From the NCBI RefSeq assembly GCF_964355755.1, contig NC_092677.1, forward strand, positions 6,453,001 through 6,517,000: 64,000 bases of DNA, in the 5' to 3' direction. This DNA comes from Antedon mediterranea (Eukaryota; Echinodermata; Crinoidea; Comatulida; Antedonidae). Below the pieces are notes generated by a model. That model saw nothing but the letters and a program-made list of their open reading frames with translations. It was not told the DNA's origin and did no database searches. Positions within the stretch are counted from its first letter, which is position 1, and each line of letters begins with the position of its first letter. This document shows, piece by piece, positions 1 to 64,000 of this stretch. The translations under genes and the position numbers were made by a program.

Positions 1-2
1 TT

Positions 3-648
3 AGTAGCAGTGATTATGATACATCATCCGTTGATTCAAATCACGACACTCAGCAAAATTTAGAAAACGTAACAACTGAATGCGACACAAAAGATGTACT
101 GGTGAAAGATGATGTTATTTGTCAACACCTTACAGCCTTGTCGGAGTTTTCAAACGCAGAACTTTCTGAACTACAGAATATATTCAGCGATGAAGTTCCA
201 TTAACTGACTTAAAATCTGCGCCAAGTAAAAAGAAAAAAAAGAAAAAGAAACATCGCCATAAACTTACTTATACACTTGGTAATGACGGTAAGATAAAAA
301 AAAAGAAACACAAAAAAAAGAGGAAACGTCGGAAGGAGATTAAGAAAAGTCCAAGATCATCCCAAAAGCCGAAACGTTTTGAGGATAGAAACTTTGAATA
401 CAGTAATAATTGGAGCGATATTGAGGAACATGGGCTTTTTAAACCATCTCACAGAAGTGAAAAGAAAAGCAAAGATATTCGTAAGCAACTTTTAAAGAAG
501 GCAAAAGAAGATGCAAGACGACGCTTAATTATGAAATCAAAGGAGATGTCAGCAAAGACTGACAGGGTTCGGCACAGTAGTTCAAAGATGCAAAAGATGG
601 AAACAAAATCACTGACACCAGGAGTTCTTGGGGTTTGGCCTGATGCTG
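3..648 (+). other. KMT2A: KMT2 exon: Ser/Asp-rich then lysine-rich basic segment
   Basis: First exon of the gene inside the window, about 215 codons, open in frame from base 3, so translation begins upstream. An acidic Ser/Asp stretch is followed by a very basic block (about 228-345) of near-pure Lys/Arg runs that would serve as nuclear-localisation or DNA-contact sequence. It then continues into a charged helix-prone region and ends at the donor at 649 (GTAAGT). The next exon continues in frame only if the acceptor is the TAG ending at 1744. The CAG at 1753-1755 would give an immediate stop, which decided that boundary. Confidence 0.8.
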
Positions 649-3600
649 GTAAGTACAATTACTTTACTCTAGATACCGTTATTTGTTTAGATATTTGCAT
701 GGCATTTTTTTTTTCTTGCAAAGAACTGTGTACTGTACTTTCACTGAGAAAAATATACTGTACCAACCAACTCTACAGTAGTCTATTTAAATTTTTATTT
801 TTCATGTTTTGTTGGACAATACAGTCTTCTTCCTTTTCTTTAACAGCCATATCTTTAATTCCTCTAATCCCTAAAAATTATTGTTTCTGTCAAGGATATT
901 GCAATGCTAACAGTACTGTAGTAGTCTAAATCCCATCATTGGGTTACCAATTTTTAACTCAGTTCTTTGCAGATTCTTGATATTTTTATTATTGCATTTT
1001 GTTTTTTTTTATAGTGAATGCATTTTGTAGATTTGCTGTGTGTAAACATAATGATTCTTACATTTGTCAATAATTGCATTCAATATGGGTATTGCTTAAC
1101 CCTGCAAACCTAAAAAACATGTTTCAATCACTTTTATAGGGGTTTGCTACGTTTTTTTTTAAGTTTGCATTGTTTAGCAATAGCCATTCAGTACAGTTAA
1201 GTGTCACCATACAGAAATAAGTTACTTGTATTTCTCAATGGTGTAAATAACTGTACATTGTGTTTGATTACTGATAATTGCATCTGTACCTGTAATTAGT
1301 GAAAGTCTGTAAAATGATGAGTGCATCTTTTTTCGTAGAGTTTGATAGAATAGAACAAATGCAGCCAATAAATAGTACTTTAAATTGATAAAACATAAAA
1401 AAAAATCTTTCCTGAACTTTGAAAATAATAAATAAAACAATTAATGGCCACTAAAATTGTAATTACAACCGCATTACCTCTGTGATGTACAATACTGAAT
1501 TTCTTTACTGATCAGATACTGTACACAGTAGTTTTTCTCTCTGCAGTGCTTACTGTACTGTATGCATCATCCCTGTCTAAATTTTTTACTGAACAGATAT
1601 ATTTTTTCTTCAGTTAGAATTATCACAGATTTACTTGCACATTTGAAATTCCACTTTACTCTAATAACACCCATATAAAATATTGTAAACACATTAATGA
1701 AATAATATTAAAATGATTAAGCTTAATTGTTTCCCATTAATTAGTCTCCCGGCAGATGGCTGAGGCAATAGAAGCTGACAGGTCTCCCGAAAGAATCGCC
1801 AAGAACCAAGCGCTGAAGGTTAGATTTCATTACGCATAATTGATGATAGCAAACATATTAATACAAAATCAGGACTGAAAATTAACCTTTAAACCATGGT
1901 GGCCAGCAGGGCCAGTTGAAGGATGGTCGCACTTAGTATTTAAAATGGCTGGCCCTTATTAATTTTGAGTAAATTTTGTTTGTGCGCGACAGTTGGGTGG
2001 GTGGAATTTATCCCCACCCCTCTCAATTATATCATAAATATATAATACAAAATATAATTTCTAAATAATAATCAAGATTTGGAAACTGAACATTTTAGTA
2101 TGCGCTACAGAGGAAGAGTGCAGTACTTGACACAAGTAGTTTGTCTTCCTGTCCAGGCTGGCCGCTGGTACTAAAAGTTTTATAACAAAACTGTACTTTA
2201 AAAACAGTACGTAAATGTGCTTAATTACATTCTAAAGTTTGCTGGGTATGAGGAATTCAGGGCTAGAAGATCTTTGAAATTCTATTTGTTTTAATGAAAT
2301 TTTACAATGCAGCTCACCTACTGTTAGGTCTGCCTATTTTTTGTGAGGCATTTCAGAAAATAATTACAGTAATTAAAAATATCTTCTTTGTAACCTTTCT
2401 TTTAAAAGTATAGTTATTTCTTTTATTTTATTTTAATCTGTCATGCACAATAATTAGAGAGAAAAACGAGCCGAAGCAGCGGTACTTAAGCCTAAGTCAG
2501 TTCGGTTATTAGGTCGTGGCCCTCGGATCAAGCATGTTTGTCGGCGTGCGTCTGTAGCCTTGGGATGCCCCACTGCTGATTTCACGGATCTCGAAGAACA
2601 CTCGCTGAGTGCCCTCCCGCTTGATGAGAGAGACCAAGAAGTCGTACTTGGTATGCAGTTATTTTATTTTGTTATAATTTGTATTAAGTATTTTCAATTC
2701 AAATACAGGCCATCATTTATTGGGAATCTCCATCTCCTCTCTCACAATCCATGTGCCGCCAACCTCCATTACACAAGAAGAAGCATTTCTAAAAATCTGT
2801 CTACGCTATCAAATTTTATGATGACAAAATAATGTGATGTGCCCATACATATGGACAGACATGATAAACGCATATCACTACCATATTTGGGCACATCACA
2901 CTAGTTTGATAGTGTAGACAGAGCTTAACTCTCATCAGTAATTAAGCATGCTCTCTTTTATGAATGAAGAATCTGCATGCATACTGTACTACTCTTGGAC
3001 ATGGATTTAGATCAAAAGAATTGGTTCACTACAGTATTGTTTAAGTATCATTGCAGTTCAAGTATCTATCATAGTTTTCTAAGAATTAGTGTAACTGATA
3101 CACAGATAAAGTAACTGCACTTCATACCTAATAATATACAGTACATGTCACACACATTAAACCATTTGCTAAAATAATTGTTTAAAAAAATACACAAACA
3201 GACCTATCCTGCAAGGCTAGTGTGCCTTGTGTACTTGATTCTGAAAGCAGGTAAGTCGTAATGTCAATGTTTGATTTAAAATGTATAATATTGTATGAAA
3301 AATGCATGATTAAATATTATAATATTGTTGTTTTGCATGATGCATGCTAAATGTAATGTTCATTTTTGCATTTAATTTGGATTAGACATATGGTAATTTT
3401 CAATAGTTTTATTTATTTATTCGTTTTATCTAACAATTGGTTTAGGTTCCCCATGGTCATGGATTCAAATCTGCACTCTGCCACCAACACCATTAGAAAA
3501 TGTATACCAGCAAAGTACCAACAATATTAAAGAATAAGAAAACAAATCTTTCAGTATAATAAAATTGTATGATTCTTATTTAATTTTCATTCAATTTATA

Positions 3601-6600
3601 TACACTTGCCACTGTCAACATCCCATTTCCTACGCCTATGGATAACAGTAGACTTCCACCTTCTATAGATGTGTTATTGTTAATAGAAAAGCATTAGTTT
3701 CCTTTTTTGTACATGTTGAATTTAATATTTGTGCCCTTTTTTTTTAAAGATTCAGATACATCTACCGACCGAGCTGAAACTTCTAGTCCATCAATAGCCT
3801 CAACAACTTCATCTCCACATACCATCATCAAATTGAGGCCGACCTCAAAGACAGGACGTAAGCGAAAGGTGCGCTGCATGAAATGTCCTGGTTGTCAAAA
3901 TGAAGATGACTGCAGGACTTGCGATAACTGTTTGTAAGTTTGTCATTCCTTGTTTATTTCATTTCCCTCTTGATAGGTCATCAACCATGTACAAGCTTTT
4001 TGATGATGGACCTTTTCATCTTTTACTGTATTATATTCAATGATAGTTTTCTGTTCTCTTTGGATGAATAAATTAATAATTAAATGAAATGAAATTGCTG
4101 GAAAAATTAATCAGAATAAAGTTTTTTTTAGGTATGAGATATTTCCAAACCTTGTAGAATAAAGTGTTAAGTACTTTAAATATTAGAAATGTTTGATGTG
4201 AGATTCTATTGACTTTAAATCAAACTTTTTTTTTATAGAGACAAAACAAAGTATGGTGGTCTTAATAAGAAGAAACAATGTTGCAGGTAATTGTTGTAAA
4301 AGAAATGTAAAAAGATTCGTCTACATTAATTAGTACACTGTATATACTAGTGTACCCATTGCCATACACAAGTGCAGTTGAAAACAAGCATTGATGATGC
4401 CCTGTTAATACAATTGTCTACCATTACCACATTTTTGTAATCAAACTTTTATGAATTCATGCTCACTAGATGCATTTTATCATTTTCTTTAGTGTTTAAA
4501 ATGTTGCTTACATTTTTCTAATGGTTAATATTTTTTCTATAATAGGTATAGGAAGTGCACAAATCCCCAGTTGCCATCTACAATGGTACAGACAGTGTTG
4601 CCGGCAACAAAAAAAAAAGGTAAATTGTATCTTGTTTGAATTGTGTTTGTGGAACCTAACAGACCCTACAATAGTTTTGTTGCTAACGTTTTCCGTCTTC
4701 CGACATTACGCTTTCCACAATTTGTTTCCATTTTTTTCTGTTTATGGCAGGATGGTTTATTATTGTGTTAGTGTCTACTAGTCCTTGTAAGTCTTTCTTT
4801 ATTTGATTCATCCAGTTATTTCTTGGTCTTCCTACGGGTCGTTTTACTTTCCTGTTAGTTTCCTTAATTGTTTGTTTGATTGGGGTATCATCCGGTAATC
4901 TAATTATGTGTCCATACCATTTAGTCTCCTTCGTTTAATTCTTTTACTTCATTCTTCTTGTTTTGTTATCTCGTATATTTTCGTGTTACACACTCTATCT
5001 GTTAATTTAATATCTATCATCTTTCGCAACATTTTCCTGTGATATAGATCTATACTCTCTTGTAATTTTTTGTTTAGTACCCAGAGTTCACTGTTATATA
5101 AGAAAATACTTGCTATGTATGCGTCAAACAAACGGGATTTCACGTCTATAGACATCGTTTTGTGTTCTAGCGACGACTTCAGCTTGTTATATGCCATAGC
5201 TGCTAGTGATTTTCTTCTTTTAATGTCTTTTTCTGTGTCCAAGTTACTACCGAGGTATTTGCATTCTTCCCATTTACTATCGGTGTTTCTTCCTATTAGG
5301 TATTCTTCTGTTTTACTTTCGTTTATCTTTAGATTGAATTCTGCTAATTTCTCTGTTACATTTTTCTTTATTTTAGTTATGTGTTCTTTTGAGTCGCTAA
5401 TAAATGAAATCTCATCTGCATACTGCATCTGGATATTAAGCTGTTGTAGGGGTAGTGGTGTTGTGTTTGCTGATTCGAGTGCCTTTGCTAGGTATAGTGT
5501 GAACAGTATCGGAGACATACAGTCACCTTGTGGTACTCCTAGTGTAGTAGTAAACAATTTTCCTGTCTGTTTTCCAATTCGAACGCTTAATTTTACATTG
5601 TTTATCAAAACTTTCAACATGTGTAGTTCATCATCTTGTAATATATGTGTCAGTATGTCAAATAGAGTATTCCTCCGCACCGTGTCAAATGCACTGGTCA
5701 TGTCAAGTAGTAGTAATATTATTTCGTAGTTAGATGACGCAATTGCCTTTTCTGCTAACATTTTGCATGTATGTACATGTTCGGTAGTGCTTCGTCCTCT
5801 GCGATACGCGGCCTGTGTTACAGGGACATGTTCATCTAATCTGTCGTTTATCCTATTTAGTAAGCATATTGCTAGCATTTTCCTAAGAACCGACAGTAGG
5901 ATGATGGGTCGGATGTTTTTTGGTGGACCTTTTTTCTTGCCTGGTTTCGGTATTGGATGCAATATGCCTTCGTTGATTTCTTTAGGTATGTTTCCTGTTT
6001 TAGCTGTTTGGTTATATATTTCTGCTATGTGGTTAAAAACTTCTGTAGGTGCATATTTTACCATTTCAGAGTATACTTGGTCACTTCCTGGGCTTTTACT
6101 ATTTTTTAAGCATTTCGCTGCTTTGGCAACTTCATCACCTGTAAAGGGAGACTTCATTTCAATAGGTTTAATGTTTTCGTTTATAGGTTTTTCTTGTGAT
6201 TTGTGATAGACGTTTTCAAAGAAATTGCTAATTATTTCTACCTGCTCTTCTTCGTTTGTTGTTATACCGAACTCTGTTTCTACCACAAGTCTTTTATTTT
6301 CGTTAAGTTTTAGGTTTTTTACTGCTTGGTACATTCTTGTTGAGTCATCTTTGAATTTTTCAATTTCAGCTATCTTTTCTTTTAGTGTGTCTTCTTTTTC
6401 TTTATTAAGTTCAGTATGAATATTCTTTATGATTTGATTTCTTTCTTTCCTAAGTTTTGTTTTCTTTGATTTGTCATTTGATGAATTTATGTCGCACCTC
6501 AACTGTTTCTGCTTCTTCGATAACTCTTGTATATATTTATTGTTTGATTTAGACTTTGCTTTCCTGTAACCAGCCACTTCCAATGCTACATTCTGAAAGA

Positions 6601-9600
6601 CTGTCGTTAATCTGGTCCATTTCTCTTGTGGTTCCAGGTCCTGGATGTTTACAGATTGTATACATCTCGATACCTCTCTTTGATATGTTTGTCTGTTTTG
6701 TTGTGCTTGAAGTTTTGACACATCTATTTGTTTGGTTTTCTTAGCGTTACTATTTAATTTATACCATTGTAGTGTTAAAGTTGTCTTGACTAATCTATGA
6801 TCAGTGTATGTTCTCGTACCACTGTATGCTCTTGCGTTAGTGACTAGCTTCATGTGTGAATTCTTAACTAGAATGTAATCGAACCTACAATATACGCTGG
6901 ATAAATATCCCAAGACGCCTGTTAGCATTATAGCATAACTTGTGATAACACTATGTGTTTAGTATTTATTATAACGCTACTAATTCTATTGAGAATAAGA
7001 TCTTTACAAACATTTCTTATATTATCAGAAATACAAAGGGTTATAAACTTTAGCAAGCAACCAGAAGTAAATGATCAGCCAGTGAAGAAGAATAAACCTT
7101 TTGTTGCCAACAAGATCATCAAGAAAGGCCTACGAGAAGTGGTAAGTTGAATATTTGTATAGAATTAACAGATACATAATATAATAATAATAATAATATC
7201 CTGGATTTTATATAGCGCCTAATGTTGTGAAACCTCTAAGCACTGAACATTATTACCCCAGTCATTTTTTTGGGATCAAACATGTATGAAAACATACAGT
7301 ACTCTCACAATGCAGAGTAATCAGCGTAAAGTTGTATCTTGATCTAACCAGGTACTAATTTATACACCTGGATGGAGAGAGGCAAATGTAAGTAAGGATA
7401 TGAGCAATGTTGTGGGAGTTGGATTTGAACTTTGTCGAACGTCCAACACACTGCGCCACTCGTCCTTATAGTCTATGCACTTTGAACGCAGGGGGTCCAA
7501 GCTCACTTATACAGAGTATAGGCACATTTGGCATGGGAGTTCAAGCTGACTAGCACAGAGTCCATGCACACTGCCATGGGGGTCCAAACTCACTGGTGGT
7601 GTACAAGCTTACTGACACAGAGATCAAGCTTACCAACAGCTCACTGCCATAAGGGTCACAAAGTTCAATCCCAATGACAAAATGTAAAGAGCCCAAGCTT
7701 ACCGATACAAGGTCCGATACAAGGTGCTCACTGACATGGAACTCCTAGCCTGGCACAGAAACTAAGTTCATTGATAAAGAGTAAAAGCTCTCTGCCCAGG
7801 TACAATGTGTCTGACAGAGGCATGTTCTATACTGAAAGTTGTCTAGACACCAACAATTCATTCAATTCTTAATTTCATGTAATTTTCCGTTGGTAAACCT
7901 ATTTACTTTTTTTAGCTTTCATCTCGTCAAGAAAAATTTGAGAACACACCTGGTATGCAGCAGTTGGTGTTAAAAAGCAAGATGACCCAGCAAGTGAATG
8001 CAGCCACTCATCGTATTATGCTAGACTACAAGGTACTATAGCCTGGTTTAAAAGTCTGGTTCAAATAAATCTTTCTGGAAATAAAATCTGGTTGAAACCA
8101 AGCCTGGTTTAAATTAAGCCTGATTTAATTCAATTTTTTTTTATTTCGGGAATATCATCCATATTAATAAACTTATAAACAGAAAAAGAAAAACCGTAAA
8201 TCATGTCTGAAGCCTGGTTGAAACCAAATCTGGTTGAAATCATGTCTGGTTGCAATCAAGCTTGGTTGAAACCAAGCCTGGTTTAAATTAAGCCTGGTTT
8301 AAATCATATCTGGTTTAAATCAAACCATGGTTAAAATCATGTCTGGTTGCAATCAAGCTTGGTTGAAACCAAGCCTGGTTTAAATTAGGCCTGTTTTAAA
8401 TCATGCCTGATTTCAATCAAGCCTTGTTGAAACCAAGCTTGATTGAAATAAAGCCTGGTTGCAATCATGCTTGATTAAAACCAAGTCTGGTTTTAATCAA
8501 GTCTGTTTGAAACCAAGCCTGGTTTTAAAAGCTTGCTTTTTCAGAAGGTCCAAAGTTCTGTAATCACAAATAATTTTAGTATTTTATTATAACTTCCTTT
8601 TCTAATTTTATTGATGTATGTATTCCATAGACCGACTGTAGTGTGCTCAATGCATGGCATAAAGGTGTAGCTGTACTATCTTCTGAACCTATGGTGCCAC
8701 GTACTGTGTGCTACCTTTGTGGGAGCAAAGGTCAACATGAGGTATGTTAAGACTTGTTTCTTATCACTTCACTTATTTTGTATTTTTTCTGTCAATCTTA
8801 ATTTCTCATTCATCAGGATCTCACCAAAAAAAAACGCTTTATTCTAAATTGGAAAAAAATAACATTAAATTACCAATTTATATAACCAATTTAGTATTAA
8901 AAAAAAATGGTCTTTAAACTCATCCACAATTGAATAGAAATATAGTATGCAATGCAAATAAAGATAATTGTATGAAATAAATATGTATGTCTTGAACAAA
9001 TATTCTATAAATTATTAATTAACAATTATTTTTTGATAGTTTCTTTATTGCAATGTGTGTTGCGAGCCATTCCATGATTTCTGTTTGGATGAAGAAGACA
9101 AGCCTCTAGAAGGAGAAATGGAAAATTGGTGCTGTCGAAACTGCAAGTTCTGCCATGTGTGCGGTTGCCAAAATAATGTATGTATTTTACAGAGTTTAAG
9201 TATATACAGAAACAACAATGAACATCAGTTGTCTACAACATCAGACCACTCTTTCCAAGTTCTCAAAATGATTATCTCAAAAACATGGAAAATGTTCCGT
9301 TTCTATTTATCATCACATAGTTGTCAAAAGATCTCTGCTTCTGGGAGAGTTGACTGTACTGTATTGTACATAATATTGTCACAATGTTTACACAATACAG
9401 TAGAACCTCCATTTTATGTACGGTACGGGACCGAAAGGCGTACGTAAAACAAGGGATTCGTAAAATCAAGGTTGACCTTAAATTGACCCCAAATAAGTAG
9501 AGATCGTAGGTAGCCGTATTTGCCTACTTCTGTACAGTATGCAGGTGGTCACTAGCTAGGCCTTGCCTAGAATATTCAGGCTAGGCTAGCAGGCCTAGCA

Positions 9601-12600
9601 AGATGTGAGGCCTAACCAGACAAGTACAGTATATACAGGCTGTACGATGTTTAAATAAAGTGTAAAATATAATTGTTTTCTATCAATAAAAACAGTCGCT
9701 GCTTTAGGGGGAATGCACGTGCGTAGCTTGTCCCACAGACAATAGCAGAATTCCTCACACAGCCATGATTGTGACTTTGTGTGCTTTGTTGTTGTTAAAT
9801 TGCGCCCTCAATGTAAGAAAATGATGACGTCATCGGTTATTTTAAGCGTACGTAAAATCGAGGGAACGTAAAACACAGGTTCTACTGTAATACTTATATT
9901 TTCTTTAATAGCTTTTACAATGTAATAAATGCAAGAACACATACCATGCTGAATGCCTTGGACCTAACTATCCTACCAAGCCATCAAAGCGTCGCAAAAT
10001 ATGGGTAAGATTTTGTAAAGAAAATGTTACCATTTCTATGTGTGTATTTAAAAAAAAATTTAATTTTGATTGAGGAAAATAACATGATTTTCGCTTTTTT
10101 CAGATTTGTACAAAGTGTGTTAAATGCAAAAGCTGTGGTGCTACAACTCCAGGTACTGGTAATGCCACATGGTGCTATGACTTCTCATTATGCCAAGATT
10201 GTGGCAAACTATTTGATATGGGTAAGATACTGTATTACTGGATACAATTTGATGGAATATAATGTATAGCATATATGACCTAACCTGGTTAAAAAATTTG
10301 GCGAAAACATGTTCATCCATTATGCGCATACAGAGATATTAGGACATGTTGGTTGCTCCCCACCTCAACAAAGTTTTGATCATTCTAGATCCAGGCGACG
10401 GTTGACGACACATCAAGTGATCTGACCTAAGTCGGGTCGTCGCAAATCAAAAGCTCCCTAATACATTATATATGGCTTTATACCAAAAGTCTTATTTCAA
10501 AAATAATTGGCTGGTACAGTTATCATGGAATTATATTCATTATACAGTAATTGTTTTACCATTGTATTTTAGGTAACTATTGTCCCATTTGCAACCGTTG
10601 TTATGAAGATGATGATTATGAATCAAAGATGATGCAGTGTGGGTCATGTGACACTTGGATCCATGCCAAGTGTGAAGGGTTAACAGGTTAGATTTTATTT
10701 TTTTTATTATGATAAAGACCACATTTATCTGACTGCAGAAATACTGGGTGATTATAGTCTAGGCTTAAGTCCTGGGGTTACACTGTTATACTAGTTCACC
10801 AACGCAGTGTGTGAGCTACAATTGGCAGCACTGACATTACGTGATCCAGGGAGAAGCATGTCCACATTACTGCAATGATTGTTGGGATGGCACTATATAT
10901 AAATATCAATTATTATTGTTACATATATTAGATTGTCAAAGGGTGTCCTATATTACGCAGAATACACAAATATGAATACAATTTATTCTATTTTTTTAGA
11001 TGATTTATACAATATAATGGCTGATTTACCAGAGAACGTTCCATATCTGTGTCCGCGCTGCGATCCAGTCAGGCCAGCAAAATGGATGACGGAGATCATG
11101 GAGGAGATGCAAGCAGGGTTCAAGAATGTTATCACATCGTTGTTAAATTGTAAAAGTGCATATCATCTTATAAAGCCAAAGAAAGTAAGTCAATAATGAA
11201 TAGCTTTTTTGTTGGGAGTGGCACGCCTAATCAACAACATAAACTGTTTTGCCACTCCTTGATACAATCAAGCTAATTGATGTTGTCTCTATGTTTGTAT
11301 AAAATTAATAAAATAATGGTTGTGTTTGAAGATGAGGCCTAATAATGATAGGAAAATCTTGGGTTCATTCTTTAATAGTGAAAATAAGAGTAGTAAATTA
11401 CAACTACAAAAAAATCAAAAACAAATGGCAGCTGTTTATATGGAAAAAGAAATTCTCACGGATAATAGTAATGCCAGTGCAGAAACCAAAGGTATAGAAG
11501 AAATGGAAGTTTCTATTATAGGAAGTGTTGAACCAATGGCGGTAGCACTATCTGAGGATACAGGCAGTATAGATGTAACACCAAACACAGTTATGGAAAA
11601 AGAAATTCTCACTAATAATAATAGTAAAGATTTTTAATGTGCACTTCTTCACCAAAGGTGCTCAAGGCACTTTGAATGCTTAAAATTTTCACCTTAATTC
11701 ATATTAAATACACAATAACATTTCAAATTCAAATTGAGAGGAATTATGACTTTTAGTAAGGTCGATTAAAATGTTGTGTTTTTGGTGATTTTAAAACAAA
11801 CTAGTTTATAAATTGACGAATTGAGATAGGCAGTGTGCCTCAGAGTCGTGGAGCACATGTTTACATGTCTTTGTTTTATATATATGTAGTTTTGTGTAAT
11901 GTTATTTATTGGAAAATAATTGTTTGCAATATCTTATTATTTTAGAATAAATCAAGAAAGGATTTAAATCGAACAGGATATGGTGATGTCCAACGTGAAA
12001 TGCCAACAAGAATTTCACCACGTTTGCATCAGGAAACATCGTCCAGAATTTCTCCTAGATTAGCTGTTTTAAATTCTAACAATAGTTCAGTATTACAAAT
12101 TGCAAACACAACTCTTGCCAATCTTCCCACGTCTCGAATCGTAACAGAACTGTCATCGATTCTGCCTAATATGGAGGATGATGTTATCAAAAATGTCATG
12201 GAAGCAGCAAAATCAGAGGTTGTTGTAATCGTTACAGAAGATGGAGAGATAAATTCGTGCAATATCAAAGATCTTTCTAGTCCATTACTTGCAATTTCTT
12301 CTGCTGATGATAATATTTCGAACAATGAATCAAAAACATCTTTGGAATATAAAACAAATTCATGTACATTTGAGAATAAAAATGAAATTGTATTACCTAA
12401 CGTGGAAAAGAATTGTGAAACGGATAGGAATATATTTGCTGCTTTTCAGAAAAACATTTCGAATGAAAATGATCCAAAGGGGTCAAGTATTGTTGAACTA
12501 TCTGGGCATGCAGAAAGTGTAGTTGTAGCGCCAAACGCAGTGCCTGCAGAAACCAAAGTTGTAGAAGAAATGGAAGTGTCTGTAATAGGAAGTGTTGAAC

Positions 12601-15600
12601 CAATGGCAGTGACATTATCCAAGGATATTAAAAGTGTAGTTGTAGCACCAAACACAGTGCTTGCCGAAACTAAAGGTGTAAAAGAAATGGAAGTGTCTGT
12701 AATAGGAAGTGTTGAACCAATGGCAGTAGCACTATCTGAGGATGCAGGCAGTGTAGTTGTAGCACCAAACATAGTACTTGCAGAAACCAAAGTTGAAGAA
12801 GAAATGGAAGTTTCTGTAATAGGAAGTGTTGAACCAATGGCAGTAGCACTATCTGAGGATGCAGGCAGTGTAGTTGTAGCACCAAACGCAGTACTTACAG
12901 AAACCAAAGTTGTAGAAGAAATGGAAGTTTCTGTAATAGGAAGTGTTGAACCAATGGCAGTAGCACTACCTAAGGATGCAGGCAGTGTAGTTGTAGCACC
13001 AAATGCAGTGCCTGCAGAAACCAAAGGTGTAGAAGAGATGGAAGTTTCTGTAATAGGAAGTGTTGAACCAATGGCAGTAGCACTATCTGAAGATGCAGGC
13101 AAAGCACCAAAGGCAGTGCCTGCAGAAATGGACGTTGAGCTAATGGGGGTATCAGTGGTTATTGAAAAAATGCCAGAAAATGAAAGTATTGACATTACAC
13201 CAGTACCAGTTTCAATAGCTGAAGCTGAAGGAAACATCCTCCCATGTTTGTCTGTTGCAAAATCACCTTTAAATTCAAACATTACTGATGTTGAGATTTT
13301 AAATCAAACAAACTTGGACACATCTGCTAGACCACAAACATCTGGTGTTTCTTCAGCAAACAATAAATCTTTACCCAGTAAAAGTAGAAATGTTACTGAA
13401 AATATAGTTGATGAAGGAAGTAACATAACAATTTCCTTAGATATATCTGAAGTTACTGACACTGCGAACTCTAATATGGCAACCATGGATCCTTTAAGAC
13501 TTGGATTGGATAATCTTGATTTACGTTTGGTCGATAATAGTAAAACATCAATTCTTGTAAACAATTTAGAAAACAGTGTTACGCCTTCTACAGATGTGAA
13601 TAGAACTGAAGTTCCGGATAAAATGTTATCAAAAAACATAGAAAATATTACTAGTGTCAAATCTAGTACAGATTCCGATTTGCCATTTTCAGTCAGCTCA
13701 TTTGGTACATCTGGTATGCCTGCCAATATTTTAGAAGATACCATTGTGGCAAATGACAATCCTGGTCTTCAGTCAGTTTCTTGTACAAAAGATCCTATCT
13801 CAGTTGTACCTGATGTCACTTCAGAAAACCTTTTATTAGATCCTAACTCTCTATCACCAAGCACTTGCACTACTGTTTCTGCATACTCAGATGATGGCAA
13901 TACTTACAACTCGGCAGAGAATACACAACGAAATCTTGAAATGGCAAACAGGGCAATTGACAATGCTTTAGTAACACAGTCATTGTCAAATCATACTCAA
14001 ATCCTCTGTAATCCTGGCATCTGTGATCAGTTCACTTTAAACCCAAGTGTGTGCATCATTCCACAAGATGTCTCGATGCTAGATCTTACATTAGGATTAC
14101 CAGAAGACATAAGTAACCTTATTCTTCAGTCTGAAGCAAGCCTCCAGGAACTCTCTAAAGCTGTATCTGTGAAAGAGAAGACTGAGCGACCATCTAATTT
14201 GGTGATGGTCAAGAATAATGTTGATTCGATGAAGTATTTATCAGTGGTAAGTAGCAGGTTTTGGTTGTGTTTCAAGTGGATAAAATCTTGTCTGTATAAT
14301 GGATCTTGATTAAACTGTTCTACTTAAAATAATTAGCTTATCTTGTCTTGCATAATTTTTCTCTGGTTGTCATGTACATGTTTAGTGGATTTATTGAGAA
14401 TAATCATAAAGTCCAATAATTTGTTTTTAGTCCGATTTCATTGATGACTGTGTAGCCATAATGCAGGAGTCAATATCTAGTGAAACCGTTGAAAATATTG
14501 ATCTTAAGCGCAGCAATCAGATCGTTAGAGAACAGTTTTTGCAAGTAATTGAGAAAATGTTCCCTTGGTGTAACGCCTTGAACTCCAAATGTTGGAAGAA
14601 GAATCATATTTTCCCAGAGTAAGTTATTTTTATGAACTATTTTTATTCTTTACAGTTACCAAATAAACAATAACAATTAAACACTATACTATACTATATT
14701 ACCAAATACACAGGTCAAAAATAATAACCACTTCTGTAAAAGATAATGTCATCATGGATATAATACTGGAGTAAAATATTTATATCGAATTCATTTTTTC
14801 ATGTTTTCTTTAGTGGCATGTTGCCCAATGCCGTTTTGCCACCATATTGTGATCATGAATATGCACAATGGCAACAGAGAATTCTTCCTGCACCAAAGAC
14901 ACCACAACCATCGCCGCTTAAAAAGGTTCATCCGTCTACTAAGAAACCAGCATTAGAAGAAAATTCAGGTACATTGAAATTAGAAATTAGAGTTGTTTGT
15001 TTGTCTCTTTGCCTCATAACAACTCCACAGAACTCCTCTCAATATCTCTTGCAGAAACAAAAGAAAGACTTTGATCAGGATCACTAGTGTAACCAATTGC
15101 TTGAAACAGTGGAGTTGCTTTGTTCTTTTACAAAATGATTAGTGTACACATGCAATCTCTTGCCTCATGAATAATTCATGAGGCATATACAATTTATAAC
15201 CATCAATTAAACATTCCAAAATGGTTAAAAGGAGTGCATACTCCAGGTTCAATTCTGATTCAAAATATCATCATTATTACTTAATATGATACTGATTAAA
15301 TGTAACAAACTTGCTTAAACAGATGTTGATGCATTTGACTTCCCGCTATTGGATGTAAATGCAGAAGATCCTCGTCGGTGTTCACTGTGTGGCCAATGTG
15401 GTGACCACGAGCCTGACCTTGCTGGACGTTTACTTTACATTGGTCAAGATGACTGGATACATATAAACTGTGGACTGTGGTCAGCAGAGGTGTTTGAGGA
15501 GATGGACGGGTCATTGGTTAATGTCCACAGCGCTATATCAAGAGGAAGGCTACTTGTAAATATGTTCATACAAGTTCCTAAGTATAAATATTATATGAAA

Positions 15601-18600
15601 TCAATTTAAGGCAATGTTTCATGAAAATGATTTGCATATAATTAAAATCACTTCCCTGTAGCAAGCCATGACATCTGATGTCACAAAATGGCATGGGTGT
15701 AGGCTATTCAGACATGGCGCACAACTTAAAATTCCTTTCAATCACCAGTGTCCTTGTTTTACAGAGGAAACTACTGAAAGGCACGACGTTATATATTTAA
15801 CTTCATTTCTATTGCATGAAAGTTTTATTTAAACCTTTAATTTTCGTTTTGTACAGCGTTGTGAAGTATGTGACCGTCAGGGCGCAACTGTCGGCTGTAA
15901 CACGCGAGGGTGTCCTGCTAATTATCATTTTATGTGTGCACGAGAAAAGAATGCCTTTTTTCTTGAAGATAAAAAGGTATTCTGTTGGCAACATGGTCAT
16001 CATGCTGACAAAGAGGTAAGATATATGGTTGTAATCAAATTTTTATTTTCTTTTAAGTTCTGTTATTTATTTGTTAATTTCGTAGCTTAAGTTAGTTAAG
16101 ATAAAAGGTACCAAGCTTGATTAGCTTCGGCTATATCTTGGCTACCTTTTGTATTGAAATTGTTTTTGTTTGATACAATAAAGAAGAAAAGAATAGAATA
16201 AAGAAGAATAGCACATTCGTTTATAACTAGAGATGTAAGTACCATAATTTTCTATATCTTTTCTAGCTTGTTGAAGAAGGTCATTTTGCAGTTTTACGTC
16301 GGGTATGTGTCAGTCTTGATAACATGAAGATGAATAAAGTGTTTGCAAAAGGTTTACCACCATCACGAGTGAATGCAATGATTGGATCGTTAACAGTTGA
16401 GTTTTTAGGCCGTTTAGGTCCTCTCTCTGACTGCAAGGAAGCACTTTATCCAATCAACTTTAGGTAAAGAATTGTTATGTTTAGAAGATGCACTAAAGAT
16501 ACATTAACATTATTTTGTTATAGTGGTATCATCTTGGATACATGGCATATTTTTAATCTATTCTTCATGTGTAGCATTTTGGTTATCAGACACTACTTGT
16601 CAACAAAAGGTTTTTGCTGTAGACTTTCTCTATGCACTGACTATTTATAATCTTTATTTGATAGGTTAAACAATGCTGTTTGTATATAAGAACTGTACTA
16701 AGAAAACACTTCATATTAAGATTGTTGAATATTTTATGTGGGATTGATGTATGTTTTAAATGAATGTTTTTAATTGTAATTGTTTTACCATATTTTCTGT
16801 CGAAGAAAACAATTTTTCCATGTACACATTTTATATATGGAACAAATAAAGATTTTATTTGATTTTTACAGGTGCTGTCGTGTGTACTGGAGTACTATCG
16901 ATCCAGGGAAACGATGTGTTTATACCATCAAGATCTTAGAAGTAATTCCAGAAACATCGCCAGGAGTGACTACACTCGTTGAAACCAACAACACATTGAT
17001 ACATAATAATCATGTTATAGCGACTGATATTGTAACAGACATCCCAAGGATGGAAATTGATCCTGTTGCTGATCTTGAAACTCCTGACATCATTCCACTT
17101 GACATCATTCAACCACCAGCTGATGTCATTCAACCACCAGCTGATGTCATTCAACCACCAGCTGACATCATTCAACCACCAGCTGACATCATTCAACCAC
17201 CAGCTGATGTCATTAAACCACCAGCTGATGTCATTCAACCACCAGTTGATTTCAATTGTAGTACAACCTCTGTGAATGAACCAGTAACAGAATGTGTAAA
17301 CAGCAATGCTGACAATCAGAGGTCTGTTAAGAAATTATCAGAACGGGCCTTAGAGGTTTATGAAGCTACTACTGGTAACTCTGTCATGATTGTTGATGAG
17401 GATTTTGTGTTTACCCTTGATGACTCCACAAAGTTGAGCAACAGTTATCCAATGTCCCGTACAGATAGCTGGCGGAAGACTGCGAATATGAAAAGAAGTA
17501 ACTCTTGGGCTGGTGGACAAACAAACTTTCAAACCAGCCAAATCTCTACCAATGAAGAAGTATTGCAACCTATTTCTGGTGATCATTTGATTTTGAATGA
17601 TGTGGTTGATGCCTTGAATAAAGCTGCTGCTAATAATAAGTTAAATCCCACCGAAGATGATAAGACTAACATGCCAATCACCTTGAACAATGGTTCTGCA
17701 ACAGTTCAAATGGTTAACTTAGAAGATACTCAAACTGCACCAGTAACCGAAGCTTATGTCAACATTATCAGAGAGAAAACTGATGTTCAGTCAAATGTTA
17801 TCAAGCCTAATGAAAATGAATATCGCATAAATTCCAAGAAGCAAAGTGCCAATGAAAAGGCTTCAGAAAGTATGTGCAATCATGTGCAACAAGGTCAGCT
17901 AGAGACAAGTAATGAAAACAAGATTCATAATACTATTGAAGAAAATGAACGTAATCGTTCACCAGAAAACTCTGACATTAATCTAAATCAAAGAACTGGA
18001 AGTAACTCACAAGAACAAGAATTGAATAATTGTCCTGACACTTTGTCTGAAGTAATACTAATTAACCAAAATAAGGAAACAAATTGTAGAAATCTTACAG
18101 AAAATTCAGGACAGAAAATGTTGCCGTACGATGTTAACAAGGATTCAGAAAAAAGTGGAAATGTAACTAGTAATGTTGGTAGGAGACCAGAAAATAAAAT
18201 TTCCAAATTATCATCAGAATTAGGTCAAATTCTACCTATATTGATTAAGGATAAACACGGTACTGTAAAAGACAAAGAAGTTAAAAAGCATACTATTGAC
18301 ATCAGTCACCTTCTTAGAAAGAATTATAGAAATAATGCAGTCCGAAAAAATACTGAAAGAATGTCACTAGTAGATATTAAATGCAATGGAGATGCAGAAA
18401 AAGAACAAAGACAGAATCCACAAAGTAAAATAGAATTGAACCGTAGGCCAAACGATTGTAAAATATCAATAAATGATGTGAACAATGCAATTGATGTTGA
18501 TGACAGCAGTGGTGTTTATAAGGAAGTAGATGTTAATTCAAAAGATTGTAAAATATCTTCCGAGAAAGACATTGATGTATGTAAAAATGAAGATGAACCA

Positions 18601-21600
18601 TTTGAATGTATGTATTGCCAGAAGTCATACGTCAAGGAAAGTTTCTATCTTAAGCATATCATGAATTGTAAGCAGAAACAAAATATTTTGGACGATAAGG
18701 ACAAACCTATGGAAGATATTAGTATTGTTGTTACACATACTGAGAATGAGTTAGTAACCAAAGATTCTGATGGACATACGACAGAAAAGAGAAAATACAC
18801 TGATGAACCAGTCATTAGCCCACGGTCAAAAAAGAAATATAAACAGGAAGCAGAAAGGTTAAATTTTGATGAGTTTGTACCTGAATCAAAGCTAGATAAA
18901 TTGGACATTTCCAAACCTGGAAGGAAAAGCTATCCAATGCGAAACACTTCTTCTAGATTGATTAGAATAGCAGCTGAATCTGAACCAACTGAAGAAAATG
19001 AAGAGCTACCATCACCACCAAAGATCACAAAGGATGTGCGAGTAAGCTTATCTCCTGTGGATTTATTGGCTTTATCTAAGAAGATGGAAAATGATGACCC
19101 TGTTCAGTTGGCTAATAGATTAGAGAAAGAGGGTCTTATAGAGCCTATTGTTAGAAAGCGTGGTCGTCCAAGAAAACAACCAACCAATAGTGAAAACCAA
19201 ATGGGAAGTATGGCAGGCGTGGACAAAAGAGAGGAGAAAGAACTGTCGTCTGGATGTGAACAAATTGTAGATGTAGAGGGAGGTGTTTCTACTAGGAGGA
19301 GGTTAAGAAGAAGCTGTTGTGAAAGAAATGTAAAATATTCTGATGAAACGAAAGAAGATGAAATTAAAGAAGATGAAACGAAAGAAGATGAAGATCAGGT
19401 GCAATCTCCACCAGTTAAAAGAAGAAGAGGAAGACCACCACTAAAGAAACCAAAAGATTATAATAGTACAGTTACTGATATTGAAACAAATAATATAACT
19501 AAAAACGCACAAAGTATGAATGTAGAAAATGCAACAAAAGATGGTGAAATTGTAGTTACTATTACCAAAAAAACCAAAGACACTTCGGAATCTGTTAAAG
19601 CAGTACTTGAAAATCAAGATGACGAACTTCAAATAATTGATATATTTAACAAATCTGATAAAATTTTAAATGCAAAAGAAAATGTTGAAACTCCTCTTAC
19701 CACAAATTCTTCAGAAACGAAACTTATCAAACAAAGTTACAGACCAAACATTATGAGAAAACAAGTGAAAGATTGTGGTCTTCAAACAACTCAACAAGTT
19801 TATATGTATGTAAACAAAGATGACAGTGTAAGCAAATTTAAAGAAATAAGGAAGTTGAGCAATGATGGAAAATTACTTACATCAACTGACAACCAGCCTA
19901 AACAAGAACAGGTTTCTTTTGTCACACCAAACTGCAATATAATGCCAACTTCTATTGCTGGGAGTAGTCAAATGTCGCCTGTTATTTGTCCTCAGATTCC
20001 ATCAGTAAACACAGCAGTAAATTTTATCCGAAACTCAAACATTCCAGTTTTAGTACAATCAACAGTTCCTGTTGTAAATGCAGTCACTGTTATGGTTAAA
20101 CCTCTGAACCAAAATGTCACTTCACCAGCTATTTTACCAACAGTTTATGTTAAGGACAACACTCAGCTTTTAAGTCCAGTAAGAAGTCCATCTGGTTGTA
20201 ATTTACAACCATCTGTAATTTTACCCGCTCAACCACAATTGTCCATTTCTCAAGTTGGTCACGTCCAAAGCACAGCAAATCCGTCTATCTTACAAATGTC
20301 TAATAATTTAGTGAGTTCAGCTCCTGTTTTAAATTACACGCCTATTGCACAATCATTTCCAACGTTAGTAAACTCAACTCCAGTATCTGTTGTTTACACG
20401 AGTATTCAAGTACAGCCACAAGCAAATTTGATTAACTCTGTTTCAATGTTTAGTAATCAAACTATTACAAACTCTATTTCTGTGAGAGGACAAAATAATG
20501 TATTTCCCATCACTCCTTTTAATCAAATCCAACCGAGAAATGCAGTTGGTGTGTCCAATGTTTTACAGAGCAAGAACAGCATTCTTTCAAATATGTTACC
20601 TCAAACTCAAGCAGTTTCTGTGAGTTTTGAATCAAATGATAAATCTGGATATTCTTATAAACGAGTGTTTCCAGAAAAGTTTCCAATACCAAGATTTCCA
20701 AGTTTGCAACCAGTTAAGTATGTTCCTCACGGAAGCCATATCATCAAGACCAGTTTAAGTTCAATGAAACCTCATGTACCAACTACTTCTCCATTCTCTG
20801 CCACAAACTCCAATATTCTGAAATCTATTATTCAAAGACCTCTTGCTCCAGTAACGTCCTCACATTTAGTGTCCAATTTAAGTATACTGCAGTCGCAACA
20901 GCAAGGCTCACCTTTGTCAACACAACACTCAAGTTCTGATGTTCTTCGAGCTCTTCAGCGTAAAGTTGCTGCCAGAGCTGTAGAGAGATCTTCTACTCCC
21001 TTTCTTCCAATGGCAAAAAGTCAACAAAACCTGAATCTTGGAAGTCTTCTAATACCTACCGAACGTCCACATCAAGAAGAAGCAACAGTGGCACCACAGC
21101 AGCCTCTAAAAGAGAGTAACTCTGGCAATGTTAAGGTTTCCACAAACAGCTCAGAAGCTAATACCAAGTCAAGTAATCAAGAACCTCCTGTTGTACAAAG
21201 AAAAACAGGTTTGTAGTTTGTTCATTTATGTATTCCGTATATATCTATCATTACGGACACTTTTCAGTGAAATGTAAGGAGGAGTATGTTTTAACGCTTG
21301 ACACCAATAGGGGAAGCTTTGTTGGGCCCTGAAGGCGTCTATTACTGTATTCAGGTATAATATTGTAATGCAGTACAATAGGTTTCAATTTTGAATTCTG
21401 ATTTTTATCCACCAGATGATGAAAGGTTAACTTCACCTGCAGGATTGGTTCACAAACGGAAAGCTCCACGCATACAAAATGTAGCTGAGGAAGAAGAGGT
21501 GATGTCACCACTGTTGGCCAGAATGATGAAAGGTCTAGAAGAAAAAACACTGCCACGACCTAAAAATGAGCCTCATCTTGTGTTTGAGGTCACCAGCGAT

Positions 21601-24600
21601 GATGGTTTTAGCACACGAGCAGACTCGATGGAAGAGGCATGGAAACAGGTGGTAGACCTTGTAAACGAGCGTAGGAATGATGCAAGGATGAAAAGTTTAT
21701 CATTTACAGGTGATCATATATGCTTTTTTAGAAAATGCTATTGCCGTTTCCTCAATTGTTCGGCAAATATATCAAAGGATTTTGTTTAATGATTACTCTG
21801 GTGAATTACACAACCTGAACAAGACCTAATATAATAGATAATTGAATTTAATAGATAGTTAAACCCTACCTTATTTTATGTTATCTGCATATTTGCTACT
21901 AGCAAACTTTAGTTTATAAACTTGGTTTAACTGCAGAAAACAAGTTTGCATTTAAGTTAATGCCTAGTCTACACTGGCTAACTTTAATTTGCAAACTTAA
22001 AACTCAAACTTTAAAAAAAAGTTCAGTAAAGACTAGACTTCACATTTTCTTACTAAACTCTTGTCTACACTGTGACAAAAAATGTGATGTGCCCATAAAT
22101 GGACATGATGATGTGATATCACTACCATATTTGGGCACATCACACTTTTTTGTCAAACTAGTTCGATAGTGGAGTAAGAGCTTAGGTTTGTAAATATGAC
22201 CTAATTAAGTTCATCCTGACAACTGCATTATATACTAAATTACTATGTACTACTATATTTTATATTTATCTCATTTTTAGGTGTTCACGGTTTGTCCATG
22301 CTTGGAATTTCCAACAATGCAATAGCATTTCTAATTGAGCAGTTGTATGGTGCGCCAAATTGTTGCAATTATCATTTTCAATTCCACCAGTATCAGAATG
22401 CAAACACAGTAGAAGAGGTGAAATGTTTTTTAGATTATCAGTTGTAGTCTGTACAGTAAATGTTCCTTCTCTGTCTAAACTATCAAACTAGTTTGGCAAA
22501 AAAGTGTGATGTGCCCAAATATGGTAGTGATGTGACCTGAAGTTTGATAGCATAGACAAAGCTTAAGGATTTAAAAATCCATATGCTACTCAGGCCACTG
22601 TAAAACTTTTGTCTATGTGCAATGGGCAGTCTATAGAAAAAATGTTACTGAATTAACAAGATTATGACTCCTGAAAAAAATTAAGTTGAGAATCTCTCTT
22701 CAATATTGTTAGGAAACATTGTTTTCTTTGGTAATGCTAGCATACCACAAAAAAGTATTTATTTGCCTTCAAACAATTTTTAAATCTATGTTATATCATA
22801 ACATAATCTGAATCTAACAATCCAACTATCAAATCTTTTTCATTTTCCACACCACACTTTGTTTATTTCTTCTTAGGAGCTACCAATGAATCCATATGGA
22901 TGTGCCCGAGCAGAAGCTTTCAAGCGTACTCGTTTCACTCATGACATGTTTGATTTTTTGGCTTCTAAACATCGCAAACCACCTCCACTGCTCATCGTCA
23001 ATGATGATGATGATTCATCACCATATGGCAGTGCCAGGTAATTATTTTAATAATATTTTTCCTGTCAATGTCTTTTATTTTCTGTAAGACAATCGGAGAA
23101 GATGTACAATTTCAACACTAGATTGACTTGGTTCAACAAGAGGGAATATGCATTGCAATACAGTTGCATTGTAATTGGGCAGATGTTTGCCCTACTCTGA
23201 TGTATGATGTAATTTTCTACTTTATACATGGAGAACAAATAAAACAATAATAAAATATGTATATTAATGAATTAATGAGATGTATACAAATTAAACAATG
23301 TATGGAAATAAAAGGGGGACGAACCCTCATAATAAGACAAGAAATAGTACATTGAGAGCACTTGGTTTTCATACATCCAGACCACCAGGCTTGCGCTGAT
23401 GGCATGGGGTTAGATTCACTGTTTATGATCCTTTTATTTATTTTTCTAGACGTGCAACAAGCATAGACCTTCCAATGGCAATGAGATTTAGACATTTGAA
23501 AAATACAGCTAAAGAAGCAGTTGGTGTTTTCCGGTAAGCAATTCTGTTTCCATCACTAAAATTAAAGTAGAAATGTAGAGATATTATGGTTAAGTGCCGT
23601 AAATGTGCTTTAGATACTTTTATATGTTAGGTGTGAAAAAGACTCTCTTTGAAGAACATCTTTATTTAGTTGAAATTGCAAACATAAATGATTTTTCTAT
23701 ACCAACCTCTTGTTTTCATTTTATATCTTGGTTCAATAGTTTTAAAAATGTGACCGGCCTCTGGCTTTCAATTGATGCTTTTCTGTTTAAAGACAGTTGT
23801 TTATTTTTATCTATGAAAGCATTTAAGCACATTCTTTTAAACTGTGAGCATGTACAATTGTCTTCTACACTTAAGCACTCATTGATACAAATGGAAAGTT
23901 TCCATATGCACTATGAAGTTAAATATTTTCTCTGTTTAGATCAATGATTCATGGGCGAGGTTTGTTTTGTAAGCGATTGATTGAGACAGGAGAAATGATT
24001 ATTGAGTACAGTGGAACGGTCATTCGGTCAGTTTTGACGGACAAGAGGGAGAAGTATTACGAAAGCAAGGTCTGAAATTCATGTCATTTTACTACTTTTA
24101 CACCAAATCTTCTTTCCATCCTTAAGGTTTTAGTCTTGCATTCAGTCAAGGATTGTCCTTTAATCGTAAAATAGCGTCCACAATTTTTAAGTTATCGTCC
24201 TGAATGTTTGGGTGTTAGCAGGTATATACTTACAGAACATGCCTATTGATTTTCAGGAAAATTTATATATTGGTCACTTCACAAAAACTTATTATTAAAA
24301 TCTGACTTACCTGTATCTTTTATACAAGATATTAAATTGCATGCCTTCTGTATTCTTTGAACCAAAATTTCAAGTAGTGAGCCCTCTCTCTCCAAAGAAT
24401 GTTTTCCCTGATAGATTTTGCCAAGTACTTCACTCAGTTTCTGAGTGCTTTCATTTTCTTTTTCAGGGTATTGGTTGTTACATGTTTCGAATCGATGACT
24501 ATGACGTCATTGATGCTACAGTGCATGGCAATGCTGCCAGGTTTATTAACCATTCTTGTGAGGTATTTTAATTATGATTTACATTTTCTAAATTGAATCC

Positions 24601-24842
24601 TAATATTTGTGAAAATGTATAGTTTTCTCAAAACTTTCTTTAAACTCCTTTTCATTCGCTATTTTCAGCCGAATTGTTACTCGCGTGTGATTAACGTTGA
24701 TGGGAAAAAGCACATTGTGATCTTTGCCAGTCGGCAGATCAACGTTGGAGAGGAGTTAACTTACGACTACAAGTTCCCTATTGAAGATGTTAAGTTGCCG
24801 TGCAATTGCGGATCAAGAAGGTGCAGAAAGTATCTTAACTAA
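3..24842 (+). CDS. KMT2A: Trithorax/MLL-family histone H3K4 methyltransferase, 5'-partial, 28 exons
   Basis: Nuclear SET-domain enzyme that methylates histone H3 lysine 4 within a COMPASS-like complex and keeps developmental genes active. Exons read by frame and GT-AG sites: 3-648, 1745-1818, 2458-2650, 3750-3933, 4239-4286, 4546-4619, 7029-7141, 7916-8032, 8631-8741, 9040-9177, 9912-10004, 10104-10221, 10573-10686, 11000-11184, 11946-14246, 14431-14618, 14814-14968, 15323-15555, 15857-16015, 16267-16463, 16872-21208, 21416-21709, 22281-22417, 22877-23037, 23450-23533, 23940-24069, 24467-24562, 24669-24842. They total 10854 nt, exactly 3618 codons including the stop. Domain order CXXC, PHD1-3, bromodomain, extended PHD, FYRN, FYRC, SET, post-SET is that of vertebrate KMT2A/KMT2B; invertebrates usually have one such gene. 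The N-terminus lies before the window, since the frame is open from base 3. Exon edges are inferred, not transcript-supported. Confidence 0.95.
2796..2922. mobile_element. Palindromic MITE family 1, copy A
   Basis: Terminal repeats TCTGTCTACGCTATCAAA and TTTGATAGTGTAGACAGA flank a core in which GTGATGTGCCCATA is followed by its inverted form TTTGGGCACATCAC. The element is nearly one long palindrome of 127 bp. It lies in the KMT2 intron 2651-3749. Related copies are at 22059-22184, 22470-22566 and 48001-48104. Confidence 0.8.
3750..4619 (+). other. KMT2A: KMT2 CXXC zinc-finger domain, three exons
   Basis: Exons 3750-3933, 4239-4286 and 4546-4619 together encode the CXXC domain, which binds unmethylated CpG DNA. 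Visible: CMKCPGC, then CRTCDNC, the KYGG turn (KFGG in most family members), and the closing KKKQCCRYRKC. All eight expected zinc-ligand cysteines are there. The domain is split by two short introns. The following intron (4620-7028) carries an antisense LINE. In vertebrate KMT2A the region between CXXC and PHD1 is also where the breakpoint-prone introns lie; that comparison is background knowledge only. Confidence 0.93.
4640..6950 (-). mobile_element. Degenerate 5'-truncated LINE (non-LTR retrotransposon)
   Basis: Antisense to KMT2 within the intron 4620-7028. A 659-codon frame (4949-6928) starts in the last strands of an APE-type endonuclease (RFDYILV ... TDHRLV) and continues through a full reverse transcriptase ([29 protein letters not shown]). 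Beyond a stop near 4949, a different frame gives the typical LINE tail ([27 protein letters not shown]), so a frameshift or stop has broken it. The endonuclease start is missing. The catalytic YADD box reads YADE. I cannot assign a clade with confidence. It is almost certainly an immobile fossil. Confidence 0.9.
7180..7465 (-). mobile_element. tRNA-derived SINE
   Basis: Lies in the KMT2 intron after exon 7029-7141. Read on the minus strand it starts GGACGAGTGGCGCAGTG (box A-like), has GTTCAAATCC (box B, complement of 7421-7430) about 35 nt later, and ends in an ATT microsatellite at 7178-7199, the usual SINE order. The body contains TATATAGCGC, a motif I associate with many marine-animal SINE tails. 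Confidence 0.7.
8040..8530 (+). repeat. Intronic minisatellite, 16-17 bp AAGCCTGGTTTAAAT-type unit
   Basis: Fills most of the intron between exons 7916-8032 and 8631-8741. About 25 diverged copies of CTGGTTTAAAT/CTGGTTGAAACCAAG alternate, interrupted by a unique patch near 8135-8205. It contains no open frame of interest. Adjacent units pair as near-palindromes (GGTT ... AACC), so the transcript could fold. Confidence 0.85.
8631..11184 (+). other. KMT2A: KMT2 PHD1-PHD2-PHD3 cluster and start of bromodomain
   Basis: Six exons encode three PHD fingers. PHD1 starts [11 protein letters not shown] in exon 8631-8741 and continues [10 protein letters not shown] in 9040-9177. PHD2 includes [18 protein letters not shown] in 9912-10004. 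PHD3 has [20 protein letters not shown] in 10573-10686 and ends CPRCDP in 11000-11184. In vertebrate KMT2A PHD3 reads H3K4me3 and also binds the cyclophilin CYP33. After PHD3 the exon runs into the first helix of the bromodomain ([19 protein letters not shown]). Every junction keeps frame and all ligand Cys/His positions look intact. Confidence 0.93.
9398..9887. mobile_element. Pogo/Tc1-like MITE with TA target duplication
   Basis: Perfect 11-bp terminal inverted repeats CAGTAGAACCT (9398) and AGGTTCTACTG (ending 9887), flanked by TA on both sides. Subterminal repeats based on GTAAAA also face each other (GCGTACGTAAAA near each end). It is about 490 bp long and has no transposase frame. Ends of the CAGT(N)GAACC type with TA duplication fit the Tc1/mariner group (pogo/Tigger). 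It sits in the KMT2 intron between PHD1 and PHD2 exons. Confidence 0.75.
11332..11637 (+). other. Orphan open segment carrying one copy of the KMT2 coding repeat
   Basis: Lies in the intron between exons 11000-11184 and 11946-14246. An acceptor-like TTTGAAG precedes 11332, and the frame is open to a TAA at 11635. It encodes a stretch closely matching the repeat of the downstream exon ([19 protein letters not shown] and the following MAVALSED). No in-phase donor is visible before the stop. It could be a duplicated, decayed exon fragment or an alternative last exon giving a protein that ends just after PHD3 without FYRN, FYRC or SET. I cannot decide between these. Confidence 0.5.
11946..14246 (+). 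other. KMT2A: KMT2 large repeat-bearing exon interrupting the bromodomain
   Basis: A 2301-nt, 767-codon exon in phase 0 at both ends, bounded by TTTTAG and GTAAGT. It sits exactly between the first bromodomain helix (end of exon 11000-11184) and the helices that close the fold (exon 14431-14618, ending [12 protein letters not shown]), so the extra protein goes into the ZA-loop region. Composition is low-complexity Ser/Asn/Val/Glu, with a tandem 39-residue repeat near the front. I recognise no domain in it. Vertebrate KMT2A has only a short insertion here, so this expansion is probably lineage-specific. Confidence 0.85.
12517..13101 (+). repeat. Coding tandem repeat, 117-bp unit, five full copies
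   Basis: Units begin at 12517, 12634, 12751, 12868 and 12985, a constant spacing of 117 bp (39 codons), with a degenerate sixth start at 13102. Each encodes a variant of [20 protein letters not shown] followed by [19 protein letters not shown]. Copies differ by a few substitutions, mostly in the first third. The unbroken 3n length keeps the KMT2 frame. A further isolated copy lies near 11470-11600 in the preceding intron. Confidence 0.95.
14431..16463 (+). other. KMT2A: KMT2 bromodomain end, HCF-motif, extended PHD and FYRN exons
   Basis: Exon 14431-14618 closes the bromodomain. Exon 14814-14968 contains DHEY at 14851-14862, matching the [DE]HxY HCF-1-binding consensus, in the conserved context [13 protein letters not shown]. 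Exons 15323-15555 and 15857-16015 form the extended PHD ([40 protein letters not shown]). Exon 16267-16463 and the start of the next form FYRN ([19 protein letters not shown], then [15 protein letters not shown]). FYRN pairs with FYRC near the C-terminus to hold the two halves of MLL proteins together. Confidence 0.92.
15161..15185. other. Perfect short hairpin in KMT2 intron
   Basis: TGCCTCATGAA, a 3-nt loop TAA, then TTCATGAGGCA: an uninterrupted 11-bp stem. It stands in the intron 14969-15322 upstream of the extended-PHD exon. No function can be inferred. It may be a remnant of a repeat, since similar CCTCATGA sequence appears near 37405 and 49598. Confidence 0.5.
16872..21208 (+). other. 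KMT2A: KMT2 giant linker exon between FYRN and FYRC
   Basis: A single 4337-nt exon, about 1446 residues. After the last FYRN strand come a DVIQPPA repeat (17101-17247), long Asn/Ser/Lys-rich disordered sequence, a zinc-finger-like motif at about 18599-18672 (CMYC ... H ... C), two AT-hook cores of the GRP type at about 19150-19185 (KRGRPRK) and 19417-19450 ([11 protein letters not shown]), and a Ser/Pro/Gln/Val-rich tail that resembles an activation region. Vertebrate MLL AT-hooks lie in the N-terminal part, so these may be additional. I saw no canonical Taspase-1 site (QxD/GxDD) in this exon. Confidence 0.9.
17101..17247 (+). repeat. Coding tandem repeat, 21-bp unit, seven copies (DVIQPPA)
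   Basis: Seven consecutive 21-bp units inside the KMT2 giant exon encode D[VI]I[QK]PP[AV], just after the FYRN domain. The copies alternate Val and Ile at position 2, showing slight divergence, and one unit has Lys for Gln. The length is a multiple of three, so copy-number change would not break the frame. It is a likely length-polymorphic proline-rich spacer. Confidence 0.95.
22059..22184. mobile_element. Palindromic MITE family 1, copy B
   Basis: Same family as 2796-2922: begins TTGTCTACACT, holds AATGTGATGTGCCCATA then TTTGGGCACATCACACTTTT, and ends with a damaged GTTCGATAGTGGAGTAAGAG terminus. It lies in the KMT2 intron between the two FYRC exons. The core is closest to copy D (both have ATGGACATGATGATGT). 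Confidence 0.78.
22470..22566. mobile_element. Palindromic MITE family 1, copy C (internally deleted)
   Basis: Starts TCTGTCTAAACTATCAAACT and ends AGTTTGATAGCATAGACA, followed by GCTTAA as after copy A. Only one GTGATGTGCCCAAATATGG arm of the core remains, so this copy has lost half its centre. It lies in the KMT2 intron just after exon 22281-22417. Confidence 0.75.
24181..24455 (+). repeat. Dispersed repeat copy abutting the SET exon acceptor
   Basis: Shares several blocks in the same order with 33938-34112: TCCTGAATGT with GGGTGTTA; ACATGCCT(A/G)TTGATTTTCA and GGAAAAT; CTGTATTCTTTGAAC; CACTTCACT(C/T)AGTTTCTGAG; GTGCTTTCATTT. It ends about 12 nt before the start of exon 24467-24562, so the repeat borders, and may supply, the polypyrimidine tract used to splice the catalytic SET exon. 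Confidence 0.65.
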
Positions 24843-26231
24843 GATTTAAACCTTGATTATTATTATTTAATATTTAACAGTGTTGTATTTTCTTACGTTT
24901 GGTTGTAGTAGACCAATTATGAGCGGTTTCAAGTAATTAAAAGGATCATAATTTGTAATGAACTTTTTAAGATACTTGTTTTCAGGAGATGGAGATTTGT
25001 TTAAAAAGTAAACACAAACATGAACATTAATTTTTGACGGCATCATACCGCGCCGTGGCTATACTTGCTTTTTGCAGTAAAAAACATACAAATAATATAT
25101 TAATCACGTATTGACCATAATATATAATCACACAGAAGTAAGATTGTTTATACAAAACATAAATTTAACTTTTGATGCTATTTTGAAAGATGAGGTTGAT
25201 AAAAAGCACAAAAACAGCTGTTTGTTTCATGGATGAACATCATATACACCATGTGCAACACTAAAAACAGTTGGAAAAATGTTATTAATCAGGTATTGCA
25301 ATTTATCTGATAACTCGGTTGTAGAAACGTCGTTTGTCTGAAATTTTTTACAGCATACTTTCATTGAAACGCGTCAAAAATCTGACACCATGGGCTGTAT
25401 TTAAACTCTAAGAACAGCTTGTGAACGGAAGTAAACAAAGTAATAAACATCTCAGGTATTTTAACTTATTGAGGGTTTATAAAGAGTGTAGTTTAAAAGG
25501 TTTTTCGTATTTGGTTTTTGTATGATGGAACAGTATTATGAAGTGAAAAATATAGTATAAATATTTTATTATATGGGAATTTTGTTTGTAAGTGTAAGGT
25601 TATAATATAGTTGTTACAAACCCCAATTATTATTATTATTATTATTGGTATTATTGCATCAAGTCATGGTTTTGCTATACTATACTAATTCCCACATTTT
25701 ATTGTTTACAAATAATTCATTTTCTAGCTCAAATAATTAAAAATATTCATAATGCAAAATATTTTTGTTTTCATTGCCATCCAGCCAATGTAAGTACTTG
25801 GCAAGAATTTGGTATCACAGTTACAATACTATATTTAACAGATTTATAAGTATGATGAGGGGCGTGGCCACCCTAAAATTTGAAGTTATGTAACTGAAAG
25901 CAGACTAGCTAGACATGTAGATTGGCTCCCAAGTATTTAATGAACTCACCAAGTTTCAAGCAGTGTGACGTATCCTTCAATGGATATCATAAACCTTTAA
26001 AAAAATATTTTAAAAAAAATAATTTATCATGGCGAGTAAATAACCTATTTACTCACTGAAATCATAAAAAACTTTGTTTAAATTCGCCTTGGTGGTGTAT
26101 TTATATTATAGATTGTACATGTATATATATTTTGTTCTGTAAATGATTATGATGGATAATTATTGACATTTATCATAGAGTTCCTAATCCATTTATTGTT
26201 CATAGCTTTCAATAATTTATCAGAAATGTAG

Positions 26232-26237
26232 AATAAA
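26232..26237 (+). terminator. Candidate poly(A) signal for KMT2
   Basis: AATAAA on the plus strand about 1.39 kb after the KMT2 stop. It is the clearest canonical hexamer in the interval. Cleavage is predicted some 10-30 nt further on, which would overlap the opposing signal at 26256-26261. Confidence 0.4.
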
Positions 26238-26255
26238 AAATACATTTTCCAGATT

Positions 26256-26261
26256 TTTATT
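26256..26261 (-). terminator. Candidate poly(A) signal for PIH1D2
   Basis: TTTATT on the plus strand, AATAAA on the minus strand, about 340 nt beyond the PIH1D2 stop. It lies 18 nt from the opposing KMT2 candidate, so the two convergent transcripts would overlap at their ends if both are used. Confidence 0.4.
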
Positions 26262-26603
26262 TGCATTTTTATTTCGCTAGAATTGGATCATATTATACTA
26301 TTCAATGTCTTAAACGCATTTCAGATTTCAAATGTCGGACTTTCTTCAGGCAAGGTGTATTTGCAACACATGTTTACAGCCTTGTATACCAGTTAGTACA
26401 AAGTAAATAACTGAGATGGCTGGGTCATTCTGTATGGTCTTCCTTTCCTCTAGGCCTACACATAAGCACTAACCACGTTGGGCTGAGGAGGGTGTAGCTG
26501 TCACTAGCCTAACTTTTCTCTAGGCCTACACACAAGCACCATCCATGTTGGGCTAGCTGAGGAGGGTGTAGCTGTCACTAGAGACAGCCACTCCGAAGCA
26601 TTA

Positions 26604-28239
26604 TCACTGCTTAATTTCTTGTAATTTAGTGGGTATTTTGATATTTAAAGTTGATGATTTTTTTATAAATTTGGCACTGGTATCATCTTCTGAAACGGCT
26701 TCAGGAAGGGCGAGTTGAAGTTTATAAAGATCCTCCACTATTAACGAAACGTCGTCCTATCAAAAAAAGAATGAAATCATTTATTTTTATCAAGTTACTT
26801 CTTTGTGATTCTTTAATATTTTTTAATAACAGACCATGTGGAAATCGATATTGGTTATTAAAATCATGAGTTATACTTATCTTAAATAGTGTGCTCATCA
26901 AAAATATTTTTGGAATACTTACTGAAGAAATATCTAACTCGCATTGTCGAACCGAGTTCACGTTCGGTAACGAAATCCTAATGTCAACATGACGTCCTTT
27001 GGTATCACTAACTACTTCTAGGGAATACTCTGGTGCTGCTCTAGTAATGCTAATTTCTTCAATCAATTTTCCTCCATTAATTGGTTCTTTTATTACAGAT
27101 GAATTCAGAGTTATCTCATGTGCCTGTCTGCTATTATTAAACTGTACACCCTCTCCTTTGAAAATGCTCCCTAAGTTTCCGATTAAAGAATCTCCCTTGT
27201 GTTGTGTGTCTGCAGGTCTTGATTCAGTGTCTTTAAATCTCTTGTTGATAAAACTTGTCGCAAGTGTTAAGGGATCACCTTTGAAATTTGAGTCTTTTAA
27301 CTTGGTGTAGTTTCTGTCAAGTTTAAGTTTAAACTGGTCTGTGACATAGTCAAGCGAAAGATTCAACAGCATTCTAGTGGTGTCAGCAGCTTCAAAGCAT
27401 TCCTTTAAAACCTCTGTATTGAATGCTATTGGAATCACTTTATGTTTTTCTGAAAATTAGAAACAAATCAAAGATATCTTTATCCATATCTTCTATACTC
27501 AGTGGTTCATAGGCATATCTGGTGGTGATTTGGTTAAGACACTCGGCATGTAAATACGAGATTATAAGTTCAAATCCCACAGTTTAAAACTGTTTATAGT
27601 GTTTGTTATATTAGATTGCACATATTTAGATGCGACAGGTTTATTCGCTATATATGGCATATGTTTAGGTGAATGAAAAATAACCGATTACACAGAACAG
27701 CACATACTTGTCCCTTCAATCAGTTCTTTCATTTTTCCTGCAATGACTGGTATAGGATCATGGTCTGTTTTAGGCCCTGGAACTCGACTCCAACTGCAGA
27801 TATTAATAAACAATTCACATTGTTTTTCACTCTAGAAAAGAAAACAGTTATACAGTAATAACAAAAAATGGTGTGATTTACAGTGGTGGTACCGGAAGAA
27901 TTAGAAAAATAGGGGGAGGACATGATTTACAGTAAAATTGTAAAATGAAGTGCCGAACGCTGAGGTCTTTTGAATTGCAATTTTTAAAATTTAAAAAGCG
28001 TCCTTCTTGGATCTGTTTATGGCGCAAAAAAGGTATAAGCATTCTACCAAAATTGTTGTCTGGATACACATGCAAGGAGCTGCTGGTGCCTCCTGGTCTT
28101 TGCTCTCTGCTACGTTTTTCTCTATGAATTTTTTATAAGCCTCTGGGTCCGAATCTGCTAGTTCATCCAGCATTGACCAGATGTGCTGGGCTTGTTTCAT
28201 TAATTCATCACTGCCCTCATTGCTGCTACTGCTGGCCAT
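26604..28239 (-). CDS. PIH1D2: PIH1 domain-containing protein 2, four exons
   Basis: PIH1-family adaptor of R2TP-like (RUVBL1/2) complexes linked to axonemal dynein pre-assembly and, in mammals, to the R2SP complex. Exons on the minus strand: 28239-28048, 27831-27708, 27449-26923 and 26756-26604. They total 996 nt, 331 residues plus TGA, close to the human length (315 by memory). The start is MASSSSNEGSDELMKQAQ, followed by the family-typical WSMLDELADSDPEAYKKFI. PIH signature: LFINICSWSRVPGP and IPVIAG (exon 2), VIPIAFNTEVLKEC (exon 3). The C-terminal CS-like domain has PEYSLEV, LPNVNSVRQCELDIS and ends AKFIKKSSTLNIKIP. All junctions keep frame. The partner gene NKAPD1 starts on the opposite strand about 3 kb away. 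Confidence 0.93.
27521..27590 (+). mobile_element. tRNA-like SINE head in PIH1D2 intron
   Basis: GGTGATTTGGTTAAGACACT resembles box A, and AAGTTCAAATCCCAC, about 40 nt later, resembles box B, at tRNA-like spacing. It follows the tRNA promoter layout but does not fold as a complete functional tRNA by eye. Antisense to PIH1D2, in the intron between exons 2 and 3. Confidence 0.5.
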
Positions 28240-28369
28240 GACTCTGAATTATAAATTGTATTATATATTCAAATCAAGATAAATCATTTAATATTATTAT
28301 TAGGCCAGATACTTAATGTCAGGATAGTGGTACTGTACTAGCCTAGTCAGGGCTTACTTAAGTCTTAAT

Positions 28370-28630
28370 TAGCTTTTCTAGCTATCTACCTAGGCCTAGT
28401 GTCTGTCTAGCCTAGGCTAGCCTCTAGCTGGACCATCAAGCAAGCCCTCTGCTGGCTCTAGCTAGTACCAGGCCTAGTAGTAGGCCTAGCCTAGGCCTAG
28501 GTATGCTAACTAGCCTAGGCTAGGCTAGGCTAGAGAGAGGGATCCGTGAGAGGGCTAGCTCTAAGCTATGTCTAGTACTAGGCCTAGGCTATAGCCTATT
28601 ATAGGCTATATTATTGGATGAGGCCAGGGC
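28370..28630. repeat. GGCCTAG palindromic low-complexity island 1
   Basis: Dense, irregular runs of TAGGCCTAG, CTAGGCTAG and CTAGCTAG in the region upstream of PIH1D2. The words are self-complementary, so both strands look the same. Similar islands occur at 30620-30960, 41695-41840 and 43905-44330, mostly close to 5' ends of genes. Confidence 0.8.
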
Positions 28631-29416
28631 CTAAGGATTCAATCTACATAAAAAATAATCAAATTTTACGTAGAACTGAAAATACACTTTTTCAAAAAAT
28701 CCGATCGCGAGCGTCCGTCGCAACCAAACCAATTGCAGAGATGAGGAGATGTGATAGAACATAATATGTACCCCCGTGCGTTCCAATCCAACGCAGACTA
28801 TACTTAAATCCAGTAATCTAGGGCGTTAGCCCATTCACATAATTGGAGACTATCCCTCTGGACGCAATGTAGAAATTCTATATACAGTACCTCCATGTTG
28901 AAATTAATATTCGAATTTTAAAAAGTTTATTCTAACACATTGTAATTGTGTTTTTAAACAAATAATTAATAATTATAATTAATAATAAAAATTAAAATTA
29001 TTTAAGCATAAACATTGATAAACTAACTCTTTCAATTTGTTTATTGAAACCTGCCAACAAAAATGTCTGAGCCCGCAGATGGACACGAAATATCTGCATA
29101 CTATTAATCGAATGATCCAATCAAAATACATCTTGTAATATTGTCGCGTTGAAAATGTTGTGATCGCTCGTCCACGTGGCCCCATTTATGTTGCGGATTA
29201 AGAGGAATGCATCGAATACGGTGGGCCGAGCTTTAGTTGAAAGGGCACTAATTTTCATGGTTAAGCCTTTCTGTTACATGACGAATATATAGGCGTAGGA
29301 CATACCGCCGGTAGGCTACCCGAGAACCAACATTGCAGTTCTTAGAAGAGTACAGTGCATGGTTTTTAGGCCGGCTATTTACCGTCACATTAAAAAAATA
29401 TCAAGTTATGCGTTGG

Positions 29417-29670
29417 ATTTTTTCCTTGTGGATTTTTTTCCTTGTGGATTTATAATCACGATTTTTTCCTTGTGGATTTATATTCAAGATTTTTTCCTTG
29501 TGGATTTATATTCAAGATTTTTTCCTTGTGGATTTATATTCAAGATTTTTTCCTTGTGGATTTATATTCAAGATTTTTTCCTTGTGGATTTATATTCAAG
29601 ATATTTTCCTTGTGTGGATGGATATACAATCAAGTTTTTTTTCTCTTTGTGGATTTATAATCAAGTTTTT
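29417..29670 (+). repeat. 28-bp minisatellite TTTTTCCTTGTGGATTTATA-type
   Basis: About eight copies of a unit containing CCTTGTGGATTTATATTCAA at a strict 28-bp spacing in the centre (for example 29468 and 29496). Edge copies are shortened or altered (GGATTTATAATC). The repeat is open in all three plus frames because it lacks stops, which explains overlapping spurious open frames there. Confidence 0.9.
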
Positions 29671-30619
29671 CGTTGGATAGATATTTTGCTTTGAAGAATG
29701 GTATTCTGTGCATTGGATTCGTTTGCCATCAAGTAAGAACTAACATGGACCCGAAAAATGTATATTTATGTTACGATTACATTTTTTGGCTCCAACAATA
29801 CTAATACATTGCTAGCGTAATAATAGGTCGGTGTACAAATTAATTCGTCTATGAAAAACATAATTATGAAACTCTACCGGAATTTGCTTGTCACATGATG
29901 TTATTGCTTCGACGTATGTACAATCTGTATTTTAATATTCTTGGATGACTGATTGTGAACATCCATTGTCTTATTTTAAAGAGCAAATCACAGTCCGAAA
30001 ACTGCAAAAACGGTCTTTTCTTTCTCGCTCGACCGTAATGTAGCCGGTGAAGTTATGGCCTTAGCTATTTAGATATCACTTTCGCATTTACCCACAATGA
30101 AGACGTAATGAAATATTGAACTAGGTATCCACTCAGTGTGTCCATATATGGTTTTGTTTAGGCCTACGTAAATAGGCTATACAGTGTTTAAACATGGAAT
30201 AAAGATTACTCAATGGTTTAAAATATATATTATTGCAAATGCAATTTTGTTTTCCGATTCCTCTCAAAACAACTGAGAAAGGGGGAAAAGCGAAAACATC
30301 AAGCATTAACATCGGGATTTAATTCGTCTGAAGTTACAACCTAACCATTGTTGGGTACCAATTATGTACCACAAACCCACCACAAATATACATGTACACA
30401 GTATACAGTAGTAAAAGAATATTATTCAGCAGCAGCTAGGGGGTCTCTCGGCGATCTTAAAAATAGTCGTCGCGACGTACTCTGCTGACTGATTAAAAAG
30501 TTGTTAACAATGTTAATTAATTGTTAATTAAGTAAGAATATTAATAGGAATTACTCAATATTTTAAATTAGTCAAACTCTCTGAGATTGTTTTAGTGTTG
30601 TAAATCCAATTATATAGTA

Positions 30620-30960
30620 GGCCAAGCCTAGGCCTCCCTAATCTAACCTATAGCCTAGCTAGGCTAGCCTAGGCCTAGGCCTATGCCTAATACTATTATT
30701 AGGCTAGGCCTAGACTTTTTTTAGGAGACGGGCAGACCACCACCAGGTCCGCTGCAAGCCTGCCTAGGCATATGAAGTCTCTAGACCTGGAGTAGGTTAT
30801 ACAGTACTTAGGTTTAGCCTAGGTAGTAGGCCAATCAGGCTTATAATAATTAATAGATAATACTTAATAGCCATGCCTAATACTAGGAGACCTAGGCCTA
30901 GTCTTCTAATTAATAGACTAACTAACTAAGTCTAAAAAGCCTAACCTATAGGCCTAGTTC
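30620..30960. repeat. GGCCTAG palindromic low-complexity island 2
   Basis: AGGCCTAGGCCTAGG-type sequence with interspersed unique bases, upstream of NKAPD1. Same composition as the island at 28370-28630, forming a pair that brackets the divergent promoter interval. Confidence 0.8.
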
Positions 30961-31284
30961 AAAATAAATGATTTTGAATAGAATAGTTTGAATTTGATAT
31001 AAAAAGTTTGCGGTACACCACATAGTTCTGAAGAGAACTGTTGAGTTTCGATCAATACACCTCATCGGGAGTGAGAATGTTTTGCGTTAAATATGAAATG
31101 TACAGTACTAGTAGGTCTATGATGAGGTACTAGGCCTAGGCCTGGTCTACTTCTAATAAAACTAGACATGCTTTAATGACACTACAGTAGACCAACGTTT
31201 TTTTTTCAACCTAATTTAAGGTCACAAACTTAACTAATTTCATTATTTTCAGAGTGATGTGCTATTCAAAATAAGAAATACAGT

Positions 31285-34200
31285 ATGGACTCGGTAAATT
31301 TGAGATTAATATTAAGTGCTTATAAACATGACAATTTGAACTACTGTAAACAATACTAACTACTGTATAATAAACTAAACATGTTTTTAATAAATCCTGC
31401 ATTAGTATTATATTTCTTTCTATTCCCCTATAATTTTTATTCTGCTCTATTTTAGATTTTAAAATTCATATAAAAGAGTAAACCTATTTAATTTTTACAT
31501 AAATTGTTGTAGCCCTTTTAATAAAACCAACAATTGTGTTTTTATGATACAGAATGGTAAAATCACAGTACGATATCTAGACAGAAAATTTGTCAAAAAT
31601 GTAATTCGTCACACAGATGTTCACAATCGCAGGCAGGAGCAGGATGAGATGTGGCGAGCGAGAAAATCTGAACTGAAGGAAACAAGTAGAAAGCGTAAGC
31701 ACAGTTCAAGGTATCTATGTTCTGAATTTATTTACTTTTTTGTATTTGGTTGATTCTCGCAATACCATACTTTAGTTAAAATGGAAATGTCTTCCAAAAC
31801 TTGCCTTTCCTTCCAAAACTTGCCTTTCCTTCCAAAACTTGCCTTTCCTTGTTCAAAGTTAAAAATTTAAACATATAGGCCAGCTCAAGAGATGGTAATT
31901 AAGAAATGGTTAAGAAATTGTGTAGCCTAATGGGAAAGGGACTGACCACACACTGAACTACTCAACATAAAAAAAATGTTCATACTGTAGATGCTTACAG
32001 AGCAGCTCAATCAACCTTCATTATTTATTGTAAATCATAAAGTTGAACATACTTTGTATAGGAAGTAGTTTTACTGTGTACAGTATAGTCTTTTCATAGA
32101 TTATTTCTCCATGGTCGGTTACAGGAAATCATTAATATAATGGTTTATTAATGTTAAACTTCCCATCATCTTCCTGTTTTTACATTTGTATGTTGCTATT
32201 GAAACACTTTCTTTAACTTTGATGTAACAAATATCTGGAGTTGCTGGCACCACAAAATCCAGTCCAAATAGTGTTATGAAAAAAATATAAAATAAAATTG
32301 AGTACTGTATTTTGAATTATTTCACATTCAAAATTGTTTTATTTTCTAAGTAATAATTAACTTGCAATTGCATGCAGAAAAAAAAACACCACAATTTGCT
32401 TTATAATTGATATGATTGATTTTTGGAACGAAAAACATAGAGTTAAGTGCAGTATGATACCATGACAACAAATTGAAAAGAGTTAGATCAGTAACTAAAA
32501 TATATTTAATTTGATAATTTAACTGAAATAAATACTGTCTACTATTGTTTTAAAATGTCACGAATAAAATCAATTTCCAAATACATCTGGTTTTCCAGAT
32601 TGTTTGGTATTTGGAATGTTTTTGGGGGGTTTTTTGGGACTCTTTGGACCTCAAAAAAAGTATAGTATTGGGAGAGTTAATTGTATTATTTTATAATTTA
32701 AAATAAATCACCATGTGCTGTATAAACTCTCAACACAAATTCATTTTGTTATTCATAGTCATTCAAGATCAAGACAAAAGAAGGAATTAAACGATGATTA
32801 CCATCGTCTTGCAAACAATGTGAAGAGAGAGATTACCAAATGTAATCCATTAAATTCTGACAGGTCAGTTTATGAAACATTTTTGTGACAATTCTACACT
32901 GAAGTGGAGTGGAGTTGTGGCTTGGTGGTTATGATGCTTGTTAATATCAATACAAAACACAATGTATTGCATAGTGTACTTGCATAGCATAAACTTAAAG
33001 ACCCCTTCCCTGCAATTTTGGACGTTTTTTGGAAAATAATACATATATATCACTTTAAAAACATTAAACCATGTCATTCCTTGTCTTAAATGTACGTTTT
33101 ATGGTAAATTATGATAAAAAGTGAGAAACAATGCACTACCTAAGTAGCTCGCGGCGATCGACCTCTCGTGGACGGTCTTAGGCCTAGCCTATCTAGGCTT
33201 AGTTTTGTAGGCCTAGCTGGTAAACATCGATAACGTACGAACATCGTACGCTAGCTATATACCTAGCCTGATGTTTTATAGTTGCTGCATTAATTGTCTT
33301 TCTATTTTTGCCAGACTCCGTTGATACAAATTGGGGAAAACCCGGTATTTTCGCTGAAAAGTTAGGAGTCTTCCATTTGTTTTGGCTTCACGATCGATCG
33401 AAAAGTGGGCGAATTACAGGTGAAAAACAAAAATATCAATCCGCGCGCAATGCATTTTGGGATTTATAGCGGGCCTCTATAATTATTAGAATCGATTTAT
33501 TTTTCACATTTTTAACCGTTTAAAGACGAAAAAAGTTATCGCAATAGGACCATATAGTATTATTTTTACATTAAATATAGTTTGTGATCTTAAAATAGAT
33601 CTAAAAAACGTAGGGAATGGGGCTTTAATGAGAAGAGTCAAGGTGGGCACTGGACGAGAGAAGCCCTTGATCAATGTCAGGACCAATCAAGGTGCTTTAA
33701 ACTGTCCTGGCTTTGTTTGTATCAAACTTGTTAGTGGCGGTAATTATCGCTGTTGGTTTCGATTGAATAAAATAAAAAATAAAAATAAAATAAAGAGAGG
33801 AAAATTATAACACTATAAAGAATATATTTGGATTGTATTGGATTCTATCCCAGAAAAAAATGTATACAAAAAAACATAAATTACAAACTAAGTCAACCAA
33901 GTTGTGTGTGTGTGTGTCTATATCGTGCCTAGCTGCAATTTTTTCATTATCCTGAATGTGTGGGTGTTAATTCAAAACATGCCTGTTGATTTTCAGGAAA
34001 ATCAGTTTATGGGTATGGTAACTTAATCAAGGAAAATCTGTATTCTTTGAACGATAGGCCAAAATATCAACAAGCACTTCACTTAGTTTCTGAGCCTATG
34101 AATGAGAGTGCTTTCATTTAAAGTTTTTAGTTAATAAACAAAATTAAATAAACTTAAGGTTTACTTACACTACACTTGTAAGGCATGTTGTAAACATTTG

Positions 34201-36215
34201 GTATTTTGTATAGTTTTTAGTTAACAACATTTTGTTTGTATAGTTTTTAAAAGTTTTACATAAAGTGTACTCTATAGTATCACATAAAAACAAATAGCCG
34301 CTTTTGTTTACAATCAATCTATACCTAACTCTCTTTTTTTGTGATGTCATCATCATTATTTATTTCTTTGTGACATCAATATAATGTTCTTCTACCTATC
34401 TCACAACACAATTCACCACCCACACAAATTGGTATATTGTACTTTTTATTTGACAATAGAGAGGTTTCGCAATCTTACGAATACGATAACGAAAACGGAT
34501 ACGTCACGAACACTCATTCCTAATTCAAATGCAAAATGTGCAAAATAGATCAAAAACTATACTCGTTTTGTAGTTACGAATATGACTGGTGATATTCGTC
34601 AACACGAATACGCTTTACGAATATGAAATGGGGATCAGCTCAAAAGTTTCACAAATGTGTGACGTATCCGTTTTCGTTATCGTATTCGTAAGGTTGCGAA
34701 ACCTCCCTAAAACCAAGCTGTTTGGTATTTGATAGCCATTTAATGGTTTTATTCAACTTTAAGTAATCCTATTGCAAATTTGTCATTACTGTGGTATACA
34801 TATTTGATTTTAATGTCTTTTGGTTGACATGGAAACGTCTGCGTCTAAAGAATATCATGCAGGATCTAGGGATCAAACATTATCTAAATCAATTTTTGGG
34901 TACAATTTTCTCATAAGGTTGAATGTTGTAGCCTTAATACTGTGTTACAATTATTGGTATGGAACATGTTTGAGCAAACTATAGTGAATTACAAATTCAT
35001 ATCCCTCTCTAAACAATAAATTGAAACATTTTAAATTAATAATAGGACAATTCAATGTCTAATTTATAGCCTTTACCACAAATTGGATTAAAAATATATA
35101 TTTATATAGAGAAAAAAATATTCTGTCCATTGTCAACAAAACTTCTGGTTAAATAATGTATAGCTGTTTATTTGTCTTTTGTTAACAAAAATCATTCAAC
35201 TTAAAACTACCGCAAAGTTAGTCATCTTTAATAATATTCTTCTTGTTTTTTGGGGGTCAATAGTTTTTTATATTCATTTACTATATTATTCAGAAAACTA
35301 TAAATAACGGCAATTTAAGTAAATTGTTTATTTATGCCTAATATTAATAATAAACTATGAAAGTAGAATGCATTACCCAAATCACTGAAAAATCACCATT
35401 ATGATTTGTAAAATTCAATATTTTGATGTTGAATATTTGTGTTACTTCATGTATTGATAATTGTTACATTATTTCATCGGCAATTGATTCTTATATTTTT
35501 TACTTTTTTGATAAACCATAAAAAATAGATTTTTGGTACGTTTTGGCTAACTAGGATCGGTAGCCTTATTCACGCAAGTGACGTGTTGATTGATTGTCTT
35601 CACTCATCGTGTCTCGGTTCTCGGTGCTGTCTAGCGCCACCACTTGTTATTGTGTGGGTTTTTGCTTGTATTCCCCCTTAAATGTCGCATGTCTTGGGTG
35701 CAACTAAGTAGCTGTCATCATATAGTAAGTCGACTTTTTATGGTTTGTCAAGAAGGAAAGAAATACAAAACCATGTGATTTTTTTATAATAAATAAAGTA
35801 CTTATGTTTGGTTTATTTAGATGGTCTCACAATGGGTTTCTCGAACTTTATCCAGAGGACGAGGAATGCGAAGAAGAGAAAAAGATAACAAAATCTAAAC
35901 ACAAGCGGTAATTGATAAATCTATTTTTTTTGTATGAAAGAATTAACGTAATATTAATGTTTTTGGGGTGGGGGGGGGGGGCAATACATCTTTAAATGGT
36001 ATACAAAAAGACCACTTTTTATTTGTTTATATTCTAGAATAAAAAAGAAAAAGTCTAAAAAGAAACGCCAACAAAGTGATAGCTCAGATAGTACAATAAC
36101 AACAGATTCAAGTTCAAATGAAGGTCAAACCTCTGAAGAGGAAAGAAAGAAACATAAAAGGAGTAGAAAACACAGAAAGAAAAGAAAGAAAAAACATAAA
36201 AAGGCAGAGAAATGA
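31285..36215 (+). CDS. NKAPD1: NKAP domain-containing protein 1 (C11orf57-like), five exons
   Basis: Small nuclear-type basic protein of unknown biochemical role. Exons: 31285-31293, 31553-31710, 32759-32863, 35821-35907 and 36038-36215. They total 537 nt, 178 residues plus TGA, shorter than the human protein (292 by memory). Recognised from KNVIRHTDVHNRRQEQDEMW near the start (human NVIRHTDAHN) and RWSHNGFLELYPEDEE in exon 4 (human RWGHSGYKELYPEEF). The last exon is a Lys/Ser-rich tail (KKKKSKKKRQ, SSDSTITTDSSS, KHKRSRKHRKKRKKKHKK) as in the family. The first exon is only nine coding bases (ATG GAC TCG) before GTAAAT and is the least certain. An alternative start is ATG at 31544, giving MIQ instead of MDS. 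Its head-to-head position with PIH1D2 supports the call. Confidence 0.88.
31793..31851 (+). repeat. Three tandem 20-bp units in NKAPD1 intron
   Basis: TTCCAAAACTTGCCTTTCCT repeated three times without visible divergence, just after exon 31553-31710. A very young expansion; no further significance is evident. Confidence 0.85.
32898..32945 (+). mobile_element. SINE head fragment related to 54884-55064
   Basis: GTGGAGTTGTGGCTTGGTGG followed by TTA(C/T)(A/G)ATGCTTG matches the tRNA-like head at 54892-54925 almost exactly and then diverges. It directly follows the NKAPD1 exon 32759-32863. Confidence 0.6.
32998..33625. mobile_element. MITE-like element with imperfect TIR, TA-flanked
   Basis: Left end AAGACCCCTTCCCTGCA and right end TGGGAATGGGGCTT-like (CGTAGGGAATGGGGCTT) are imperfect inverted repeats, with TA on each side (32996-32997 and 33626-33627). 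It is about 628 bp, lacks coding frames and contains TCGATCG-rich sequence. A SINE-like head lies just left of it (32898-32945) and a SINE-like AATAAA-rich tail just right (to about 33800), so it may have inserted into a SINE. It sits in the NKAPD1 intron 32864-35820. Confidence 0.5.
33938..34112 (+). repeat. Second copy of the dispersed repeat at 24181-24455
   Basis: Located in the NKAPD1 intron 32864-35820. It carries the same ordered blocks as the copy beside the KMT2 SET exon but is shorter, with about 100 bp fewer in the middle. No terminal inverted repeats, tRNA promoter or target duplication are evident, so the element class is unknown. Confidence 0.6.
34459..34707. mobile_element. MITE with 48-bp terminal inverted repeats
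   Basis: Left arm GAGAGGTTTCGCAATCTTAC and onward, right arm ending GTAAGGTTGCGAAACCTCCC. The arms pair over about 48 bp with two or three mismatches and include ACGAATACGATAACG and AACGGATACGTCAC. TA flanks both ends (34457-34458 and 34708-34709). It is 249 bp long, with a few more CGAATA words inside. It lies in the NKAPD1 intron. The long arms and TA duplication fit a Tc1/mariner-group MITE. Confidence 0.85.
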
Positions 36216-36454
36216 GAATTTTGTTTATTTTGTTGTTTGTATAATTTAAACCAGAAAAGTACTTTAAGTTTCAGGCACAAACTGTGATAATGTGTGCTTA
36301 CTTACGAGTTCATACTGTTTAATATATAAACCAACATGGTTGGGTTGTATTTATTTTAACTATTCATTATACATTTATTTACATTTCTAGCGCATCAGCT
36401 ACCTATAAACCATGGAGAAATGGTGGGTATTACATGTCACAGATAGATTTTGTA

Positions 36455-36460
36455 AATAAA
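36455..36460 (+). terminator. Candidate poly(A) signal for NKAPD1
   Basis: AATAAA 240 nt after the NKAPD1 stop, the first canonical hexamer on that strand. A second lies at about 36479-36485. Confidence 0.55.
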
Positions 36461-37241
36461 ATGTTATAGATTTTTACAAATAAATAGCTTTTATATTGCA
36501 TTATGTTTAAAGGAATAATCTGTTTAGTTGAATTCTGTTTTTATACCTCCATGGTTCCATTTCTGTTTGTCAGGGGATTTGTATTACATCAGGCCATACA
36601 CATTTATTCAATCATTAATTTGTCTATGGTTTGCCCTAGTTTGTAGTATTACCAAAGATTTTATATAGCTGAAGGCTTATTACACCTCTCCGAGTATTGC
36701 ATTTTTTTGGTAGAAAAAGTAATTTTTGAAATGAAACTTACATCTTTCCATTTGGTTTTGTGCCAATATGAAAATACAGACAATTTAGATTGGCTCAAAA
36801 ACAGGCCTACACATAATTATTTCATTAGGCCTACTTTCAAAAGGTGGAATGGCGCCAACTATTTTATCCAATGTCACGTTCTTTTGTTCCGTTTCATATC
36901 GTTTTATCATATAAGTACATATGTTGAATCAGTAGATGCATTTTTTTCCCTTTTTGATGAATTTGATGGAATAGATTTATGATCCTCTTCAAAACAGTTA
37001 TGTTCATTTATATGTGCCTCCTATTTTTTCATCCATAACAACAGAGAACAGAGTGTGAACAATCTTTTTTTTTGTAGGAGGGGGTGGGGGGGAGGGAAGG
37101 TGCGGGAGTGCACATAATTAAAACCAAAATGCCCCATCCCATGATGCTGACTACTGGATTATTACAGCCAACCCTGCCTTAATCCTCTTTAGCCATTTGG
37201 CTTGCAATTGTACTGAAACTGTAAAGATTATCTACTGTGTA

Positions 37242-37349
37242 GATGATGGTCAATTGGATCACCGTCCGACAAACACAACCTTCACTGTTCTGTTTGATGA
37301 TGGTTAATTGGATCACCGTCCCACAAACACAACTTTCACTGTTCTGTTT
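37242..37349 (+). repeat. 54-bp direct duplication
   Basis: GATGATGGTCAATTGGATCA and its continuation to CTGTTCTGTTT occur twice in a row with only about three differences. Immediately to the right, 37370-37465 shares CATAAACATTCATTATTTAT and a CCTCATGA block with 49570-49680, suggesting a dispersed repeat around it. Confidence 0.8.
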
Positions 37350-38112
37350 GTACGGACAGGATTTCATTTGATGAAAGATGAAATGTTCTAGTTTCATTCG
37401 GCGTTGCCTCATGAAATTATTTTGCACATTGCACTGATTAATCATAAACATTCATTATTTATACACTCTCTGCGAGGTAAACTTCAAAGCATTTAAGTAC
37501 AGTTTGACCCTGAATATGGATTTTCAGCTAGGGATCTTGGTATGGTATTCATATTAATAGGCTAATGGTATTACAATTATTAATCTCTTCAATGAAAACC
37601 AAGTTTAGGTGACATTGTATTTAAATGACCCTTAAAACCCACTTCCTGTTCACAGTAAAAACTAGGTCAATGTTGTTTGACGCAATAATCTGCTTCTTCG
37701 CATGATGTTAGGATTTTAAAAGAAGGCAGTTAATATAGTACTGTATTTCGTTTCTATCCTAGATATTATCTACAGTAGAATGGGAACCAAATACACTACA
37801 GTATTAAAAGGCAACTCCGCGTTTGAAATTGCTGTTTAGTTATTTATAAAGATTTGCAATTGTTAGATTGGGATTTTAACGTTGATTATAGTTTTTCCGT
37901 TGAGTACTTATTTAATAACGGAGAATCTAGAGCGTGTTCTCAACAAAAAGGCTTGCATTGTTTACGTTTTCTAATCGAATGATTTTATTTTAAGCACAAT
38001 CCGTTTTACAGTTTACCATCTTTTTGTTGTTGTCAATGACCCCATTTTGAAAGCGGTGAAGCATAACGAGTGAAATAAGCTCCTTTTTAGAAAACAAGGC
38101 CAACAGCCATTA

Positions 38113-38737
38113 AGTCGCGTGCTACAATGCATAGTGATACCGGACCGACAGACAGACCGACCGACAATCATAGTGAACTATACTGACCGAAATTACTGAA
38201 CATGTATAACGTAATTTCGAGTTGAAAAGTAAGTCAAGAAAACAGAAATCGGGCAAAAGGAGTGCGCAACAACATTTAACGTGCAGTTCGCGCGCAAAAA
38301 TCTGCGCACTCATGGCAATTTTGTAAACGCTTAAAATTGCCTGAAACGTACTCTTATTTCATCGAAAATAAATTTTGAACATTTTAAGCGCGCGTACGCA
38401 TGCGTTACATGCGCTACGCACGTAATTGTATTGCCATATGATGATTTATGCCCTGAAATTTATGAGTACCAAATTTTATTTAATTGTGATTCATGGTTGT
38501 TAAGATATGATTACAAACGTGCGTGCGTAGACCGTGTAATTTTTTATTGCGCACCGTGAAAACATAACCACATCGATTCCTGGCCATAAGGAATATTCTG
38601 TGAAAAATTGACTTAGCTAGATTAAACTGATATCAAGATAAGGTCATAAAGCGATAAAACGCATAGTGATACCGGACCGACAGACAGACCGACCAACCGA
38701 CCGACATAGTGAACTATAGAGTCGCTTCCACGCGACT
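38113..38737. mobile_element. Non-autonomous TIR element with CCGA-rich subterminal repeats
   Basis: AGTCGCGTG at the left and CACGCGACT at the right are a perfect 9-bp inverted pair. Inside both ends the same block occurs in direct orientation: GCATAGTGATACCGGACCGA, a GACA/GACCGACC run, then CATAGTGAACTAT. It is about 625 bp with no transposase frame. The target duplication is unclear. This direct-repeat-in-TIR structure is unlike the other MITEs here. Confidence 0.6.
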
Positions 38738-40283
38738 AAAAATCTGTAGCTACTCTTTAATGGAACAGTCTTTAGAATAATATGTGGAATTGATTTTTGG
38801 TAAGAAAAAGAAACATTTCATTACTACAGCAAGCAACATTTTAATTCTTTAACCTACTATAGGGTCATCAACACAATTGACCACTTGAATTCTAGACTTT
38901 GGAAAATTGAATTGAATAATTTTCATACATAATGTTATATTACTATTTAAATTATTTACAATTGTACCAATATAATTAAGTTACTTAAAAAATTAAACTA
39001 ATTTTTGAAGCAGCAGTTATATGGCTCAAATATTTAATAATACTAAGCCAACATTACAGTAATGGTCAAACCAGCTGGTGTAAAACAGTGATTTTCTACA
39101 TTATTTCAGAAATTCCCTGATATTAACCATAGCACCATAGTTAACTAAACAAGACTAATTTATCCAGCTAATACTGAAAGTACCATTCACTTTAGACATC
39201 AATATTCAATTTACAGAATTTTGGCAATAAAAATGTATAGTTTATTTAGGCCTTATCTATCTCAAAATTGGTCTATTTTTCAGAATGTATGTTATAAATA
39301 CTAACAGCAAACAAAAGCAACTTTGGGAGAGTTACAAGGGGCATTGAGAATACCAAGATCTAGAAAAATAAGACCTAAGATCTAGATCTTCATTTTCTAG
39401 ACACCTAGTAGTAGTATTTTCTGACTGAACATGTGTTTTTTTCCTAATTTATTGTGTAAAAATCATTTGTAAAAACATTCTAACCACCATACACAAATAT
39501 TTGAATAAATTTGTTAGCACAAAAGCCAAAGATAAATTGGCAATCATTAATTCAGATAATTGATATACTTATTATTTTTAATAATAAATTATAAATGTAC
39601 AATATATAATTGCTAAATATAAAAACATTAATTTTTAAAATTATTGGACACTATATTTGACACATTACATTAATATACAGTATAAGTTACTGCTATATTA
39701 AAACAGTATAAAGTAGTAAATTATGTAAACAATACATGGACAGTTTTTGAAACTGTGATCTTTGTTTGGTAACATTCTCCAGCAATTTCAAAGGTCTACG
39801 AGATCAAATTAATAAAATATATGTTTAAATAAATAAATCCTATTCAGTATTTTTGGTTGAAAAACATGATTAATGTTATAGTACAATTTACAAACCCTAT
39901 ATATTTTTGTCTATACACTACAGCTGCTTTCACATCACGCCTGGCTTCGATCAGGCGCTCCAAGAAAAATTGGTTTAGTGTTAAAACATAGGACGTTCCC
40001 AACATTGAATCCGTACCGGATTCGGACTCAAAATTCTGAGCGATGGATCAAGAAGCCATTTGTTTCTTGAAATTGTGTGATTTTTTTTCTTTTGACCAAT
40101 TAACAGTGAGCATGAATTGAATAACCTTGCTTGACAAAGGGCATGATGTAAAAGCAGCTTACACATACAAATTCAGATGAGTCTAAAATAGCATGCTTTA
40201 CCTGAGTACTTGTGATCCAATATATTGAGAGTTTATATTACTTTAATCATTACAATCCTCCATGCACTTAATTCATGTGTAAT

Positions 40284-40289
40284 TTTATT
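40284..40289 (-). terminator. Candidate poly(A) signal for LRRC58
   Basis: Minus-strand AATAAA about 105 nt past the LRRC58 stop codon; the first canonical hexamer on that strand. Confidence 0.55.
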
Positions 40290-40393
40290 ATTGTATCAAT
40301 AGGCAGATTATATTTTTGTATAATATTGTATATCATCTGCATTGCAAAATTACCGTATTCCAGTCCAAACCACAACTTTGATAATTATAATGT

Positions 40394-42330
40394 TTAACCA
40401 AGTAGGACCCTCTTTAGTCGGCTGTCTTCGTCTTCAGATTCCGATTCAGAACTGCTTGAAGAATGAGTAGAAGTGCGACATTGAGGTGAGCACAGATACT
40501 GCATCAGAGGAAGACGATATTTACCACAGAAGTCAACAAACTTTATGTTCTCCACTCTCGAATTGAAATAAACTCCTGAAATGAAAGATTGGTTTTTAAA
40601 ATCATGTACTTTTTCTATTGAAAATCATCTTCAGTCAGGAAAAAAAATATGAATGATTTGATATATAACACTAAATGTACACTTGCCAGAAGTATCTACT
40701 GTAGTATTTCCTGGGATGTTTTTTTTTTTGATGATTTTGAATCACCTTATTAATATTACATTAATTATTCTTGAAATGGAATTCGCAGCTCAAGTACAGC
40801 AGTTATGACTATCTAAGTGTGTCAAAATGATTTTCACCGCTTTGAACATAGTCCATACTCTTTAGAATGCTACTAACACCAGTATTAATTTCAGTTTTCT
40901 GTATGAAATAAGCGACTTTGATAACTCCAGAAGGCGCCATATTTCAAAGGCCAACCGGGACAAAAAATCTAGGCTAGAGCGATGATGTAAATTTACATTA
41001 GTGCGCTTGCCTAGATGAAACTTTTTGTCCCGATTGACCTTTGAAATATGGCGCCCTCTGGAGAGATCGCTTATTGAGTGGTACATGTGTAAACAAGACT
41101 TGACCATACCTTTGCAATTAGGATTAACACATTTCTTAGCATGATTTAGATAGTGATATAAATTAGCAGGCAAATCGGTCAAAGAATAACTTAAATGCTG
41201 ATTCTTTACACAACGGGCTGCCAGTTCCAAAAGCGTCGGCGGCTGCCAAGCAAAATCGCGAATAAACCGAACGACCAAAGGATTTCCTCGTAGACTTAAC
41301 TCGCACAGGTTACTCAACGTGATAATTTGTGTTGGAAGCGTTGTCAGCAGGTTATTGTGAAGACTGAGAGATTGTAAACTGGTAAGTTTGGTTAGTTCAG
41401 CAGGTAAGTCTTGTAACTTGTTATCACTAAGTGCTAAGGTTTGTAGATTGCTCAGTGCACCAATTTCTACAGGCAACGTTTTGAGGCGATTACCTCCAAG
41501 GTACAATAGTTCCAACCTGAAAATATAATTTAAATAGTTATTGTTAATCTTAATGATTGATCATAATGACATATGATGAAAACTGTTTTTTCTGTTTTTA
41601 AGGGCAAACTAGGGCCTATATTATTTACCATCTCTATCGTCAATTTTAATCCTAGTAAATTTCTTTATGATGGCAATAAAAGTTTAAAAAAAGATTAGGT
41701 AGGCCTAGGCTAGGGCCTAGATATATCGTTATATTTAATTAGGGCCTCATATTAAATATGTACACAAATTTAAAACACTATCAGTATCATGAACATACAA
41801 AACACAAACTAGGCCCTAGTATAGGCCACTAGGCTAATTTCCCTCCTTTTCTCATACACAGCCCACCAATCTTACCTTCTGAAATTACCAATTTCTCGTG
41901 GGATGTCAGTGATAAAATTACCTCCAATATACAAAAATTTTAAATTTTGTAATTCTGTTAATTGAATAGGAAAATCTACAAAACTATTTCCACTTAAATT
42001 AAGGACTTCTAACACTGGGCATTCGCCGAAATTCTTTGGTAAAGATGATTGATCAATAAGATTGTTTTTTGCTGTGAATGTTTTCAAACATTGTAATTGC
42101 ACTATTTCTTCTGAAATTATCGCCACTTGATTATTGCTAATGTCCAGTTCAACTAAACCAGAAAACTGCGCGAGATTATACGGTAGAAATGTTAGTAAAT
42201 TTCGACTTATGTTTAGGCCCTTCACATCAGCCTTGTTGACTATACGATCCTGGCTTCCGTCGCCTGTGAAAACGTCCAATCCCCGTTGGGACAGATCGAC
42301 AAAGAGATGTTGATTTCCCATATCCATCAT
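40394..42330 (-). CDS. LRRC58: Leucine-rich repeat-containing protein 58, three exons
   Basis: Intracellular leucine-rich repeat protein; a function is not evident from sequence. Minus-strand exons 42330-41876, 41516-41110 and 40575-40394 total 1044 nt, 347 residues plus TAA, against about 371 in human by memory. The start chosen is MMDMGNQHLFVDLSQRG. The frame is open further upstream, but that sequence does not look like the family. Around nine LRRs follow (for example LEVLNLSGNSFVDFPIQL, LYLGGNRLKTLPVEIGAL, LSLHNNLLTTLPTQI). The diagnostic LSLRGNPLVVRFIRD and PPTLLELAAR, then a Cys-rich tail CVNPNCKGVYFNSRVE, IKFVDFCGKYRLPLMQYLCS and a Ser/Glu/Asp end finishing RVLLG, identify LRRC58. The second intron contains a MITE (40911-41071). 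Confidence 0.94.
40911..41071. mobile_element. MITE with about 60-bp imperfect TIR in LRRC58 intron 2
   Basis: Left arm AGCGACTTTGATAACTCCAG, then GGCGCCATATTTCAAAGG; right arm CCTTTGAAATATGGCGCC, then CTCTGGAGAGATCGCT. TA flanks each end (40909-40910 and 41072-41073). It is 161 bp and close to one long hairpin. Because it lacks stops on the minus strand, the LRRC58 frame reads through it if intron 2 is retained. Confidence 0.82.
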
Positions 42331-43739
42331 TGTTGTTTTTGTAGCACTGTAGTGGTATACCTGTGTTGATGTTACCGTACATTCATTTTCACCCTTCCAA
42401 CATAACAACTTCACATCTAAAAATGAGCAAAAATAGACCAAAATTCCACAAATTTGACATCGCGAAGTGTTTACGTACGAGAGAGCGACCGATGATGTTA
42501 TTTTCGCTGAGAGCCCATGCACTAGTGACGTGTAAAAGTTGTTAATACTTTGATTGGCCAATCGTCGGCGACAAAACAATTGGTATGGACCAATCACTGG
42601 TGTTCAATTCCAAATAGACAAAGCAACTTTTTCTAGATCAAACCAGATTGTGTACGTGACGTCACGTAATGAAAGAATCGGGAAAAAAACGAAACCAAAG
42701 ATCTTATCAGAAACGGTAATCATTATAGGGGGAGCTATACTAACTAGAGCAGTCAATTTTTTATCGAATGAAAAAAATATTCTCTGAGTATTCAATGAAT
42801 ACAAACAAAAATTGTTTTATAAGACCTACTTTTATTAAATGTACAACCCATCATATATCATTGATGAATGCTAGGCCAGCAATTAGTTAAGTCATTCGAA
42901 AAAAGGCAATGCTTCAACTTTTAAATGCAGACTGAGCAGTTGATTAAAAAGCGGCGATCAGTCAACAACGTATTGCAGTAAATATTCTTAAAAGTTTACA
43001 AAAAGCTGAAGCACAGAGCATTATTTATCACCATTAGATATCACCTTTTCGTTGGGTAGGGCTAATTCCAAATAACATTATCGAAACCAGGTTTGTATTA
43101 AAATATAAAAATTAGTTTTATTTTAATTGGGGCCTTTCTTCAATTATATATGCAGCTGTTAATAATTTCTGGCGTAGGCGCAAGTTAAATTTTCGAAAAC
43201 CTGTGTTAAATAGTTTGTAAATATTACTTTATTTATATGCTAATTTCAAATTAGATTTCCGGGAGAGGATGTCATGTATAATACAACGGATCTACCGGGC
43301 AAGATATTATATAATTAATTTTGCCTTCAGAGGCTCCCAACTTTTTTTCTTTCTTTAGTATTAACTATTGGCCAAACAAAAGTTACATATAGGCCTACTG
43401 TATTGTAACCATAAATAAAACATCTTGTATTGTATCTGCTGCTCACCTGTGCACCCTGATGAAATTGAATTTGTGTTTTGGGGAGAATCATTTAACCTTA
43501 ACATCATACAACAGTGTGAACATCGTATTCTGGCAAAAATTGCGCACAGAGGTAAATAATAGGATAGTTTATGATTTATTACTATGCGCAACTAATACCA
43601 TTTCAAAATTAAACATAATGATTAAAATAATTACACTTGTTATATAGGGACAGTGTTTGGTGAATTAAAGGCGTCATAGGCGCTCCATGTACAGTTTGTC
43701 ACTTTGTTGTCGTTGAGGGCGGGCGATTACAAAATATTC
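42331..43739. other. Divergent LRRC58/PEX19 promoter interval
   Basis: About 1.4 kb between the two start codons on opposite strands, so both promoters are expected here. I see no clear TATA box, CpG-rich core or recognisable binding-site array. No gene or named repeat was identified in the middle. Confidence 0.55.
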
Positions 43740-46700
43740 ATGATGAACAACATGGCTGAAAAATCGACAAGTTCTGAAACTACCGATGATAATTCAAGTG
43801 GTTCACGGCTGGCAATCGACATAAAAACGCGAGAAAAAACACAAGAAATTGATCCAGAATTAGATGAACTTTTAGATAGTATGTTTTATCAATTAATTAA
43901 AGCCAAGGCCTAGTAGCTAGGCTAGATAGAGGCTAGCTAGGCCATGGGAGGCTAATCCGCCTCTCTAGGCTAGCCCTCCTCTAGGATCGGAACTCTAGGT
44001 CTAGAGGCCTAGTAGGTAGGGCCTAACTAGACCCAGTCCTACCTAGAGCCTAGGCCTAGTAGTAGCCTAGCCTGTAGCGGGAATCTAGGCCTACCTACAC
44101 TATTTACTATTCACGTAGTAGAAGAGAGTTAGACTAAAACTAAACTGGTTTGTTGCCATAGCCTATAGTATAGGCATATATAAATGAAATGGGAATCCAA
44201 TGAAATGGCCTACTTGCTACCGACCGAGGCGAAAAGTCTACTCTAGCTAGGCCCTAGCTAGGCCTAGATCTAAACATGTTTATAGAATAGCTAGCTAGAT
44301 CTCCCTCTAGAGGCTAGAGCTAGTACTTCTACTACTACTTTTTTTTTTCTTTATGTTTCGAGTGCACAATAGCGACCACCACGGCTTAAGATACAACAAT
44401 AGAATAGTATTGGGCCTAGTAGCCCTATAGAGGCTATTTTTTTGTATTATATTTAAAAAACTAAATATTAAATATTAGGCCTAGTATTATTTAAATTCAC
44501 CTGCTGGCTGCATTCTCAAATTTAAATAATTATTCTTTTTTTTAAGGTGTTTTAGAGGACTTAAATGAAGGACCAGCAAAAGAAAATGTCAAAGGTGCTA
44601 AATGTGATTCCCAACCTGATGTTAAAAAAACTAAGTCTGCTGCTACAAATAGTGTACAAAAAACAGAAGCTGTAATAGAACCAAAAGATGAAAGCACAAA
44701 GGTAATCAAATTATAGGCTAGCCAGACAGTCAACTTAACAATGTGTAACTGTAATTTGAATTTATAAGGTTTCTATGCACATTCGACCTTTTGTGTTGCA
44801 CTTGTTTGGTCAATTGTATGACCCACGACCCGTGTGAGAGGTGCTTCATGGATGCGTCATTTACAAATAAATATTGACACAGGGGTGTGTCGAAAGACCT
44901 ACCTACCGCTAACCGTTTTTCCAGTCATGTATGCTTCATGCCTACACTGTAGGTATCTCTTTCTTTGCTGAATCGTGTAGTACTTCACACATATATTATA
45001 GTAATACACTACACGATTCAGTAACTTTTATGTTCAATGTTCAATAGGGTTTGCTATGTTTTTTGGAGGTTTGCGGGGATTAGCTGCGTTTAGCAATGTT
45101 GTACCCTTAACAATAACATTAACAAAAGATATCTGATTTGCTGTGTCATTTTTATACTCGAACTGGAAAAGGAGGAAAAAAATTCACCAAATGTCATTAT
45201 TTTTCAAATTTGTTTTTACAGAAATATGGGCCTTCCATACCTCCTGCTCAGGAAGCACTTTTCAATGAATTATTTGGATCATCAGAAGTGGCTAGCGAGG
45301 CCACTAAAGAATTTCAGAATGCCATGCAGGATTTTATGAAGGATATAGAGGAAATGGGTGGTAACCATTCACCACCAGACTTTGCCAACTTTTTTGGAGC
45401 ACCTACTGCTCAACCTCCTGCTGCAGGAGCTTCTCAACCAAAAAGTGATGGCACCACACCTCTACCTAACAATCCAGCGGATTTAAACCAAACTTTGGGG
45501 GAAACATTTCAACGATTATCACAAACAGCTCAAGAGTTGCAGGTAATGGTCATTTATTTGCAAACAAATATATAATCAGCTGGGCTCGCACTGGCCGGTC
45601 GCCATGGCGAAAACGTTTCCAGATTGGCGAAAAATAAAACGGTTACTTCAGCCATTTTGGCGATGACATATGATAAAATAGATAATTAAATAATCATTTT
45701 GGCGAAATTCCAACTAAAAGGTCCATTTGTCGATCTCCAAGCATTTATTTTGTTCGTTATCACGTTGTTTACTTCAAGCTCCATTTTTCGTCAACTTGTT
45801 TCGTTGTACCAGGCGTCTCTTTGTTATTTCAAAAAGATGGAGATAGCAGAGGTAGACTGCACAGAGAGACAGACGTTACACGACACATGGATGATGAAGT
45901 CTACCCAAACTATCACGTGTTGTGCGCTGCACAAACGACTACGTAGCCGACGGTCGGCTAATTACCGGGATTGTCTATTTTTCGATAGGGGTGTACTTTT
46001 CAGATTAAAATGAAACATTATAGTATCTTCGATGAATGACGTCTTAATCTTATCGAAATCAAAAATGTATGCGTTATGCATTTTAGAGTCTTCCAATTTA
46101 ATGTAGTTTCATATTTTACCCTTAATAAACTTCCCTCGTGCGTCAGTGTAAACAAAACAACATGCGGGAAATGGTAGAGTCTAACTGGGATTTAGCTAAA
46201 CACACACGTGAATCTGAGCGGGGCCGGCCGCCGGCTTCTGTTTTGTTGTGTAAATAAATAATAATCGGGATAAATTTCTCGCCCTAACAGAAACGCTTCG
46301 GCGCAGCCTTGAGGAATGGAAAGACGTGTACTCTGTGCTTTGGCCTATATTATCTTACGTTCAACAACGATACGAGTGTTCGTTTGCTAGGAATTTTCCT
46401 CAATATTTTTAGCATACGATATACCGTTGCGTTGTTGTACATAATTTTGTAGGCCTAGGCCGGCGTTTCTGCACTTTAGCACATCTTGAGCATACCCAAT
46501 TTAAAAACATTAACCTGCTGCGCGGCGGTGATTCTGAGTGACCGTGAAGTCTAGGACACGATTTTCGCCTGGTACGCGATGGAAGACGTCACACACAAAC
46601 ATGACCAGCCAAGCGTAAAAAACAAAAGTAACATAGCGTTCAGGAGATTTCAGAAAACTGTAAAATGTTTCTTATTAAATTGATAACTGTATGAATGCTG

Positions 46701-49700
46701 TATGATTAAAAACAATTTGAAATTGAACAATTGTTTTGATCATGTAAAAAAAATACAAAAAAAATATTTTTTTTAATCATATACAATACAGTGATTTAGG
46801 CATGGTTCTTTATCTCAATGCCTTACAAAAACGTTCAGGGAACAGTGTATAGACCTGTTGACATAGATAAATTGACTAAAATGTTTTTACCACTATATTT
46901 CAACAATTTTCAATTTTGGCTAAAAACCGATTCATTTGGCTAAATAAAAAACTTTGCCTTTAGCCATTTTGGCTATAGATAAACTGATTTGACTAAAAAA
47001 AATATTTTGACTTTCGCCAAATGGCTAAACAAAATGAAATGTTAGTGCTACCCCAGATCGGCAATACTTAGGTATGTTTAGAATAGATGCTTAATACTAA
47101 TAGAAGACAGCAAAGTAATACCAACCAGGCAGGCACAGTACTGTACTTTTTAAATTGCTACCATATGTTTTGATATTTTAGTATCTATGAATTAGATTGT
47201 GAAAATTAATGTAGTCTTGTAGGCTAACTACCAGTGCAGTACTACCATCATGCCTCAGGCTTTTGTCTTTACCAAGCAATCGAACACATCTGTCGTCAAC
47301 TTGTTACTTACTTGTTATTTGTTTGCATAGCTATCCCCATTATTGGGGACATTTCGAAGTCATTGACATTATGTTGACATAGCACAACAATGAGAGACGT
47401 TAATTTTGATGAGAAGGTCATGGAACACTAATTAATTTTAAAAACAACTAAAAACCTGGGACCTGTAACCCTTGGTAGGGACCCTGACGGGTACTTTCCC
47501 TCCGGGTCAAAGGGATCCCGAAACTCATCGGTGGGCAGGGGCGCTCATCTCCCTGTTCAGGACTATTTCTGATGATTACCCAACCAAACGTTATTTTACT
47601 TCTATCTAAAGCATAGTTATATTCTAAGCAGCATTCTTCTGGTGCTTGCCTTCCATCTAACCACCTCTCAATCAGAGTATAGAAATAGAAAAACAACCAC
47701 TGTATGTACATTAAACAATTTTGATTGTAGTAGGCCTAGAATGTTATAGCACCCTCTATTTTAAATTATAGCAACTTGAATACCACTTACTAATACTGAA
47801 CGTACAAACGTATTTTTAATAATAGCACTAAACCTAAATCTGTTGCCTACTGTTCTTTAATTTTAAATTATTAATTAATTAATTATTAATTTGAACTTTA
47901 TTCATTAAATCTATAACAAAACATGAACACAATTTAAACTTAGGCCTACTGAACCGAGACTGAAAAATTAAATTAATGGCTATTATCTTATTCTCAGTAC
48001 TACTACACTATCAAACTTTATGTGACAACAAAATGTGATGTGCCCATATGGACATGATGATGTCATATCACTACTATATTTGGGCACATCATACTTTTTT
48101 GTAGTGATATATGATACCACTGTGTTATAATTGAACATTATCTTTATACTTGAAAGAATACATAATTTAATATAGGCAAAATGTCATTAGCCTAGTTATA
48201 GTCTAAACATAAAAGATTAAATGATATATTCAGACCACACAAAATAATCTACCAATTAGTAACTGATCATATTGCAAATATTTCATTATACTGGCTTGTA
48301 TTGAAACGATAATATAAAGGGAAAAACACAATTACTACCGTATTTCAATCCTCCTAATAATGTACACAATTGTGTACAGCATTCAATGAAATTGTTGCTG
48401 GTAATTATGAAGCCCCTTTCAGACCTAAATTGAATTGAATTGTGCAATTTAGCCAAAAGGTTTAAAACTCTAAAAATAGGATAAGAGATCAAGCACAACG
48501 GAGAATTGTTTTGACGTAAGAGAGAGAGAAAAAAAGAACTGTGACCGTATTTATACTTCCATTCAATGTTTATAGTACATTATACTTTACATAAAGTTTG
48601 ATAGTTGGCATTTCCATGAGATAGTGGACATGTCCTGAAAATTTCATATTTAGACAATTATCATAAATTATATGCCCTGACTGCATTCCATATAAGTTAT
48701 ACTTCTATAAACAAAAAAAACTTATTGCAATTTCTTTAATATTTTTTAGAATATGAAGAAAATATCGACATATTTTATTAAGTGAAAATAGTACTAGTAG
48801 ATACGTATTTAGATAAATATTTTTTTTACAAAATTCCTTGGTACTGTAGGGGTCTGTTGCACAAAGTGTAAAAATGTGCCAGTATGTACTCAATTGATCA
48901 TTATCTTTCCTTTAATAAAGGCCAATTCAGAATGTGTCAGTTAGACTGAGTTCACTTTAAGTATACAATTGTTAAAAATAGATTACTGTATTCATTAAAT
49001 GAACAAAAACATTCACACTTATGCTGTGAATTATCCGTTTTTCGCAGGGAGATGAACATATGTTTCGTTCAATGGGAGATTTAAATTTAGGTGGTGGTGG
49101 TCCAGGTGGTCCAGACAACATATTTTTACCAATGATGCAAGAAATGATGCAAGGTTTGTTATCAAAGGATGTGCTCTACCCATCATTAAAAGAAATAATT
49201 GATAAGGTATACATTGAGGATGATTTTTATTTAACACCTGAATAAATTCCTGTTTGATTTGATGATTGTTAGTCACATGGCATGTCACATGCTGTGCAAT
49301 AGTACATACTATGTAATGATTGTGTAAAAGTACTTTTCATTTTTTTTTTTTTCATGTATGAAAAACCTTCTAGCATACGGTAAATAAATCTGCGTGAAAT
49401 CCAATAGCATCTGTTGTTTTACGAACAGAAGCAGCAATGCGCACAACGTGATCTCTCTTTCACAACAAAAAGATCAGAACAAGGAAGCTATTGAGATGTC
49501 ATATAAAACAAATAATGAATGTTTTTATATTTGTGCGCTAGTAAAGTAAAGTAAATAAAAATATTTTCATTTGGTGAAATATGAAATTTTAATTTCGCCT
49601 CATGATAATAGGATTTCATCTTTCACCTCATGACATTATTTGTACTATCGCACTCATAAACATTCATTATTTATATAATAATTAGCATACATAATATGTA

Positions 49701-51275
49701 TTGTATGACTAAATAAAATCCCACCCACTTTAAGCTAAATTCATTCCATTGTACCAAGCAATCCAAGTATAATCCAACCCCTAATTTTTCACAAATGATC
49801 AAGTTTGAATTAAAGTTTTTGTTTTATTTTTTTGTATTAATTTCCCTTATTTATTTCTTCAGTACCCAGAGTGGTTAGAGAACAACGAATCATCTTTAGA
49901 AAAATCAGAATTTGAGAGATACAAAAAACAGCAAAAAATGATGGGTCAATTATGTGACCTTTACGAAAGCGAGAAGTCAAGTGATCGCCAGGAGGTCAAA
50001 CAGCAGAGGTTACTACAGATCATTGAACTTGTACAGCAGGTTATTATTTTTTGTTTTACTAAACATTTATCAAATGACTAATTTACAAGTGGCTGTTAAC
50101 AAAATCTCATACAAAGCATTACATAAGCTGTTCATCAAGTCCCATAATTTGCCAACAATTGTACAGTGCAAGACATGTTTTATCATCATTGCTAATCACT
50201 TTCTATGGAAAGTTCAATGTACAGATACATTAAATCTGTTATCAATGAATACTTTGCAATTTTTTTTTTTAATTCAACGAGAAGAGCATTCCCATCAACA
50301 ATCATTCTTAAAATTTGAAATTTATTTGTTTTTTTGCTTTTCAAGATGGAGTCTCTCGGACAACCACCAAAGGAGTTAGCAGGAGATATGGTTAGTCAAT
50401 GTTTTTATTGTATTCCATCATCATTTATATAATCATAAATGACAGTTTCTCATCCTCATTGTTATTAATAACATCTTCTACATAATTACTTTCATCATCA
50501 TCTTTAACATTTCCTTTATAATTCTCTCATTACAGTATTTATATCCTTTCATAATCATTATTGCCATTTAGCATTATTCTCTTATAATTGACATTAATAA
50601 CATCATTATCATGATCATCAATTCCATAATTATCCTTATCTTTCTTCCTTCTTCTTTCATCATTCTTTATAATCTTTATCATTTATTACATTGTCATAGT
50701 TATCTTTAACCTTATCATCATCATCACAATCATCATTCATCGCATTGTCATTATTATCGTCATCATTATCATCATCATCATCATCGCAATCATCATCATT
50801 TATCGCATTGTCGTCATTATCGTCAACCTTATCATCATTACAATCATCATTTATCGCATTGTCATCATTATCTTCAACCTTATCATTATCATCATCATCA
50901 TCACATTCATCATTTATCGCATTGTCATCATTATCTTCAACCTTATCATCATCATCATCATCACAATCATCATTTATCGCATTGTCATCATTATCTTCAA
51001 CCTTATCATTATCATCATCATCATCACAATCATCATTTATCGCATTGTCATCATCTTCAACCTTATCATCATCATCATAGCTTTTTGAAAACCAAGGTAT
51101 TTTTGTAAAGGGAGGAATTAAGGAATCTAAATATTGTGTGTGTTTTCTGTAAATTACCGCAATGTTGTGCTTACAAATACCATTCCGTCCTCAGCCATTT
51201 GGATTTGACCTTGATGAAAATGGATTGCCAAAATTCCCAGGAATGCCTTCTGGAGAACAGTGTGCCATCATGTGA
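43740..51275 (+). CDS. PEX19: Peroxisomal biogenesis factor 19, seven exons
   Basis: Cytosolic, farnesylated chaperone and import receptor that delivers peroxisomal membrane proteins to PEX3. Exons: 43740-43878, 44547-44701, 45222-45542, 49048-49206, 49863-50039, 50346-50390 and 51195-51275. They total 1077 nt, 358 residues plus TGA (human 299 by memory). Recognised by ELDELLDSVL (PEX3-binding N-terminus), FNELFGSSEVASEATKEFQ, MMQEMMQGLLSKDVLYPSLK, KYPEWLE, LGQPPKELAGDM and the C-terminal CaaX box CAIM, which should direct farnesylation (Met as the last residue). Met codons at 43740, 43743 and 43752 could all start; the first is given. The extra length lies mostly in the linker of exons 2-3. 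The intron 45543-49047 is filled with repeats. Confidence 0.95.
43905..44330. repeat. GGCCTAG palindromic low-complexity island 3
   Basis: Runs of CTAGGCCTAG, TAGCTAGGC and CTAGAGGC begin 27 bp after the first PEX19 exon and fill much of the first intron. Same composition as the islands flanking the PIH1D2/NKAPD1 promoters. Confidence 0.8.
45580..47056. mobile_element. Possible large non-autonomous element in PEX19 intron 3
   Basis: Ends CTGGGCTCGCACT (45580) and AGTGCTACCCCAG (to 47056) are inverted repeats with 11 of 13 matches. Both flanks of the interior contain repeated GGCGAAA / TTTGGCTAAA words (45600-45720 and 46915-47030). It is about 1.48 kb and has no transposase-like frame. The target duplication is not obvious, so this remains a candidate. 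Confidence 0.4.
48001..48104. mobile_element. Palindromic MITE family 1, copy D
   Basis: Starts CTACACTATCAAACTTTATG, with core AATGTGATGTGCCCATATGG then TTTGGGCACATCATACTTTT. The right terminus is lost or changed. It lies in the long PEX19 intron 45543-49047, over 25 kb from the other copies, which shows that the family is dispersed rather than a local duplication. Confidence 0.75.
50741..51080 (+). repeat. TCA-rich microsatellite with 57-63 bp higher-order units
   Basis: In the last PEX19 intron. (TCA)n tracts are separated by a recurring TTTATCGCATTGTCATCATT and TCTTCAACCTTATCATC, giving about five larger units of 55-63 bp. It reads as poly-Ser open frames by chance. It ends about 115 bp before the final exon 51195-51275, which carries the CaaX box. 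Confidence 0.9.
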
Positions 51276-52810
51276 CCAGCAACCTCGGTGAACGAACCAA
51301 CAGATGTGGGTAGTGCCAGAAGTACGGTAGCCCTAAGGTGCCATTGATCAGCTAAAAGGTGGAAATTATGGTGGCTCGTAGGTGCCACCATGTGATGCAT
51401 TCCATTTGATGTGAAATTATTCTGGAGTATAATGATAGAGAATGAAAATCTGAGTGAATTACCGTTTGATATAGTGTACTGTAATAATTAAGATCATAGT
51501 ATATTATTGTGGTTTATTATGTAATATTGTTTTACTTTACAAATTATTTAGGGTATTGATATATTATTTTATTAATAAGAAATTATGATGTCATAATAAT
51601 TATAAATACATTTTTTTATATAAATAAGGCTGATACAGGATTTTAAAGAATATTTTATTTAAAATTGAAGATAAATTTACAAATGTTTAGCATAGTTTGG
51701 ATGAGCTTTGTGGATTCACCAGAGTATAGAACTATGCAGTATTAAAAATGTATTTGAAGAGTGGCAAATGTTTTTACAGCCACATTTGTTATTAAGCAGC
51801 TGGAAAAATGTTGATGGCACCAGAGAACCGGAGCATCATCAAATTTAGTCAGCCAACGCGAAAACTGAACGCTGCCGGATAACAATTGTTTGTGCAACAA
51901 AGAATACAATTCACTTGTTTGTTGTATATCTGAAGAGGTCGCTGCACAGTCAAATACCGGTATATACAAGGGTCAATTCCCTGGTCAAGTCCCGCTAAAT
52001 CCAGCCATTTAAAACCTGATAACCAATGATTACTGTATTGATTTGATTCAAACAGATAACATTTATTTCGACCCTCAACCAGAGGTTTTCATGGTTAGAA
52101 AAAAACGCCGAAATTGAGGATCTTTGACGGTTGTTACAGCATAGTTAATTTGCAGCACAGATATCACTCATGTTAAAAGCAATGTTATAATATTTAACAA
52201 TACATGACACCAAGAAGCTTGGCACGCCGCCAAATTGCCACCATAATTGTTATTTATAGCATTCAATAACGGATTTTCAATTCCAATTTTAACACGTATA
52301 GTATTCTCTATACATCAGTTCTTATCATTTTAAGTACTATCAATAATTAAATACTTTATCTTATGGTAAAATAATTGTAAATCGAAGGTATTATTACATG
52401 AAGAAAGTGTTTGAATGACCGCCAGAACTAGTAACACAGTTCAGTGCGAATAATTGTGTTAAAATTGAGGAATCGGCGGAAATGTTGTATCCTTGTCTCG
52501 CACTAGGAAGCAACGCGTTAAGGCCAATTAACACAGTCAGATGGGTTTTTTTTAAACATTTTCACAAAACGCGGAGCGGACGGGAGAGGTTGAGTGGCAA
52601 CGCCGCGCGCACAGGATAGTTATAGATTGTATGTGGGACAAGCTACGCTGTTTCCGTTACCGCTCACCATCAACACAAACAATTAGACCAACACGTTGTT
52701 AAATAATTACTGACTTTAGAACTTGCTTACCAATCAAAGGGTGCAAATCCAGGACCACAAATATAAACATTACAAAGACCTTAATTTGAAATGAGATAAA
52801 AGCCCTAGTG

Positions 52811-53010
52811 TTGTCTAATGGTAGGCAGTGTGGTCTAATGGTAGGCAGTGTGGTCTAATGGTAGGCAGTGTGGTCTAATGGTAGGCAGTGTTGTCTAATG
52901 GTAGGCAGTGTTGTCTAATGATAGGCAGTGTTGTCTAATGGTAGGCAGTGTTGTCTAATTGTAGGCAGTGTGGTCTAATGGTAGGCAGTGTGGTCTAATG
53001 GTAGGCAGTG
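52811..53010 (+). repeat. 20-bp minisatellite, ten copies
   Basis: TCTAATGGTAGGCAGTGTGG (phase variable) repeated ten times at an exact 20-bp spacing with one-base variants (TTG for TGG; ATAGG or TTGTAGG for GGTAGG). Low divergence suggests recent expansion. Confidence 0.95.
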
Positions 53011-53082
53011 TGTCATGGACAAAATACAGTATTACTTTTTTGGTCCATGGTCTGATATAGAGCCTATCAAGCAGTGTTGATT

Positions 53083-53220
53083 AAGCTTCTTGGTTCCCAC
53101 TAGAACTCAAAGTAATGAAGCGAATTGACCAATCCAAGCGATGGATTATTCGAACCCTTCCTTGTGATTGGTCAATTTGCTTGCGTTACGGCTTGTTTGA
53201 CGTAAGTTCAGCAGGGAATA
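53083..53220. mobile_element. TGGTTCCCAC-ended MITE family 2, copy 1
   Basis: Left end AGCTTCTTGGTTCCCACTAG; interior TTGACCAATC, GGATTATTCGAAC and GTGATTGGTCAATT; right end decayed (GCAGGGAATAC). It matches 56795-56945 in order and spacing. Confidence 0.65.
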
Positions 53221-54883
53221 CAGTAATACAAACAATTAGCCTAATTACCCTTTTTCAATATTCAAGGAGAGAAATGTAGCATCATTATGTATAGTTACGT
53301 AATTTTAATTCTAATCATGACTTGACTAAACAAAGCTAATTCCTCAATACTGAGAAATTTTACTGTGTAACGGTAATTATGGAGAGTGATGATTTGAAAT
53401 ACAATGCCCCAGAGCCATACTTACTGGTAATTGAATGTTTAATATCTTAGATGTGTCGTTTCGAACTAAATAATAGAATGTGATTGGTGAATTCGTCGAT
53501 GATAATTTTCAAGAAGGTTTCCGACAGTAGCATGCTTGTTGCAACACGTATAAAATATCTCGGTAAACGAGTTTATTGTAACACATAAATTGTACACATC
53601 AAAAAGAGAGTTTGATGTCGCCTTCATTCTTATTCCTAACAAATTAAACGTCACTTTAATTTAATTATGAGTTCTTCATTGTGTAATCTGGTAAGCAGTG
53701 ATTTTCCACATGCTCTGGGTGGTGATCAAGTGGCAATTCACACAATCAATAGTAGCATCATTCAGCCAAGTCTCTGTTAACACAGCTATATTTTATCGAC
53801 TTTGAATTTATAAATGGTGGCTTCAAGTAGTAAACGCCTCGTCGAAAAGGTTACGATACGAATTTGCGTTATTTCTAGGCGTCGTCCGTTATTTGGTTTC
53901 ATATGCCACCGGTACTCGTGCCACGTTGTTTTTTTAATTAAGGGTATATTACACAATACAATCATTCCGTGAAAGCACGACTGTTTTATTTAACAAGGCG
54001 GCGTCTTGTTAATAAAGCAGTTTAAACTCATCAGTTTTTAAACTTTTGCTTTACTTTGTTATTAAATTGCTCCAAGATTGCTCCTATCTTAAATCAATGC
54101 GGAAGTCATGTCATTCAAAAGCAGTGCTCTGATTTTTGCCGCATACTACTCGACTTTGGAGGTTCAGTCACAAGCCTCGTGTTGCTAAAAACATTTTGGC
54201 AAAAAAACTCCATGAAAATAGAACAATAAACAGATCTTTTTCCATGCAATAGAACCAGTATAGTTTAATTTTGTAATCCTATTTCAGTCCCATGAGCTTT
54301 ATTGTTGTGATTCTTTACAGTTATAAATGGTAAACTACTAACAGTAAATCACGTTTCACGGTTTTGTTAATACGCAGGTTGTCAATCTAACGATCGAATG
54401 TATTATACAATAACTGATGTTGGGATTGCCTATTGGATTATGACAATGTTTACTCGTGATTTGATGGGCATTTGAAATGTTAATGTAATAATAGATTGTT
54501 CAATAATAGAACAATCAACGGTATACTGAGTTATCGATATGAATCGGGATTATGATCAATGATAATTGATGACATTTAATTTCGTAAATTAACTTTATAT
54601 TAAATCGCTTCATCAACGCCTCCAGTCAATATCGTTTCAAGTTATATACATCATTGAACCAACCATGCATGTAGTCAAATAGGCATACAATATTACGCGT
54701 ATACAGTGTTTGTACGTATTGCGTTTTCGAACAACTAATTATGATTTAAGATTTAAAGGGAAACAATGTAGATTTTAGCACAATAACGAACCATCCTGCC
54801 TAAAAGAGAAGAATTTGGAAACAAGTCGTGAAAAGCGTATGTCTGAATGACGGAAATCGTTTCAAGAGTGAAAGAGGGGAATT

Positions 54884-56190
54884 CCATAGAGTGGAGTTGT
54901 GGCTTGGTGGTTACAATGCTTGGCTACCCCAAGGGTCCTGAGTTCAAGTCCCGTCACATGTCAGGATTTTTTCTAAGGTCAAAATTACAACTCCACTTAA
55001 AGACTTGTAATAAGACTGTTTATGTAGAGCATCTTGTGTATATATGTTTGTCTTGTGAACCTCTGAGGGCAGGGCCGTAGCCAGGATCTGTCAAGGGGGG
55101 GTTCGGACACTAAATATTTAGGTAAACCCCCCTACCCTCCCCCCCCCCCCCCCCGCCCCCCCAGCCTGATGCGAAGCGAATTTTGTTAAATGACACCCTA
55201 GATGGCCGGAAAAGACACTCTCGTGCAGCATGCTATATAACCAATGAGCAAAAAGATCGTACTTTTTTCCGCCTCCTCAAACACGTCGATAATTTAAATG
55301 ACGATAACTATTTGTTGCCGTATGTTAGATGTGCGTGCTCTGTGCGGAACCGCCGATTGTTTGATCATTTACTCCGTATTTTGTTTTGCGTTCAAGTTCA
55401 ATGCGAACGTATATCTAGGAGCAGCCGCGAAAAAAGCACACTGGGTGAAGGCAAATGCTATTTGCTAGCTCTATCTATAATATTTATTTACAGCTATTTG
55501 TTGAGGAATATAAATATGTAAATAGGTGATATTGATACATTTTAGTACGTATCGGCTGGTGGTCTAGAAAAAAATAATCGGATGCCATACTGTGAACTAC
55601 AGTACTTGATACCAAAGATATTATAGTGTAAAATATTAATATTCACTATAATCCTCTATGATACATTATACTTTATAGTCACACATAAATACTGATGTAC
55701 GTCGGAAGGCTATATACTTTATGCATGCTGCCTGACTGCCAGCGATCTAAACAATTATAGGTACGCAGTTGTCTGGCGGTGTCCTTTGTACGAATCGTTC
55801 GTGCGCCAGCTCGCCATGAGACGCGTCAATATCATGTTACATGCAGGGACCAAACATTTATTTTTCAGGTTAAAATCGGCAATTCATTTGCAGCTTTTAG
55901 AAATTTACAGACACGTATCACTAGTTGACGCTCATACAGAGAAGAAGGTTCACGAACAAGTTTACGAATTTTTCAATTTACAAACAGCTTTTTGTACTGT
56001 GGGGCACGTATTTGGAGGATTTTTGGAGATGAGGGTGAGGTATTGGGCATGTCGGGGATGGGGGGTTCGCAGTTGGTTAAGGGGGGTTCGCTGTAAAGGG
56101 GGGGTTCGCCCGAACCATAAAAACCCCCCCTGGCTACGGGCCTGGAGGGTCCCTAATGATCAGCAATTGCTGGATGGATCACCCTCATTA
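54884..56190 (+). mobile_element. tRNA-derived SINE split by a DNA transposon
   Basis: The head has GTGGCTTGGTGGTTA (box A-like) and TGAGTTCAAGTCCCG (box B-like) about 45 nt apart. The body continues to CTTGTGAACCTCTGAGGG at 55069, is interrupted by the element 55070-56144, and resumes GAGGGTCCCTAATGATCAGC to ATTAAATATGG near 56190. A second head fragment lies at 32898-32945. Confidence 0.75.
55070..56144. mobile_element. Non-autonomous DNA transposon with CCGTAGCCAGG ends
   Basis: Left end CAGGGCCGTAGCCAGG, right end CCTGGCTACGGGCCTG; the inverted arms differ by about one base. Both ends then run into a GGGGGGTTCG/CGAACC block. GAGGG is duplicated at 55065-55069 and 56145-56149. The 1075-bp interior has open stretches (55183-55521 and 55786-56220) that I do not recognise as transposase. 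CAGGGGCGTAGCCAGG-like termini are common among hAT- and P-like elements in marine animals, but the 5-bp duplication does not match hAT's usual 8 bp, so the superfamily is left open. Confidence 0.78.
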
Positions 56191-56794
56191 AATATGGTAA
56201 AAAAAATCGTGTACTACTGAATTATTACCATCATGTATGTTTGTCTCTTTGCCTTACAATAGATTAGAATCCAGGTGCCTCTCCAACCAAAATAACAATA
56301 TTAATAACACATAAACAAAGAGGCTAACATTAAGATGGATTAGCCAAATCTAATCTTTCAGAGTTAGCTAAATAGTTTAGTAACATGTATTCTAGAGTAG
56401 CTTGTATTTTTGTAGCGCAGTAGGGCTACATCAGGGATAGTCTTTAGATCAAAGCGAATCAATCAAGACATTTTTTTAGAGCATACTTATATAGCAAATA
56501 ATGGAAATGATGTGTTTTAATATTAGTACCAAGCATAGCGCACTAATAATCACATTGTCAAAATAGCGATCGATAAAATCCTTGAAGCACATTAACGGAT
56601 CCGATTTCCACTTTAGATTGCTAATCATTAGTTCTCTGTTAGTTAATTTTACTTAAAAATGACTGCGCTAATGTTATCTTTCTTAATAATAGTAACAGTA
56701 AGTAGGCCAGCTATTGTTTAAAAGATAGAGCGTATATTATTATATTTTAATAGGCCTATAATAATAATGCCATAGTAACTAAAATTAGTTGTAA

Positions 56795-56945
56795 AGCTTG
56801 GTCCCCACAAGTGAAGGATGTAACGCGACGTAAGTGATTTGACCAGTCACACCAAGGGATGGATTATTCAAACAGTGGCTTGTCATTGGTCAACTCGTTT
56901 GCGTAGCGCGTACATTTGCGTTTCGTCTCTGGTGGGAACCAAGCT
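56795..56945. mobile_element. TGGTTCCCAC-ended MITE family 2, copy 2
   Basis: Best copy: AGCTTGGTCCCCAC at the left and GTGGGAACCAAGCT at the right form a 14-bp inverted pair with one mismatch. Interior GACCAGTCAC and GTCATTGGTCAA also face each other. It is 151 bp with no coding capacity. The left flank ends in TAA; a target duplication is not clear. Confidence 0.72.
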
Positions 56946-57108
56946 CATGTCCGCAGTGGTTTTAAGTCCTCCTTTTCCTTTCATTTTTAGGTATTTTTTC
57001 GTATGTTTAGTTGTAACCAAACTTTAAACCATGGATACGCCACTTGTTTTATTATTAACATACTTCTTACCTACTGACACGTTTATTTCAGATAAAATGT
57101 ATGCATTA

Positions 57109-57298
57109 CGGGGCGCCATCAGACCTACCAATTGTTTGTCTTTCGATACAATTACAAACCATATTTTTTTCTTTGAATACAAAATAAACTAAATTTACGA
57201 ACCATGTTTTTTTTCTTTACAAAGCATTATTTATTTTTCTATTTTATCTTTCAAAAACAAGTCTACCATAATTCTTTGGCTTTTAGGCCGGCGCCCCG
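57109..57298. mobile_element. 190-bp MITE with CGGGGCGCC termini
   Basis: CGGGGCGCC at the left and GGCGCCCCG at the right form a perfect 9-bp inverted pair, flanked by TA on each side (12 bp including flanks: TTACGGGGCGCC / GGCGCCCCGTAA). The interior repeats AC(A/G)AACCATNTTTTTTTCTTT twice. No coding capacity. Confidence 0.72.
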
Positions 57299-58167
57299 TA
57301 ACCGAATACTCCGGTGGTCGCGTAAATGTTTATTAATAACCCGTACTGATAATGTCATATGGAATAATTATATCTTTTCTTTTTATAAACGTCTTATAAT
57401 AAGCTTGTTGATGTGCTTCGTGACTTGGGTTTATCGTATATTAAACATTAATTGTCGTATACGCATGCATATGGGATTAACGTTAGTCCATGCATAAGTA
57501 ATGTTGTTTTGAACTATATTGTAGGATTTCTCATTAAATTGTATTTTCCTATCTAAGATTAACGAACAGTGATTTTATTGGTACGTGCGATAGATCTGGA
57601 CGTGTGGATATAAGAGATGCGTGTTGTTTATTTTATTTACTTAAATTTATACAGGAGAACATGATTTTAAAAAATAAGATGAAAAATGAAGATCAATTAA
57701 ATCCGACTTATATAGGTTATTTTGTAGTTTTAATAAAGTTAATCACTTATTATAAAATAACATAATAAATGGTTAAATTCAACTAAAAATCCTTGGCTGG
57801 CTGATAATTTGACAATTTTTCGCTTTAAAATACATTTTTTCAGATAAATAAATTTTGTTTAGATCCAATTTTTGGTCAAAGTGGACAACTATTATGTGCC
57901 ATTAAAATTACATATTTTTTAAAAAATGTAAAAAAACAATTTTTTTCAGGGGGACAATACATCTTTAAAACTGGTTTACGAATGATCCTGTTTAAATAAT
58001 GTATAACCAGAGCAAAGAGACTCGAATCAGCTCAAAGTGTAAAAACATGGAAACATCCCATGGTATAAAAAAGATATAATTGTTGCATCTGCTAATATCT
58101 GTCTACACCAATTAGTTTTCAATAAAGGTCTAATAACAGTGTATATTTAACCACTTCAAACGAATCA

Positions 58168-58275
58168 ATCTCACTTGGTTCCCACTAGTAATAAGACGCA
58201 ACGCAAGACGTGTGCCCAACGCAATTAATTTGACCAATCACGACACGATATACTGTGATTGATGAACTTGCATCG
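58168..58275. mobile_element. TGGTTCCCAC-ended MITE family 2, partial copy 3
   Basis: TCACTTGGTTCCCACTAGTA, AACGCAATTAATTTGACCAA and TGTGATTGATGAACTTGC follow the family order, but the right terminus is not recognisable. Confidence 0.5.
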
Positions 58276-59849
58276 AAGTGGAAAGAAAGATTCATAGGAT
58301 AAAAAAAAGTTGCCACTTGTTGATCCTTATCTATACTATAGGTGAGAGTGTATGTTTGTTCGTTTCTACTGCACTTATCTATACATATGGGGTATCAAAA
58401 TGACCGCAATTGTACCAGGAAGGTTCTATATTATATTTGAACATTATCCGCCATATTGGATCCAAGATAGGGACCAAAATGGAGTAAATATGCCCCACTT
58501 TTGATGTCTGTTCGTTTTACAAATGTCTGTTTCTTCACACGTAACCATAGATATGAGGTATGAAAATGTAGGCCTATGAGAAGGTTTTAAACTATATTTC
58601 AAAAAGTCGGGGTTTGATGGAAGGGGATGAGGGAGATTTTGGGAGTTGGTGTTGGGGATGGTAGGGATTTTTCCCAATGTTATATGGACTGATTAAAGCA
58701 ATAGTTATTTTTACTTACATTCCAATATTCGTCAACATAAACTTAATGTTTGTTGTCAATTAGAATTTCAAATATGTTTATGTAATTCTTAATATTACTT
58801 GTATTGTCAAACTGTCTTTGCTTATCATTCAACCGATTGTTAGGCAATTATTTCTGACATGGCGATCTATAAAACATCATTTTACGTATAACATTTTCGA
58901 GGAAAAAAGAAGAAATATATATTTTTATTAACCTGGGTATTTTTTAACGCTTTGATTAGATATAAGAACGTATAATCCGGAAGATTGTTAATAATATATA
59001 ATATTAATAATAGAATTACGTTAAATTAAAGTTATGAGACATTGAATATAACAACATAAAGTGTTGATGCATCGAATCATCATTTATAGAGGTATTATAG
59101 CAGAATATTTCTTGAGTATGTACTTTAATCGGCTGATCTCCGGTCTGCTGTTCAATTACAGGGGTCTAGCTGAGCCAATTCAGTGAGTTCATCAGTGACC
59201 TGTCGAAATTTATACTAATTCGTTTTTTCAGACAAAACATTAGTTATTACAAAATTCGCAAACATTTAAATAGTAATGTTATGTAACAATGGCCCAACAC
59301 AAGTGGGAACCTCGTCAATAATATTCGAATGTGATGGGTTTTTTTGTATGTGTTCAGGATTTCTTATTCTGGTAACTTTCGTATTTCGTAATTTTGGTAG
59401 CACAGTTGTTGCATTGTTTGACATGCGCACGGTGTCATTCAATATCAATCATTCTGATTGGATAAGCATTTTGCTAATTTATAATTTACATTGAAATGAA
59501 AAAGAATCAAATACAACACTATACATTGGTGTTGTGACGCGTCAGTACACTTTGTATTTCGATCAGATCATTCACGTACTGTTATATAGCAGTAATCAAT
59601 ACAGTTATGCTCGCCAAAGCCGTGTGTATTTTACCGAGCATGCGTAAATTAACACTTGTTGTGATATTGTGTTATACCAACGGAGAATTCCCAAGAAGCA
59701 TGTGCTAGATCATCGTTGCTCTTTCAACGAAAATGTGTATTTTACGTCTTTTTAAAATCTACAATATTAGATGAAGGTGTACAGAATGATAGGAAAGTGT
59801 AAGTGTTTTGAAGTTCCAGTTAGATTTTGCTGAACATTTTTTCAACAAT

Positions 59850-60726
59850 ATGATACGTCTTGTTATTGGTTTCCTATCTGTTCTGACGAACTGTAAAATG
59901 GCTGATGTTATTGGCATGTCAGGAAGTGGGGACAAAGCTGTAGAAATCCGTTTAACGCCATCTGATGAATCATTTTTACAGACAACCAACAGTTTTTCAT
60001 TGTTTACCATTTCGCCAACTGTATATCCCATTCCATCTATTTTACCAACGACTAACATACCAAAGGAGACTCCTATCCGTTCTCAAGAAGTTCATTTGAT
60101 GTCGCCTATTGTTTCAACTTCTCTGTACACATGGTCGAATCATCCCGATGATGCGTACACAGCTGGAAACTCCCGACAAATGCATAGTCCATCTTTCTCT
60201 TTTGCATCAGGTCCGACACGTGATTATGTAACTCATTCATCAAGTTCCCCAACGCCGATTTCGTCAGTTGGTACAGAGTTTGTGACGTCATCAAAAACTT
60301 TCTTCTTTAGAGAAAGCGGAACATCAACCGATGATATGATGTCCACCATGAATGTAAACACTAGACTTACACCTAGTTTACCGTTTACACCACTAACGCA
60401 AAGTGTAGGCATGTATGATAGCGTCAAGATAACATCTGTCTCAAACTCTGATAGGCCTACAACAAGTGGAATAGATTTCACGATTACCCCAACATTAGCA
60501 ACTTCGTTATATGTTTCAAGTTCATCTGTGTCTACAAGTCCCATGCCTTCAAATAGTTATCTATCGCTTCCGACTAGTCAAAATATGGCGACTTTGAGTG
60601 ACCAATTTACGAATTATAATTACTCGTTGAACACTGGTACCAATAATACTTTGGAATCTTTGACGACTGTTGAGAGTGTATATTCTGTCGAAGATTCGCC
60701 AAATGTTGTTGATTCAAATGAAAATG
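59850..60726 (+). CDS. First coding exon of an unidentified Ser/Thr-rich secreted or membrane protein, 3'-partial
   Basis: An open frame of 292 codons starts at ATG 59850 with a plausible signal peptide (MIRLVIGFLSVLTNCKMADV: short basic start, hydrophobic core) and ends at a donor GTAAGT at 60727, leaving one base of the next codon. The mature part is dominated by Ser, Thr, Pro and Asn, with many S/T-P pairs and several N-x-S/T sites (for example NYSL, NNTL), which suggests a heavily glycosylated mucin-like ectodomain. There are almost no cysteines, and no repeat unit or named domain is visible. Downstream exons must lie beyond the window, since 60727-64000 gives no continuing exon I can support. 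It is codon-like and not repeat-derived, so I think it is a real exon; the identity is unknown. Confidence 0.6.
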
Positions 60727-63700
60727 GTAAGTCATTTTGATTTATTGTATTCATCATTTTAGTATGTTTTTAGCTATAACAAATCGTTGTCACCGTATTG
60801 GATTTAAAGTACTAATTTATATATTAAACTTATACAGTAATACATTTTTCTTATTATTAATACATACTTCCTATTATTAAATAGTATTTAAAATGTCTTT
60901 GATAATTGTGCTTTATCCTGCCTTGTATTTGGAAAGAAAATAATTAGTTTATAATTGCATTTAAACCGAAACTTATCGGAACTTGGGTATTCGCCAAATC
61001 AAAGATGTTTTAAGCACCTATACATTATTTTAAGTCATGCAAAATTATTACAGTATTGTCACAGAGACACTGTGACTTTGAACAATGACTGCTGGTTTTA
61101 ATACACAGTTGGTGTTCCGTTTTTATGTTTGTAAGACTGTGCTATATCGCTGTAAACAATATTGTCTTTTTTTTGTTACACTGATACAGTATGATAGAAG
61201 CATTATGCGATTCTCGGTATACTGTATCTAAATTTGTCCAATATCATGGGAAAATGCCGTGATAAAGCATAACATGTGATGCATGTATCATAGAAAATAA
61301 TCTAACCCTTCACCTACCTTCCTTGATACAGGCAAGACTGATTCTAGATTAAACAAATGTTATTGGTCCACTTAAAATGGAAATTCATTTTGCTTAGCAT
61401 ATTAAGACAATAAAAATACATCAGTTTGCAAAAACGCTGTAGGCCAATGTTAAAATGAACAAATTATTAGGTATTTAATTTATAATGGAAGCATACAATT
61501 TGTAATTAATTACTGTGACGTTTCTGTTTCACAAAGTGATAAAAACCATTTTAATTATATGCCTAATCAATTATATTCAAATTTCTATTAACGAAAATTA
61601 AAATGTTAATTATTTCCACAAGATTAACAACTGCAATACGTTTCATCGCCTTAATACCATATAGTACAGCGAACTGTTTGTTGAAGTAGGCCTACAGTTT
61701 TGAAAAGTGCACGGTTATCATTCACCTAATTATAGGCAGGCCAAGTATACTTATTATATCTGATTTAAGCAATCGTATATCCATATTACATCTAGATCTT
61801 CTCTTGAGATGATTTAATGAAAGTATGTGTACTTTTATATTTGGAAGTGCCGTATTTTCCCCTTAGTTTTGTAACATGTTTGAGGCTTAGTTTTCGAACA
61901 TGTTTGGAGCCTAGTTTGGGAACATGTTTGAGGCTTAGTTTTAGAACATGTTTGGAGCCTAGTTTTTTAACATGTTTGAGGCTTACAGTAGTTTTGGGAC
62001 ATGTTTGAGGTTTAGTTTTGGAACATGTTTGGAGCCTAGTTTTGGAACATTATTTGAGGTTTAGTTTTGGCATGGAGTAAAGAATGGTTTTGGAACATGT
62101 TTGAGGTTCAGTTTGGAACATGTTTGAAGCCTAGTTTGGAACATATTTGAGGCTTGGTTTTGGAACATGTTTGAGCTTAGATCTCGAACATTTTGGGAGG
62201 TTAGTTTTGGAACATGGTTGGACTCGGTTTTGAAATATGTTTGAGGCTTTGTTTTTTAACATGTTTGAGGCTTAATAATAATTTATTGAAGCTACACCTT
62301 TACACGTTCGTACATGGTGAATTCTTTAAAATAGACAACAAACAGATACAAAATTAATACATCAACTTAGTTTAGGAACATAGGGCTCGATTTTGAAACA
62401 TCATAGCTGTTGACGGCCATAAATAAAACTATGTTTGATTTTTAATTATATCAATATTTTAAAAAGAGGCAATCAAAATTACCCCATTCGTTGATTTGAT
62501 TTAAATATTTAAAACTACTAAAGACAAGAATAAATTATAAAACAACATTACACTAAATCAAGAACTTGATACTCTGAAGTAGGAGCACAGTGTTATCACT
62601 TTTTATGGGACCATTTTTTGACACCTGGATGAAAGAGGAAGATATTAATAACGGTCTCTTTTTTTGTTGTCTTATTATTTGTTTTCTTCATGTTTGATTT
62701 ATTTTTAATTAAGTTGTTTTTTTATCCAAAGGTTAAAACATTTAATAGTCTTTTTTTTCACTGAAATATAATTTGCGAAAGACAAGGTTTGATCAATTAA
62801 TAATGTAATTGTAATAATAACAATAACACCTGGTAGAATTATTTCAATTGAAAATGTGTCTCATCTCGGTAATGTGTTCGTACAAAAGGAAGTCCTTTCG
62901 GCTTTTAAGGGTTAATGACCTGGTTTATTTAGGTGTATGGCCTATTATTATAACTATTATTAACCATTTTGTCTTATGAAGCGCATATAGAAGTAAAATA
63001 TACAACATTAGTATGAATATATCTTATTCTATGCCCAACCGATCACAGGTTAGAAGATTCAAATATAATTGTCGGAAAACGTTCAGAAATTGATTCCACT
63101 GGCAGAGTGTTAAAGGTAGACCTAATGAATAGCAAAAAAACCCCAACATTAATTATGCATACATTACATGAAAGAACAGAACATTAAACATCTCAACATA
63201 ATGAATCATAGCAATACGCTTTTTTTTCATTTAGCCTAAGACAACTAGCTTGGCTAATATACTTATAGATGTACTTGGACATAGTACGTGTAAGGCCTGG
63301 CAGCTGTTGTTTGCCATAAGAGAATAAAAACAACTATTATAAATAATTATCAAATATCGTAGTCGATAAATCCTGTCTTTGTTTACTATATTACTTTGAT
63401 ATGGTCATTGACCCTCGATCAAACATGGATAATGTTTTTACTGTTCGTTTATTCGCATTCACATTATAGAAATGCTAGTTGGATGATGTTTTACTGAAGT
63501 TACTGCAGTAACCGTTTTCAGCACAGAAGAAAGGTACAGAATTGTATACTGTAGCCATGGCAAAACAATAATAGTAACATAATGCATTACATATTCTACC
63601 CTCGCCCTCTACCACACACACACGCACCCATGCATTTACTATAAAAAAGATAAACAGAAATTTTAGTTTTAATATCGTAATTAACTGTAAAATAAACAAA

Positions 63701-64000
63701 ACAAAAACATTATAAACAATGTATGTATGTTGCATACCTATTTTTTTTTTTTTTTTTTTTTTTTTTGTGTTCAATGTACCTACTGTATTCAATTTTGTGT
63801 TCAAATGAATAATTATGTGACCTTAAAATGGCCTTATTCCCTTAAAAAAAAATATGCTTTCAGGGGAACAATAATTGTATCTATTAAAAATGGAATAGTA
63901 ACTTAACTAATTTGTATAAATAATTGTAAGTTGTATAATAATGGTAAACGTAGACTAAATTCACGATAACAACGACATTGTCTGTTCTTGACAGTGTGAT
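60727..64000. other. Presumed intron of the 59850 gene, no exon seen
   Basis: AT-rich sequence following a good splice donor. It holds a minisatellite (61868-62280), a poly-T tract near 63742-63766 and no coding-looking frame. The gene must continue to the right of the window if the exon call is right. Confidence 0.5.
61868..62280 (+). repeat. About 24-26 bp minisatellite TTAGTTTTGGAACATGTTTG-type
   Basis: Some sixteen diverged copies of a unit built from GGAACATGTTTGAGGC and TTAGTTTT. Alternate copies read GGAGCC instead of GAGGCT, so a two-unit higher-order pattern is visible in the left half. Spacing varies by a few bases and copies decay to the right. Confidence 0.88.

What the first reader, a model, noticed from the sequence alone, without database searches (positions are those of the whole stretch)
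11946..14246. KMT2 bromodomain is split by a 767-residue exon with a 39-residue tandem repeat
The exon is phase 0 at both ends and sits exactly between conserved bromodomain halves, so the protein would gain a long low-complexity loop there. The 117-bp units are highly similar and a whole multiple of three, which points to recent, frame-tolerated expansion. Known KMT2A proteins have only a short insertion at this position.
Basis: partly seen in the sequence, partly recalled or inferred. Interest (0 to 1): 0.62.

Follow-up and report, generated by a model that had tools for sequence, protein, structure and literature searches.

The report
Long repeat-bearing loop inside KMT2 bromodomain
In this invertebrate's KMT2A/B-type (trithorax) chromatin gene, a loop that is short and floppy in the human protein appears to have grown to about 750 amino acids, partly by copying a 39-residue unit; it is an unusually large example of a known kind of loop growth, not a new domain.

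Summary
Window 11946-14246 is an open, phase-0/phase-0 exon of 767 codons with good splice sites. It carries 5.2 copies of a 117-bp (39-aa) unit. It belongs to a single-copy KMT2A/B (trithorax-type) gene. The interpretation needs four corrections. (1) The exon is not inserted between two complete bromodomain halves: its last ~21 codons align to the start of the conserved second half (helix A region), so skipping it would damage the domain. About 746 residues separate the conserved parts. (2) They sit where human MLL1 already has a flexible ZA-loop insertion, which was deleted for crystallisation. The acetyl-lysine-docking residue is also lost (Glu here, Asp in MLL1), so this is enlargement of a known variable loop in a non-reading bromodomain. 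(3) The array is valine-rich and acidic rather than classic low-complexity; its core [15 protein letters not shown] shows hints of constraint. Other in-frame repeats lie in another exon of the gene. No RNA or related genome was available, so splicing, copy-number variation and lineage range are untested.

The parts
10573..10686 (+). exon encoding most of PHD finger 3
   Evidence: aligns to MLL1 PHD3 (3lqh, 7zey, 2kyu); acceptor ATTTTAG
11000..11184 (+). exon: end of PHD3, linker and first conserved part of the bromodomain (helix Z, from about 11083), ending ...HLIKPKK, phase 0
11185..11945 (+). intron upstream of the repeat exon
   Evidence: donor GTAAGTCA and acceptor TTATTATTTTAG
11201..11316 (.). 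interspersed repeat A (many copies in the genome)
11317..11634 (+). open, coding-like block in the intron (106 codons stop to stop, ATG at 11332), holding one repeat unit
11478..11591 (+). displaced repeat unit, 83-90% identical to the four full exonic units, same strand
11439..11623 (+). two copies (11439-11470, 11592-11623) of a 32-nt sequence (MEKEILT...) flanking the intronic unit, spaced 153 bp
11613..11860 (.). interspersed repeat B (many copies in the genome)
11946..14246 (+). 767-codon exon, phase 0/0
11946..12491 (+). pre-array part of the loop (182 aa, S/N-rich)
12497..13101 (+). tandem array, 5.2 units of 117 bp (39 aa, [39 protein letters not shown]-like)
13102..14183 (+). post-array part of the loop (S/N/L-rich), with degenerate unit-like stretch at its start
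14130..14130 (+). first base after a candidate phase-0 alternative acceptor (ACCTTATTCTTCAG) that would skip the array
   Evidence: consensus match only
14184..14246 (+). conserved bromodomain segment [21 protein letters not shown] (helix A region) at the exon's 3' end
   Evidence: aligns to MLL1 QQPLDLEGVKRKMDQGNYTSV
14431..14618 (+). exon with the rest of the bromodomain (helices B and C); the acetyl-lysine docking position is Glu (14482-14484)
   Evidence: position mapped using PMC3326523

Best explanation
The exon is a constitutive coding exon of the animal's single KMT2A/B (trithorax) gene. It encodes a long, mostly disordered enlargement of the ZA loop of the PHD3-adjacent bromodomain, then the conserved helix A region. 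Shown: open frame, splice-site sequences and phases, homology on both sides, and the array. Inferred: this bromodomain does not hold acetyl-lysine but braces PHD3, so its ZA loop is free to vary. The loop grew as ordinary loop sequence, part of it by unequal exchange of a 117-bp unit, and only frame-preserving changes survived. One unit (or a slice of old array) ended up in the upstream intron, bounded by interspersed repeats, and seems no longer to be spliced in. PHD3 reading of H3K4me3 and its regulation should still work, with the loop as a spacer or docking tether; the constrained unit core is the best candidate for a contact site.
For: Splice sites and phases; 787-codon frame against at most 145 in shuffles; in-frame codon usage of all three exon parts like a separate exon of the gene, z 6-10; MLL1 PHD3-Bromo alignment resuming inside the exon at ERPSNL; MLL1 ZA-loop insertion deleted for crystallisation and Asp at the docking site (PMC3326523); bromodomain supports PHD3 rather than reading acetyl-lysine (PMC8022399, PMC8401916); exonic arrays in this gene all have periods divisible by 3 (117, 21, 15) while its intronic arrays (44, 16/97) do not; pooled dN/dS of exonic units against consensus about 0.5 and a 15-codon core without amino-acid change; post-array part pLDDT about 32.
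Against: No RNA. A phase-0 acceptor-like site at 14130 would skip the array. Simple charge-hydropathy puts the loop on the ordered side, and one of five AF2 models of the array is a confident beta-solenoid; disorder is therefore not shown for the array. The codon test was trained on a disordered-region exon and scores the short conserved exons poorly. The core-constraint test is weak (scan P 0.005, but Fisher 0.078).
Confidence: 0.82

Rival explanations
1. Alternative 3' splice site: the ordinary protein uses an acceptor at 14130, giving a human-like short loop ([24 protein letters not shown]...), and the 2184-bp repeat part is included only in a minor isoform.
For: Acceptor-like ACCTTATTCTTCAG|TCT in phase 0 at 14130; the resulting loop would be about the length of the human insertion (human length from memory).
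Against: Nine acceptor-like sites of this strength occur in the exon, two of them in phase 0, where three would be expected by chance. The skipped part is open throughout and coding-like; the acceptor at 11945 is also good.
Confidence: 0.12
2. The array folds into a beta-solenoid, i.e. the insertion adds a structured repeat domain to KMT2.
For: Best AF2 model of 12492-13205: mean pLDDT 76, blocks of about 80-93 over much of the array, all strands; V-rich units with a conserved core.
Against: The other four models have mean pLDDT 30-47. [quoted passage not shown] No PDB match below E 0.04, TM at most 0.2 among the listed hits. No alignment was available.
Confidence: 0.1
3. The intronic copy at 11317-11634 is a functional cassette exon rather than a stranded relic.
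For: Open frame of 106 codons with coding-like composition, z 4.3; the non-repeat 5' part alone z 2.1; flanking repeat spacing of 153 bp, a multiple of 3.
Against: No donor in the block scores above 1.63 (known donors mostly 3-6), and the only good acceptor is out of phase. Intronic copy against consensus: 9 nonsynonymous and 2 synonymous changes (dN/dS about 1.5), though few.
Confidence: 0.07
4. Assembly artefact: repeat unit number or the intronic copy created by misassembly.
For: Near-identical 117-bp units can be miscounted; no reads were available.
Against: Units carry distinct substitutions, so they are distinguishable, and the array (605 bp) is far shorter than a long read; the intronic copy has its own flanks.
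Confidence: 0.04

Closest known systems
Human KMT2A/MLL1 PHD3-bromodomain cassette (PDB 3lqh/3lqi/3lqj)
   Same: PHD3, linker with conserved Pro, bromodomain; flexible ZA-loop insertion at the same site; no acetyl-lysine docking Asn
   Different: about 746 residues between the conserved parts here, against roughly 40 in human (length from memory); tandem 39-aa array; Glu instead of Asp at the docking position
Human KMT2B/MLL2
   Same: bromodomain between PHD3 and PHD4 that supports PHD3 rather than reading acetyl-lysine (PMC8401916)
   Different: its loop length was not checked; no such array is mentioned in the passages read
Coding minisatellites in disordered regions (a class of tandem repeats)
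   Same: period divisible by three, in frame, units about 83-95% alike, uneven older copy at the 3' edge
   Different: the loop lies inside a folded domain; one unit is displaced into the adjacent intron

Membership tests
KMT2A/B (trithorax-type) methyltransferase | PHD3 followed by divergent bromodomain | tested here: met
   3lqh E 6.5e-48 over PHD3 and both bromodomain parts
KMT2A/B (trithorax-type) methyltransferase | CXXC zinc finger upstream | tested here: met
   PF02008 partial match (first 28 of 48 positions) on the 3698-3934 frame, E 7.9e-5, 23 bits against a cut-off of 26.5; the frame ends inside the domain
KMT2A/B (trithorax-type) methyltransferase | FYRN, FYRC and C-terminal SET | tested here: met
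   PF05964; PF05965 and PF00856 above cut-off
KMT2A/B (trithorax-type) methyltransferase | Taspase1 cleavage site between FYRN and FYRC | tested here: inconclusive
   motif D[GSA][VIA]D not found in the large exon; simple pattern only
Acetyl-lysine-reading bromodomain | docking Asn at the start of the BC loop | tested here: not met
   Glu at the aligned position (mapping)
Acetyl-lysine-reading bromodomain | Pfam bromodomain profile above cut-off | tested here: not met
   16.4 bits against 21.7, with the loop left out of the query, as expected of a divergent KMT2 bromodomain
Beta-solenoid repeat domain | stable coil structure with solved relatives | tested here: inconclusive
   one of five AF2 models only, no PDB match

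The most novel reading that the evidence does not exclude
The KMT2 of this lineage has acquired, inside its PHD3-supporting bromodomain, an array of selectively maintained 39-residue motifs (core [15 protein letters not shown]) that binds a partner or folds, with copy number and an array-skipping splice form tuning H3K4me3 reading.
Probability: 0.08. Interest if true: 0.65.

Novelty: new variant of a known kind. Interest (0 to 1): 0.33.

Why it matters
It shows how far the ZA loop of a bromodomain can be stretched (about 746 residues) when that bromodomain no longer reads acetyl-lysine but braces a neighbouring PHD finger. It also gives a natural test of whether the KMT2 PHD3-bromodomain cassette tolerates a very long, possibly copy-number-variable tether. 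The stranded intronic unit records how a coding repeat can be lost to, or copied into, an intron. It is of interest mainly to people working on KMT2 evolution and repeat-driven loop growth.

Tried and rejected
Exon as an optional insert between complete bromodomain halves: rejected, its 3' end aligns to conserved bromodomain. Whole-exon segmental duplication as the source of the intronic copy: no homology outside the unit and its 32-nt flank (shuffles equal or better). Known domain in the exon: Pfam gives only sub-cut-off matches (phage tail tube, CUE, radical SAM N) and PDB nothing. HCF-1 motif, Taspase1 site, LXXLL and Win motif in the exon: none. Exitron: no internal donor above score 3. 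Species identification: COX1 not in the assembly, SSU rRNA search failed twice. Literature on KMT2 loop length across invertebrates: nothing found. No relatives of this genome are held, so cross-species comparison was impossible.

Full report
Observation. The exon 11946-14246 is preceded by GCAATATCTTATTATTTTAG and followed by GTAAGTAG, is 2301 bp long, and keeps the frame of exons 11000-11184 and 14431-14618 on both sides. The frame is open for 787 codons, whereas 200 shuffles of the same bases reached at most 145. Trained on a separate exon of the same gene, in-frame codon usage of the pre-array, array and post-array parts stands 6 to 10 standard deviations above background of the window, and the other two forward frames do not. 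The model reflects disordered-region composition and scores the short conserved exons poorly, so it supports coding but does not replace RNA. The array is 12497-13101, 117 bp x 5.2, 89% matches.

Which gene. The window lies on contig 8 of a 354-Mb, 18-contig animal genome; the species was not identified. The gene carries CXXC, PHD fingers, a divergent bromodomain, FYRN, FYRC and SET, hence KMT2A/B (trithorax) type. The PHD3-bromodomain query finds only this locus in the genome.

Where the insertion sits. A query of PHD3 plus bromodomain, with most of the loop left out by me, matches the human MLL1 PHD3-Bromo crystal construct 3lqh (E 6.5e-48) in two pieces: query 1-100, ending at ...HLIKPKKN, and query 120-202, starting at [23 protein letters not shown]. 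The second piece begins inside the repeat exon. About 746 residues separate the conserved parts. In 3lqh the two pieces meet directly, and Filippakopoulos et al. [quoted passage not shown] In the window the aligned residue is Glu. Reviews state that the MLL1 and MLL2 bromodomains do not read acetyl-lysine but support PHD3 (PMC8022399; PMC8401916). The site is thus a known variable loop, here extremely enlarged.

Repeat evolution. The exonic units differ by small numbers of substitutions. Against their consensus they show, summed, about 11 synonymous and 19 nonsynonymous changes, dN/dS about 0.5. Fifteen successive codons ([15 protein letters not shown]) have no nonsynonymous variant among units; a scan test gives P 0.005, while the contrast with synonymous variants gives only 0.078. 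Weak constraint on the core is likely but not proven. Two further in-frame arrays lie in the FYRN-containing exon of the same gene (21 bp x 7.1 at 17105-17254; 15 bp x 3.4 at 19342-19392), and all three exonic periods are multiples of three, unlike the arrays in the gene's introns (44 and 16/97 bp). In-frame repeat growth is a habit of this gene's loop and linker parts, not a peculiarity of the bromodomain.

The displaced unit. It is flanked by a 32-nt direct repeat spaced 153 bp, and sits in an open frame 11317-11634. That block lies between two interspersed repeats that occur in many places in the genome, 11201-11316 and 11613-11860. Outside the unit and its flank there is no homology with the exon. 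The block has no in-phase acceptor of normal strength and no donor of normal strength, and the unit's changes are mostly amino-acid changing (9 to 2). A relic of formerly coding or copied array DNA stranded in the intron is the best reading; the numbers are small.

Structure. The post-array part is predicted without confidence (pLDDT 32), compatible with disorder. One of five single-sequence AF2 models of the array is a confident all-strand solenoid and the other four are not. AF2 is known to give unrealistic beta-solenoids for near-perfect repeats (PMC11795689), and no solved structure matches. I do not accept the solenoid, but it should be tested: the array is V-rich and not classic low complexity.

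Alternative splicing. No internal donor reaches a normal score, so the array cannot simply be removed as an exitron. A phase-0 acceptor-like site at 14130 would give a short, human-like loop. Such sites are no more frequent than chance, so this is a lead only.

Verdict. This is a new, extreme variant of a known kind of loop insertion in KMT2A/B bromodomains, probably a mostly passive tether. Cross-species comparison and RNA, neither available here, would decide how interesting it is.

Noticed in passing
window 11478-11591 (with 11317-11634): A displaced unit of the coding repeat in the upstream intron, in an open frame between two interspersed repeats.
   Followed up: yes
window 17105-17254 and 19342-19392: Two more in-frame tandem repeats (21 bp x7, IIQPPADV-like; 15 bp x3.4, DETKE) in the large FYRN-containing exon of the same gene.
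   Followed up: partly
window 4949-6958, minus strand: 669-codon open frame with a reverse transcriptase domain (PF00078, E 3e-31), an apparently uninterrupted non-LTR-like element inside the KMT2 gene.
   Followed up: partly
window 52807-53012: 20-bp x10 array AGTGTGGTCTAATGGTAGGC, resembling a tRNA D-arm stretch; ARAGORN finds no tRNA in the window.
   Followed up: partly
window 61862-62274: 24-bp x17 degenerate minisatellite (CTTAGTTTTGGAACATGTTTGAGG).
   Followed up: no
window 26722-27456, minus strand: 244-codon open frame with a partial PIH1 domain match (PF08190), a neighbouring gene on the other strand.
   Followed up: no
window 50678-51078: CAT-rich array with long open frames on both strands, an effect of the repeat composition.
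   Followed up: no
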